Origin: Phycisphaerae bacterium
GTDB taxonomy: Bacteria > Planctomycetota > Phycisphaerae > Phycisphaerales > SM1A02
Assembly (NCBI GenBank): GCA_016873315.1
Contig: VGXL01000006.1
Location: 1 to 47,309 of the forward strand
Direction: 5' to 3'
Length of the DNA stretch: 47,309 nucleotides
This document shows, piece after piece, positions 1-47,309 of the stretch. Below the pieces are notes generated by a model. The model was not told the origin of the DNA, did no database searches, and saw only the letters and a program-made list of their open reading frames with translations. The translations under genes and the position numbers were made by a program. Numbering within the stretch: the first letter of the stretch is position 1; each line of letters opens with the position of its first letter.

Positions 1-71
1 GCTCGCCCCGCCGAGCGACGGACGAAGAGCGCGCGCGAAGCCGGGTGCAGCGCGCGCGTCCGCGCAGCAGG

Positions 72-240
72 GACCCGAGGAAGCGGGAGGACGAGCGCGA
101 GCAACGCAGTGGCGGACCGCGGACGCGCAAGGACGAGCGCAAGCAACGCAGGAGCGGACTGAGGACGCGCAAGGACGAGCGCGAGCAACGCAGTAGCGGA
201 CCGAGGAAGCGGGAGGACGAGCGCGAGAAGCACGGCGCAG
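72..240. repeat. 42-bp tandem repeat, four copies, beside topA
   Basis: Four adjoining copies of a roughly 42-bp GC-rich unit occupy about 72-114, 115-156, 157-198 and 199-240. Each begins GACYSRGG-like and contains GGACGAGCGC followed by AGCAACGCAG or a variant. The first copy is 43 bp because of one extra C; the last diverges at its end. Nothing in 1-272 can be called a gene with confidence: on the plus strand the repeat reads as an Arg/Glu/Lys-rich 14-residue repeat in a frame that runs on antisense into topA, and on the minus strand all that is open is GC-driven. It is most likely a minisatellite downstream of topA. It is not a CRISPR array because there are no unique spacers. Confidence 0.8.
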
Positions 241-272
241 CAAGCGCCGCGCGGAAGCGGCAGGGCGCGCGA

Positions 273-3110
273 CTACGCGGTCCAGGCGGGCAGCGTGGCG
301 ACGCCGCCATCCATGGCGAGCGCGGACAACGGCGTTCCCTCGGAGACTGCCGTCACGCCGTCGCGTCGCGTGAGCGAGAGTTTGGTCTGACCGCGCATGT
401 GCTCTTCGAGTGCAATCTCGAGCGCCTTGCGGCGGTCATCGGGCAGCTTCGCGAACGCTTCGCGGCCGCGACACTTGGGGAAGCCACGACATCCAAGCCA
501 CGGTCCGCGCTTGCCGTCGCGAAGGTTCATGACATCGCCGCACTTGGGGCACGGAATGTCCGTCACGACAGGCGGCGGCGAGGGGAACTTGATCCCACCC
601 TTGCGATCCAGGTTCAGGATGAACGGCGGCGGCTCGATCGGAAGTTCTGCAGCCTTCTTGCCCCGAGGCTTGACCGGGCGCGGCTTGTCCTCGACGAGGA
701 AGTCGCCGAATCGCCCCGTGCGCTTGACCATCGGGACGCCAGCCGGCGAGAGCAAATCGAGCTGCTCGGCCATCAGCGGCTCGCCGCGACGATTGCAGGG
801 GGATGCGAACGAACACGCCGGCACCATCTTCGGCGGCTTCGGCTTGGCCTTCGACGCAGCCTTCTTCGCCGACTTGGCCTTGGAAGCGGCCGATCCCGCT
901 GACTTGGCCTGTGCCGAGCCTGACTCCGCTGAAGCTGCCGCGGACTGAGCTGCCGCGGGGTCGGGCACCTTCTCGTTGTAGCCGCTGCACGAGAGGAACT
1001 TGCCGGTTCGACCGAGTCGGTACTCAAGCCGGCGCCCGCACTGCGGGCACGCGTACGGCGATGGCTCCGTCACCGCCTTCACATGCTCGGCCTTGGCAGC
1101 CGTACCCAGCAGCGGCTTGAGTTCGTCGTGGAATCGATGCAGCAGGTCGGTCCAGCGCTCCTTGCCCTGCGCGACCTCGTCGAGCTCGCGTTCGATGCCA
1201 CGCGTGTAGCCGATCTCGATGAACTGGTTCTTGAAGCCAGCCGCCAGGAACTCGGTCACGGCTTCACCGAGTGCCGTCGCGTAGAAGCGACGATCCTGCT
1301 GCTCCACGTACTCGCGGTTTTCGATGGTGTTGATCGTGCTCGCGTACGTCGAGGGTCGACCGATGCCTTCCTCTTCGAGCTTCTTTACCAGCGTGGCTTC
1401 GGAGTAGCGCGGGGGCGGCGACTGGAATCGTTGGCGTGGCTCGATGTCGAAGGGAGCGAGCATCGCGCCCTTCTCGAATGGCGGAAGCACTTGATCGCCG
1501 TCATCCTTCGGAAGCCCACTGATCTTGTAGAAACCGTCGAAGCGAAGCACGCGGCCGTTGGCCTTGAAGACCGCGCCGGTGTCGCGATCCGATCGACGCA
1601 TGCGCACCGCGGTCGAATCCCACTCCGCATCGGTCGACTGGCACGCCACGAAGCACGACCAGATCAGGCGATAGAGCTTCAACTGTTCGTCGGTCAGCGC
1701 TGCGGCGATGCGATCGGGCTCGCGGAATGCGTCGGTCGGACGGATCGCCTCGTGGGCTTCCTGCGCGGCGTCGTTGCTGCTCGAGTAGAACCGCGGCTTC
1801 TCGGGCACATAGCGATCGCCGTGTCGATCCTTGAGGTACCGACGCGCCATGTCGATCGCTTCACGCGACAGGTTCGTCGAGTCAGTACGCATGTAGGTGA
1901 TCAGACCGACGCGCCCCTCGCCCGGAAGGTCGATGCCTTCGTAGAGCTGCTGCGCGATGCGCATGGTGCGATCGGTCGACATGCCCAAGCGGCCGCTCGC
2001 TGCCTGTTGCAACGTGCTGGTGATGAACGGGGGATAGGGCTTCGACCGGGTCCGCGTGACATCGATCGATTCGACGCGGTATCGCGCGGCGGGATCGGGG
2101 CGTCCTTCGATGCGCACGAGTTTTTGCCCGCGCCCCTTGGCTGCGCCGTCGCTGGAGCGCTCAATGCGCAGATCGATCAGTCCGGCCGCCTCGGCAGCTG
2201 CGCGAGCATCGGGCGCAAGGTCTGCATCGCTGGTGTTGGGTGCCTCGATCCGAAGAGGCTTGCCGCCCATTTCGACCAGATCGCACGCGAGCGCCGTGTG
2301 CTCAGCGAGCCACGACATGCGATCACGCACGAGTGGAGGACGCCCGCGCTCATCACGGCGCGCGAGGAAGGACGACCACTCGCCGTGCAGGCTCGCGGAC
2401 GCCTCGACTTGGAAGGTCATGCAGGCGGACAGATCCCATGACTCGCTTGGCGTGAACGCCCGAATCTCTTGCTCGCGCTCGACCACGATGCGCGTGGCGA
2501 CGCTCTGCACACGCCCGGCGCTGAGGCCGCCGGCGACTTTCTTCCAAAGAATGGGTGAAACCTGATAGCCCACGATGCGGTCCACGATGCGACGCGCTTG
2601 CTGCGCATCGACGCGATCCATGTTGATCGCGCGCGGGGATTGAAATGCGCGCTGGACCTCGCTCTTGGTGATGGCATCAAAGGTGACGCGCTTGGCCTGG
2701 GCGGGATCGACGCCGAGCACCTGCGTGAGGTGCCACGCGATCGCTTCGCCCTCGCGGTCCAAGTCGGTCGCGAACCAGACTTCCTTCGCCGACTTGGCGA
2801 GCCGTCGCAACTCCGAAACGGTGCGCGACTTGTCGTCGTCGACTTCGTAGGTTGGCGCGAAGTCGCGGTCAAGGTCGACGCCCGGGACCGGCTGCTTCTC
2901 GCCCTTGGGGGACTTGCTCGGCAGGTCGCGGATGTGGCCAATCGACGCCTTCACGACGAAGCCCGGACCGAGGTACTTCTCGATGGTCTTCGCCTTGGCG
3001 GGGCTCTCGACAATCACCAGTTCATACGCGCCCTTGGGCGTCGGCGTTGGCTCGGCATCCCGACGGCGGGAACCGGAGCGCTTCGATGAAGAGGATCGTG
3101 CTTTGGCCAT
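273..3110 (-). CDS. topA: DNA topoisomerase I (type IA)
   Basis: This cytoplasmic enzyme relaxes negative supercoils by cutting and resealing one DNA strand. The 945-residue product shows a Toprim domain with VIVESPAKAKT at 33-43 (Glu36) and the metal-binding DLDREGE at 116-122. The catalytic tyrosine is Tyr406 in GLITYMRTDST. Two C-terminal zinc ribbons are visible: one from Cys688/Cys691, with a partner at Cys708 and perhaps Cys766 and Cys772, and one at Cys854, Cys857, Cys874 and Cys880. They are separated by an Ala/Lys/Ser-rich linker at about 718-761 that resembles a nucleoid-binding tail. The start has no clear ribosome-binding site but places a basic N-terminus before the Toprim domain. 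The next gene upstream on the same strand, miaA, ends about 113 bp away. Identity is firm; the linker length is unusual. Confidence 0.97.
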   Translation of the reverse strand: MAKARSSSSKRSGSRRRDAEPTPTPKGAYELVIVESPAKAKTIEKYLGPGFVVKASIGHIRDLPSKSPKGEKQPVPGVDLDRDFAPTYEVDDDKSRTVSELRRLAKSAKEVWFATDLDREGEAIAWHLTQVLGVDPAQAKRVTFDAITKSEVQRAFQSPRAINMDRVDAQQARRIVDRIVGYQVSPILWKKVAGGLSAGRVQSVATRIVVEREQEIRAFTPSESWDLSACMTFQVEASASLHGEWSSFLARRDERGRPPLVRDRMSWLAEHTALACDLVEMGGKPLRIEAPNTSDADLAPDARAAAEAAGLIDLRIERSSDGAAKGRGQKLVRIEGRPDPAARYRVESIDVTRTRSKPYPPFITSTLQQAASGRLGMSTDRTMRIAQQLYEGIDLPGEGRVGLITYMRTDSTNLSREAIDMARRYLKDRHGDRYVPEKPRFYSSSNDAAQEAHEAIRPTDAFREPDRIAAALTDEQLKLYRLIWSCFVACQSTDAEWDSTAVRMRRSDRDTGAVFKANGRVLRFDGFYKISGLPKDDGDQVLPPFEKGAMLAPFDIEPRQRFQSPPPRYSEATLVKKLEEEGIGRPSTYASTINTIENREYVEQQDRRFYATALGEAVTEFLAAGFKNQFIEIGYTRGIERELDEVAQGKERWTDLLHRFHDELKPLLGTAAKAEHVKAVTEPSPYACPQCGRRLEYRLGRTGKFLSCSGYNEKVPDPAAAQSAAASAESGSAQAKSAGSAASKAKSAKKAASKAKPKPPKMVPACSFASPCNRRGEPLMAEQLDLLSPAGVPMVKRTGRFGDFLVEDKPRPVKPRGKKAAELPIEPPPFILNLDRKGGIKFPSPPPVVTDIPCPKCGDVMNLRDGKRGPWLGCRGFPKCRGREAFAKLPDDRRKALEIALEEHMRGQTKLSLTRRDGVTAVSEGTPLSALAMDGGVATLPAWTA

Positions 3111-3223
3111 CGTTGGGGGCGGAGTGATACGGAGGAAGGGATGGCGGTGTCAACGACCCATGGGCCGCTCAGTGACCGTGTTGCAGGGGGCGTCGGCGAT
3201 TTGTGCCGTGTTTCTGCAGCGTT

Positions 3224-4159
3224 TCACGCCAAAGATTTTTTTGCCAAGTCGGCCATGAGTTCCTCCGTCAGCCCGTCGCCCGCGTCAATCCAGGTCGATC
3301 CGGGAGTGTCGACGAAGCGTTTCAGCCAGGTCCGCTGCTGCTTCGCCAGCTGCCTCGTGCCGATCTTGATCGCCTCGAAAGCATCGTCCTCGCTCATCGC
3401 TCCGCGCAAGTGCGCGATCAGTTCCCGATAGCCCAGCGCGGCCGCGGCCTGCGCGCCGAACCCGCCAGCGCCCAGCAGCGCGCGGACCTCGTCGACCAGG
3501 CCCATCGCACGCATGCTGCGGACGCGAGCATTGATGCGGCGATTGTTCGCCTCGACGCCCATGGTCAGCCCAACGAGCGACCACCCGGCCGGAAGCGCGG
3601 TGGGCCGATCGCGCCACTGAGCTTGCAAGACGCTGATGCGCGTCCCCGTGGCTCGATGGACCTCGATGGCTCGGATCGTGCGACGACGATCGTTGCGGTG
3701 GATCCGCTCCGCAGCGTCTGGATCGATGCGCGTGAGTTCGGATCGCAACGCATCGAGGTCCCACGAAGCCAACTCCTCGCGCAGGACGGGGTCAGCGGGA
3801 GGCCCGTCGAAGAGGCCCTCGAGCAAGGCTTTGACATACAAGTTGGTGCCCCCGACCACGATGGCGACGCCGCTCCGGGCCCGGATCTCATCGAGCGCGG
3901 CCTTGGCGTGATCGAGCCAGTCCTCGACTGTGAATCCGTCGTGGGTGGGCGCGACGAGGTCCAGCCCGTGATGGACGACCTCCGCCCGCTCGGCGAAAGT
4001 CGGCTTGGCCGTGCCCACATCCATGCCCCGATAGACCTGCATACTGTCGGCGCTGATGAGTTCGGCCCTCGGTCCGGCCGCTCGCGCCATGGCCATCGCC
4101 AGCGCGCTCTTGCCGCTCGCGGTTGGACCCATGACCACAATGACGCGTCCTTCGGCCAT
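3224..4159 (-). CDS. miaA: tRNA dimethylallyltransferase
   Basis: Transfers a dimethylallyl group from DMAPP to N6 of A37 in tRNAs reading codons that begin with U. The P-loop GPTASGKS lies at residues 11-18, followed by the family signature ISADSMQVYRGMDVGTAKP (catalytic Asp in the SADSMQ motif). The open frame extends upstream to 4273, but the start at 4159 gives MAEGRVIVVMGPTASGKS, the normal N-terminus, and a family-typical 311 residues. The longer version would overlap the divergent pgk. The gene lies back to back with pgk, with 37 bp between the two start codons, so two promoters must be packed there. Confidence 0.96.
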   Translation of the reverse strand: MAEGRVIVVMGPTASGKSALAMAMARAAGPRAELISADSMQVYRGMDVGTAKPTFAERAEVVHHGLDLVAPTHDGFTVEDWLDHAKAALDEIRARSGVAIVVGGTNLYVKALLEGLFDGPPADPVLREELASWDLDALRSELTRIDPDAAERIHRNDRRRTIRAIEVHRATGTRISVLQAQWRDRPTALPAGWSLVGLTMGVEANNRRINARVRSMRAMGLVDEVRALLGAGGFGAQAAAALGYRELIAHLRGAMSEDDAFEAIKIGTRQLAKQQRTWLKRFVDTPGSTWIDAGDGLTEELMADLAKKSLA

Positions 4160-4196
4160 TCGCGGACGGTACCTTCCGGCGCCCGGAGCCAAGACC

Positions 4197-5414
4197 ATGC
4201 CCAAGAAGACGATTCGTGACCTCGATGTGACCGGCAAGCGCGTGTTCATCCGCGCTGACTTCAATGTGCCCATGGACGACCACGGTCACATCACCGATGA
4301 CCGACGCGTGCGTCTGACCGTGCCCACCATCCTGAGCGTGCTTGATCGTGGCGGCTCAGTCGTGGTCGCCAGTCATCTCGGCCGACCGGACGGCACGGGA
4401 TTCCAAGCGTCGGAGAGCGCTCGCCCGGTGCGCGACCTGCTCGACCGACTGCTCGCGGGGCACATCGATGGACCCGTGAAGATGGCGGGTGATGTGCCAA
4501 CCTGCGCCGAGTCAGCCGCAGCCGCAGCCGCGCTCAAGCCTCGGCAGGTCTTGCTGCTGGAGAACCTTCGCTTTGAGAAGGGCGAGAAGAAGGGCGATCC
4601 CACTTTCGCCGCCAAACTCGCTGCCTACGCCGACGCCTATGTCAACGATGCGTTCGGTTGCTCGCACCGCACTGATGCGAGCATGGATGCCTTGCCGCGC
4701 GCGATGGCACCGAAGCCGTGCGTTGCGGGCTTGTTGCTCGATCGAGAACTCACCTACTTGCAGGGCGTGCTCGAGCACCCCAAGCGGCCGTTCGTCGCCA
4801 TCATCGGCGGCGCCAAGGTGAGCGACAAGATCGCTGCGCTCACGAACCTCTGCGGACGCGTCGACACGATCGTCGTGGGCGGCGCGATGGCGTACACCTT
4901 CCTGCTCGCGCAGGGAATCGGTGTGGGACGCAGCCTGGTTCAACCCGACATGGTGGAGAAAGCCCGCACCATCCTTGGCTTCGCGAAGGAGCGCGGCACC
5001 GCGCTGCTCCTTCCGACCGATCATGTCTGCGGCGCCGAACTCAAGGCGGGCACGACGACGAGCGTCGTCGTTGGTGCGATCCCCGACGGGCTGATGGGTC
5101 TGGACATCGGTCCCGCGACGCTTGCCGCGTACTCCGCCGCGGTCCGCTGCGCCAAGACGATCGTCTGGAACGGCCCCATGGGCGCCTTCGAAACCGAGCC
5201 ATTCAACGCCGGCACCTTCGGACTTGCGAAGGCCGTCGCGCAGGCCACGACGAACGGCTGCACATCGGTCGCGGGCGGTGGCGACACAGCGAGCGCTGTG
5301 GACCAAGCAGGGCTCGCGGATGCGCTGACCCACATCTCCACGGGCGGCGGAGCCAGCCTTGAGATGCTCGAAGGCAAGCCGTTCGCGTGCCTCGCCGCAC
5401 TTCAGGATGCCTGA
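4197..5414 (+). CDS. pgk: phosphoglycerate kinase
   Basis: Glycolytic enzyme that makes ATP from 1,3-bisphosphoglycerate and ADP. The 405-residue product carries the N-terminal signature RADFNVP at 19-25, the substrate loop SHLGRPDG, the hinge region, and the C-terminal nucleotide site GGGDTASAV and STGGGASLE. The frame is open upstream to 4056, but ATG 4197 gives MPKKTIRDLDV, the standard start, with GGAG at a usable distance. It is divergent from miaA. The next gene on the strand encodes a secreted thioredoxin-fold protein and has its own -10-like element, so pgk may be transcribed alone. Confidence 0.97.
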   Translation: MPKKTIRDLDVTGKRVFIRADFNVPMDDHGHITDDRRVRLTVPTILSVLDRGGSVVVASHLGRPDGTGFQASESARPVRDLLDRLLAGHIDGPVKMAGDVPTCAESAAAAAALKPRQVLLLENLRFEKGEKKGDPTFAAKLAAYADAYVNDAFGCSHRTDASMDALPRAMAPKPCVAGLLLDRELTYLQGVLEHPKRPFVAIIGGAKVSDKIAALTNLCGRVDTIVVGGAMAYTFLLAQGIGVGRSLVQPDMVEKARTILGFAKERGTALLLPTDHVCGAELKAGTTTSVVVGAIPDGLMGLDIGPATLAAYSAAVRCAKTIVWNGPMGAFETEPFNAGTFGLAKAVAQATTNGCTSVAGGGDTASAVDQAGLADALTHISTGGGASLEMLEGKPFACLAALQDA

Positions 5415-5432
5415 ACGATCACGGCCCCGGTC

Positions 5433-5451
5433 TATACTCGTCCCAAAGGAC
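5433..5451 (+). promoter_or_regulatory. -10 element and Shine-Dalgarno of the thioredoxin-like gene
   Basis: TATACT at 5433-5438 is a near-consensus -10 hexamer. AAAGGA at 5446-5451 is a Shine-Dalgarno sequence eight bases before ATG 5460. The -35 region around 5410 is weak. The 5' leader would be only about 15 bases. Confidence 0.45.
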
Positions 5452-5459
5452 TCGTCGCC

Positions 5460-6497
5460 ATGCTGACCCACACGATTGCCGCGTTCACCTGCGTTGCCAC
5501 CCTCTGCGCCGCCGCGCAGGAACCTGAGAAGCTCAAGGTCGGCTCGGCGATGCCCAGCCTGGACAATGTCGAGATCATTCAAGGCTCGAAAGACAACCTG
5601 ACCGACGCCAAGGTCACGGTCGTCGAGTTCTGGGCCACCTGGTGCGGGCCGTGCGTGAAGGCGATTCCGCACATCAACGAGTTCGCCAAGGCCAATTCGT
5701 GGCGTGGACTTCGCGTGCTCGGGGTCAGCACCGACTCCACCGAAGACAAGTCCAAGGTCGAACCGTTCATCAAGAAGATGGGTTCGCGCATGACCTACAA
5801 CGTTGGCTGGGCCGGCGATGGCGTGAGCCGCGATTGGATGGAGGCGTCGGGCCAGAAGGGGATCCCGTGCGCCTTCGTGTGCACCAACGGCAAGATCGCG
5901 TGGATCGGTCACCCGATGGATGACGGTTTCGAGTCCACGATCCGCAAGTGCCTGTCGGGCCGCTTCGATCCTGAACTCTCGCCCAAGGGCGAGCAGTACC
6001 TGGAGGCAGGCCGCGGTGCAGCGAAGAAGCGGAACTGGCGCGAGGCATCGAAGCACTTCGATGACTGCATCGCCCTGAAGCCCGAGATCTTCGTCGACGC
6101 AATGGAAGCCAAGTACCAGATGCTGGCCGATCAGCAGAAGGATGCAGCCGCCGCCAAGTCGTGGGCGACGGAGGTCACCGACAAGCTCTCGTCCAGCCCG
6201 GTGGCGCTGGCTGAGTTCGCCGTCTTCGTCGCTCATGATCCTCGACTGCAACAGCACGATCTTGAGTCTGCCCAATCCATGATCGAGGCCGCCATGGCGG
6301 CAGGTGGCACGAAGACGGATGTCCTCGTGTCGGCCGCGCGTGTCGCGTCGGCCGCAGGAAAGCTCGACGCGGCCGTCGAATTGCAGAACAAGGCGTGGCG
6401 TCAGGCTTCGCCGGAGCAGAAGCCATTCCTGAAGACCGACCTCGACGCGTACAAGCAGTCACAAGCCAAGGGCGCATCGGCCAAGGTTGGCCAGTGA
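5460..6497 (+). CDS. secreted TlpA/ResA-like thioredoxin-fold protein with TPR-like tail
   Basis: A probable periplasmic thiol-disulfide oxidoreductase of 345 residues. Residues 1-19 form a signal peptide ending in a small-residue cleavage region (CAAAQ). The thioredoxin domain has the active site WCGPC at 61-65 after VVEFWAT. The cis-proline loop is GIPCAF at 134-139. A cysteine directly after the cis-proline is uncommon; most relatives have Thr there. From about residue 170 to the end the protein is helical with TPR-like spacing and Ala-rich heptads, probably a protein-interaction platform. The stop codon overlaps the start of rpe by four bases, so the two are translationally coupled. The substrate cannot be read from sequence; cytochrome maturation is possible but no ccm gene is nearby. 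Confidence 0.85.
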   Translation: MLTHTIAAFTCVATLCAAAQEPEKLKVGSAMPSLDNVEIIQGSKDNLTDAKVTVVEFWATWCGPCVKAIPHINEFAKANSWRGLRVLGVSTDSTEDKSKVEPFIKKMGSRMTYNVGWAGDGVSRDWMEASGQKGIPCAFVCTNGKIAWIGHPMDDGFESTIRKCLSGRFDPELSPKGEQYLEAGRGAAKKRNWREASKHFDDCIALKPEIFVDAMEAKYQMLADQQKDAAAAKSWATEVTDKLSSSPVALAEFAVFVAHDPRLQQHDLESAQSMIEAAMAAGGTKTDVLVSAARVASAAGKLDAAVELQNKAWRQASPEQKPFLKTDLDAYKQSQAKGASAKVGQ

Positions 6498-7165
6498 GCC
6501 TTGACCGGCTCGCGTTCCCGTCAGGGGTCGCGGTCGGAGCGTCGATCCTCAGCGCTGATTTCGCCAGACTCGGCGACGAGATCACCGCGTCGCTTCGTGC
6601 CGGCGCTGGCTTCGTCCATGTCGATGTGATGGATGGGCACTTCGTGCCCAACCTGTCGATGGGTCCGGCTGTGTGCGCCGCCGTGCGTCGCGCAGCGCCG
6701 CGGGCTCCGGTCGATGTCCACCTGATGGTGCAGCGCCCGCTCGCGTTCATCGAGCCCTTCGCGAAGGCCGGTGCCGATTGGTGCACGGTCCACATCGAGG
6801 CGCAGGACGACCCTCGTGAGTGCGCTGAGCGTTCGCGGTCATTGGGCATGAAGGCCGGTCTGGCCTTCAATCCCCGCACACCGATCGAGCATGCGCTCGA
6901 CGCGGGTCTGCTTGAAGCCGCAGACTTCGTGCTCATCATGAGCGTGCAACCTGGGTACAGCGGTCAAGCGTTCATGCCTGAGGTGTTGGACAAGGCGCGC
7001 CTGCTCCGACGCGCGGGTTGGCAGGGGCCGATTGAGATCGATGGCGGCGTCTCGCCATCCAACGCCCAAGCGTGCCGCGCCGCTGGCTGCACGCTCCTGG
7101 TGTCCGCTAGCGCCATTTTCGGCAGCGGTGATTACGCAGCCGCAGTCGGCGGCATGCTCGCGTGA
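6494..7165 (+). CDS. rpe: ribulose-phosphate 3-epimerase
   Basis: Interconverts D-ribulose 5-phosphate and D-xylulose 5-phosphate in the pentose phosphate or Calvin pathway. The product is a 223-residue TIM barrel with the catalytic and metal motifs HVDVMDGHFVPN, VDVHLMV, MSVQPGYSGQ and IEIDGGV. Relatives usually have PGFGGQ where this one has PGYSGQ, a conservative change in the phosphate loop. The chosen start is GTG 6494, overlapping the previous stop as GTGA and giving VSLDRLAFPSGVAVGAS, so Ser-Ile-Leu of strand 1 falls at the normal depth. An upstream in-frame start at 6395 would lie inside the preceding gene. Confidence 0.95.
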   Translation: MSLDRLAFPSGVAVGASILSADFARLGDEITASLRAGAGFVHVDVMDGHFVPNLSMGPAVCAAVRRAAPRAPVDVHLMVQRPLAFIEPFAKAGADWCTVHIEAQDDPRECAERSRSLGMKAGLAFNPRTPIEHALDAGLLEAADFVLIMSVQPGYSGQAFMPEVLDKARLLRRAGWQGPIEIDGGVSPSNAQACRAAGCTLLVSASAIFGSGDYAAAVGGMLA

Positions 7166-7226
7166 GCGGTGGTCTTCGGCGGCAGTCTTGTGCCGTCGTC
7201 CTGTGCGATTGATGGCCGAACCGCGC

Positions 7227-7248
7227 TAGGATCCGACCCACACGGAGG
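7227..7248 (+). promoter_or_regulatory. -10-like element and Shine-Dalgarno of accD
   Basis: TAGGAT at 7227-7232 resembles a -10 hexamer. The same hexamer lies before tRNA-Ile2 (24016) and tRNA-Leu (44767). GGAGG at 7244-7248 sits five bases before GTG 7254 and fixes that start. No good -35 was seen. Confidence 0.4.
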
Positions 7249-7253
7249 TCATC

Positions 7254-8108
7254 GTGGCAGAGCAGTCGGCACCCTCATCGCGTGAACGCACTTGGGAGGA
7301 ATCGGGCGTTGGTGGCAAGCGCGCCGTGCCCGAAGGCCTGTGGACCCAGTGCGAGGGCTGCGGCGAATCGCTCTTCCGAAAGGCGCTCGAAGCGAACCTC
7401 ATGGTCTGCCCAAAGTGCGATCTGCACATGCGCATTTCGGGTCGCCAGCGCATCGCCCAACTGCTCGACGAGGGCAGCTTCGAGCCGATGGATGCCGAAC
7501 TCACTGCGAACGATCCTCTGGGATTCGTCGATGTGAAGGCGTACCCGGATCGCATCAAGTCAGCGCAGCGATCGAGCGGGCAGCCCGAGGGACTGATCTC
7601 GGGAACTGGCTTCGTGAAGGGCCGCAAGGTCGTGGTGTGCGTCATGGACTTCTCGTTTCTCGCGGGCAGCATGGGCAGCGTCGTGGGCGAGAAGATCACC
7701 CGCGCCACGCTTCACGCCCTGGAGCATGGGCTGCCGCTGATCATCGTGTCGTGCTCGGGCGGCGCGCGCATGCAGGAGTCGGGTCTTTCGCTCATGCAAA
7801 TGGCCAAGACGAGCGCCGCGCTCGCGCGCCTTGATGAAGCAGGTGGCCTGTTCATCAGCGTGCTCACGGATCCGACCACTGGTGGCGTCACCGCGAGCTT
7901 CGCCATGCTCGGCGATGTGATCATCGCCGAACCCAAGGCGCTCATCGGCTTCGCCGGTCCGCGCGTGATCAAGCAGACGATCCGGCAGGACTTGCCCGAC
8001 GGCTTCCAGACCTCTGAATTCCTGTTGAACGCTGGATTCATCGACAGGATCGTGCATCGCAACGCGCTTCGATCCGAGATCGCCCGCCTCATCGACTTCG
8101 CCGGATGA
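7254..8108 (+). CDS. accD: acetyl-CoA carboxylase carboxyltransferase subunit beta
   Basis: The beta half of the carboxyltransferase, which moves the carboxyl group from biotin to acetyl-CoA to make malonyl-CoA for fatty acid synthesis. The 284-residue product has the N-terminal four-cysteine zinc ribbon (Cys33, Cys36, Cys52, Cys55) followed by a crotonase fold with the oxyanion loops SCSGGARMQES and TDPTTGGVTASF. GTG start supported by GGAGG five bases upstream. The partner accA is not in the window. lnt follows after 37 bp on the same strand. Confidence 0.96.
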   Translation: MAEQSAPSSRERTWEESGVGGKRAVPEGLWTQCEGCGESLFRKALEANLMVCPKCDLHMRISGRQRIAQLLDEGSFEPMDAELTANDPLGFVDVKAYPDRIKSAQRSSGQPEGLISGTGFVKGRKVVVCVMDFSFLAGSMGSVVGEKITRATLHALEHGLPLIIVSCSGGARMQESGLSLMQMAKTSAALARLDEAGGLFISVLTDPTTGGVTASFAMLGDVIIAEPKALIGFAGPRVIKQTIRQDLPDGFQTSEFLLNAGFIDRIVHRNALRSEIARLIDFAG

Positions 8109-8145
8109 TGCGCTCACGGCGTGCTCCACGGCCCGGACTCCGAGG

Positions 8146-10878
8146 ATGACGGACCAGCGATCGATGCGTGCAGTGTTGAGCTGGTCGCTCGCGGCCGGTC
8201 TGTTCTTCTGCTTGCCGTTCTCGCAGTTGGGGTGGTGGTGGTCCATCCCAGCATTGGCCTGCCATGCGCTGGCCAGCCACGGCTCGATGCGGTGGTGGAA
8301 GCGACTTGCTGCAGGTTGGATCGGTTGGCTGCCGTGCTGGATCGTGCTCGAGGGTTGGCTGCACCAGGTCACGACTGCCGGCTGTATCGCGCTCATCGCA
8401 TACATGGCCATGTGGTCGGCACTCGTGCCCGTGGTGGCCGCGCGAGTGCGCGCCAGCCTGAGCGCCCGCGCGAGTTGGTGCGGGTTCCCGTTGGCGCTCG
8501 TCGGCATCGAGTGGGCCAGATCGCGCCCAATCTGGGATGGCTACGCGTGGTTCCAAACAGGCCACGCGTGGATCGATGCCACGCTCCCTGCACAGGCGGC
8601 CGATCTGCTTGGCGTGGGGCTCATCAGCCTGATGCTCGCCGTGACGGGAGAGGCCATCGCGTGCGCTTGGGCGAGCAGGGGCTCCGCTGCGACGCCCTTC
8701 ACTCGCTCGTGGCGCATGCCTGCCGCCGTATCGATCGCGCTCATCAGTGCGGCGACGGCTTGGGGCGCGTACCGCATCGCGACAACCCCGGACGGAGCGC
8801 GCGTACGCATCGTCGCGATCCAGACCGATGTTCTGACGAGCAACAAGATCCGCTGGACGCCAGAGCAGCAGGTGAAGGACATGCAGCAGGCGCTGGATCT
8901 TTCAGCGCGCGCGGTCTTGGATCTTCGCGCGGTGGATGCATCGGAAGCCAAGGTCCCCACACTGATCGCGTGGCCCGAAACATCTGTTCCAGGATTCGGG
9001 CTCGATGCGCCGACGGTCGCCACGGTCGTTCGGCTGCAGGCATGGCCCGGCGACCGATTCGTCGATCCGATCTTGGATCTCAGCCGCGTGGCCGGTCCGG
9101 TCCTGGTCGGTAGCCCTGCGTTCGATGGTCTGCGTGACGACGGAACTCGTTGGGCTTGGGACCGCCAGTTCAATGCCGCGTACTTCATCGACGATGGCCG
9201 TGTGACGGATCGGTACGACAAGGCTTACCTCACGCCGTTCGGCGAACGCATGCCGTACATCAGCGCATGGGACTGGCTCGAGGATCAACTGCTCGCGTTC
9301 GGCGCATCGGGCATGTCGTTCGACCTGCAGGCGGGCGATCGGCCGCGCAACATGGCGTGGCCGGGGACCGATCTTCGCATCGCCACGCCGATCTGTTTCG
9401 AGGACACGGTCTCGCACATCGTCCGGCGCATGGTCCGCGATCCATCGCCGGCAGCATGCATCGTCAACCTCTCCAACGATGGTTGGTTCGGGACGAGCGA
9501 TGCCGGCCGACGCCACCACGACATGATGGCGCGATGGCGCTGCATCGAGTGCAGGCTTCCCATGGTCCGGGTGGCGAACACCGGTGCATCGTCATCGATC
9601 GACTCGTGTGGACGCGTGGTCGATCGCCTTGCGCCACGGTCCGCGGACACGCTCATCGCCACGCCGCAACTCGACGGTCGCGACACGCTCATCATGACGG
9701 TGGGGGATAGTCTCCCAGCCATGAGCCTGGTGATGATGTGCTTGCTAGCCGTTCCCGTGCAGCGTCGCTGGCTTGGTCTGGCGGCGGCGATTGGTCTCAT
9801 CCTCCTCGCCGGATGCAGCAGTGCCGGGGAATCAAGCGCCGTGTCGGGCGCGTGGAGCACGCGGTCACTCAGCGTCACGCCTGACCCCACCATGCCCAGC
9901 ACGGTGCGGGCTGCTGAGCCAGCCTTCGCCGCACCCGAGGGCACTGGTGTTCGCGAGTCCGCGCTCGTGATCCTGACTTCGGCGTGCGCCGCCGAGTACC
10001 CGCAGTTTCGATCGAACGCCGTCGAGGCGCTCGCGCTCGACCCTGCCACCTTGACCAAGGAAGCTGGCGCGCTCTTGGCCGACCCGAATCCGGCCGTGCG
10101 ATTCTCCGCCTGCATGGCCGTTGGACGAGCGAGGTTGGCGCTGTTTGCTCCCGCGGTGAAGCCGCTCGTGCAGGACACGAACCTAGCGGTCCGTGCCGGC
10201 GCGATCTTCGCACTGCAACGCCTTGGGCAACATCCGGACCAAACATCGCTCGCGGGGATGTCTGGCGCGAAAGACCTGACGACCCGCGGCATCGCGATCT
10301 TCGTCCTCGGTGAGCTCGGCAATCCCAGTGCCGTCCCGGTCCTTCGCGACGCACTGCAGCGTCCGACAGACAACACCAACCCGATGCGCGCCCGGATCGT
10401 CGACCTTCAGACGGCCGAAGCGCTGGCCAAGCTCGGTGATCGATCGCAGCTCGATCCCGTCAGGGCTGCGCTGCTCGCGCCGGGTGAGCAAGCAGAGCTG
10501 ATGTGTTTGGGCGCGCAGATTCTGGGCAACATCAAGGATCAATCGTCCGAGGCGATGCTGCTTGGCATCGTCGCGGCGCGCGGGCGGACCGAGCGCCCGG
10601 CCGAGGTCCGACTGCTCGCCGGAGAAGCCGCGATCAAGATGGGCTCGGCGCGAACGCCCGAGATTCTCGCCATGGCGCGGATGATGCTCACGAGCCGCAT
10701 GCCGATGGTCCGAGCGCAAGCGGCCACAACGCTCGGCACGGGTGGGCTGGCTTCCGATACGGCGACGATCGCGCCGCTGCTTCGCGACTCGAATCCGCTC
10801 GTCCAGTTGGCCGCCGCGCAAGCGATCCTTCGTTGCACCGCTCAGGACTCGACTTCTGGGACGGTCGCAGCCGATTGA
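8146..10878 (+). CDS. lnt: apolipoprotein N-acyltransferase fused to a HEAT-repeat domain with internal lipobox
   Basis: Residues 1-540 look like a full Lnt, the inner-membrane enzyme that adds the third acyl chain to lipoproteins. There are several transmembrane helices in 1-210, then a nitrilase-like domain with the triad Glu278 (AWPETS), Lys359 (RYDKAYLTPFGERMP) and Cys417 (TPICFED). The usual Lnt ends near here (about 510-540 residues), but this frame continues to 910. Residues 539-557 read QRRWLGLAAAIGLILLAGC, the form of a lipoprotein signal peptide with lipobox LAGC and Cys557. After a Ser/Pro-rich linker come HEAT-like helical repeats (about 605-900). Either this is a true fusion, or the C-terminal lipoprotein is made from an internal start such as ATG 9721 (Met526). 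No stop codon separates the halves. Confidence 0.9.
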   Translation: MTDQRSMRAVLSWSLAAGLFFCLPFSQLGWWWSIPALACHALASHGSMRWWKRLAAGWIGWLPCWIVLEGWLHQVTTAGCIALIAYMAMWSALVPVVAARVRASLSARASWCGFPLALVGIEWARSRPIWDGYAWFQTGHAWIDATLPAQAADLLGVGLISLMLAVTGEAIACAWASRGSAATPFTRSWRMPAAVSIALISAATAWGAYRIATTPDGARVRIVAIQTDVLTSNKIRWTPEQQVKDMQQALDLSARAVLDLRAVDASEAKVPTLIAWPETSVPGFGLDAPTVATVVRLQAWPGDRFVDPILDLSRVAGPVLVGSPAFDGLRDDGTRWAWDRQFNAAYFIDDGRVTDRYDKAYLTPFGERMPYISAWDWLEDQLLAFGASGMSFDLQAGDRPRNMAWPGTDLRIATPICFEDTVSHIVRRMVRDPSPAACIVNLSNDGWFGTSDAGRRHHDMMARWRCIECRLPMVRVANTGASSSIDSCGRVVDRLAPRSADTLIATPQLDGRDTLIMTVGDSLPAMSLVMMCLLAVPVQRRWLGLAAAIGLILLAGCSSAGESSAVSGAWSTRSLSVTPDPTMPSTVRAAEPAFAAPEGTGVRESALVILTSACAAEYPQFRSNAVEALALDPATLTKEAGALLADPNPAVRFSACMAVGRARLALFAPAVKPLVQDTNLAVRAGAIFALQRLGQHPDQTSLAGMSGAKDLTTRGIAIFVLGELGNPSAVPVLRDALQRPTDNTNPMRARIVDLQTAEALAKLGDRSQLDPVRAALLAPGEQAELMCLGAQILGNIKDQSSEAMLLGIVAARGRTERPAEVRLLAGEAAIKMGSARTPEILAMARMMLTSRMPMVRAQAATTLGTGGLASDTATIAPLLRDSNPLVQLAAAQAILRCTAQDSTSGTVAAD

Positions 10879-10902
10879 CACAACGCCGAGCCGTGGCATA
10901 CC
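10875..10902 (+). promoter_or_regulatory. promoter overlapping the lnt stop, driving the mre cluster
   Basis: TTGACA at 10875-10880 is a perfect -35 hexamer. CATACC at 10897-10902 is a fair -10 after a 16-bp spacer. The lnt stop codon is inside the -35. Transcription would begin near 10909, giving a leader of about 55 bases before GTG 10964. Confidence 0.55.
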
Positions 10903-10963
10903 CTTCGTGATTCCACGGCAGCCCGGCTGCCCAGTCCGCCCCACGCACCCCAGAGACGCCCCC

Positions 10964-11857
10964 GTGCACATCCTTTCCAAAGTGTTCGTCGTCCTCGTCG
11001 CGCTGCTCTCGGTGGCCCTCGTGCCGCTGGTCGTGACGCAGAGCGCCAACCAGGCCACCTACAAGTCCCAAGCTGAGTCGGCTCGGTCGGAACTGGCCTC
11101 GGTGAACGCTTCGCTCCAGACCGCCCAGTCTGCCGCGGCTCGCCTTGAGACCGACCTTCAAGTCCGGATCAAGGAGCTCGAGGGTGAACGCTCAGCCATC
11201 CAGTCGGAACTTGCCGACAAGGTTGCTCGCGTCCGAACGCTTGAAACCGAAGTCGCCAACGCTCAGGTCGCCCAAGCCAAGTTCCAAGCCGGCCTCGAAC
11301 TGCTGTCGTCGAGCGACAAGGAGAAGGTCGACCTGGTCAAGAAGCTCACCGACCAGCTCACGGACTCGCGCACCCGCGAAGTCCAGGCCCGCAGCGAATT
11401 GGTCGCGGCCGAGGGTGAACTCGCCGCGCTGACCAGCAAGTACGAGAACGCTGTCCAGGCGCGCCGCGACCTCGAGGAAGAGGTCCAGAAGCTGATGGAG
11501 ATGAAGAGCCAGGCTGATGCCCGCGCAACGGCCCCGGCCGCTCCGGCCGGTCCCGCCGCCTCGCTCGGCGCTGCTGGTGAGACTGAGCGCGTTGCCGCTG
11601 ACCGCAACCTCGTCGCCCGCATCATCGATGTCCGCCGGACCGACGAAGCGATTTACGCTGAGATTGACGCTGGTTCGTCCAGCGGTGTCCGCCAGGGCTG
11701 GACCCTGATGATCGGCGACGGTGCGACCTTCGTCGGCGACCTGCGCATCATCCGCGTCGATGTGAATCGCGCCGTCGGCCTCGTCGAGCTCGAGGATGCC
11801 TCGGGCCGTGGCGAAGTCCGCACGGGTCAGCGCGCCGTGGCGCGCAAGGGGGAGTGA
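10964..11857 (+). CDS. membrane-anchored coiled-coil protein upstream of mreB
   Basis: Function not known. The 297-residue product begins with a single hydrophobic helix (about residues 5-26, LSKVFVVLVALLSVALVPLV), followed by a long Ala/Glu/Lys/Leu-rich coiled coil (about 30-180). A short Ala/Pro hinge follows (about 185-205), then a globular C-terminus of about 80 residues rich in beta pattern: RIIDVRRTDEAIYAEIDAG and GWTLMIGDG. The start is GTG 10964; the frame is open upstream but inside lnt. The topology (one N-terminal anchor, coiled coil, beta domain) matches that of MreC, encoded two genes downstream, but the sequence is not MreC. Position with a 48-residue membrane protein directly before mreB suggests a role in cell shape or envelope assembly (inference). 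Confidence 0.8.
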   Translation: MHILSKVFVVLVALLSVALVPLVVTQSANQATYKSQAESARSELASVNASLQTAQSAAARLETDLQVRIKELEGERSAIQSELADKVARVRTLETEVANAQVAQAKFQAGLELLSSSDKEKVDLVKKLTDQLTDSRTREVQARSELVAAEGELAALTSKYENAVQARRDLEEEVQKLMEMKSQADARATAPAAPAGPAASLGAAGETERVAADRNLVARIIDVRRTDEAIYAEIDAGSSSGVRQGWTLMIGDGATFVGDLRIIRVDVNRAVGLVELEDASGRGEVRTGQRAVARKGE

Positions 11858-11861
11858 ATCC

Positions 11862-12008
11862 ATGGCGAACCCCAAGGCAACCCGTCCGGCCGCAATGAAT
11901 GTCTACACCGCGCTGATGGCGGCTGCCGCCCTTGCATTGCTTGCTGGTGCGGTTATCATCGCGATGCGCAATCAGGAGACCCAAGGTTCGTACATGCTTG
12001 GGCTCTGA
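11862..12008 (+). CDS. 48-residue single-pass membrane protein
   Basis: A small protein starting at ATG 11862, four bases after the preceding stop, with GGGGGAG at the end of that gene as ribosome-binding site. Residues 1-11 are polar and basic. Residues 13-36 form one hydrophobic helix (VYTALMAAAALALLAG then AVIIAM), and a short polar tail ends GSYMLGL. It is tightly coupled to the coiled-coil gene upstream and lies 72 bp before mreB. No family recognised. The coupling, clear start and uninterrupted helix make it a likely real gene; its role, perhaps as a small subunit beside MreB, is a guess. Confidence 0.7.
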   Translation: MANPKATRPAAMNVYTALMAAAALALLAGAVIIAMRNQETQGSYMLGL

Positions 12009-12080
12009 CCGCCACGGCTGGCGGTAGCGAAAGCGCAGCACCGATGCACGACGGCGTGCATCGCATTCAAGGAGGAAGAC

Positions 12081-13133
12081 ATGCTGCTCGAAAAGTTCCT
12101 TGGCCTGTTCAGCGTCGACATGGGGATCGACCTTGGTACCTGCAACACGCTCGTGTGCGTGAAAGGTCAAGGGATCGTTCTGAATGAACCGTCCGTCGTG
12201 GCCGTTCGCAAGGGCACCAACAAAGTGCTCAACGATGGTCGCGCCGTGGGTTTCGCCGCGAAGGAAATGCTCGGCAAGACGCCTGGCACGATCTCCGCGA
12301 TCCGTCCGCTGAAGGAAGGCGTCATCAGTGACTTCGAGATCACCGAGGCGATGCTCGCGTACTTCATCCGCAAGGTGAATGGCCCCAATCGCTTCTTCGG
12401 TCCGCGCGTGGTCATCTCGATCCCGTCTGGCATCACCGCCGTCGAAAAGCGCGCCGTGCTCGACAGCGCCGAGCGCGCTGGTGCCCGTCGCGTCTACTTG
12501 GTTGAAGAACCCATGGCGGCCGGCATCGGTGCTGGCCTGCCCATCGGCGACCCCACGGCGAGCATGATCGTGGACATCGGTGGCGGCACGACCGATGTGG
12601 CCATCATGAGCCTTGCTGACATCGCGCACTGCGTCAGCGTGCGTGTGGCCGGTGACGACTTTGATGAGGCGATCGTCGACCACATGCGCAATGTGCACGG
12701 CCTGATCATTGGCGAACAGTCCGCCGAGCGCGTCAAGATCGAGATCGGTTCCGCGGGCGCGCTCGCCCAGGAACTCGAAATGGAAGTGCGCGGCCGCGAC
12801 ACAGTCACGGGCATGCCGCGCAAGGCGACCATCAACAGCGTCGAGATCCGCCAAGCGCTCACACCGCCGGTCAGCGCGATCATCAAGGCGTGCAAGGACA
12901 CGCTGGAACAAGCAGCGCCCGAACTCGCGGCCGACCTGGTGAACAATGGCATCGTGCTCGCTGGTGGTGGTGCGCTCCTGCGCAACATCGACCGCGTGAT
13001 CAGTCAGGCCACTGGTCTTGAGACCCGTGTCGCGAATGATCCGCTGACCTGTGTTGCGCAAGGCACGAGCATCTACCTCGAAAACCTCGAGGCCTACAAG
13101 GACACGCTGGAGAGCGACGTCGCCGAGTTCTGA
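12081..13133 (+). CDS. mreB: rod shape-determining protein MreB (bacterial actin)
   Basis: ATP-dependent actin-like filament protein that directs peptidoglycan synthesis along the cell wall from the cytoplasmic face of the membrane. At 350 residues it is family length. It carries the actin-fold signatures: phosphate-1 DLGTCNTLV near residue 17, phosphate-2 DIGGGTTDVA, and the adenosine motif LAGGGALLRNID. The N-terminus (MLLEKFLGLFSVDMG) starts with a short amphipathic stretch compatible with membrane contact. A very strong Shine-Dalgarno AAGGAGG at 12069-12075 fixes the start. Followed by mreC after 94 bp that hold a hairpin. Many Planctomycetota lack or have reduced mre genes, so an intact cluster is informative about cell shape. 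Confidence 0.97.
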   Translation: MLLEKFLGLFSVDMGIDLGTCNTLVCVKGQGIVLNEPSVVAVRKGTNKVLNDGRAVGFAAKEMLGKTPGTISAIRPLKEGVISDFEITEAMLAYFIRKVNGPNRFFGPRVVISIPSGITAVEKRAVLDSAERAGARRVYLVEEPMAAGIGAGLPIGDPTASMIVDIGGGTTDVAIMSLADIAHCVSVRVAGDDFDEAIVDHMRNVHGLIIGEQSAERVKIEIGSAGALAQELEMEVRGRDTVTGMPRKATINSVEIRQALTPPVSAIIKACKDTLEQAAPELAADLVNNGIVLAGGGALLRNIDRVISQATGLETRVANDPLTCVAQGTSIYLENLEAYKDTLESDVAEF

Positions 13134-13152
13134 TGGCAGGGCGTGCGCTTGA

Positions 13153-13171
13153 GCCGCAGGTCGTCTGCGGC
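13153..13171 (+). other. hairpin between mreB and mreC
   Basis: Inverted repeat GCCGCAG at 13153-13159 and CTGCGGC at 13165-13171 around a five-base loop. There is no T-run, so it is not an intrinsic terminator. It could limit read-through or protect the mreB mRNA 3' end, lowering mreC expression relative to mreB. Confidence 0.4.
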
Positions 13172-13227
13172 CCAGAGCGCGCTCACTCGATCCGTCCGCT
13201 GCGCCCCGGTCACGGATGGGAGGCTCG

Positions 13228-14088
13228 ATGAGGATCGCTGATCGCCCCTTCGCCATCGCGGTGCTCGTGTCGATGATCGTGTCGGTCCTGCCGACCAGAG
13301 TCGTCGGCGGGGTGCTCGTCGATGCGTCGGGGGTGGTGTCGGCGCTCCTCAATCCACCGGCCCATGCGCTTCAGCTCCTGCGCGAGTGGCTTCGACCTCC
13401 GCAGCAGGTGCGCGGCCCGGATGATCCTGTGATGCGTGAACTGGTGCGTGAGCGCGACACCTACCGCAGCCAGTGGCACGCCGCCCGTCAGGAAGTCGCC
13501 GAACTCGAGCGCAAGCTCGATCAGTTTGGCGCGATTCGTCGAGCCGATCCATCTGGCGCCTGGCGCCTTGTGGACGCTGCGGTGGGCATGGCGGTGCCCG
13601 CTGCGGGGCAGGGCGTCGTCAGGCTGTTGAGCGGAACCGCACTTGGCGTCGCCGCCGGCGATGTCGCCATCGTTCGCGGTGACCTTCTCGCCGGGCGCGT
13701 TGGTCCATCTCCCGACCGTCTCTCGTCAACACTCATCCCGATCGGGCACGCGGGACTCGGCCGCATCGATGCATCGATCGTGATCGACGAAGCGGGTCAG
13801 GGTCGTCGATTGCCGGTCCAACTCGAGGCCATCGGCGAAGGCCGGCTCGGCTGCGATGTTGCACTGGATGGTGGCGTCAAGCCCGGCATGCTCGTGCGCC
13901 TTCGCGATGCAAGTTGGCCCAAGGGGGCGCAGGGCATGGTGCTCGGAACGGTGGTCGAGGTGGGTCGCAAGGACCAGCAGCCGTTGCGGGGACGGGCCAT
14001 CATTCTGCCTGCGATTGACGCGCGGAATCTTGCAGAGGTGACCATCAAGGCGACCGGGCAGAGCAGTCAATCAGGGAGCGCGCCATGA
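13228..14088 (+). CDS. mreC: rod shape-determining protein MreC
   Basis: Periplasmic scaffold that links MreB and MreD to wall synthases. The 286-residue product has one N-terminal helix (about residues 8-26), a coiled coil (about 65-107, with REERDTYRSQW-like charged heptads), and a C-terminal beta-barrel domain with GVVRLLSGT, GDVAIVRGD and GMVLGTVVEVG. An earlier in-frame ATG exists at 13216, but GGGAGG at 13218-13223 is correctly placed only for ATG 13228. The stop overlaps a small ORF by ATGA. Context between mreB and mreD supports the call. Confidence 0.9.
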   Translation: MRIADRPFAIAVLVSMIVSVLPTRVVGGVLVDASGVVSALLNPPAHALQLLREWLRPPQQVRGPDDPVMRELVRERDTYRSQWHAARQEVAELERKLDQFGAIRRADPSGAWRLVDAAVGMAVPAAGQGVVRLLSGTALGVAAGDVAIVRGDLLAGRVGPSPDRLSSTLIPIGHAGLGRIDASIVIDEAGQGRRLPVQLEAIGEGRLGCDVALDGGVKPGMLVRLRDASWPKGAQGMVLGTVVEVGRKDQQPLRGRAIILPAIDARNLAEVTIKATGQSSQSGSAP

Positions 14089-14156
14089 CGGCGCGGCCTG
14101 CTCGAATCTCTTCACGATCCCGCACCCCGAGCGCGCTGGCGGGCTTCGATGCGTAG
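14085..14156 (+). CDS. possible 23-codon coupling ORF between mreC and mreD
   Basis: Begins with ATGA overlapping the mreC stop (ATG 14085-14087, TGA 14086-14088). It ends at TAG 14154-14156, three bases past the mreD start codon (ATG 14149-14151). It encodes a basic, Ser/Arg/Pro-rich peptide with no family. Its position, touching both neighbours, suggests ribosome hand-over from mreC to mreD rather than a functional peptide. It may equally be chance. Confidence 0.25.
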   Translation: MTARPARISSRSRTPSALAGFDA

Positions 14157-14712
14157 CCCAGTCTTCATCGCTGCGTTGCTCGTCGCTGTGCTTCTGGACA
14201 GCGCGTTTCTGCAGGTGCTCACCATTGGCGACGCTCGGCCATGGTTGTTCCCAGTGGTCTTGGCGTTCGTCAGCTTCAATGCGAGCAAGTCAGCGGCATG
14301 GTGGAGTGCGCTCGCCATGGGCGTGCTCTATGACTTGGTGTCTCCGGTGGCGGCACCTGGCGGAATCACGATCGTGGTGATCGGCCCTAACACCGTGGGC
14401 TGCCTCCTTGCAGCGGCTGCGGCGATCCCACTTCGTGGCGTGGTCTTCAAGCGCAATCCGGTGGCGGTCGGTGTCCTGGCGGGCGGCCTCTTGATGATCC
14501 ATCAGGTGGGCTGGTTCGCAGGTTGGACCGTCCGCGGTTGGCTGGGTGATCCCGTGCCGTGGACGGTCGGTCATGTGGGCGGGGCGATGCTCGCATCGTT
14601 CTGGGCTGCGTGCGCCACCGCTGTGCTTGGGATCCCCGTGAGCGTGCTCCTTGATCGCATCGAACGCTGGTGGGGATTCCCGCCGGTGGGCAGCGTCGCG
14701 CGCCGAATCTAG
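14149..14712 (+). CDS. mreD: rod shape-determining membrane protein MreD (probable)
   Basis: An integral membrane protein of 187 residues with about five or six hydrophobic helices, e.g. FIAALLVAVLLDSAFLQ at the start and LASFWAACATAVLGIPVSVLL near the end. It contains the MreD-like segment GVLYDLVSPVAAPGG (relatives often have G-hydrophobic-x-x-D near this point). MreD sequences are weakly conserved, so the call rests mainly on topology, length and position right after mreC. No Shine-Dalgarno is seen before ATG 14149, which fits translation coupled to the preceding small ORF. rodA and pbpA do not follow, unlike in most mre operons. Confidence 0.8.
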   Translation: MRSPVFIAALLVAVLLDSAFLQVLTIGDARPWLFPVVLAFVSFNASKSAAWWSALAMGVLYDLVSPVAAPGGITIVVIGPNTVGCLLAAAAAIPLRGVVFKRNPVAVGVLAGGLLMIHQVGWFAGWTVRGWLGDPVPWTVGHVGGAMLASFWAACATAVLGIPVSVLLDRIERWWGFPPVGSVARRI

Positions 14713-14768
14713 CGCTCGTCACCCGTGGGCAGCGTCGAGTCGCTCGTCACCCGTGGCCAGCGTCGCGC
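14713..14768. repeat. 28-bp direct repeat after mreD
   Basis: CGCTCGTCACCCGTGGSCAGCGTCG occurs at 14713-14737 and again at 14741-14765, a 28-bp period. A third partial copy, GTGGGCAGCGTCGCGCG, forms the 3' end of mreD at about 14686. The repeats fill the 85-bp gap before the next gene and look like a small local duplication. Confidence 0.75.
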
Positions 14769-14797
14769 GCAGCGTCGAGTCGCCATACAGTGCACCG

Positions 14798-16018
14798 ATG
14801 CAGGTCGATCGATCCATGTGGCGCGGCCCGGCGGTGGCGCTGTTCGACGCGCCAGTTCGGGGCATGGGACCCTTGGATGACCTTCGCTCAAGCGGCGAGC
14901 ACCGCCTGGGCGCGCTGACGGCTCTGGAGCGAATCAACTTGGCGTGGGGCGTTGAGCCTTCGATCGTGGCTGCGCCAGCGGTTCACGGCGTGGTCCGCGA
15001 GCGATTCCCCACCGGTGATGTCGTCGATGGCGAACTCGTTGCGATCCATGGCTGTTGCACGTTTCTTCCAGCCGTGCGACGCATGATCGGCGACCTCTCG
15101 CCTGGTGAGGCGATCACACAGGGTGGGGCAGTCGTCGCGGCTCGATGCACGGCCCAAGAACTACGCGACCATGTTCATGGGGGCGGATCGCTCGGTTCTC
15201 GATCGACGGAACTCGACGACCGTGCGCTGGCGAGCACTCCGTGGACCACGCTCGACCTATTGCCGAGCACGCTCGCGAGCGATCTGGAACTCCTGATCGC
15301 GCGCGGCGGATCGTGTTCTGGTGGTCGTCGTGCGGACCTTGGCGATCACCCGGTGCAGATCGCTCCGAGCGCCCGAGTCTGCCCCGGTGTGATCCTCGAC
15401 GCCAGCCATGGTGCCATTGTGATCGCGGATGGCGCCACGATTCGACCCGGCGCCATCTTGGTTGGTCCGTGCGCGGTCCTGGCTGGCGCATGGGTTGCCG
15501 AGCGTGCTGTCATCAAGGCGAACACGGTGATTGGCCCGCGCTGCAAGGTCGGGGGCGAAGTCGGCTCCGTGATCTTTCACGGCAACAGCAACAAAGTGCA
15601 CGATGGTCATCTGGGTGACTGCCTGGTCGGCGAGTGGGTGAACATTGGCGCAGGGGCGACGGGCAGCAACCTGTTGAACACCTACGGCGAAGTCGCCACG
15701 CGGCTCGAGGCGTCGTCCTCCGTTGAACGGACCGGTCGGATCTTTTACGGCGGCATCGTCGCTGATCACGCGAAGGTCGGCATCATGGCGGCCATCACGA
15801 CGGGGTCGTCCTTCGGGACGGGCGCCATGATCGCGTGCGATCGTCCACCGGCCTGCGTGGATCGCTTTGCCTGGCTCACTCCGGAACGGATGGCGCGCTA
15901 CAGATGGGATCGGTTCGAGCAAACGATGCGGGCCGTGATGGCGCGGCGCGGTGCTGAGCCGGGCCCCGCGCTGCTTGGCCGACTCCGCGAGTTGCATGCG
16001 GCCGGCGAGGCGCGCTGA
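14798..16018 (+). CDS. GlmU-like sugar nucleotidyltransferase with left-handed beta-helix
   Basis: A 406-residue bifunctional-type enzyme resembling the alternative GlmU group (putative UDP-GlcNAc diphosphorylase / glucosamine-1-phosphate acetyltransferase) known from Bacteroidetes and others, rather than classical GlmU. The N-terminal half (about 1-190) is nucleotidyltransferase-like, with ALFDAPVRGMGPLDDL and an Arg after a Leu/Thr-rich loop. The C-terminal half has hexapeptide repeats of a left-handed helix and the group's signature GNSNKVHDGHLGDCLVGEW followed by NIGAGATGSNLLNTYGEV. ATG 14798 gives the expected short N-terminus; the frame is open upstream but only into the repeats. It ends one base before polA. 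It would feed UDP-GlcNAc to peptidoglycan made under the mre genes upstream. Confidence 0.85.
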   Translation: MQVDRSMWRGPAVALFDAPVRGMGPLDDLRSSGEHRLGALTALERINLAWGVEPSIVAAPAVHGVVRERFPTGDVVDGELVAIHGCCTFLPAVRRMIGDLSPGEAITQGGAVVAARCTAQELRDHVHGGGSLGSRSTELDDRALASTPWTTLDLLPSTLASDLELLIARGGSCSGGRRADLGDHPVQIAPSARVCPGVILDASHGAIVIADGATIRPGAILVGPCAVLAGAWVAERAVIKANTVIGPRCKVGGEVGSVIFHGNSNKVHDGHLGDCLVGEWVNIGAGATGSNLLNTYGEVATRLEASSSVERTGRIFYGGIVADHAKVGIMAAITTGSSFGTGAMIACDRPPACVDRFAWLTPERMARYRWDRFEQTMRAVMARRGAEPGPALLGRLRELHAAGEAR

Positions 16019-16019
16019 A

Positions 16020-18953
16020 GTGTCCCAACGGCTCTGCATCATTGATGGGCACGCCCAGTTCTTTCGGGCGTACTACGCCATCCGCGGCGGGCTCAACAGC
16101 CCCGTCACGAACGAGCCGACCAACATGGTCTACGGCTTCTGCCAGATGCTGCTCAAGCTCGCGCGTGACAGCGCGTGTTCGCACATTTCGCTGGTGATCG
16201 ATGCAAGTGGCGACACCGAGACCTTTCGATCCGAGATCTATCCCGAGTACAAGGCGCACCGAGAGCCACCGCCGGAAGACTTCGATGGTCAGGTCGAGCG
16301 GTGCCTCGAACTCGCGCAACTTCTCGGCATTCCGCTCTCTGCCGAATCGCGCGTCGAGGCCGACGATGTCATCGCCACGCTCGTGCGGACGGTGCGACGG
16401 GACCACCCCGAGGTGAAGATCCGAATCGCGAGCAAGGACAAGGACCTCGCGCAGTTGCTTGACGACGCGACGGTGCTCTACGACGTCCAGTCGGGCACGG
16501 AGCTCACGGCGGATGGCTTGTTCGACAGCAAGGGTGTTCGTCCTGAGCATGTGGTCGACATGCTCGCGCTGATGGGCGACGCGGTGGACAATGTTCCGGG
16601 CATTCCGGGCATCGGCCCCAAGACTGCGGCGCAGTTGGTCGTGCAGTACGGATCGATCGAGGGGGTCCTCGCTCATCTCGCCGATCTCACACCCAAGCGG
16701 CGCGAGTCGATCGAAACGCACCGTGACCAACTCGGGTTGGCACGCACGCTGGTCCGACTGAAGGATGACTGTGCCATCGACTGGTCCCTCGCGCGGAGCC
16801 GATTCGATCCATCGGCCGTCGACGCGGCCGCGCTCTCCGCTTGGCTGGAGCTGCTTGGGTTCGGACGACTCCGTCAGGAGTGGATGGCGTTCCTGCGTGC
16901 CCAAGGCGCAGCGATGCCGCAGGGGATGGGTGCTGCTTCGGCGCCCACTTCAACCGAGTCCCAAAGGCTTGGGGCTGCCCGCGCATCTGCTTCAACCACA
17001 TCTCGACCAATTGCGCGCTCCTCCGCGCGGGATGAGAGCGCCGAGGGCACGCTGTTCGCGGGACTGTCGAGTACGCCAGAAGCGGCGCCGGTCGCTCAGC
17101 AAGCCAGTTGCTCGTGGACCATGCTCGTCGATGCGCCCACGCTCTCCGCTTGGGTCGATGCGACCCGATCCGCATGTTTGAACGGCGCGGTGCTGGCCTT
17201 CGACACCGAAACGGACGAACAGCCGCCGCGGACGCCGTGCATGGTTGGTTTCAGCGCGTGCGTCGAACCCGGCACGGCCGTCTATGTCCCCACGCGCAGT
17301 GCCGATCCAGGGACACACCTCGACAACGCGCGCGCGATCGAGATCCTTCGACCCTTGCTCGAGGATCCGGCGGTCAAGAAGGTCGCGCACAACGCCAAGT
17401 TCGATCTGCAAGTGCTTCGCGCGCACGGCGTGCATGTGCTTGGGCTCGTGGCGGACACGATGGTCGAGAGTTTTCTGCTCGAACCGGAGCGATCGACGCA
17501 TGGTCTTGGCGATGTCGCGCATCAGCGACTGGGACAGTCGAAACTCTCGATGGAAGCCATCACGGGCACGGGCCCGCATCGGCGCACGCTTGACCGGGTC
17601 GATGCAGCGCTCACCGCACCGTATGCCGCGACCGATGCCGACCTCACGCTTCAGCTTCATCAACGGATGTCGCCGGAACTCGATGCGCAGGGGCTGCGCC
17701 GCTTGCACGATGAGGTCGAGCTCCCTCTTGTGGCAGCGCTTGCTGACATGGAGTGGAACGGGATCCGCGTCGAACGAGATGAGTTGCAGCGCCAGCGTGC
17801 TCGTCTGGAGCGGCTGATCCTCGATGTCCGCGCGCGCATCGCCGCTGCGGCACCTTGGCCCTTCAATCCTGACAGCCCCAAGCAGCTCGCGGCCGTCCTC
17901 TTCAATTCGCCTGATGCGGACACGCCAGGACTTGGAATGCCGATCGTCAAGCGGACGAAGACTGGTGCGAGCACCGACGCCGAAGTCCTCGACACGCTGG
18001 CCGACGATCCGTCCGTCACGAGTCCGCTGCCCCAACTGATCGTTGAACACCGGCAGCTCACGAAACTCGTCGGGACCTATCTCGTTGCGCTCGAACAGGC
18101 GATCGATCCCCGTGATGGCCGCGTGCACGCCTCGTTCCACCAGACTGGTGCGGCGACTGGACGACTCTCGAGCTCCGATCCCAACCTTCAGAACATCCCG
18201 ATCAGGACGCCGACGGGCCGCGAGATTCGCGCAGCGTTCACGGCGCCGCCCGGCCATGTGCTGCTCGCATGCGATTACTCGCAGGTCGAGTTGCGCGTGC
18301 TCGCGCACCTCTCCGGCGATCCCGCGCTCTGCGCCGCCTTCGCCACCGGACAGGACATCCACACGGCCGTCGCTGCCGAGGTCAACGGCATCGATCCGTC
18401 GCAGGTCACGCCAGAGCAGCGCAACGCTGCCAAGATGGTGAACTTCGGCATCGTCTACGGCATCACGCCGCATGGACTCGCACGGCGGATGGGACCTGGG
18501 ACGAGCCAGGCCCGCGCGAAGGAGATCATCCAGGACTACAAGGCGCGATTCGCCGGCCTCGAGTCGTTCCTGCAGCAGTGCATCGATGACGCGCGGACCC
18601 GCGGATGGTCGACGACGATCCTTGGCCGCCGCCGACCAGTGCCGCAGCTGCATTCGCGCAATGGCAACGAGCGTGCACTCGGCCAGCGCATCGCCGTCAA
18701 CACGGTGGTGCAGGGGAGCGCTGCCGACCTGATCAAGGTTGCGATGGTCGCGGTGCATCGCGGATTGCCCTCGATCTCATCGGGCTCTCGTCTGCTGCTT
18801 CAGATTCACGACGAACTCGTGCTCGAGGTTCCCCAAGCCGAGGTCGCCACGGTCGAACCTTGGGTCAGGGAGTGCATGCAGCAGGCGATTCCCATGCGCG
18901 TGCCCATCCTGGTCTCGAGCCACTGGGGTCCGCGATGGCTCGACGCCAAGTGA
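16020..18953 (+). CDS. polA: DNA polymerase I with proofreading
   Basis: Repair and Okazaki-fragment polymerase of 977 residues with all three domains. The 5' nuclease domain (about 1-290) has EADDVIATL, SKDKDLAQLL and the helix-hairpin-helix GIPGIGPKTAAQL. The 3'-5' exonuclease domain keeps the acidic residues (Asp395 and Glu397 in AFDTETD; later VAHNAKFDLQ and YAATDADLTL), so proofreading is probably active. The polymerase domain has motif A CDYSQVELRVLAHLSGD, motif B KMVNFGIVYGI and motif C QIHDELVLEVP. An Ala/Ser/Thr-rich linker of about 60 residues (about 300-360) joins nuclease and exonuclease. GTG 16020 starts one base after the preceding stop, indicating coupling. Confidence 0.97.
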   Translation: MSQRLCIIDGHAQFFRAYYAIRGGLNSPVTNEPTNMVYGFCQMLLKLARDSACSHISLVIDASGDTETFRSEIYPEYKAHREPPPEDFDGQVERCLELAQLLGIPLSAESRVEADDVIATLVRTVRRDHPEVKIRIASKDKDLAQLLDDATVLYDVQSGTELTADGLFDSKGVRPEHVVDMLALMGDAVDNVPGIPGIGPKTAAQLVVQYGSIEGVLAHLADLTPKRRESIETHRDQLGLARTLVRLKDDCAIDWSLARSRFDPSAVDAAALSAWLELLGFGRLRQEWMAFLRAQGAAMPQGMGAASAPTSTESQRLGAARASASTTSRPIARSSARDESAEGTLFAGLSSTPEAAPVAQQASCSWTMLVDAPTLSAWVDATRSACLNGAVLAFDTETDEQPPRTPCMVGFSACVEPGTAVYVPTRSADPGTHLDNARAIEILRPLLEDPAVKKVAHNAKFDLQVLRAHGVHVLGLVADTMVESFLLEPERSTHGLGDVAHQRLGQSKLSMEAITGTGPHRRTLDRVDAALTAPYAATDADLTLQLHQRMSPELDAQGLRRLHDEVELPLVAALADMEWNGIRVERDELQRQRARLERLILDVRARIAAAAPWPFNPDSPKQLAAVLFNSPDADTPGLGMPIVKRTKTGASTDAEVLDTLADDPSVTSPLPQLIVEHRQLTKLVGTYLVALEQAIDPRDGRVHASFHQTGAATGRLSSSDPNLQNIPIRTPTGREIRAAFTAPPGHVLLACDYSQVELRVLAHLSGDPALCAAFATGQDIHTAVAAEVNGIDPSQVTPEQRNAAKMVNFGIVYGITPHGLARRMGPGTSQARAKEIIQDYKARFAGLESFLQQCIDDARTRGWSTTILGRRRPVPQLHSRNGNERALGQRIAVNTVVQGSAADLIKVAMVAVHRGLPSISSGSRLLLQIHDELVLEVPQAEVATVEPWVRECMQQAIPMRVPILVSSHWGPRWLDAK

Positions 18954-19009
18954 CGAATCGTCCGCAATAAACGAGCTGTCCCCACACGCGCCTTGGGCGA
19001 CCGGGCAGG

Positions 19010-19037
19010 TTGACGAACCATCGGAAGCCGCTACACT
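19010..19037 (+). promoter_or_regulatory. sigma-70-type promoter of tRNA-Asp
   Basis: TTGACG at 19010-19015 and TACACT at 19032-19037 are separated by 16 bp. They match housekeeping -35 and -10 hexamers closely. The tRNA begins 48 bases downstream of the -10, leaving a short 5' leader for RNase P. Confidence 0.7.
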
Positions 19038-19085
19038 TTCCCGTCCACGGCCAGCCATGGCGGTGGGGCGCTTCGGCGCTGGTTA

Positions 19086-19159
19086 GGGGTGGTAGCTCAA
19101 TTGGTTAGAGTACCGGCCTGTCACGCCGGTGGTTGCGGGTTCGAGTCCCGTCCGCCTCG
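19086..19159 (+). tRNA. tRNA-Asp (GTC)
   Basis: A 74-base cloverleaf. The acceptor stem GGGGTGG pairs with CCGCCTC (two G-U pairs), the D arm is GCTCAATTGGTTAGAG-like, the anticodon loop is CTGTCAC with anticodon GTC, and the T arm is GCGGGTTCGAGTCCCGT. The discriminator base is G, as required for Asp. CCA is not encoded. Confidence 0.97.
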
Positions 19160-19163
19160 TTCA

Positions 19164-19197
19164 AACGCCCTCGATCGTTTACGCGATTGAGGGCGTT
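19164..19197 (+). terminator. hairpin terminator after tRNA-Asp
   Basis: A 14-bp stem (AACGCCCTCGATCG at 19164-19177 with CGATTGAGGGCGTT at 19184-19197, one G-U pair) around loop TTTACG. The stem is strong but the following T content is poor, so termination may be partial and let RNA polymerase reach the zinc-ribbon gene. Confidence 0.6.
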
Positions 19198-19216
19198 GTC
19201 GTACCCGGAGCGCTGC

Positions 19217-19480
19217 ATGGCACATCGCATCGATCCAGACGAGGGACCTTCGCACGATGACATCCGTCGGCTCGAACGGCCGCGTCCGGGGTTCTGCCCG
19301 GACTGTGGACGGTCGGTCGCCGAGGATGCCGATGTCTGTCCGGGATGCGGCAACTGGATCGCTGGCAGCCCACTGCGCGAGCCCCCTGTGGCGCACCATG
19401 TGCGAAAGCAGCATCGGGTGCTGCTGGCGCTGGTGCTCCTAGGCGTGTTGGTCTTGCCGTTGCTGCGTGCCTGCTCGTGA
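19217..19480 (+). CDS. small tail-anchored zinc-ribbon protein
   Basis: An 87-residue protein. Residues about 27-45 form a four-cysteine zinc ribbon (CPDCGR, then CPGCGNW). The C-terminus is one hydrophobic helix (about 69-83, VLLALVLLGVLVLPLL) ending in RACS. The predicted product is a zinc ribbon in the cytoplasm anchored by its tail. ATG 19217 lies shortly after the tRNA-Asp hairpin; the same frame is open through the tRNA, which cannot be coding. No family name is offered; such ribbon-plus-helix proteins are common and mostly uncharacterised. It is convergent with tRNA-Lys 18 bp downstream. Confidence 0.7.
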   Translation: MAHRIDPDEGPSHDDIRRLERPRPGFCPDCGRSVAEDADVCPGCGNWIAGSPLREPPVAHHVRKQHRVLLALVLLGVLVLPLLRACS

Positions 19481-19498
19481 GCGGCGCGCGCCGGGAAA

Positions 19499-19571
<73 letters not shown>

Positions 19572-19583
19572 GTTGGGGCGGGA

Positions 19584-19612
19584 AGTATAGGAACTGCCCG
19601 CCCCGTTGGCAA
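19584..19612 (-). promoter_or_regulatory. sigma-70-type promoter of tRNA-Lys
   Basis: On the minus strand, TTGCCA (19607-19612) and TATACT (19584-19589) are separated by 17 bp, close to consensus. The promoter sits between the secA stop (19626) and the tRNA, so tRNA-Lys need not depend on secA read-through. Confidence 0.75.
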
Positions 19613-19625
19613 CCGATGGAAGAGC

Positions 19626-22600
19626 TCAGGCCTCGGCCTTCTGCCGAGCACCGCAGCACTTGCCGAACTTCTTGCCGCTGCCGCAGGGGCACGGCTCGTT
19701 GCGCCCGACGATTGCGGCACCTTCGACGGGTTTGCGCGGGATCGCCGGCACCGATGCAGCTGGAGCGTGCGGCGCGGCGTTGCCATCAGCAGCATCTGTT
19801 GGCGCGGCAGCAGGTTGCGGGGCGCGCGGTACGGCCAACTGCAATCGTCCCTTGAACACCAGATCGGTCACGCGATCGCGTGCAGCCAGTTCCATCTCAG
19901 CGTAGAGCCGGCTCGACTCGCGCTTGAACTCGATGCGCGGGTCCTTCTGGCTGAAGCTGCGGAAACCGATCGAGTCGCGCAGTTGGTCCATCGCGTGAAG
20001 ATGGTCTTTCCAGGTCGCATCGAGCACCTGCACGAGCACCATCTGCTCAAAGTTCGTCAGCTCCTCGCGGTGCTTGGGATCGTTGGATGCGCGCTCGCGT
20101 GAGATGGCGACCAGGCGTTCGCGGATCTCGCGCGGATCAGCCGAGGGGAGCGTGGAAGGGGTCCAGTCCACGCCATATCGATCGCGGGCCCAGGCGCAGA
20201 AGTGTTCGAGCGCATCGGGGTGCTGCGCTGCCAGCATGGCGCCCGTGCGCTCGACCCATGCATCGATCGCGAAACTCACTTCGCGCTCGGCATAGATGGA
20301 GCGCGCGAGTTGCTGAAGCGTCAGCGTGATTTCCTTGGGATTTGGGCTCGCGCCCAGATCCGAGGTGGTCACGGGGCGGTTCCACTTCGCGCTGCACCAA
20401 CGCGCGAGTTCGGAGCGACTCCACTCGCCCGAGACCATCGGCTCAAGCGCGGCAGTGTCGATCGCATCGAATCGTGCGCGCATCGCGGCCTCAAGCTCCG
20501 CTCGGACCTCGCGACGACCTGCCTTGAGCGCGTCGTCGGTGAGTTCGCAGCCCCAGGTCTTCTGTGCCCACTCGCGCAGCAGTGCAGGGTCAAGGTGTTC
20601 CGCATCCTCATCGGGCAGGAACTCATTCAGCGCCGTGTCAATCGACGCCAAGGCCTCTTCGTGCGTGTCGGTCCGCACGGCCCGCAGCATGCCGTCGCGG
20701 TCCTTGCCGCGGAAGCGCTCTGCCTCGACATGGACGCCGTAGTGCTCCCAGACCCACTCACTCACGCAACGGGGGGCGTGCAGCGGATCGAGATAGGTGG
20801 ACACGGCATCGGAGACGGAGGAGTCGATCGACTCAAGCACGATCGATCGCAGATCCTTGCCCTCGAGGATGCGCTGACGCAGGCCGTAGAACTTGCCACG
20901 TTGCACGTTCAGCGGCTCGTCGTACTCAAGGATGCTCTTGCGCATCTGGAAGTTGCGCTCCTCGACCTTCTTCTGGGCACGCGCCACAGCGCGGGTCAGC
21001 ATCGGAGCTTCGATCGCGTCGCCTTCGCGCATACCGAGCACGCTCAACGCGCGAAGCGTGGCGGGTCCAGCGAACATCTTCATCAGATCGTCTTCGAGCG
21101 AGAGCAAGAACCGGCTCGACCCTGCATCGCCCTGACGACCGGCGCGGCCACGCAGCTGGTTGTCGATGCGGCGGCTTTCATGGCGCTCGGTGCCGATGAT
21201 GTGCAGCCCGCCCATGGCTTCGACCGTCGCGTGGAACGAGATGCGGTGCAGTTGGAACGACCCCGTCGCGTCGAGCGCCTTCATGAGCGATGCAGGCTTT
21301 GCCTTGCGCGCATCAGCTTCGCTCATGCCGGTGTGCTCGATCGCCCAGGCGCGCAGCGTTCGCAGTTGGATCTCGTCCATGGAAAGCGACGCGGCCTCGG
21401 CGCGCTCGACGCCGGCCTGCGTTGAAGCAAGGTGTCGCCAGCACAGATCCAGGACGACCTCGTCAGCTTGGTCAGCGCTTGCTTCGCGCGGACAAATGTT
21501 GCGGCGCTTCCAGTGCTCGATGAGGTCGGCGCGCGTGATGCGGCCGAGCTTGATGTCGGTGCCACGGCCGGCCATGTTCGTTGCGATCATCACCGCACCG
21601 AGTTGCCCCGCACCGGCGACGATTTCCGCCTCGCGCTCGTGCTGCTTCGCATTGAGCACTTCGTGTCGGATCCCATGACGCTTGCGGAGTTCCGCCGCAA
21701 GGAACTCGCTCTTCTCCACGCTCGTCGTGCCGACCAGCACAGGGCGACCGAGATCGTGGTGACGGCGAATCTCTTCGATGACGGCGCTCCACTTGTCCTT
21801 CACGCTCACATAGACCTGGTCATCGCGGTCATCGCGTGCAATGGGCACATTCGTCGGGATGCTCACGACATCGAGCCGGTAGATCTCGTGGAACTCCTCG
21901 GCCTCGGTGTCGGCGGTCCCCGTCATGCCCGCGCGGTGGCCGTAGAGTTTGAAGTAGTTCTGGACCGTGATCGTGGCCATCGTCTGCGTTTCTTGCTTGA
22001 TGGTCACGCCTTCCTTCGCCTCGACGGCCTGGTGCAAACCGTCGGACCACTGGCGACCGACCATCTTGCGACCGGTGTTCTGGTCGACGATCACCACGCC
22101 GAGCTGGCCGGACTCGTCGCCGGCGACCACATAGTCGCGGTCGCGCTGATAGACCGTGTGCGCACGCACCGACTGCTCGAGCAGGTGTGGCATGTCCATG
22201 TTCTCGCCGACATAGAAGGACCCGATACCAGACACTCGCTGTGCCTCGGCGATGCCGGCGCTGGTGATCGTGGCGCGCTTCTTGTCGAGCTCGACTTCGT
22301 AGAACTGGGCATGCCGATCGCGTTCGGCCTCGAGCCGTGGGATCGAACGACGCGCCTCATCGAGCTTCTTCCGCAACTCAGGCTTCTGCGATGCGTCGCG
22401 GACGTTTCGAAGATCGCCCTCGAGACCGGCGGCCGTCGAGCGGGCCTTCGACACGGCTTCCTCCGCTTCGTTCCAGGCCTGTTGGCGATCGACCAGATGG
22501 CGCGCCAAGCGATCCGCAAGGTCGTACCGCGGCGCCTTGTTGAAGGCTGGACCGCTGATGATGAGCGGCGTGCGGGCCTCGTCGATCAGAATCGAGTCGA

Positions 22601-23483
22601 CTTCGTCGACGATCACAAAGTCCCGACGCTTCTGGACCTGATCCTCGGCGCGCTGCTTCATGTTGTCGCGCAAGTAATCGAAGCCGAATTCTGCGGTCGT
22701 TCCGTAGACGACATCGCATCGATAGGCGTCCTGCTTCGCCTCGGTCGACTGCATGTGGATGGGGTGGATCGCACCTGCGGTCAGTCCGAGCGCGCGGAAG
22801 AAGGGGAAGGTCCAGTCACGGTCGCGTTGCACGAGGTAGTCGTTGACCGTGACGACATGCACTTGGTGTCCGCTCACGGCGGCGAGATAGGTCGCCAACG
22901 GAGCGACGATCGTCTTCCCTTCGCCGGTCTTCATTTCGGCGATCTTGCCCTCGGACAGCACGATGGCACCGATGATCTGCACATCGAACGGACGCGCGCG
23001 GAAGGGCGGCTTCGACATCGCGTGCAACGCGCGAACGGCCTCGTAGAGCGAGTTGGGCAGATCGATCGTGAGCCATGCCGGGGTCCCTGCGGTGCATCCG
23101 AGCAGGTCGCCCTCAGGCGCAGCGTCGGGAAGGGCAGCAGCTTCGGCGCGAGCTGTCTCGAAGAGCGCGCGAACTTCTGCCGGCAAGGTTGATGCGTCGA
23201 ACGCGAGATCAGGATTGAGGATGTTGCGGATCCCGACCGAACGATCCATCGCCTCGCGCGCCACGGCGAAGACCTCGTGCCGGAAGGACAGGGGATCCTC
23301 ACCCTTGGCCACACGCGCGCGGAACTCCGCCGTGCGCTCTCGCAACTGCGCATCGGTCAGCACGCGGATCGATGGCTCAAGCGCGTTCACCTGGTCAACG
23401 ATGCGCAAGTAGCGCTTGACCATGCGCTGGTTGCGAGTACCGAAGAGCGAACGCATGACGGAACTGATGACGGGAACGGCCAT
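19626..23483 (-). CDS. secA: preprotein translocase ATPase SecA
   Basis: Motor ATPase that drives unfolded preproteins through SecYEG. The 1285-residue product is far longer than the usual 850-900. Walker A EMKTGEGKT lies at about 183-191, the DEAD-like box is IVDEVDSILIDEARTP, and the second motor domain carries TNMAGRGTDIKLG and QLRGRAGRQGD. Extra sequence appears in an insertion of about 50 residues before Walker A (90-150), in a charged coiled insertion around 340-400, and in an enlarged C-terminal region. The end has the zinc-binding SEC-C motif NEPCPCGSGKKFGKCCG, which binds SecB or ribosomes in relatives. The start is ATG 23483; the frame is open for 13 more codons upstream, but MAVPVISSVMRSLFGTRNQR matches SecA N-termini. 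Confidence 0.97.
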   Translation of the reverse strand: MAVPVISSVMRSLFGTRNQRMVKRYLRIVDQVNALEPSIRVLTDAQLRERTAEFRARVAKGEDPLSFRHEVFAVAREAMDRSVGIRNILNPDLAFDASTLPAEVRALFETARAEAAALPDAAPEGDLLGCTAGTPAWLTIDLPNSLYEAVRALHAMSKPPFRARPFDVQIIGAIVLSEGKIAEMKTGEGKTIVAPLATYLAAVSGHQVHVVTVNDYLVQRDRDWTFPFFRALGLTAGAIHPIHMQSTEAKQDAYRCDVVYGTTAEFGFDYLRDNMKQRAEDQVQKRRDFVIVDEVDSILIDEARTPLIISGPAFNKAPRYDLADRLARHLVDRQQAWNEAEEAVSKARSTAAGLEGDLRNVRDASQKPELRKKLDEARRSIPRLEAERDRHAQFYEVELDKKRATITSAGIAEAQRVSGIGSFYVGENMDMPHLLEQSVRAHTVYQRDRDYVVAGDESGQLGVVIVDQNTGRKMVGRQWSDGLHQAVEAKEGVTIKQETQTMATITVQNYFKLYGHRAGMTGTADTEAEEFHEIYRLDVVSIPTNVPIARDDRDDQVYVSVKDKWSAVIEEIRRHHDLGRPVLVGTTSVEKSEFLAAELRKRHGIRHEVLNAKQHEREAEIVAGAGQLGAVMIATNMAGRGTDIKLGRITRADLIEHWKRRNICPREASADQADEVVLDLCWRHLASTQAGVERAEAASLSMDEIQLRTLRAWAIEHTGMSEADARKAKPASLMKALDATGSFQLHRISFHATVEAMGGLHIIGTERHESRRIDNQLRGRAGRQGDAGSSRFLLSLEDDLMKMFAGPATLRALSVLGMREGDAIEAPMLTRAVARAQKKVEERNFQMRKSILEYDEPLNVQRGKFYGLRQRILEGKDLRSIVLESIDSSVSDAVSTYLDPLHAPRCVSEWVWEHYGVHVEAERFRGKDRDGMLRAVRTDTHEEALASIDTALNEFLPDEDAEHLDPALLREWAQKTWGCELTDDALKAGRREVRAELEAAMRARFDAIDTAALEPMVSGEWSRSELARWCSAKWNRPVTTSDLGASPNPKEITLTLQQLARSIYAEREVSFAIDAWVERTGAMLAAQHPDALEHFCAWARDRYGVDWTPSTLPSADPREIRERLVAISRERASNDPKHREELTNFEQMVLVQVLDATWKDHLHAMDQLRDSIGFRSFSQKDPRIEFKRESSRLYAEMELAARDRVTDLVFKGRLQLAVPRAPQPAAAPTDAADGNAAPHAPAASVPAIPRKPVEGAAIVGRNEPCPCGSGKKFGKCCGARQKAEA

Positions 23484-23581
23484 GGGGGGTGTCCTTTGCA
23501 GAGATCGTGGACCGCGTCGCACGGCGACGGGGTCACGGGTTTGGATGTCAGGAAATGCTTGGATTCAACGCTCGACGGCAC

Positions 23582-23848
23582 TCAGGCCATCGGCGGAGGC
23601 ATCGCACCGCGGCCTTGGTCAACCCAGCCGACCACACGACCTGCGGTCACGCTTGGGCAGGCGGCCATGGGCGCCGTCGTGACGGCGGACCCAGCAAGCG
23701 ATCGACGGTGCGATGGTGCTGCGACGGCGCTCGCTGCGTCCACCATCGCGCAGGCATCGAGGCGCGCAGCCGCCATGGGCGCTGCTCCGCTCGCCGCAGC
23801 GAGCGTGAGCATGAGCACGAGGACTTGGATGATGGCGGCGGTCACCAC
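23582..23848 (-). CDS. small exported Ala-rich protein, hypothetical
   Basis: No family recognised. With a GTG start at 23848 (or 23845) the product has 88 residues and opens with a signal-peptide-like stretch, VTAAIIQVLVLMLTLAAASG, followed by an Ala-rich mature part with three cysteines and a Pro/Met tail. The frame is open upstream to 23983 but that extension is Arg/His-rich and overlaps a small repeat, so it is unlikely to be translated. It lies 98 bp upstream of secA on the same strand. Codon use is like the neighbours. GC-rich DNA gives many chance frames, hence low confidence. Confidence 0.4.
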   Translation of the reverse strand: MVTAAIIQVLVLMLTLAAASGAAPMAAARLDACAMVDAASAVAAPSHRRSLAGSAVTTAPMAACPSVTAGRVVGWVDQGRGAMPPPMA

Positions 23849-24015
23849 GGTCCCGTAGTGTGGCGTGTGACGGTCGGACCTGCAACTGCGGGGCGTCGGA
23901 TTTCGTGCGGCGAGCGGACTCGCGCTCCCGTGAAACCGGCGCTTCCCGTGAAACCAGTGCGACTGTGAGCATCCGCGCCCCATGGCGACTCAAGGAACCC
24001 AGTTGATGCTGTCGC

Positions 24016-24021
24016 TAGGAT
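24016..24021 (+). promoter_or_regulatory. -10-like element before tRNA-Ile2
   Basis: TAGGAT 16 bases upstream of the tRNA 5' end, the same hexamer seen before accD and tRNA-Leu. No clear -35 at the expected distance. Confidence 0.35.
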
Positions 24022-24037
24022 GATCCCGCCCGATTCC

Positions 24038-24111
24038 GGCCCAGTAGCTCAGCGGTCCAGAGCAGTCGACTCATAATCGATACGACCTCGGTTCGAATCC
24101 GAGCTGGGCTA
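24038..24111 (+). tRNA. tRNA-Ile2 (CAT, probably lysidine-modified)
   Basis: A 74-base cloverleaf. The acceptor stem GGCCCAG pairs with CTGGGCT (first pair G-U), the anticodon arm is GTCGACTCATAATCGAT with anticodon CAT, and the T arm is CTCGGTTCGAATCCGAG. The CAT anticodon could mean Met, but the anticodon arm (CGACTCATAATCG) matches the known Ile2 type whose C34 is converted to lysidine to read AUA. The discriminator is A. CCA not encoded. Confidence 0.9.
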
Positions 24112-24126
24112 CTACCCTTGACCTCC

Positions 24127-24924
24127 ATGCAGCGCATCACGCACCGACTTCGACAGGATCGCACAGCCGGACGCGGAAGCCTGATGCCGTTCGTCACCGC
24201 CGGCGTGCCGTCCATCGCGGCCACGGTCGACACGATCCGCGCCCTGGATCGTCTGGGTGTCGCTGCACTCGAAATCGGCTTCCCATTTAGCGATCCGATC
24301 GCGGACGGACCAGTCATCGCTGCGAGCATGGACCGGGCGCTCCGCTCGGGAACGACGGTCGCCGGAACGATGGCAGCAATCAAGTCGGTTCGGGCTAGCG
24401 TGGAATGCGGCCTGATCGCGATGGTCTCGATGAGCATCGTCCACCGCCACGGTGGTGCAGCGTTCGTGCGGCAAGCCCACGATGCTGGATTCGATGCGTT
24501 GATCGTGCCGGACATGGATGTTGACGCGGCCGATCAGGTGCTCGAGGCGGTGGACCGATTCGGGATGGGGTTGGCGCTCCTGGTTGCGCCGACCTCGACT
24601 CCCGAGCGAATTCGTGCGATCACCCGCCGTTGCCGTGGCTTCGTCTATGCGCTCGCTCGTGCGGGGCTGACTGGCACGAGCGATGCACCACCCGATGTCG
24701 CCGGGACCGTCGCGGCGATTCGCGCGCAGACTGATCTTCCCATCGCGGTCGGCTTCGGCATCGCGACCCCCGAACATGTCCGCCTGGTGGTCAAGCATGC
24801 TGACGCCGCGATCGTCGGCAGTGCTTTGGTCCGCGCCATGGACGGTGACGCAGCCACGGCGCACGAACGCGCTGCCACGTTCATCGCCCCGCTGCGTGAA
24901 GCCTGTCAAACCGAACGAGTCTGA
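24127..24924 (+). CDS. trpA: tryptophan synthase alpha subunit
   Basis: Cleaves indole-3-glycerol phosphate to indole and glyceraldehyde 3-phosphate; indole is channelled to TrpB. The 265-residue TIM barrel has the catalytic Glu in ALEIGFPFSDPIADGP (the Asp of SDPIADGP is the second catalytic residue), the loop YALARAGLTGTSDAP and the phosphate site VGFGIATPEHV / IVGSALV. ATG 24127 is preferred over TTG 24118, which lies only seven bases after tRNA-Ile2. trpB is not adjacent, so this is a stand-alone trpA placed 15 bp behind a tRNA, probably on the same transcript. It is convergent with lexA (22-bp gap). Confidence 0.95.
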   Translation: MQRITHRLRQDRTAGRGSLMPFVTAGVPSIAATVDTIRALDRLGVAALEIGFPFSDPIADGPVIAASMDRALRSGTTVAGTMAAIKSVRASVECGLIAMVSMSIVHRHGGAAFVRQAHDAGFDALIVPDMDVDAADQVLEAVDRFGMGLALLVAPTSTPERIRAITRRCRGFVYALARAGLTGTSDAPPDVAGTVAAIRAQTDLPIAVGFGIATPEHVRLVVKHADAAIVGSALVRAMDGDAATAHERAATFIAPLREACQTERV

Positions 24925-24946
24925 CGTGCGCTGCCGATCGCATTGA

Positions 24947-25579
24947 TCAGTAGCGACGCATGACGCCGATGACGATGCCCTGAACTTGGCACTCGTCGAC
25001 GATGATCGGCTCGAACTCGGGATTGGCTGGTTGAAGCCGGATGCGCCCATCGCGCTCGCGAAAGAAGGTCTTGAGCGTGGTCTCACCGTTGGGCAGGAGC
25101 GCCACGACGCGATCGCCATTGCGTGCCGTTGAACGGCGCTCGACGATGACATAGTCGCCATCAAGAATGCTCTCGTCCTTCATGCTCATGCCTTCAACCT
25201 GGAGCGCGAACATTTCGTTGTGCCGACCGCGGGCTGGACCGAAGACCTGGCCAAGGCTCAGGGTTTCGTCCTGTTCAAACTTCTCGACCGGGTGACCGGC
25301 CGCAATGCGGCCGAGCAGGGGCAGCGTCAGTGCATCGGTGCTTGGCGCCACGCGACCGATGGGTGCGTCGTCATCGACCGTCAGCGCCAAAGAGCGCGCC
25401 TTGTTCGGATTGCGTGAGAGCACGCCCTTCTCCACAAGCGCCTGAACATGCTCGAACACCGTGACTTTGCTGACGCCGAGTTCGTCGGCCAGTTCCTGCA
25501 TCGTGGGGGAATAGCCCCGGTCGTTCCGCCATTGTCGGACTAGGTCGTAGATGCGCAGTTGCTTGGGAGTGAGGTTCAT
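24947..25579 (-). CDS. lexA: SOS repressor LexA
   Basis: Represses DNA-damage genes and self-cleaves when bound to RecA filaments. The 210-residue product has an N-terminal winged helix (1-70) with YSPTMQELADELGVSKVTVFEHV as recognition region (shown in part). The cleavage site is Ala94-Gly95 in RIAAGHPVEKF. The Ser/Lys dyad is Ser132 in EGMSMKDESI and Lys170 in GETTLK. AGGA eight bases before ATG 25579 supports the start. The frame is open upstream to 25765 but without family resemblance. A separate ORF overlaps the first 209 bases from upstream, and a GAAC-N4-GTTC operator lies before that ORF, so autoregulation is likely from there. Confidence 0.96.
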   Translation of the reverse strand: MNLTPKQLRIYDLVRQWRNDRGYSPTMQELADELGVSKVTVFEHVQALVEKGVLSRNPNKARSLALTVDDDAPIGRVAPSTDALTLPLLGRIAAGHPVEKFEQDETLSLGQVFGPARGRHNEMFALQVEGMSMKDESILDGDYVIVERRSTARNGDRVVALLPNGETTLKTFFRERDGRIRLQPANPEFEPIIVDECQVQGIVIGVMRRY

Positions 25580-26033
25580 GGTGGGATCCTGAGGCGTGCG
25601 TTCGAGTGGACACGGGAACTGGAATCGGTTGAAGCGGAAGTTCGATGCGCGTGAGACCCAGGAGGTCGTCAAGCCAATCGATGGGCTGGAGCGCCACACG
25701 CAGTGCGCCGCGCCAGCCGGTGAGCGGGCCGGGCCTGACCTCGGTGCGGTCATTCGCGGGCGCACCGAAGATCGCGTTGATCACTGCTGAGCCACGGCGA
25801 AGGCCAAGGCCCGCGCCCGTACACGGCTCATCGAGCATGGTCGGCGGATCGACCGGCTCGGCGACCGGCGTGAGCGCTGCCCGGCGGTGGCTGATGACGG
25901 CCAAGCCATCATCCTGTTCGACCACATAGCGCGTGAAGTCGCCGCCAGGCCCCAACTGCACCAAGGGTGCTGCGGCGCGGGTGCGCATGGCGTGGACTTC
26001 GTCGGGAGTGAGGATGGTCATGGAGGTATGCAT
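25371..26033 (-). CDS. unknown ORF behind the SOS box, overlapping the lexA start
   Basis: A 220-residue frame with no recognised family. The first 150 residues, before the lexA start, look coding: MTILTPDEVHAMRTRAAAPL, then a hydrophilic domain with DFTRYVVEQDDGLAVISHRR and WRGALRVALQPIDWLDDLLG. The last 70 residues are read from lexA DNA in another frame and are His/Arg/Gly-rich, so the true end is doubtful; a frameshift near 25600 or a programmed overlap are both possible. AAAGGA (plus 26042-26047) is well placed for ATG 26033, and a perfect SOS operator starts 23 bp upstream. It would be the first gene of a lexA operon. An N-terminal-only product of about 150 residues cannot be obtained without a frameshift. 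Confidence 0.5.
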   Translation of the reverse strand: MHTSMTILTPDEVHAMRTRAAAPLVQLGPGGDFTRYVVEQDDGLAVISHRRAALTPVAEPVDPPTMLDEPCTGAGLGLRRGSAVINAIFGAPANDRTEVRPGPLTGWRGALRVALQPIDWLDDLLGLTRIELPLQPIPVPVSTRTHASGSHHEPHSQATAHLRPSPTMAERPGLFPHDAGTGRRTRRQQSHGVRACSGACGEGRALTQSEQGALFGADGR

Positions 26034-26055
26034 CGGACAGGTCCTTTCCGGGACC

Positions 26056-26069
26056 CGAACTTTTGTTCG
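26056..26069. promoter_or_regulatory. LexA operator (SOS box), GAAC-N4-GTTC type
   Basis: CGAACTTTTGTTCG is a perfect palindrome around a TTTT centre; the arms extend one more base (CCGAAC / GTTCGG, 26055-26070). It matches the core GAAC-N4-GTTC of the Bacillus and actinobacterial LexA box. It lies 23 bp before the ORF that precedes lexA and 63 bp before the divergent aminotransferase gene. Confidence 0.8.
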
Positions 26070-26131
26070 GTCTATGGTAGGGAACGATCAGGGTGACAGG
26101 GTGTGACCCGGCATGCGATAGGTTTCCCAGA

Positions 26132-27316
26132 ATGTCCCACCCGACCATCCACCCCCCCGAGCCGCTACCCGGCACCGACCAGGGGTGGCTCCTTGACCCG
26201 TCCGTCGTCTTCCTGAACCACGGATCCTTCGGCAGCCTGCCCGTGGCCGTCGCAGAGGCCGCTGAGCGGCACCGGCGCTTCATCGAGGCCCAACCGATCG
26301 CCCGGCTGGGTCGGGGCGCGGCGGACCTGCTCCGGGCCCCGAAGGAGGCGCTTGGGCGGATGATCGGCGCGCCGCCGGAGCGGATCGGGCTGGTTGAGAA
26401 CGCCACGGCAGGCATCGCTTCCGTGCTCCGCAACATCGCCTGGCAACCGGGTGACGAGGTCGTGACGACTGGTCATGTGTACGGCGCGGTCCGACAGGCT
26501 CTGTTCCGCGAGCGGGACCTTCACGGGATCACGCTCCGCGAGGTGCCCGTCCCGTTGCCGATCCGTTCGAGCGACGACATCGTGGCGCGCGTCGCGGCCG
26601 CACTGACCACGCGCACGCGACTGGTCCTTGTCGATCACATCACCAGTCCGACGGCGCTCGTTCTGCCGGTGAAGCTGATCGTGAAGGCATGCCATGAGCA
26701 CGGCATCGCCGTGATGATCGACGGTGCGCATGCCCCGGGCATGGTGCCCTTCAACCTCGATGAGCTCGGCGCCGATTGGTACACCGGGAATCTGCACAAG
26801 TGGGTGTACGCGCCCAAGGGCTGCGCGTTCCTGTACGCGTCCTCGAAGCGTGCGGGCGAGACCCACCCCGCCTCGATCAGTCATCACTATGGCGCTGGCA
26901 TGGATCAGGAATTCGGATGGCAGGGGACTCGTGATGTGGGAGCATGGATGGCGATCACCGATGCCATCGCCTGGGTAGACGCCTTCGGTGCGCGCGCCGT
27001 GATCGAGCACAATCGACAACTTGCTGCATGGGCTCATCAACGCATGGTGGACTCGGGGTGCTTCGAGCCGATCTCGCCGATGGATGGTTCGATGCGAGGC
27101 TCCATGGCCGCGTGCAGGTTGGATGCGCGATGGCGCACTCGATTTGAATCAGTCGAAGCCCTTCAGGCAGCCCTCCTGTCGGAAGGCTCCGTTGAAGTGC
27201 CATGCATGGAGTTGCACGGCGATTGGCTGCTGCGAGTCAGCGCTGCGCCACACAATCGACCGTGGCAGTACGAGCGGCTGATCGACACGATGCGCGCACT
27301 CGATCGGCGCGCGTGA
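26132..27316 (+). CDS. PLP-dependent class V aminotransferase, isopenicillin-N-epimerase-like
   Basis: A fold-type I PLP enzyme of 394 residues. It begins with FLNHGSFGSLPVAV, typical of the CefD / isopenicillin-N-epimerase-like branch, continues with GLVENATAGI (cofactor phosphate), VMIDGAHAPGMVPF (Asp to the pyridine N) and GNLHKWVYAPKG, where Lys forms the Schiff base. Exact substrate unknown; members include epimerases, cysteine desulfurase-like and kynureninase-like enzymes. ATG 26132 gives the expected short lead into the first strand; an in-frame start at 26093 is less likely. Its promoter region faces the SOS operator, so damage control is possible but untested. It converges with the next gene. 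Confidence 0.88.
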   Translation: MSHPTIHPPEPLPGTDQGWLLDPSVVFLNHGSFGSLPVAVAEAAERHRRFIEAQPIARLGRGAADLLRAPKEALGRMIGAPPERIGLVENATAGIASVLRNIAWQPGDEVVTTGHVYGAVRQALFRERDLHGITLREVPVPLPIRSSDDIVARVAAALTTRTRLVLVDHITSPTALVLPVKLIVKACHEHGIAVMIDGAHAPGMVPFNLDELGADWYTGNLHKWVYAPKGCAFLYASSKRAGETHPASISHHYGAGMDQEFGWQGTRDVGAWMAITDAIAWVDAFGARAVIEHNRQLAAWAHQRMVDSGCFEPISPMDGSMRGSMAACRLDARWRTRFESVEALQAALLSEGSVEVPCMELHGDWLLRVSAAPHNRPWQYERLIDTMRALDRRA

Positions 27317-27346
27317 TCCCTGATCGCTCCGTCTTCGTGTGATCGC

Positions 27347-28315
27347 TCACTTGGGGTCGCGGCTCGGCTCCGGATCGGCAGCGCGTGCAGCGAGGATCGG
27401 GCGGTATGTGTCGTTGTACCACGCCACCCACGCATTCAGATCCCAGCCAAGGTGCGCGGTGCTCTGTCCCGAGTCAAGCGTGGCGAGCGCCATGAGCGAC
27501 TGATGCACACCTGGGCGATAGGTCGTGGCCACGGCTGCAGCGTCATCGATCGCCAGGACGACGCCTTCGTAGATCTGTCCGATCACCGGTTGGAACCCGG
27601 CCGACGAGTTCCCCGTGATCGGGATGAGATTCGCCACATAGCTTCGCTGCGTTCCGATGGCGATCCACGCCAAATCAGCTTGGTCCTGCACAGGGTCCTG
27701 AGCGAACTGCGCCGCGATGAGCAGTGGAATCGCCTTGATCGCGTTGATCTGGCCGGCGAGCAGTCCGGCCTGATTCACGACCATGTGGTTGGGGCTTCGC
27801 AGGGCGCCTTCAAGGACCGCCAATGCATCATTCGATGGAGGCTGCTCGATCCGTTGCGCAGCTTCGTTTCGCACCGCCGCATCACGATCGTGGATCGCGA
27901 TCCAGGTGAGCCCGGCCTGGCCTGATGGGCCGAGCGACGCGAGATGTTCGAGCACCTGCATCGTGATGGATCCTTCAGCTCCACGGCTGGCGTGGTAGAT
28001 CGCCCACTGCCCCTCAGGTGTCGTGAAGGTTCGCAGCATGCGAAGGCCGTCCTCACGCAGCTCCGGCTTGCGTGACGAGAGACGCTGAATCGCCTTGCGA
28101 GCCTCGGCATCGCTGACGCCCGGGGGAATCGGAACATCCTGCTCCGTGACCTTGGATTGGTGCAGCGTGCTGAAGAGGCTTGGACCGGTGCCGGGCACAC
28201 ACGCGGGGATCGGCTTGTTCTGCTCGAGCCGCGGAGGGACGACCACGCCAGCGGGCGTCGCCGCCGGTGGCGGGACCGTCATCAAGCCGATCACAAGCGC
28301 CAGCGTGGTGAGCAT
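27347..28315 (-). CDS. exported helical-repeat (HEAT-like) protein
   Basis: A 322-residue hypothetical. The N-terminus (MLTTLALVIGLMTVPPPAATPAG) is a signal peptide with Ala-x-Pro/Ala-Gly region near residue 20. The middle (about 70-215) has paired amphipathic helices with HEAT-like features: VSDAEARKAIQRLSSRKPEL, HDRDAAVRNEAAQRIEQP and GALRSPNHMVVNQAGLLAG. The C-terminus ends WNA-like WDLNAWVAWYNDTYRPIL, a motif reminiscent of other planctomycete envelope proteins. Start is ATG 28315 with AGGG upstream; the gene is divergent from the haemoglobin gene with only 26 bp between. Role unknown; probably a protein-binding scaffold outside the cytoplasm. Confidence 0.75.
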   Translation of the reverse strand: MLTTLALVIGLMTVPPPAATPAGVVVPPRLEQNKPIPACVPGTGPSLFSTLHQSKVTEQDVPIPPGVSDAEARKAIQRLSSRKPELREDGLRMLRTFTTPEGQWAIYHASRGAEGSITMQVLEHLASLGPSGQAGLTWIAIHDRDAAVRNEAAQRIEQPPSNDALAVLEGALRSPNHMVVNQAGLLAGQINAIKAIPLLIAAQFAQDPVQDQADLAWIAIGTQRSYVANLIPITGNSSAGFQPVIGQIYEGVVLAIDDAAAVATTYRPGVHQSLMALATLDSGQSTAHLGWDLNAWVAWYNDTYRPILAARAADPEPSRDPK

Positions 28316-28341
28316 GCTGACACCCTACCATCGCCGCCGCC

Positions 28342-28740
28342 ATGAGCGATGCATCGAATGCAGGAACCGGACCAGAGAGCCTTCATGCCCGCCTCGGATC
28401 AGAACCGTTCTGGGCGATCGCCCGAGCCTTCTACGCGCGCATCGAAGCGCATCCGCGCTTGCGTCCCATGTTCCCGCAGGAACTCGATGAGGCGATCCGC
28501 AATCAGGCGGAGTTCCTGATCCAGTACTTCGGCGGCCCGACTGCGTACAACGCGCGCAAGGGGCACCCACGGTTGCGCATGCGACACATGCCGTTCCGCA
28601 TCGGACTGCAGGAACGCAATGACTGGGTCGAGGTCATGCGCGCAGCACTTGAGGACGCAGCGATCCCGCAAGCCGAACGCCCCGCCATGATGGCGTACTT
28701 CGAGCGCGCCGCGACCGTCCTGATGAACTCAGACACCTGA
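28342..28740 (+). CDS. group II truncated haemoglobin (GlbO type)
   Basis: A 132-residue 2-on-2 globin that binds haem and O2 or NO. The family signature is clear: QYFGGPTAYNARKGHPRLRM followed by RHMPFRIG. His82 is the proximal F8 ligand, Trp95 (NDWVEVM) the G8 tryptophan typical of group II, and Phe30-Tyr31 form the B9-B10 pair lining the distal pocket. ATG 28342 follows the divergent start of the HEAT-like gene. The likely role is protection against oxidative or nitrosative stress or O2 handling; no redox partner lies next to it. Confidence 0.95.
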   Translation: MSDASNAGTGPESLHARLGSEPFWAIARAFYARIEAHPRLRPMFPQELDEAIRNQAEFLIQYFGGPTAYNARKGHPRLRMRHMPFRIGLQERNDWVEVMRAALEDAAIPQAERPAMMAYFERAATVLMNSDT

Positions 28741-28811
28741 GAGTCTGGTGGGCAGCGCGCGACGGCGTGCGCCGTGGCGGCTCCAAGTGAACGACGACGA
28801 CGATCGCTCGC

Positions 28812-29651
28812 TCAGTCCGTGGTCCCGAGCAGGATGCCCTTGCGCCCCCACGATTCAAGGGCCGCCTTGGCGCGTTCACGCGAGTCGTAGATGCCAACCT
28901 GAACGCGGTACATGGTCTTGCCGCGGACCTTGACTGAGACAACCTCGGGCACCGGCAATCCTCGAGCGTCCGTTTCCTTCTCGAGTTCGGCCGCAAGGAC
29001 ATCCGCCTTCTTCTTCGACTCGAAGGCGCCTGCCTGGAGTGTCCACTTGTCGGTCGATGGTCTGGCCAGCGACGCATGGTCCTTGCTCGTGGGGTCGGGC
29101 TTGCTCGCACTTGGGGAAGCGTCAGGCTTGTTGGTTCCGGCCGCTTTCTGCGCGCTTGATCGTGGCCCGACGCTGGACGCCTGCGCACCGGCCGTGGCAG
29201 GCTTTGGCTTCGGAGGCACTGCATCGGCGAGACGCTGTGCCTCGGCCCGAGCGCGCGCCTGTTCACTTCCCGAGAGCATCATGCTCGCGCGGTGCATGGA
29301 CTGAGCTGCCGTCTCGATGCGACCACTTCGCTCTTGAATCGTTGCCATCGAGGCGAGCGCCGTTCCCGCGCACTCACGATCAGGACCCGTCGACGCCTTC
29401 AGCAACCACGACTCAGCATCCGGGCGCTGCAGGTCCATTGCTGACATTCCGGCCACGAGCTGGCCGCGTTGCGCTGTGACGCCGTCGCTCGACGCAGCCG
29501 CCTGCACGGCAAGGTCGAACGCATCGTCCGTATCACCGTCCTCGTAGTACTCGCGCGCGCGGTTGAGCGGCGTGCCAACTTGCTTTGTCGTTTCGCAACC
29601 CAACGCCACCAACAGAAGCATGAACGCAGCAATGTTGAGGCACCTTGGCAT
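28812..29651 (-). CDS. lipoprotein with C-terminal SPOR domain
   Basis: A 279-residue envelope protein. The signal peptide ends in a lipobox-like VALGC (Cys19); Ala and Leu at -3 and -2 are off-consensus. Residues about 25-130 form TPR-like helices (YYEDGDTDDAFDLAVQAA). A low-complexity Ala/Ser/Pro/Lys linker follows, then a SPOR domain (about 200-279) with WTLQAGAFESKKKADVLAAEL and YRVQVGIYDSRERAKAAL. SPOR domains bind glycan strands stripped of stem peptides, usually at division sites, so this may mark septal or remodelled wall. The start is ATG 29651; longer in-frame starts would run into the divergent acyl-CoA synthetase gene. Confidence 0.88.
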   Translation of the reverse strand: MPRCLNIAAFMLLLVALGCETTKQVGTPLNRAREYYEDGDTDDAFDLAVQAAASSDGVTAQRGQLVAGMSAMDLQRPDAESWLLKASTGPDRECAGTALASMATIQERSGRIETAAQSMHRASMMLSGSEQARARAEAQRLADAVPPKPKPATAGAQASSVGPRSSAQKAAGTNKPDASPSASKPDPTSKDHASLARPSTDKWTLQAGAFESKKKADVLAAELEKETDARGLPVPEVVSVKVRGKTMYRVQVGIYDSRERAKAALESWGRKGILLGTTD

Positions 29652-29675
29652 GCGGCGTACTGTACACCTCACATC

Positions 29676-31157
29676 ATGCAGCTCGGGAACGCCATCCTTC
29701 GCCAACTCGCGCTCCGTCCGTTCCGCACCGTCGTCGTGGATGATCAACGCCGTTGGCCGGCATGGCAAGTGTGGTGGACAGCGTGCCATGTCGCTGCGGC
29801 GATCGAACGCACGACCTCAGCCGATCGCGTGGGCATCATGTTGCCGACCTCGGGGCTGTTCCCGGCCGCCGCGCTTGGAACCTGGATGGCGGGCCGCACC
29901 TGCGTGCCGCTGAACTACCTCTTTACGCCGCAGGACATGGAGCATGTGTGCCGTGATGCGTCGGTCGACTGCTGCATCACCGTGGACCCGATGCTCGAGT
30001 TCACGAAGGGGCTTCCGTCAGGCGTGCGTGCGTTGCGGATGGAAGAGCTGCCCGTCAAGCGAGTGCCGCGACCACGCTGCTGCATGCCAAGCCGCCAGGA
30101 TCGCCTTGCGTTGCTGCTCTACACCAGCGGAACGAGCGGCCGACCCAAAGGCGTGATGCTCACCGAAGACAATCTGTGGGCCAATGTGCGACAGGTTCGA
30201 GACTCGGCGAAGTTCAACAGCAACGATGTCGTGCTGGGTGTGCTGCCGCAGTTTCACAGCTTCGGCTTCACGGTGCTGACCATGATGCCGCTCTCGATCG
30301 GCGCCAAGACGGTCTACACCGCGCGATTCATGCCCAAGCGGATCGTCGATCTGGCGTCCGCTCATCGGCCGACCGTGCTCGTGGCGATCCCGAGCATGTA
30401 CAACGCCCTGCGCGCCGTGAAGGATGCGCCGAAGGATGCGTTCTCGTCACTCCGGCTCGCCGTGAGCGGTGGCGAGCCGCTGCCCCAGGCCGTGAGCGAC
30501 GGCTTTCACGACGCGTTCGGCGTGCGCATCTCCGAGGGCTATGGGCTGACCGAGACCAGCCCAGTCGTGAGCTGGTGCCTGCCGCATGAGTATCGATGGA
30601 AGAGCGTCGGTCGGCCGCTTCAGGATGTGCAGTTCTTGATCGCCGATGCGGATGGGCAACCCGTTCCGCATGGGCACGACGGCGAGATCAGGATCAAGGG
30701 CCCCAATGTGATGCGGGGGTACTTCAATCTGCCCAACGAATCAGCCGCTGCCTTCGATGCCGACGGCTGGTTCCGGACCGGCGACCAAGGTCGGCTCGAC
30801 GGCGATGGCCATCTCTCGATCACTGGCCGCATCAAGGAAATGCTCATCATCGCGGGCGAAAATGTCTTCCCGCGCGAGATCGAGGAGGTCCTGAACCACG
30901 AGCCGTCGATCAAGGTCAGCGCCGTGATCGGAATGACGGATGGGTCACGCGGCGAAGTTCCGCTAGCGTTCGTCGAGCTGCACGATGGCGCAGCCTTCAA
31001 CGAGCAGGCGGTCCGATCGTGGTGTCGCGAGCGGTTGCCGGGCTACAAGGTTCCTCGCGAGTTCCGTGTCCTGTCCGCCATGCCGCGCAATCCAACGGGC
31101 AAGGTCATGCGGCGCGCGCTCTCTGCCACAACGCCTGGCATCAACACCCCAGCGTGA
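29676..31157 (+). CDS. AMP-dependent acyl-CoA/acyl-ACP synthetase
   Basis: An ANL-superfamily ligase of 493 residues that activates a carboxylic acid as acyl-AMP. Core motifs are present in order: A3 LLYTSGTSGRPKGVM, A5 EGYGLTETSPVV, A7 GWFRTGDQG, A8 GRIKEMLIIAGENVFPREIE, and the catalytic Lys in PRNPTGKVMRR. The gene is short relative to long-chain FadD but within range. ATG 29676 is chosen because the upstream open frame is antisense to the SPOR gene. Substrate is probably a medium or long fatty acid, judged only by overall similarity. It converges with a Cys-rich gene after 49 bp. Confidence 0.92.
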   Translation: MQLGNAILRQLALRPFRTVVVDDQRRWPAWQVWWTACHVAAAIERTTSADRVGIMLPTSGLFPAAALGTWMAGRTCVPLNYLFTPQDMEHVCRDASVDCCITVDPMLEFTKGLPSGVRALRMEELPVKRVPRPRCCMPSRQDRLALLLYTSGTSGRPKGVMLTEDNLWANVRQVRDSAKFNSNDVVLGVLPQFHSFGFTVLTMMPLSIGAKTVYTARFMPKRIVDLASAHRPTVLVAIPSMYNALRAVKDAPKDAFSSLRLAVSGGEPLPQAVSDGFHDAFGVRISEGYGLTETSPVVSWCLPHEYRWKSVGRPLQDVQFLIADADGQPVPHGHDGEIRIKGPNVMRGYFNLPNESAAAFDADGWFRTGDQGRLDGDGHLSITGRIKEMLIIAGENVFPREIEEVLNHEPSIKVSAVIGMTDGSRGEVPLAFVELHDGAAFNEQAVRSWCRERLPGYKVPREFRVLSAMPRNPTGKVMRRALSATTPGINTPA

Positions 31158-31206
31158 ACGCCATCAAGATCAATGCGCGACGATTCGCCAGATCAGCAGG
31201 GTCGCA

Positions 31207-33009
31207 TCACTGGCAGGGGCCCCACCCACTCAGGAGCGCGCCAAGGTCTGCGCCGTCGGTGATGCCGTCGCCGTTCACATCGCCGCCAGCCATGTTGCCC
31301 CAGCTGCTCAGGAGCAGCCCAAGATCCGCACCATCGACCGTGCCGCTCCCGTTCAGGTCGGCGGGGCATGATCCAGGGCAGGGCGGTGCGCCCGGCACGG
31401 TCAGAAGCACCTGAGCCTGACCCAGATGTCCCTGTCGGCCCACGACTCTGAGCAAGACGACTTCGCCACACGCCACATCGATCGAGAGCTCGGCATTGCT
31501 CTGCGGTGGACACAGCCCCGTGTCATTGCAACCCGCAGCCTGCAGCGCGCCGCACCCGCCGCGGTACGCGACCAGCAGCGTGTCGAACAGGGTGGACTCC
31601 GAACAAGTTGACACGAGCACCGTGGCGGCGCGGTCAAGTGGTCCGATCGAGCACCAGACATCATTGCCGGCGACCGTGCCCGTGCCCACGCATCCCGGCG
31701 GGAATGGCAGACCGCTGATCGTGGCCGGCCCTGTCTGCACGAGCAGGGGCGTGCCTGGCACCAGAGCGAGCGCGCCAGCACAGTCGTCATTCGGCGGCGG
31801 CGCGATGTTGCAGGCCTGGACTGCCTCGGTCACGCAGGAGGCATCCCAATCTGCCTCGCAGCAGTATGGATCGACCGCGCAGGTCGCAGCGCAGCATTCC
31901 GCGTCCGAACAACCCGGTGTCGGATGCGGCGAAAGGCAAGGTCCGTCCGAAGAGCACGGTGCGACACAGACCTGATCGATCTCGACCCGAAGCGAGTAGG
32001 GACGGCCAGGGCACGGATAGGAACTAGGTGCTTGCTGCTGGGGAAATGCACCCGATGTGCAGATGACCCACCATGAACCGGCGGGAATGCACGCCTGGCT
32101 CACCGCTTCGATGCAACTGGAGACCTGGGCGTGAATGGGTGCCTGAGCGATGGCGCAGGATCCAGCGGGAACGAGTGCCGCAAAGGTCCCAGCGTTGCAG
32201 GTGAAACCGAGCGTGACGCGTGCAAGTCCGTCGCCGTCGGGATCTGGCACGGTGAGCGACCACACATCCACATCGACCCGTTGAAGACCCCCAAGCGCGT
32301 CGTAGGTCAGCCAGCCGCATCCCTTGCCGCCCGTCAGTGCCTGCGGTTGCGAACCCGCCACCGGCGCGATGCACACATCGTTCGCGTAGAGACCGCACTG
32401 CTCGTTCTCCGTCACGGAGCCAGCCGGACAAGCTGGTTCGCACTGTGCAGTGCACGCCGCTGCCGCATAGGCCACGCACAGCGAGTCCCATGCCTGGGTG
32501 CAGCAGGTCGGATCTTTCGCGCAGACGGCGTTGCAGCAGTCAGCGTTGTCGCAGGCTGGCGTGCCGTGTGGCACATCGCATCCACCGGAGGTCGGATCGC
32601 CGCAGGTTCCCGGGTTCGTGGCGTCGCAGAATGCGCTCGCGTAGACCGCGCAGGTTGAATCCCAACGCACCGTGCAGCAGTATGCATCGAATTGGCACAC
32701 GGTGCTGCAGCACACGGCGTTGTCGCACTTCGAGGTCGTGTGAGCCAGAAAGCAACTGCCGAGTCCCGATGCCCCGCAGATCGAACAGAAGGTGTTCGCC
32801 AACTGAGCGCAGTCAGCATCCCAGGCCACGGTGCAGCAGGTCGAGTCGATCGCGCAGGTGCTGGCGCAGCAGGATGGATCGTTGCATCCGGGCGTGGTGT
32901 GCGGCGCAAGGCAGTCGCCGCTGGCGGGGCAACTCTGCGCAAGCACCGTGCGCGGTGCGAGGCACACAGCCGCAGCGAGAAGCATCATCAGCAGATCTGC
33001 ACGCGGCAT
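31207..33009 (-). CDS. secreted Cys-rich repeat protein with dockerin-like C-terminus (600 aa)
   Basis: An exported protein. The signal peptide ends at about residue 24 (TVLA-QS). Four copies of a 43-residue module follow, at about 33-75, 86-128, 144-186 and 354-396. The module consensus is C-x3-H-x-T-x2-C-x-[DN]-x2-CC-x2-[TV]-C-x2-D-x2-CC-x3-WD-x2-C-x3-A-x3-C. Each is likely stabilised by several disulfides. A beta-rich, Cys-containing domain follows the fourth module. The C-terminus has two dockerin-like EF-hand repeats, DLNGSGTVDGADLGLLLSSW and DVNGDGITDGADLGALLSGW. No catalytic motif seen. It begins 9 bp after the gene upstream, so both are one transcript. Attachment or surface structure is the most that can be inferred. 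Confidence 0.85.
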   Translation of the reverse strand: MPRADLLMMLLAAAVCLAPRTVLAQSCPASGDCLAPHTTPGCNDPSCCASTCAIDSTCCTVAWDADCAQLANTFCSICGASGLGSCFLAHTTSKCDNAVCCSTVCQFDAYCCTVRWDSTCAVYASAFCDATNPGTCGDPTSGGCDVPHGTPACDNADCCNAVCAKDPTCCTQAWDSLCVAYAAAACTAQCEPACPAGSVTENEQCGLYANDVCIAPVAGSQPQALTGGKGCGWLTYDALGGLQRVDVDVWSLTVPDPDGDGLARVTLGFTCNAGTFAALVPAGSCAIAQAPIHAQVSSCIEAVSQACIPAGSWWVICTSGAFPQQQAPSSYPCPGRPYSLRVEIDQVCVAPCSSDGPCLSPHPTPGCSDAECCAATCAVDPYCCEADWDASCVTEAVQACNIAPPPNDDCAGALALVPGTPLLVQTGPATISGLPFPPGCVGTGTVAGNDVWCSIGPLDRAATVLVSTCSESTLFDTLLVAYRGGCGALQAAGCNDTGLCPPQSNAELSIDVACGEVVLLRVVGRQGHLGQAQVLLTVPGAPPCPGSCPADLNGSGTVDGADLGLLLSSWGNMAGGDVNGDGITDGADLGALLSGWGPCQ

Positions 33010-33018
33010 GGGAATGGC

Positions 33019-35574
33019 TCAGGGCGTCCACGAAGTGAGCAGGATGCCCAAGTCGGCGCCGTCGACGACGCCGTCGGAGTTGAGATCGCCTGCGCCACCG
33101 GTCGCCCAACTGGTCAGCAAGATGCCGAGGTCAGCACCATTGACTACACCGTCGCCATTCAGATCGCCCTGCACTGGCGGTGGGCAGGTCGGACCGTTCT
33201 GGATCAGCGTGAGCTGTCCGCTGCCCTGATAGGTGGCCGCACTGAAGCCGCCCACTGCGATCAGGTACTTCTGGCCGCAGACGGCTGGGAAGGTGAGCTT
33301 GCTCGTGAAGCCGCCGCAGCCTGGGCCGTCATCGTTGCAGGCAATCGTCGACGACGGCATGCACGAGGTCATCACGGCCAAGCGCGTATCGTGATCCGCG
33401 GCGTTGCAGGTGGACACCGTGCACTCGCCGGCACGCTCAGCGGTGTACTCAAACCACACGGCATTCCAGATGGTCGTATTGCCTGACGACCCGATCGCGC
33501 ATGACCCCGCAAGGTCCAGGTCGTGCGTCGCATCGGCGCGGTTGAAGGGCGTGCTGCCAAGCCCAATGGTTTGGGGGTCGGTGCATGATCGCCCGACGGG
33601 TCCTTCGCTCACCCTGAGCGTGGCTTCGCCCGCCGATGAATCAATGCCACCCACTCGAATCGTCACAGGCACTCCAGCGGGAAGTTCGACGACGAGGTTG
33701 GAGCGAAGCGGCAGGCACGACGATCCGTTTCCATCGTCGTTGCACGCAATCAAGACGCCACCAGCGTTGGGGCACGCGGTCCACGCCTCGATGACGGTGT
33801 CGAACGGAGCGGTCCCGCCGCCGCCGCATGTGTCGAAGTTGTACGCGCCGGTCTGGGGCGGCACGAAGAGGAAGAAGACATCGCGGCCGATGGTGATCCC
33901 ATCGCAGGTCGGCACTGTTGTCTCGGCGGAAGCCAGCGTGGTCGAGAAGTTGATCGACTGCCCGAGGATGACGGGTACTGCTGTGGCGCACTCGTCGCTG
34001 CCGCCGAGCGATCCCCCCGACCCGCCGCAAGTTTCGCAGTAGGAACGCGCGAAGGACGCGCAGATCGCGTCCCAGGTGATCGCGCAGCAGAACGCGTCGA
34101 TGCCGCAGACTCGCTCGCAGCATGCGGTGTCCGAGCAGAAGGGCTGTCCAGCTTCGTGCGCTAGGCAGCAGCCGAGCGCGCCTGGGTCATCGCAACTCGG
34201 ACGCGTGCCCACGAATTGCACGAAGAGCGAGGCCTCGCCGATGGCACCGTCCCAGCCACCAACCCGAATGATGTACGGCTCACCCGCAGTCGTGGAACCA
34301 AGATTGACATACAGGCTCGAAGCGAACTGCAGATCGGAGCCCGTTTGGAGATTGCATTGGTCTCCGTCGTCGTTGCAGGCGATGGGCGAACCACCCGCGG
34401 TCGGACATCCGCGCCAAACTTCGATTCCGGAGTCGAAGTACGGGCCGCTCGCGCCCTGCTCACAGGTCGAGATCAGGTAGTCGCCCTCGAGTCCGATGGG
34501 AGGACGGAAGAGGAAGTACACGTCCTTGGTGAAGGACGCACCGGCGTATCCACAGGATGCCTGCTGGAAGTTCGTCAGGGCAAAGCGATTCGAGAAGGGG
34601 ATGAGCACCGACGGATTCGGGTCACCTTGGTCGGGAAGGATGATCGGCGTGGCGCCTCCGCATGTGTCGTTCAGTGGTGGATTGGCATTGCATGGCTCCC
34701 CGCTGAGTCGAAGCACATACTGATTCGATGGGCTCGACGCAGACGGTGGGAACGGAATCCCCGTGAAAGCATCGGGCGCCACGAACACCTGGTAGTAGCC
34801 AGGGGCAAGGCAGACCTGTCCGGTCGACGGGCACTCGCCAGTCTCGGCACTCGACTGCGTCACCATGAGCAGGTTGTTGCAATCGCCTTCCCGCAGGATC
34901 GCCGCGAAGCACAGCGCCTCGGAGAAGACCTCGAGCTTGACCATGGTCGCGGTGGCGATGGAGAGTTCGTACCAGTCGGTATCACGCTGCGCGGCCCCGC
35001 CTTGAGGTTGGAACGCCCAGGTGCATCCCAGGATCGCGTCACCCACGACGAGTTCCTGATTCGCTGGACTGCCGCAGCTCCCGTTCAGCTCCTGCAGGCA
35101 CTCCTCGGTCTCGGTCTTGTTGTGCGCCGGCAGCGTGCAGTCGTTCGAGCACGCGGCACCACACAGTGACCGTGCCAACAGGGCACAGCCGCCGTCCCAC
35201 TGGGACTCGCAACAGTAGGGATCGTTCGTGCACACTGTGCCGCAACAGGCGGCGTCGTCGCAGCCCAAGCCAGTGTGCGGCTGGCAGCAGTCACCGTTGC
35301 CGCAGCGGCAGTCTTCGCAGATGTCGACCGCCTTGTTGGCGCAGATTGCATCCCACTGGGACTCGCAGCAGAATGGATCGAGGGCGCACACCGCGTTGCA
35401 ACATGCGACATTCGCGCATCCAGCTGCTGTGCCCGCCGTGCAGCACTCTTGGCTGGACGCAACGCAGTCGACAGCCTGCGCTCGCGACGCGCCAAGCCAT
35501 GCCATGCAGCACAAGGCAAGGAGCGCCAACGCGCGGGTCATGAAGGGCAACAACAGTGAACGAGGGGAACGCAT
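33019..35574 (-). CDS. secreted Cys-rich protein with beta-sandwich repeats and dockerin-like C-terminus (851 aa)
   Basis: An exported protein with a signal peptide to about residue 34 (WLGASRAQA). Three copies of the same Cys module as in the neighbouring gene are seen: two at the N-terminus (e.g. CCESQWDAICANKAVDIC) and one in the middle (CCAITWDAICASFARSYC). Between and after them are three beta-rich domains of about 130 residues resembling pre-peptidase C-terminal folds, each with an F-D-T/S-x-I-E-like strand, an ACNDDG turn and a final RVGG strand. Two dockerin-like repeats end the protein (DLNGDGVVNGADLGILLTSW and a second copy). The start is ATG 35574; 35589 and 35541 are alternatives and none has a good ribosome-binding site. 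Function unknown. Confidence 0.82.
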   Translation of the reverse strand: MRSPRSLLLPFMTRALALLALCCMAWLGASRAQAVDCVASSQECCTAGTAAGCANVACCNAVCALDPFCCESQWDAICANKAVDICEDCRCGNGDCCQPHTGLGCDDAACCGTVCTNDPYCCESQWDGGCALLARSLCGAACSNDCTLPAHNKTETEECLQELNGSCGSPANQELVVGDAILGCTWAFQPQGGAAQRDTDWYELSIATATMVKLEVFSEALCFAAILREGDCNNLLMVTQSSAETGECPSTGQVCLAPGYYQVFVAPDAFTGIPFPPSASSPSNQYVLRLSGEPCNANPPLNDTCGGATPIILPDQGDPNPSVLIPFSNRFALTNFQQASCGYAGASFTKDVYFLFRPPIGLEGDYLISTCEQGASGPYFDSGIEVWRGCPTAGGSPIACNDDGDQCNLQTGSDLQFASSLYVNLGSTTAGEPYIIRVGGWDGAIGEASLFVQFVGTRPSCDDPGALGCCLAHEAGQPFCSDTACCERVCGIDAFCCAITWDAICASFARSYCETCGGSGGSLGGSDECATAVPVILGQSINFSTTLASAETTVPTCDGITIGRDVFFLFVPPQTGAYNFDTCGGGGTAPFDTVIEAWTACPNAGGVLIACNDDGNGSSCLPLRSNLVVELPAGVPVTIRVGGIDSSAGEATLRVSEGPVGRSCTDPQTIGLGSTPFNRADATHDLDLAGSCAIGSSGNTTIWNAVWFEYTAERAGECTVSTCNAADHDTRLAVMTSCMPSSTIACNDDGPGCGGFTSKLTFPAVCGQKYLIAVGGFSAATYQGSGQLTLIQNGPTCPPPVQGDLNGDGVVNGADLGILLTSWATGGAGDLNSDGVVDGADLGILLTSWTP

Positions 35575-35685
35575 CGTGTGGGCCTGCAAACGGACAAGAT
35601 CCCGCCGTGGGGACCGTACGGGACAACTATCGGATCATGCGGGCCAGAGGTCAACCGAACCAGACAAGATCCGCGCGATCCGTCC

Positions 35686-35718
35686 AAAAAAAGAAACCCC
35701 CCGGCCGGGGCCGGGGGG
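35686..35718 (-). terminator. strong intrinsic terminator
   Basis: Read on the minus strand: a nine-bp G/C stem (CCCCCCGGC / GCCGGGGGG, plus 35697-35718) with a four-base loop, followed by TTTCTTTTTTT. It ends the 816-residue gene 40 bp after its stop and isolates it from the two Cys-rich genes downstream. Confidence 0.92.
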
Positions 35719-35757
35719 ATCAAGATCCAGGGTGGTGTCAGGCGGCCGTCCGCCCGA

Positions 35758-38208
35758 TCACTGGCAAGGCAGGCCGAAGACTGCGAGGAAGGCGCCAAGG
35801 TCGGCACCGTCCGTCACACCGTCGCCGTTCATGTCGCCTGCGGCGCTGACGCCGAAGGCGGCCAGGAGGGCGCCAAGGTCGGCACCGTCACGGTTGCCGT
35901 CGCCGGTGAAGTCACCCTGGCACGGCGTGCTGCAGTTCGTCCCGTTGGCCGTGGTCACCGACATGGTGCCCGTGCCAAGGGCCGTGGTGGCGCTGTAGCC
36001 ACCGACCAGGATGTAGTACTCCTGGCCGCAGACCGCGTCGAAGGTGAGCAGGCTGGTGAAGCCGGCGCAACCCGTGCCGTCGTCGTTGCAGGCGACGACC
36101 GTGCTGGCCGCGCAACCGGTCTGCACCGACAGGCGCGTGTCGTGATTCGCCGTGTTGCAGGTCGACACCGTGTAGGTGCCGCTCTGGGTCGGGGCGAACT
36201 TGTGCCACACCACGTTGAAGTTGGTGTCGGTGCCGAACTGGCCCATGTCGCAGACGCCAGCGTAATCCAGATCTTCGGTTGCACCCGCTCGGTCGAACGG
36301 CGTGTCGCCCGCCTGGATCGCGATGGCATTGGCGCACGTCAGGCCTGGGGTGCCACCGCCGCCGCCGCCGCCCTCAGCGGTGATCGCCAGCGTGCCGGTG
36401 CCGAAGCCCGTTGCGGCGTACGCGCCGACACGGATCTTCACGACTTGGCCAGCCGTCGCCGCGAAGACAACCTCGCTGGTGAAGCCGGCGCAACCCGCGC
36501 CGTCATCGTTGCACGCGATGATGTTGCCGCCGCAGGCATCCAGCACATCGATGCGGGTGTCGAACGTCGCCTGACCGCAGGTGCTGGCCTTGAAGTTGCC
36601 AGCGCTGGGGGCAGTGAAGTTGAACCACACGTCGTTGTAGAAACCTGCACCGAAGGCGCCGCACTGCGCACCCGTCGGGTTGCTGCCGTCGGTGGTCGCA
36701 CCGTTTGTGTCGAACGGATGGTTGCCCAGACCGACCGACTGCGCATCAGCGCAGTTGTCGTTCGCAGGCGGGCCGCCGCCGCCACCGCCGCCACAGTTGG
36801 CGCATCCGGCAACCGCGGCATCGGCACAGATCTGGTCCCACTGTGTGTTGCAGCAGTACGCATCGGCCGCACAAATCACCGTGCAGCATTCGACATCGGC
36901 GCAGCCGGGGCCCGTGCCCGCCACGCAGCAGTCGCCTCCGCTGCCGCAACCGCCGCCACCACCGCCGCCACTGCAGTCGCCCTGGACGGCGCAGTCGCCG
37001 CCGTCGAAGCCGAACTGTTCGCAGTTCAGGCAAATCGCGACGCCGCCGTAGGAGTAGGTGCCGTCATCGCAATAGCCGTCGGCAACCCAAGTCTCGGGGC
37101 AGCAGTTGCCGTTGCAGTCCTCGATCTGGCCGGCCGGGCAGGAACCCGCCGACGCGGCAATGACGAGTTCGGTCGCGCCAGTCGCGCCGTTCCAGCCACC
37201 GACCAGGATGGTGTAGGTCACGCCCGCGGTGCCTTCGAACACAAGGCTCGAGGCGAAGGCCGTGCAGCCGGGACCGTCATCGTTGCACGCGATCTGCGTT
37301 CCACCCGCGTCAGGGCAACCGTCGAACACTTCGATGCCGGTGTCGAACGGAGCCGAACCGCTGCAGGTTTCAAGGGCCCAGAAGCCCGTGGTCGCGGGAG
37401 TGAAGGTGAAGAAGACTTCCTTCGTGAAGGGCGCGCCGTTGAAGCCGCAGCTCGGGACACCCCAGTCGGTGTTGGCAAAGGTGTTGTCGAAGGCATTGGG
37501 GCCCTCGACCGCAACCGCTGCGTTGGCGCAGGTGTCGTTGGCGGGCGGGTTTGCATCGCACGCGATGCCATTGATCTTCAGTGTGTAGTCGTTCGGGATC
37601 GTTCCGCCGCAGGGGAAGCTGTCGAAGACGCTGGGCAGGGCCACGATGTAGTAGGTCCCAGGCGCAACGCACACCGCGCCCGTGCCCGGGCAGGCACCGC
37701 TGGTCGGAGCGCCAACAATCCCGCCGCACCCTGAGTCGACCACCGCCGCGAAGCAGGGGATGTTCGAGTAGATCTCGAGGCTGATCTCCGTGGCCTCGGT
37801 CAAGGTCAGTTGGAACCAGTCGGTGTCACGGGTTCCGCCGAGGGCATAGAAGGTGCCGCTGATTTGCGCACCGAGCGCGGTCGCGTCGTAGGTGCCACCG
37901 TTGCAACCGCCATTGATGTCGTCGCCGCAGGCAGTTTCCGACTCGGAGCTTGTGCCGGCAGGAATCGTGCAGTTGGTCGTCCCGCAGTCGCCGCCGTCAT
38001 TGCCGTACTGATCGCAGTTCAGGAAGATGGGGATGCCGTTCCACGAGTAGGTGCCGTCATCGCAGTATCCGTCGCCGACCCAGCCTTCTGGGCAACAGTT
38101 GCCATTGCAGTCGGGGATTTCGCCGGCGGGACACTGAGCCAAGGCGGTGCTCGCCGAGGCAAGCAGCGTCGCCGCGCTGGCGAGCATGCTGAAGTGGAAG
38201 CGCTTCAT
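35758..38208 (-). CDS. secreted Cys-rich protein with LNR-like and dockerin-like repeats (816 aa)
   Basis: An exported protein with signal peptide to about residue 24 (ASASTALA-QC). Two copies of a repeat CPAGxIxDCNGNCCPExWV... ending in a DGGDC motif recall the Lin-12/Notch repeat, a Ca2+-binding disulfide module. One Cys module of the type found in the two neighbouring genes is also present (CCTVICAADAYCCNTQWD). About four beta-sandwich domains carry the IACNDDG(P/A)GC turn and a RVG / LVGG strand; Gly-rich linkers join them. Two dockerin-like repeats end the protein (DFTGDGNRDGADLGALLAAF and DMNGDGVTDGADLGAFLAVF). GAGGAG before ATG 38208 fixes the start; the much longer upstream frame lacks one. 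Function unknown; probably surface or extracellular. Confidence 0.87.
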   Translation of the reverse strand: MKRFHFSMLASAATLLASASTALAQCPAGEIPDCNGNCCPEGWVGDGYCDDGTYSWNGIPIFLNCDQYGNDGGDCGTTNCTIPAGTSSESETACGDDINGGCNGGTYDATALGAQISGTFYALGGTRDTDWFQLTLTEATEISLEIYSNIPCFAAVVDSGCGGIVGAPTSGACPGTGAVCVAPGTYYIVALPSVFDSFPCGGTIPNDYTLKINGIACDANPPANDTCANAAVAVEGPNAFDNTFANTDWGVPSCGFNGAPFTKEVFFTFTPATTGFWALETCSGSAPFDTGIEVFDGCPDAGGTQIACNDDGPGCTAFASSLVFEGTAGVTYTILVGGWNGATGATELVIAASAGSCPAGQIEDCNGNCCPETWVADGYCDDGTYSYGGVAICLNCEQFGFDGGDCAVQGDCSGGGGGGGCGSGGDCCVAGTGPGCADVECCTVICAADAYCCNTQWDQICADAAVAGCANCGGGGGGGPPANDNCADAQSVGLGNHPFDTNGATTDGSNPTGAQCGAFGAGFYNDVWFNFTAPSAGNFKASTCGQATFDTRIDVLDACGGNIIACNDDGAGCAGFTSEVVFAATAGQVVKIRVGAYAATGFGTGTLAITAEGGGGGGGTPGLTCANAIAIQAGDTPFDRAGATEDLDYAGVCDMGQFGTDTNFNVVWHKFAPTQSGTYTVSTCNTANHDTRLSVQTGCAASTVVACNDDGTGCAGFTSLLTFDAVCGQEYYILVGGYSATTALGTGTMSVTTANGTNCSTPCQGDFTGDGNRDGADLGALLAAFGVSAAGDMNGDGVTDGADLGAFLAVFGLPCQ

Positions 38209-38504
38209 CGTTCTGGTCTCCTCATAAGTGTGATTGAACGGACTCGATACTGATCGAAACATCGGGCGTTGGTGTCGTCCTCGGACGACGGGAACGGAAT
38301 CGCTCGGTACGGAGCGGACTTGTGACCATAACTCAAGAGTGGCAGGATCCAAATCCGAATCTCGAAACCGGATCAATTCCTCAGTCGGGTCCCCCCCCGG
38401 TCGTCCTGTTGGTCCGCTTCGCGATCGCAGCGCGGCCAAGCGACCTAGGTTCGTTGTCCGAATCTCGGACGCCGGCTCCGGATCCGTCCGAAGCTCCATC
38501 CCGA
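38209..38504. other. intergenic region upstream of the LNR-like gene
   Basis: About 296 bp without a gene. It holds the promoter region for the minus-strand LNR-like gene and the 3' end region of the CvpA-like gene. A perfect inverted repeat GTCGTCC-TC-GGACGAC lies at 38274-38289, and an AT-richer patch near 38320-38360. No convincing -35/-10 pair was identified. Confidence 0.4.
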
Positions 38505-40157
38505 TCAATAGCCGTATCCCTCGACGACGGTGTAGTTGCACGAACCGACGGGTGAGTCGCCCACGCTCACGCCCTTGATGACCGCGTTCAAGGTCGGCGC
38601 GAAGATCAGATGCAGCGTCTGGTCGCCGGATGAACTCACGCTCGGAAGATCCTCGAGCCTCGTGATCGGTTTCGTTGCGTCCATGCGGACTCGAACCTTG
38701 TCCTTCTGCTGCCAGAAGTACCCGATCGGCTGGAAGGTGCGCCCGTTGGCGTCAACGAGCACGAGCGGCTTGTCCTTGAACTGTCGCTTGAGCTCGTGGA
38801 GATCGACCGCAGCCTTGCCTCGTGTCACATTCAGTCGAACGATGGCGGTGCCATCGGGTGCGAAGAACCCCTTGATGGCGCCGCTCTTCGACGCGGTGGA
38901 GAAGCCGCCCTTCGGGAACTCGTAATCGCCCTGCTTGAGGAAGTTCGACTTCTTGCCCTCGAACGCAACGAAGGTTCCGATGTTGTTCAGGTTCAATTGC
39001 AGCGGGCTGATCGAATTCACATTGTCGATGCCGTCGGCACCATCGGGAATCTCGCGTGCGCTGGAGAAGTCGATCGGGGCTGCGCTTGCGGAAGAACCGC
39101 CTTCCACTTCGAGCACTGAAGCCATCGCCTTGCCTTCAGGTTGGGGCAGGCGGATGCGAAGCCCCTTCACGAACACATAGTCGGGCGTTTCACCACCAAA
39201 CGCGGCTGACGGGAAGACCAAGACGACCTTGGCGGTCTGCGTCCCTGGCGCGCTCGTCACATAGTTTGCCGTGTCATCGAACGGGAAGAGTTCGCGTCCT
39301 GACTGGGCGCCATCTTGTGTCCACTGAAGCGGGAAGGCCACTGCGCGGTTCTTCGTCGAGAGCAGGCGAGCCTGCGCGCCGGTCATGATGAACTGCTCGC
39401 CTCCGTCGTAGGTGTTCGCGTCGAAGGTGACCCCGACCGCGTAGGCCCCGGGTTGACCATCGGCGACGGAGTACTTGTCGTCGTACCAGAAGCCATCGAG
39501 CTTGACGCCCGAAGGCGCCACGGCAGTGCGACCGACACCACCACTCCATGTGTCACGATGCAGACCGAACGCCACATCGGCCACATTCGGCTGGAGCTTG
39601 GCAAGGCCGAGCGACGAGAATGGACGGAATGCACCCATGCCGCCGCGGCCGCCGAGCGTGTTGTAGACCGCTTCGGTGACTCGCATCGGATCGGGGAGCG
39701 GGTCCATCGAGTTCAGGCGGCCCGGCTGCGCGCTGCTGGCTTGGTCGCGCACGAAGCCTCGGTAGCCGATCACCTCGTTCGTGCTCTGGATGAAGCCGCA
39801 TGCAATGCCGGCCATGCCGATGCACAGAACGCCCGCCGCGAGGCCGAAGATGGCGCCGCCGAGCTTGTCGACCAGCGGGTGAAAGCGCATGTTGGCAGGG
39901 ATGAACCGCTCAGTGACCACGCGCGCCACCACCAGGTAGACGGTGAACTGACCGCCGAGCGAAAGCCCCCACGCGTAGTTGTCGATGAGTCCGCCGCGAA
40001 GCATCAGGTGTGCGCCCGGCTCCCAGAAAGCGAGTGCGAGTGCACCAGCGCACAGCGTGCACAGGAAGAACTGCACACTGCTGAAGAAGCCCTGAGCTGA
40101 CCACCAGTAAGCGATCAGCGCGATGAGGACCCAGAGAATGATCGAGAAGGTGTCCAT
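38505..40157 (-). CDS. CvpA-like membrane protein with long unique C-terminal domain
   Basis: A 550-residue protein. Residues 1-130 contain four hydrophobic helices with CvpA-like features (SIILWVLIALIAYWWSAQGF, GQFTVYLVVARVVTERFIP, and a final helix LAAGVLCIGMAGIACGF after VDKLGGAIFGL). CvpA proteins are linked to envelope homeostasis and, in E. coli, colicin V production. The other 420 residues are soluble, beta-rich and unlike CvpA, with VLVFPSAAFGGETPDYVFVKG and IGTFVAFEGKKSNFL. GAGGAA before ATG 40157 supports the start. It is the last gene of a three-gene minus-strand operon, 16 bp after the pseudo-GspE gene. What the soluble domain does is unknown; location outside the membrane is assumed. 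Confidence 0.8.
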   Translation of the reverse strand: MDTFSIILWVLIALIAYWWSAQGFFSSVQFFLCTLCAGALALAFWEPGAHLMLRGGLIDNYAWGLSLGGQFTVYLVVARVVTERFIPANMRFHPLVDKLGGAIFGLAAGVLCIGMAGIACGFIQSTNEVIGYRGFVRDQASSAQPGRLNSMDPLPDPMRVTEAVYNTLGGRGGMGAFRPFSSLGLAKLQPNVADVAFGLHRDTWSGGVGRTAVAPSGVKLDGFWYDDKYSVADGQPGAYAVGVTFDANTYDGGEQFIMTGAQARLLSTKNRAVAFPLQWTQDGAQSGRELFPFDDTANYVTSAPGTQTAKVVLVFPSAAFGGETPDYVFVKGLRIRLPQPEGKAMASVLEVEGGSSASAAPIDFSSAREIPDGADGIDNVNSISPLQLNLNNIGTFVAFEGKKSNFLKQGDYEFPKGGFSTASKSGAIKGFFAPDGTAIVRLNVTRGKAAVDLHELKRQFKDKPLVLVDANGRTFQPIGYFWQQKDKVRVRMDATKPITRLEDLPSVSSSGDQTLHLIFAPTLNAVIKGVSVGDSPVGSCNYTVVEGYGY

Positions 40158-40173
40158 GGTCGTTCCTCAGGCA

Positions 40174-41979
40174 TCAGGACTTCGGTGCCTGCTTCGGCGG
40201 TGCCGGTGGCGCCTTGGCGCTGCCCGTCTTCGGTGTGGGTGGCGCAGCCTTCGCGCCGCCAGTCGCGGGCGCAGTCGGCGCGGCGGGCTTCGCTCCTCCG
40301 GCGGCGGGAGAAACCGGCTTGGCAACCGCGAACGCGCGCGCCACCTCGTCGACGGTGCTGCGTCCTTCGCGGACGGCCATGAGCGCCGATTCCTGCATCA
40401 ACATCATGCGCAGATTGCGTCGAGCGTGCTGGTACGCACCGGCGATGTCGCCGCGCGAAAGCAGTTTGCGCGCTTCGTCGTCGAGCGGCATGACTTCATG
40501 GATGCCGGTCAGTCCGAAGTAGCCAGTGCCACGGCAGGTTTCGCACTGCTCCTCGCGACCGTTCTTGCCTAAGACCTTGCCGTTGGCGCGAGCCAAATCG
40601 ATGGTCTTGCCGGCAGGAAGTCCAAGGCGCTTGGCCTGGTCAGCCGAACACGGTCCCATGACCTTGCACGCGGGGCAGGGGATGCGAAGCAGGCGCTGCG
40701 CCACCACGGCCTTGACTCCGCGCGCTGCATCGCCCGCGCTGCCCACGGCCTTGATCCACTGCGCCAGAGCGAGTTGAACGCCGTCGACGGGTAGGGCGAC
40801 ATATGTCAGCACATGGTTGCTGGCGGTATCGCTGATGACCTTGGCAGTTCCTGGCTCCGCGACGTCGGACGCGAAGACGACATCCGGCCCGCGGCGGATG
40901 ATCGACCTGAGGGTGGTCGCGAAATCAGATTGCGCGGCGGGATCGAACTCCAACTGGTCCACGCCGTCGATCCGAAGATCGACGCTGCGCTCGAGCGTCT
41001 TCACGCTGCTGGTGAACGCATCGTGCCGTGACAACATGGCGTAGGCCATCGTCGTCAGACCGAAGCCCGTCGGTGCGCAGAGCAGGATGATGCCCTCGCG
41101 ACCCGGTGGATCGCGCGTGGGCTCGAGCAACGCCAGATGCTGCTTCGTGAGCCCAAGGTCGGCGAAGTCGCGCTTGAGTTGTTCATCGCGATTGAAGTCG
41201 ATTCGCATCGACTGGCCTGCCGACGACCCGGCGGTGGTGACGGTGAGTTCCTTCGATCCAAGGTTCGTCTGCACCGTGACCTTGCCCACTTGCCGACGCC
41301 GACGCTCCTGAACATCCAGCCCGGCGTGCAACTTGATGTAATCGATGGCTTTCCCGCCAAGTTCGGTGGTCAGCGGATCCCGCTTGGAGGGGATGGCATC
41401 GACCACATCGACCACCGCGATGCTGCCTTGGACGGTCCGCAACTCGGTCCGGCTCGCGCGCGCGGCGATCCCTTCACCGATCACTCGCTCGGCCGCTTGG
41501 TGCACCTCGAACATCGGGTCATCCTTGCCGGGGACCTTGGCCTTTTCGGCGCGTCCGACGAGGAAGACGAGATTGGCCGCAGCAGCATTCTTCTGCGCCT
41601 TGCGCTCCTCGACCCGTTCCTTGAGCTGCGAGAGCATCGAGAGCTGGAACTGCTTGCCAGGTGGGACCTGCTTGTCGCGCCAGCGCCAGTAGGCCATCAG
41701 GATGCCGGCCTCGAGCAGCAGCGTGATCAGCCAGCCCGCGAACGGAACGAGCAAGCCCAGCGCGACCGCGACGATGCCCCCGGCCATGAGCAAGGGATTG
41801 ATCCAGCCGTAGCCGCCCCGGTTGAGGTTGTATGCCGTCGCATCCTTCTCGATCTTTGACGAGATCAGCCATGCATAGGGTGCGTACGCGGCAAGCGTGA
41901 GCACCGGAGTGACCGGGTTCAGCAGGATCGCCGCGTCGCCGACGGCCAGAAGGGCAGTGTTCATGGTGGTCAGGCTCAT
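40174..41979 (-). CDS. membrane-anchored GspE/PilB homologue with degenerate ATPase motifs
   Basis: A 601-residue relative of type II secretion / type IV pilus assembly ATPases, unusual in three ways. First, residues 1-100 hold about three membrane helices, absent from normal GspE. Second, the P-loop reads APTGFGLTT (302-310): the invariant Lys is Leu308. Third, the Walker B region reads DVVFASDVAE (366-375) where family members have a GEIRD-type motif, and the His-box second His is lost. The zinc-binding cysteines are kept (Cys435, Cys438, Cys479, Cys482), with CETCRGTGYFGLTGIHEV matching the family well. The C-terminal 60 residues are Ala/Pro/Lys-rich. It is probably a non-hydrolysing structural subunit, perhaps paired with the intact PilT encoded 33 bp upstream. 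Confidence 0.9.
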   Translation of the reverse strand: MSLTTMNTALLAVGDAAILLNPVTPVLTLAAYAPYAWLISSKIEKDATAYNLNRGGYGWINPLLMAGGIVAVALGLLVPFAGWLITLLLEAGILMAYWRWRDKQVPPGKQFQLSMLSQLKERVEERKAQKNAAAANLVFLVGRAEKAKVPGKDDPMFEVHQAAERVIGEGIAARASRTELRTVQGSIAVVDVVDAIPSKRDPLTTELGGKAIDYIKLHAGLDVQERRRRQVGKVTVQTNLGSKELTVTTAGSSAGQSMRIDFNRDEQLKRDFADLGLTKQHLALLEPTRDPPGREGIILLCAPTGFGLTTMAYAMLSRHDAFTSSVKTLERSVDLRIDGVDQLEFDPAAQSDFATTLRSIIRRGPDVVFASDVAEPGTAKVISDTASNHVLTYVALPVDGVQLALAQWIKAVGSAGDAARGVKAVVAQRLLRIPCPACKVMGPCSADQAKRLGLPAGKTIDLARANGKVLGKNGREEQCETCRGTGYFGLTGIHEVMPLDDEARKLLSRGDIAGAYQHARRNLRMMLMQESALMAVREGRSTVDEVARAFAVAKPVSPAAGGAKPAAPTAPATGGAKAAPPTPKTGSAKAPPAPPKQAPKS

Positions 41980-42012
41980 CGTGGGCTGTTCATCGTGAAT
42001 CCCGTGGGTGGC

Positions 42013-43152
42013 TCACCGGATGCCCTTCAGGCGCATCTTGAGTTCTTCGGGCTTGGGCGTCGCCTGCAGTGCGACATTCTGGTGGACATACTCGCTCTCG
42101 ACCAGGCCGACGAGGCTGCTCGTGAAGTCCAGCATGCCTTCGTGGTGGCTCTTCTTGATGATCTCGAGCAGTTCACCCTCGCGGCCTTCGAGGATGTACT
42201 TCTGCACGCCGGGCGTGTTGATCAGGATTTCGATCGCGGGGATGCGGCCGATGTTGGCGTGCAGCGTGGGCAGGAGCTTCTGGTAGATGATGGCGCGCAA
42301 GTTGTAGGCCATGAGCTTTCGGATCTGTTCGCGTTCCTGTTCAGGGAACAGGTCGTAAATGCGGCCGAAGGTCTGCCATGCGCTCGAGGCGTGAATCGTT
42401 CCGAACACCAAGTGGCCGGTTTCGGCCGCGCGGATCGCGGCTTCGAAGGTCTCGTAGTCGCGCATTTCACCGACCAGCACGACGTCGGGGTTTTCACGGA
42501 CGAGCGCGCGCAACGCGTCGTTGAAGTTCGTGCAGTCGATGCCGATCTCGCGTTGATTGATCGTCGCCTTCTTGTCCTCGAAGATGTACTCGATCGGGTC
42601 CTCGATCGTGATGATGTGGACCTTCTTGCGCTCGTTCACGTAGTCGAGCATGCTGGCGATGCTGGTGCTCTTGCCGGAACCCGTCACCCCGCTGAAGAGA
42701 ATCAGTCCCTGCGCCGCCATGGCGACATCGCCGAGCGAGGGCGGAAGGAACAGATCCTCGAACTTCTTGATCTTGCTGGTGATCAGGCGCGCCGCGAGTG
42801 CCGGCTTGCCGCGCGCCATGAACATGTTCACGCGGAAGCGGCGGCCCTTCTCGAAGTCGTACGCGAAGTCGACCGACCCCATGCGCTCGAAGTGGTCGAG
42901 CTGGTTCGGGTCGAGGATGTCCTTCGCGACCTGGAACATCAGGTCCTCGCTGCAGGCCGGTGTCGCCAAATCTCTCAGGGCGCCACGGTGGCGGATGCGC
43001 GGCGGAAGTCCGGTCTTGACGATCAGGTCACTGCCGTCGAGTTGGATGATGGACGCCATCCAGCTCATCCATGCCTTCTTGCCTTCACCGGGCGTGGTGC
43101 CGCGGTTCTTGGTGCTGACTGGGACGAGGAGTTGGTTGCGCGAGATAGACAC
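42013..43152 (-). CDS. PilT/PilU-type secretion ATPase
   Basis: A 379-residue hexameric ATPase of the pilus retraction family, with all motifs intact: Walker A GVTGSGKST (155-163, Lys161), the Asp box ITIEDPIEYIFEDKK, Walker B DVVLVGEMRD (Glu229), and the His box AAETGHLVFGTIHASSA. Residues 1-130 form the PAS-like N-terminal domain. The frame is open upstream far into guaB; the start is placed at GTG 43152 because GGAG precedes it by eight bases and it gives a normal-length protein. First gene of the operon with the pseudo-GspE and CvpA-like genes. PilT versus PilU cannot be settled by eye; no pilin gene is in the window. Confidence 0.92.
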   Translation of the reverse strand: MSISRNQLLVPVSTKNRGTTPGEGKKAWMSWMASIIQLDGSDLIVKTGLPPRIRHRGALRDLATPACSEDLMFQVAKDILDPNQLDHFERMGSVDFAYDFEKGRRFRVNMFMARGKPALAARLITSKIKKFEDLFLPPSLGDVAMAAQGLILFSGVTGSGKSTSIASMLDYVNERKKVHIITIEDPIEYIFEDKKATINQREIGIDCTNFNDALRALVRENPDVVLVGEMRDYETFEAAIRAAETGHLVFGTIHASSAWQTFGRIYDLFPEQEREQIRKLMAYNLRAIIYQKLLPTLHANIGRIPAIEILINTPGVQKYILEGREGELLEIIKKSHHEGMLDFTSSLVGLVESEYVHQNVALQATPKPEELKMRLKGIR

Positions 43153-43260
43153 GAGATCGCTCCGGGGGGGTCGTGGGCTGCCTTTGGGCAGGTCGGAGAG
43201 GGTAACACAGGATTCGCACGGTGCCGTGGCAGAGTTGCGCTTGGTCGCACGCCCGACGGT

Positions 43261-43289
43261 TTGACAGGTCCGCCCGAGGTGGCGATATT
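43261..43289 (+). promoter_or_regulatory. guaB promoter placing the +1 at or next to the start codon
   Basis: TTGACA at 43261-43266 is a perfect -35; GATATT at 43284-43289 is a good -10 after a 17-bp spacer. The ATG of guaB begins six bases after the -10. Transcription starting 6-8 bases after the -10 would begin at or within one or two bases of that ATG. Confidence 0.65.
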
Positions 43290-43294
43290 CCGGC

Positions 43295-44761
43295 ATGGAA
43301 GGCAAGATCATCCAGGACGGCATCACCTTCGACGATGTCCTCTTGATCCCTCGTGCAAGTTCCGTCACTCCGGACCGCGCCGACACATCCACCCAACTCA
43401 CGCGCTCGATTCGACTCAACATCCCGTTGATCTCGGCGCCGATGGACACCGTCACCGAGGGTGCGATGGCACGCGCCTTGGCGCAAGAAGGCGGCATCGG
43501 TTTCATCCACAAGAACATGGCGATTGCCGCGCAGGCGCGCGAGGTCGCCAAGGTCAAGCGCAGCGAGAATGGTGTGATCACCGACCCGGTGACGCTTGGC
43601 GCCGGCGACACCGTCGAGCGCGCGATGGCTCTGATGAAGGAGCAAGGAGTGAGCGGTTTCCCCGTGGTCGATGCCTCGGGAAAGCCGGTCGGGATCGTCA
43701 CTCGACGCGACATGAAGTTCATCGCCGGCGCGCCTGGGGTCACCAAAGTCAGCGACATCATGAGTTCGTCGTTGGTCACCGCCCGTCACGATGTGGGACT
43801 CGAAGACGCGGGGCGACTGATGACCAAAGCGCGCGTCGAGAAGCTGCTGCTCCTGCATGATGACGGACGGCTTGCGGGCTTGGTGACGATGCGTGACATC
43901 GACAACACGCGCAGGTATCCAAACGCCAATCGAGACGCGCGCGGGCGCCTGCGCGTTGGCGCCGCCGTCGGTGTGAACCAACTCGATCGGGTCGAGGCGC
44001 TCATGGCTGCTGGTGTTGATGTGATCGGGATCGACACGGCGCATGGGCACAGTGCCAACGTCATCGAGACCGTGCGTCTGGTCAAGAAGCGATTCGACAT
44101 CCCCGTTGTCGCTGGCAATGTTGGCACCGCTGACGCGGCCAAGGCGCTCATCGACGCGGGCGCCGATGCGGTGAAGGTCGGGATCGGTCCGGGCTCGATC
44201 TGCACGACCCGCGTGGTGACCGGTGTGGGCATGCCACAGATCACGGCCGTCATGAACGCCGTGTCGGCTGCGGCGAGCGCGGGCATCCCGGTCATCGCAG
44301 ACGGCGGGATCCGCCAGTCCGGCGACATCGCCAAGGCGCTCGCGGCTGGCGCGCACTGCGTGATGCTTGGCGGGCTCTTCGCAGGTTTGGACGAGAGCCC
44401 CGGAGAACAGGTGCTGCATCGAGGCCGCCGCTTCAAGACCTATCGCGGGATGGGCAGCGAAGGCGCCATGGCCGCCGGCAGTGCGGATCGCTACGCGCAG
44501 GGCGGAAGCACGAAATTCGTCCCTGAAGGCGTCGAGGGGATGGTTCCCTATCGCGGCCCGCTCTCCGAGTTTGTCTTCCAGATGGTGGGCGGTGTCCGCT
44601 CGGCGATGGGCTACTGCGGCTGCGCGAACCTTGAGGAGTTCAGGCGTGATGCGCGGTTTGTGAGGATCTCGTCGGCGACCATCGTGGAAAACCATCCTCA
44701 CAGCATCCAGATCACGCGTGAGGCTCCGAACTACTCGCGTGGCGGCGTCGACGGCGGATGA
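43295..44761 (+). CDS. guaB: inosine-5'-monophosphate dehydrogenase
   Basis: Oxidises IMP to XMP with NAD+, the committed step to GMP. The 488-residue product has the N-terminal [13 protein letters not shown] and [17 protein letters not shown] pair of CBS domains sits at about 95-200. The catalytic Cys loop is [29 protein letters not shown] and the flap region with [10 protein letters not shown] follow. The next in-frame upstream start is absent, and no Shine-Dalgarno precedes ATG 43295, which fits a leaderless mRNA. Divergent from the pilT operon across about 142 bp; tRNA-Leu follows 39 bp after the stop. Confidence 0.97.
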
Positions 44762-44766
44762 GCGTG

Positions 44767-44772
44767 TAGGAT
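44767..44772 (+). promoter_or_regulatory. -10-like element before tRNA-Leu
   Basis: TAGGAT 28 bases upstream of tRNA-Leu and five bases after the guaB stop, the same hexamer as before accD and tRNA-Ile2. No clear -35. Confidence 0.35.
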
Positions 44773-44800
44773 CGTGCTGGCGGCGTCCTTGCCGCCAAGC

Positions 44801-44885
44801 GCCGGTGTGGCGGAACTGGCAGACGCGACGGATTCAAAATCCGTTTCCCCCTAAAGGAGTGCAGGTTCGATTCCTGTCACCGGCA
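44801..44885 (+). tRNA. tRNA-Leu (CAA)
   Basis: An 85-base class II tRNA with long variable arm. The acceptor stem GCCGGTG pairs with CACCGGC, the anticodon stem ACGGA pairs with TCCGT around loop TTCAAAA (anticodon CAA), and the T arm is GCAGGTTCGATTCCTGT. Discriminator A. CCA not encoded. Confidence 0.96.
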
Positions 44886-44889
44886 TGAG

Positions 44890-44920
44890 CGGCCCGGCCT
44901 CAGCGCCGGGCCGTTTTTCT
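44890..44920 (+). terminator. intrinsic terminator after tRNA-Leu
   Basis: A nine-bp perfect GC stem (CGGCCCGGC / GCCGGGCCG) with loop CTCAGC and tail TTTTTCT. It closes the guaB / tRNA-Leu transcription unit and separates it from imuA. Confidence 0.93.
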
Positions 44921-45010
44921 GCACCGACGCTCCGTCATCACGCTCGCTCGTGAGCCCTGAGCCGAACCGCGATCAGGACAGATCCGCGTCACGGTGGCTA
45001 GCGCCGTCCG

Positions 45011-45028
45011 TTCGGGATAGTACCCTAA
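45011..45028. promoter_or_regulatory. imperfect palindrome upstream of imuA
   Basis: TTCGGG-ATAGTA-CCCTAA forms a dyad (TTmGGG / CCCkAA) 48 bp before ATG 45076, in the region where an operator of an SOS cassette would sit. It differs from the GAAC-N4-GTTC box near lexA. It is the only clear dyad in the 45-bp stretch. Confidence 0.4.
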
Positions 45029-45075
45029 CAAACACCGTACATCAGCGCAAGGCAACGCTCTCCAGAAGGCCCGTC

Positions 45076-45840
45076 ATGCTTGCACCTGAACTCCTCGAAC
45101 GCCTCGCACTCATGCAGGATCCTTGGCAGCACCACGCTCCCACGCTGGCGGCACCGTGGCATGTGCCGTTGCACGGGGTGCACGAATGGGTGCTCGATGG
45201 CCCCATCGACCAACCGCCCATGCATGCGTTCCTCGACTTGGTGTCCGCGGCGTGCGGTCGTCATGCATCGCATGCTGATGGGGTTTCGCATGCTGAGGGG
45301 GCTTCGCATGCTGATGGGGTTTCGCATGCTGATAGAGCTTCGCAGGGTCCCGATGCCTCGGGATCGTTCGTGGCCTGGATTGGTCAAGCGGTCATGCCAT
45401 CGGCCGTGGTCATGCACCGATGGGGCATGGATCTTCGCCATCATGTTCGAGTTCCCGGTGCGCGCACGCCCACCGAACGACTCTGGGCCTTCGAAGAGGC
45501 CGCTCGATCGGGTCGTTGCGTCGCCATCGTTGTGGATGCCAGCGGATGGAACGCCGCGATGGTGCGTCGCGCCCAACTCGCCAGCGCCTGGCAGCCTGAG
45601 CGCACGCCGGTCCTGGCCTTGGCGTGGCGTCCGCAGCATGAAGCGGCGGTCCGCAGCGCCTGCACCACGCGCTGGTTGGTGCAGCCCGTGCACGATCCAA
45701 CCACGGACCACGCGCGGCCTGCATGGTGCATTCAGGCGGTTCGCGATCGACGCGGCACTCTGGATCACCAGACCGCACGCGGCATGCTGCGCGAGTCCGG
45801 CGTCGGCGCACGCGGTATGCCGTCGGCCATCGCTTCCTGA
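45076..45840 (+). CDS. imuA: ImuA-like SOS mutasome protein
   Basis: A 254-residue RecA/SulA-related protein assigned mainly by position directly before imuB (13-bp gap) and by its pattern: PWHVPLHGVHEWVLDGP near the N-terminus, SGSFVAWIG and ERLWAFEEAARSGRCVAIVVD in the core, and RRAQLASAWQPERTPVLALAW. ImuA proteins bind ImuB and recombination factors in damage-induced mutagenesis. An in-frame hexapeptide repeat (SHADGV-like, four copies) is inserted at about residues 65-88, in a loop. ATG 45076 with AGAAGG six bases upstream is chosen over longer starts. Sequence is weakly conserved, so identity is a well-supported inference rather than certain. Confidence 0.75.
   Translation: MLAPELLERLALMQDPWQHHAPTLAAPWHVPLHGVHEWVLDGPIDQPPMHAFLDLVSAACGRHASHADGVSHAEGASHADGVSHADRASQGPDASGSFVAWIGQAVMPSAVVMHRWGMDLRHHVRVPGARTPTERLWAFEEAARSGRCVAIVVDASGWNAAMVRRAQLASAWQPERTPVLALAWRPQHEAAVRSACTTRWLVQPVHDPTTDHARPAWCIQAVRDRRGTLDHQTARGMLRESGVGARGMPSAIAS
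45268..45345 (+). repeat. 18-bp tandem repeat inside imuA
   Basis: Four units of TCGCATGCTGATGGGGTT and variants at 45268-45285, 45286-45303, 45304-45321 and 45322-45339, plus a partial fifth. Because 18 is a multiple of three, the frame is kept, giving Ser-His-Ala-Asp/Glu-x-x repeats. Likely variable in copy number. Confidence 0.9.
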
Positions 45841-45853
45841 TGCGGTGTGCGCC

Positions 45854-47309
45854 ATGCAACGCTTCCTTGTCATCACGCTGCCGCACTGGTCGGTCACGGC
45901 ACGCGCGCGCTTGGTGCAGCAGCCTGTCGTGGTGGTGGTCCGCCGCAAGGGCGCGCTCATCGTGCATGCAGCAAGCAGACTTGCTCGCGCCGATGGTGTG
46001 CAGTGCGACATGCCGCTCGCCCAGGCCAAGGCGCTCATGCGGTGCGAATCGCACGACATGGAGCACGATCCCGCCGCCGACCGTCGTGCTCTGTACACCT
46101 TGGCACGCTGGTGCCAACGGATCTCGCCCTTGGTCCAGCTTGTGCACGATGATGACCACGCCGCACTCGTCATCGACCTGACGGGCCTGGAGCGTGTGCA
46201 CCGTGGCGAGGATCGCCTGCTAGCACGACTGCGCGCGCACATGGATCGCATGAGGGTCGAGTGCACCCTCTGGACGGCGTCCACGCAGGCGGCTGCCAGC
46301 GCCGCCGGTCAGGCTGCACCGAGCGGCCACGATGGCATCATCAAGCATGGCGAGGAGCGTTGGCGCACGCGTGCCTGCCCGGTCGACGCTCTGCGGATCG
46401 ATCGTGAACTCGTGGCCATGCTGCATGAAGTCAATGTGCGCACGATCGATGACCTTCGGCAGGTGCAGCGCGCCCAGATCGCCGCGCGCTTCGGCCAACG
46501 ATTGCTCGATCAACTTGATGCCATCCAGGGATTGGTGCTCGAGCCATTCCGGGCCATCCGCTGCGTGCCCGATGTGCAGGGGCACATCATCTTCGACGGC
46601 CCATGCCCGCAGGTCGAGGCACTCTGTCAGGCTGTGCAGTCCTGCTTCGAGCAGGCCTGCGCGCAGTTGCAGGATCGTGGCCGTGGCGCACGCGCCTTCA
46701 TGGTGCGGGTGCAGTGCAGTGATCTTCCACGGCATGGCTGGACCATCCGCTGCACGCAGCCCATCCAATCGTGGCATGCCGTGCGGCCACTCGTCCTGCC
46801 TTCCCTGCAGGATCTTCCGCTTGGGCATGGCGTGGAAGCGGTGCAGGTGATCGCGCGGAGCTTGCGGCGCGTGGCACCTGTGCAGGGCGGCCTGCATGGC
46901 ACGCGTCACACGGGGGAACATGGTGCGCTCTGGCTCGACAGTCTGCGCGAACGGTTCGGAGCGGGCGCGGTGTGTGTGCCCAGCGTGCGCGCCGTGCGTC
47001 GTCATGCCTGGCACGAGAGTGCGGTGGCGATCGATGCCGCCATCGAAGGCAACCAAGATGGACTTGACGGTTCCAGCACCCTGCAGGCCGTCGGCATGCA
47101 TGGCATTGACAGCATGCGTGATACGGACAGCATGCGTGGTGCGGATCCGACCCATGCTCCCGTGCACGCGCTTGCGAGCGAGCCATCATGCTTGTGGCCG
47201 CAGGCTGAGCGCATCACGGCGGCATCCCATGCCACCGATGCCCCATGGCCCACTCCGCCCCATCGATTCCGTTGGCGGGGGGCAGCGTGGCACATCATCG
47301 GCTGCCAAG
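45854..47309 (+). CDS. imuB: ImuB, catalytically inactive Y-family polymerase homologue (partial)
   Basis: The frame starts at ATG 45854 and stays open to the window edge, so the 3' end is missing (at least 485 residues). It has the Y-family layout of ImuB: N-terminal RFLVITLPHWS, then ADGVQCDMPLAQAKAL, LARWCQRISPLVQLV, ALVIDLTGLERVHRGE and the helix-hairpin-helix-like VRTIDDLRQVQRAQIAARFG. The acidic residues that bind metal in active Y polymerases (DxD at the start, DE after Ser-Leu/Ile) are absent, as in the ImuB family, which bridges ImuA, the beta clamp and DnaE2. Two copies of an 18-bp repeat lie near 47108. dnaE2 may follow beyond the window. Confidence 0.9.
   Translation, partial: MQRFLVITLPHWSVTARARLVQQPVVVVVRRKGALIVHAASRLARADGVQCDMPLAQAKALMRCESHDMEHDPAADRRALYTLARWCQRISPLVQLVHDDDHAALVIDLTGLERVHRGEDRLLARLRAHMDRMRVECTLWTASTQAAASAAGQAAPSGHDGIIKHGEERWRTRACPVDALRIDRELVAMLHEVNVRTIDDLRQVQRAQIAARFGQRLLDQLDAIQGLVLEPFRAIRCVPDVQGHIIFDGPCPQVEALCQAVQSCFEQACAQLQDRGRGARAFMVRVQCSDLPRHGWTIRCTQPIQSWHAVRPLVLPSLQDLPLGHGVEAVQVIARSLRRVAPVQGGLHGTRHTGEHGALWLDSLRERFGAGAVCVPSVRAVRRHAWHESAVAIDAAIEGNQDGLDGSSTLQAVGMHGIDSMRDTDSMRGADPTHAPVHALASEPSCLWPQAERITAASHATDAPWPTPPHRFRWRGAAWHIIGCQ
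47108..47143 (+). repeat. 18-bp direct repeat inside imuB
   Basis: GACAGCATGCGTGATACG at 47108-47125 and GACAGCATGCGTGGTGCG at 47126-47143, encoding Asp-Ser-Met-Arg-x-x twice. The unit shares GCATGC and its 18-bp length with the repeat in imuA. Confidence 0.85.

Follow-up and report, generated by a model that had tools for sequence, protein, structure and literature searches.

A predicted membrane-anchored pseudo-ATPase of the GspE/PilB family, conserved beside an intact PilT and a CvpA-like protein in a class of Planctomycetota

The window analysed here has 47,309 nucleotides and is contig C6 in a metagenome-assembled genome totalling 2.42 Mb. In it, a three-gene operon encodes a relative of the GspE/PilB ATPases that is, as judged by comparison with its homologues, a genuine and conserved pseudo-ATPase. 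A first-pass annotation, made from the DNA letters alone, had proposed that this protein is fixed in the membrane and shares an operon with a CvpA-like gene and a pilT that is intact; our survey of the class supports that proposal and shows that the three are inherited together. We refer to the pilT gene of the operon as pilT2, to the GspE/PilB relative as gspX (protein, GSPX) and to the CvpA-like gene as cvpX (protein, CVPX). The reading that we prefer, with a probability of roughly 0.45, is that the three proteins constitute an inner-membrane unit in which a non-hydrolysing, membrane-fixed ring of GSPX works with PilT2 and CVPX; the assembly of the ring, its contact with PilT and the coupling through CvpA are the parts of this reading that we infer.

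The conservation pattern suggests that a former motor subunit now has a structural or docking function in an undescribed machine. As the first-pass annotation had supposed, no description of such a system was found in the literature searched, which yielded no report on PilT with CvpA in Planctomycetes or on dead pilus ATPases; pseudo-enzymes within the PilT/GspE ATPase family likewise appear to be undescribed there. The main text of an essential-gene study of Planctopirus limnophila mentions none of pilT, gspE and cvpA. What is new here is the existence of membrane-anchored live and dead versions of one gene, with the loss of catalysis placed on a tree, a pairing that makes the non-hydrolytic contribution of a motor subunit directly testable. 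Because the protein is present in every sampled genome of the class, it may well be important to the cell envelope in this phylum, which has been little studied.

The pilT2-gspX-cvpX locus and its conservation

The operon, called at 38505-43152 in the initial reading and confirmed here, consists of three genes packed on one strand in the order pilT2, gspX, cvpX, with intergenic gaps of 33 and 16 nt (Table 1).

Table 1. Genes and protein features of the operon, in window coordinates
Feature	Coordinates	Strand	Description	Score or basis
pilT2	42013..43152	(-)	PilT-family ATPase, 379 aa, GTG start	TIGR01420 397 bits
gspX	40174..41979	(-)	Predicted membrane-anchored pseudo-GspE/PilB, 601 aa	PF00437 121 bits, E=4e-35; AlphaFold pLDDT 91.7
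GSPX transmembrane helices	41668..41913	(-)	Three N-terminal helices (residues 23-49, 60-77, 82-104)	AlphaFold and charge pattern
GSPX degenerate Walker A	41050..41076	(-)	Residues 302-310, APTGFGLTT; Leu308 at the Lys position	Homologue alignment
GSPX degenerate Walker B region	40861..40887	(-)	Residues 365-373, PDVVFASDV; catalytic Glu replaced by Asp372	Homologue alignment
GSPX lost HIS box	40789..40818	(-)	Residues 388-397, NHVLTYVALP; both His replaced (Val390, Pro397)	Homologue alignment
GSPX zinc site	40534..40677	(-)	Tetracysteine site C435/C438...C479/C482 (C2M subdomain), kept	Homologue alignment
cvpX	38505..40157	(-)	CvpA-like protein, 550 aa	PF02674 24.4 bits
CVPX membrane domain	39777..40157	(-)	Four-helix CvpA (Colicin_V) domain, residues 1-127	PF02674 in 34/42 members; AlphaFold helices
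CVPX C-terminal domain	38508..39776	(-)	Beta-rich, ~420 aa, probably periplasmic	AlphaFold pLDDT 87

Conservation was assessed in 150 genomes of the window's class, with other classes of Planctomycetota as a comparison. A GSPX match was obtained in 150/150 of the class genomes, and nearly all of these matches span the membrane domain as well. Among all fetched loci with enough flanking sequence, the gene immediately upstream of gspX is pilT in 129/147 and the one immediately downstream is cvpX in 146/154, the misses including a few artefacts that arise from overlapping reading frames. In the genomes that share the order of the window, GSPX is followed by CVPX in 40/40 of the loci fetched, and PilT precedes GSPX wherever the contig reaches that far. 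The gene order is clearly conserved beyond this genome, and since it is kept while the flanks vary (guaB, hisF or other genes upstream), the trio behaves as a unit. In one genome (L140:11237-13613) another GspE-like and a PilT-like gene follow the operon at a distance of a few kb.

Neither PilC/GspF nor pilin genes, which are linked in type IV pilus and type II secretion machines, were found beside the operon or in its conserved neighbourhood among the loci compared. The PilC genes of this genome are on other contigs, where they adjoin other GspE/PilB genes; a canonical PilT-PilB-PilC cluster with pilin-like genes is present on contig C75, and there are further GspE-PilC pairs. Because this canonical cluster is separate, it is unlikely that the operon forms the core of the ordinary pilus.

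A second guaB-pilT-gspX-cvpX block, about 85% identical to the window, occurs in the same assembly (G000:C2, 65.6-76.1 kb; L011:9482-20000). A duplication of the operon within one genome was considered and rejected, since this block is 99.98% identical over 10.5 kb, with the same synteny, to the sister genome G001 and hence represents co-binned DNA of a sister species. Elsewhere in the window, positions 44950-47309 share ~80% DNA identity with a block of the sister contig in which a DinB-family (Y-family) polymerase-like protein is encoded next to a short protein that by eye resembles ImuA. Just downstream of the operon, two genes on the minus strand (33019-35589 and 35758-38541) encode secreted Cys-rich proteins with C-terminal dockerin/EF-hand-like repeats of the form GDxNxDGxxDGADLG.

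Fold and degenerate active site of GSPX

Membership of GSPX in the GspE/PilB fold is well supported by its PF00437 score, the family cut-off being 24.9 bits, whereas against every GspE/PilB equivalog model it reaches at most 149 bits, with cut-offs of at least 617. The AlphaFold model, built with 41 homologues, consists of three membrane helices followed by a GspE-like N2 domain and a C-terminal ATPase domain, and its best fold matches in the PDB are EpsE/GspE (1p9r), PilF (5oiu) and PilB (5tsg), with a Foldseek E-value of 6e-32 to EpsE. The helices stand in the place of the N1 domains of PilB and GspE, and the charges of the connecting loops fit an N-out/C-in topology. By sequence, too, its best matches are GspE/PilB ATPases. 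GSPX shares with the canonical ATPases the N2 and C-terminal fold and the tetracysteine zinc domain; it differs from them in lacking the N1 domains, the P-loop Lys, the catalytic Glu, the arginine fingers and the HIS box, and in carrying the three helices instead.

The extent of this catalytic loss was surveyed in 148 distinct GSPX sequences of the class and in 12 distinct live homologues from two families outside it (f48 and f55), with residue numbering mapped through the 5tsg sequence (Geobacter PilB) and the roles of the residues taken from PMC5424180. The Walker A Lys, reported as lost in the window by the first-pass annotation, is found in 0/148 class sequences, where Leu (95), Arg (23), Val (10) and other residues take its place, and in 12/12 live homologues. 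The catalytic Glu (E395 of Geobacter PilB), also correctly called as missing in the window, is retained in 23/148 versus 12/12. The arginine fingers survive in 23/148 (R271-type) and 12/148 (R286-type) class sequences, and the two HIS-box histidines (H413 and H420 equivalents) in 5/148 and 7/148. In the window itself both of these histidines are gone, so that the loss of the HIS box stands and its description as a single substitution does not. No class sequence keeps more than 4 of the six catalytic residues and most keep 0-1, while all six are present in each of the 12 live relatives.

The four zinc cysteines, on the other hand, are intact as first described and are retained in 143-147/148 of the class sequences; an Arg of the N2 domain is present in 148/148. 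That the zinc site and the fold are kept while the catalytic residues are lost points to selection on the former and not on the chemistry, and the absence of the Lys from every class homologue, together with the conserved gene order, argues against chance. A decaying pseudogene lying beside pilT would also have lost its catalytic residues, but GSPX is full-length, is conserved across 150 class genomes with its zinc site intact, and evolves at a dN/dS of ~0.11-0.15 between sister species, with values of ~0.06-0.10 for pilT and again ~0.06-0.10 for CVPX, indicative of purifying selection on all three genes. Class-wide conservation and purifying selection led us to reject pseudogene decay, whose probability we regard as negligible.

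It is more conceivable, if still improbable, that GSPX is not dead and that nucleotide is bound or hydrolysed by an altered active site. The last P-loop Gly (148/148), the Ser/Thr that follows it (143/148) and one Glu of the ASP-box region (147/148) are almost invariant in the class, and Arg stands in for Lys in 23 sequences; GSPX may therefore still bind nucleotide. Against an active enzyme are the prevalence of Leu at the Lys position, the joint loss of the catalytic Glu, both arginine fingers and both HIS-box histidines, and the fact that the replacements vary freely over the class. The Thr411-type contact, which like the two arginine fingers links subunits across the nucleotide interface, is missing as well; this weighs against the ring assembly that we favour, since GSPX may then lack a normal interface between its subunits.

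Partner proteins and possible modes of action

PilT2 is the intact neighbour that it had been taken for. Its score exceeds the TIGR01420 cut-off of 319 bits, its motor motifs (GVTGSGKST, GEMRD and TIHASS) are complete, and the catalytic Lys, Glu, arginines and ASP-box Glu are present in every relative compared, with the HIS-box histidines nearly so. While PilT2 has in common with PilT and PilU both the family score and all catalytic residues, it forms a clade of its own apart from the canonical PilT of the genome (support 100), has in place of the AIRNLIRE motif VQKYILEG in the window and xVRKxIxE across the clade, and is partnered with a pseudo-GspE.

CVPX scores just below the PF02674 cut-off (29.3 bits); 34/42 homologues match the family at E<=0.01 and one outgroup member passes with 36 bits. 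Its model contains four helices (residues 3-22, 24-52, 57-85 and 94-121), as in the CvpA/Colicin V production proteins, and a beta-rich remainder that starts near residue 130. The arrangement recalls the MarP-type CvpA-protease fusions, in which a four-helix membrane domain also precedes an outer domain. The outer domain of CVPX differs: it is beta-rich, the PDB holds no match to its fold at E<=0.001, and among 42 members neither a Pfam family nor a protease family was found. The charge pattern weakly favours an outer C-terminus, and the domain is probably periplasmic.

In the preferred reading, GSPX would be a GspE/PilB subunit converted into a non-hydrolysing structural component, most likely still forming a ring at the inner face of the membrane and held there by its own three helices, an anchorage that would dispense with the N-terminal recruitment domains of the normal ATPases. 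In most lineages the hydrolysis of ATP would fall to PilT2, and CVPX, with its four helices and large outer domain, would pass a mechanical or conformational output to the periplasm. As a working analogy only, the archaellum (FlaI-FlaH) and the Dot/Icm system (DotB-DotO) combine a hydrolysing ring ATPase with a second, structural or non-hydrolysing partner of NTPase fold; neither FlaH nor DotO is known to be a dead GspE homologue with membrane helices. A stronger form of the reading would have the membrane-fixed dead GspE ring driven by a ring of live PilT, with force travelling via the CvpA domain to the large periplasmic domain of a pilin-less, class-wide envelope machine. We consider this unlikely; if true, such a machine would be a new kind of use for the pilus-motor family.

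GSPX could instead serve as a regulator or membrane tether of PilT2, holding it at the membrane or tuning the retraction of the canonical pilus or a type II secretion system. We find this explanation less likely than the preferred one, though several facts speak for it: the canonical PilT-PilB-PilC genes and further GspE-PilC pairs are available in the genome, PilT2 retains its full catalytic set, and there is a precedent for the dependence of one motor on another in PilU, which depends on PilT (PMC6762196). It sits less well with the separate clade and altered AIRNLIRE-type motif of PilT2, and it does not account for CVPX or for the outer domain of that protein.

Live relatives and the order of events

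In other classes of the phylum, genomes of families f48 and f55 encode the same membrane-anchored GspE relative beside a short CvpA protein (~200-270 aa), and its ATPase motifs are complete in 12/12 distinct sequences. The N-terminal membrane domain is homologous between live and dead forms and absent from canonical PilB/GspE: a membrane-domain HMM for which only dead sequences of the class were used detects the f48 and f55 proteins and a further family, f69, at 31-102 bits, and no canonical PilB or GspE. In a tree of the ATPase core, from which the membrane domain was left out, the membrane-anchored forms make up one clade (98/92) within which the dead forms are nested as one clade (89/95). 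Since live forms belong to the anchored clade and the dead ones are nested in it, the topology indicates that the anchor came first and that catalysis was lost later, from a live ancestor. The three helices noted in the first-pass annotation are borne out by the model; the idea that they were gained along with the loss of ATPase activity is not, for the helices are already present in relatives from other classes whose catalytic residues are intact. Homologues with an intact P-loop at the same position do exist in f48 and f55, and they give the direction of change, from live to dead, without refuting the class-wide loss of function. To judge from CVPX lengths, the CvpA protein would have been enlarged in the same lineage that lost catalysis.

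A PilT of the operon clade is adjacent in f55 and in some f48 genomes, and ~10 kb or more away in most f48 genomes. This adjacency, together with that in most class families and in f98, indicates that the neighbourhood of PilT2 is ancestral. Three class families (f11, f19 and f21; for example loci L134, L137-L139, L150 and L168) have the gspX-cvpX pair with no PilT2-type neighbour. Nor could such a PilT be recognised at any other place in the genomes sampled from these families, where the best PilT scores near canonical levels (375-426 bits versus 480-607). The persistence of the pair in these families suggests that PilT2 may be replaceable or not obligate. The core unit might then be GSPX and CVPX only, PilT2 being a frequent neighbour with a role of its own, a view to which the distant pilT2 genes of f48 and the more consistent occurrence of CvpA downstream than of PilT upstream lend some weight. 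Given the ancestral adjacency of PilT2 and the strong purifying selection on it, we hold this to be rather unlikely as well, and continue to favour a unit that includes all three proteins.

The dead clade of the tree includes one f98 sequence from outside the class (L165, genome G350), whose degenerate P-loop reads PPGHGLTTT; it lies on a very long branch, its placement is unsure, and it may represent an independent loss.
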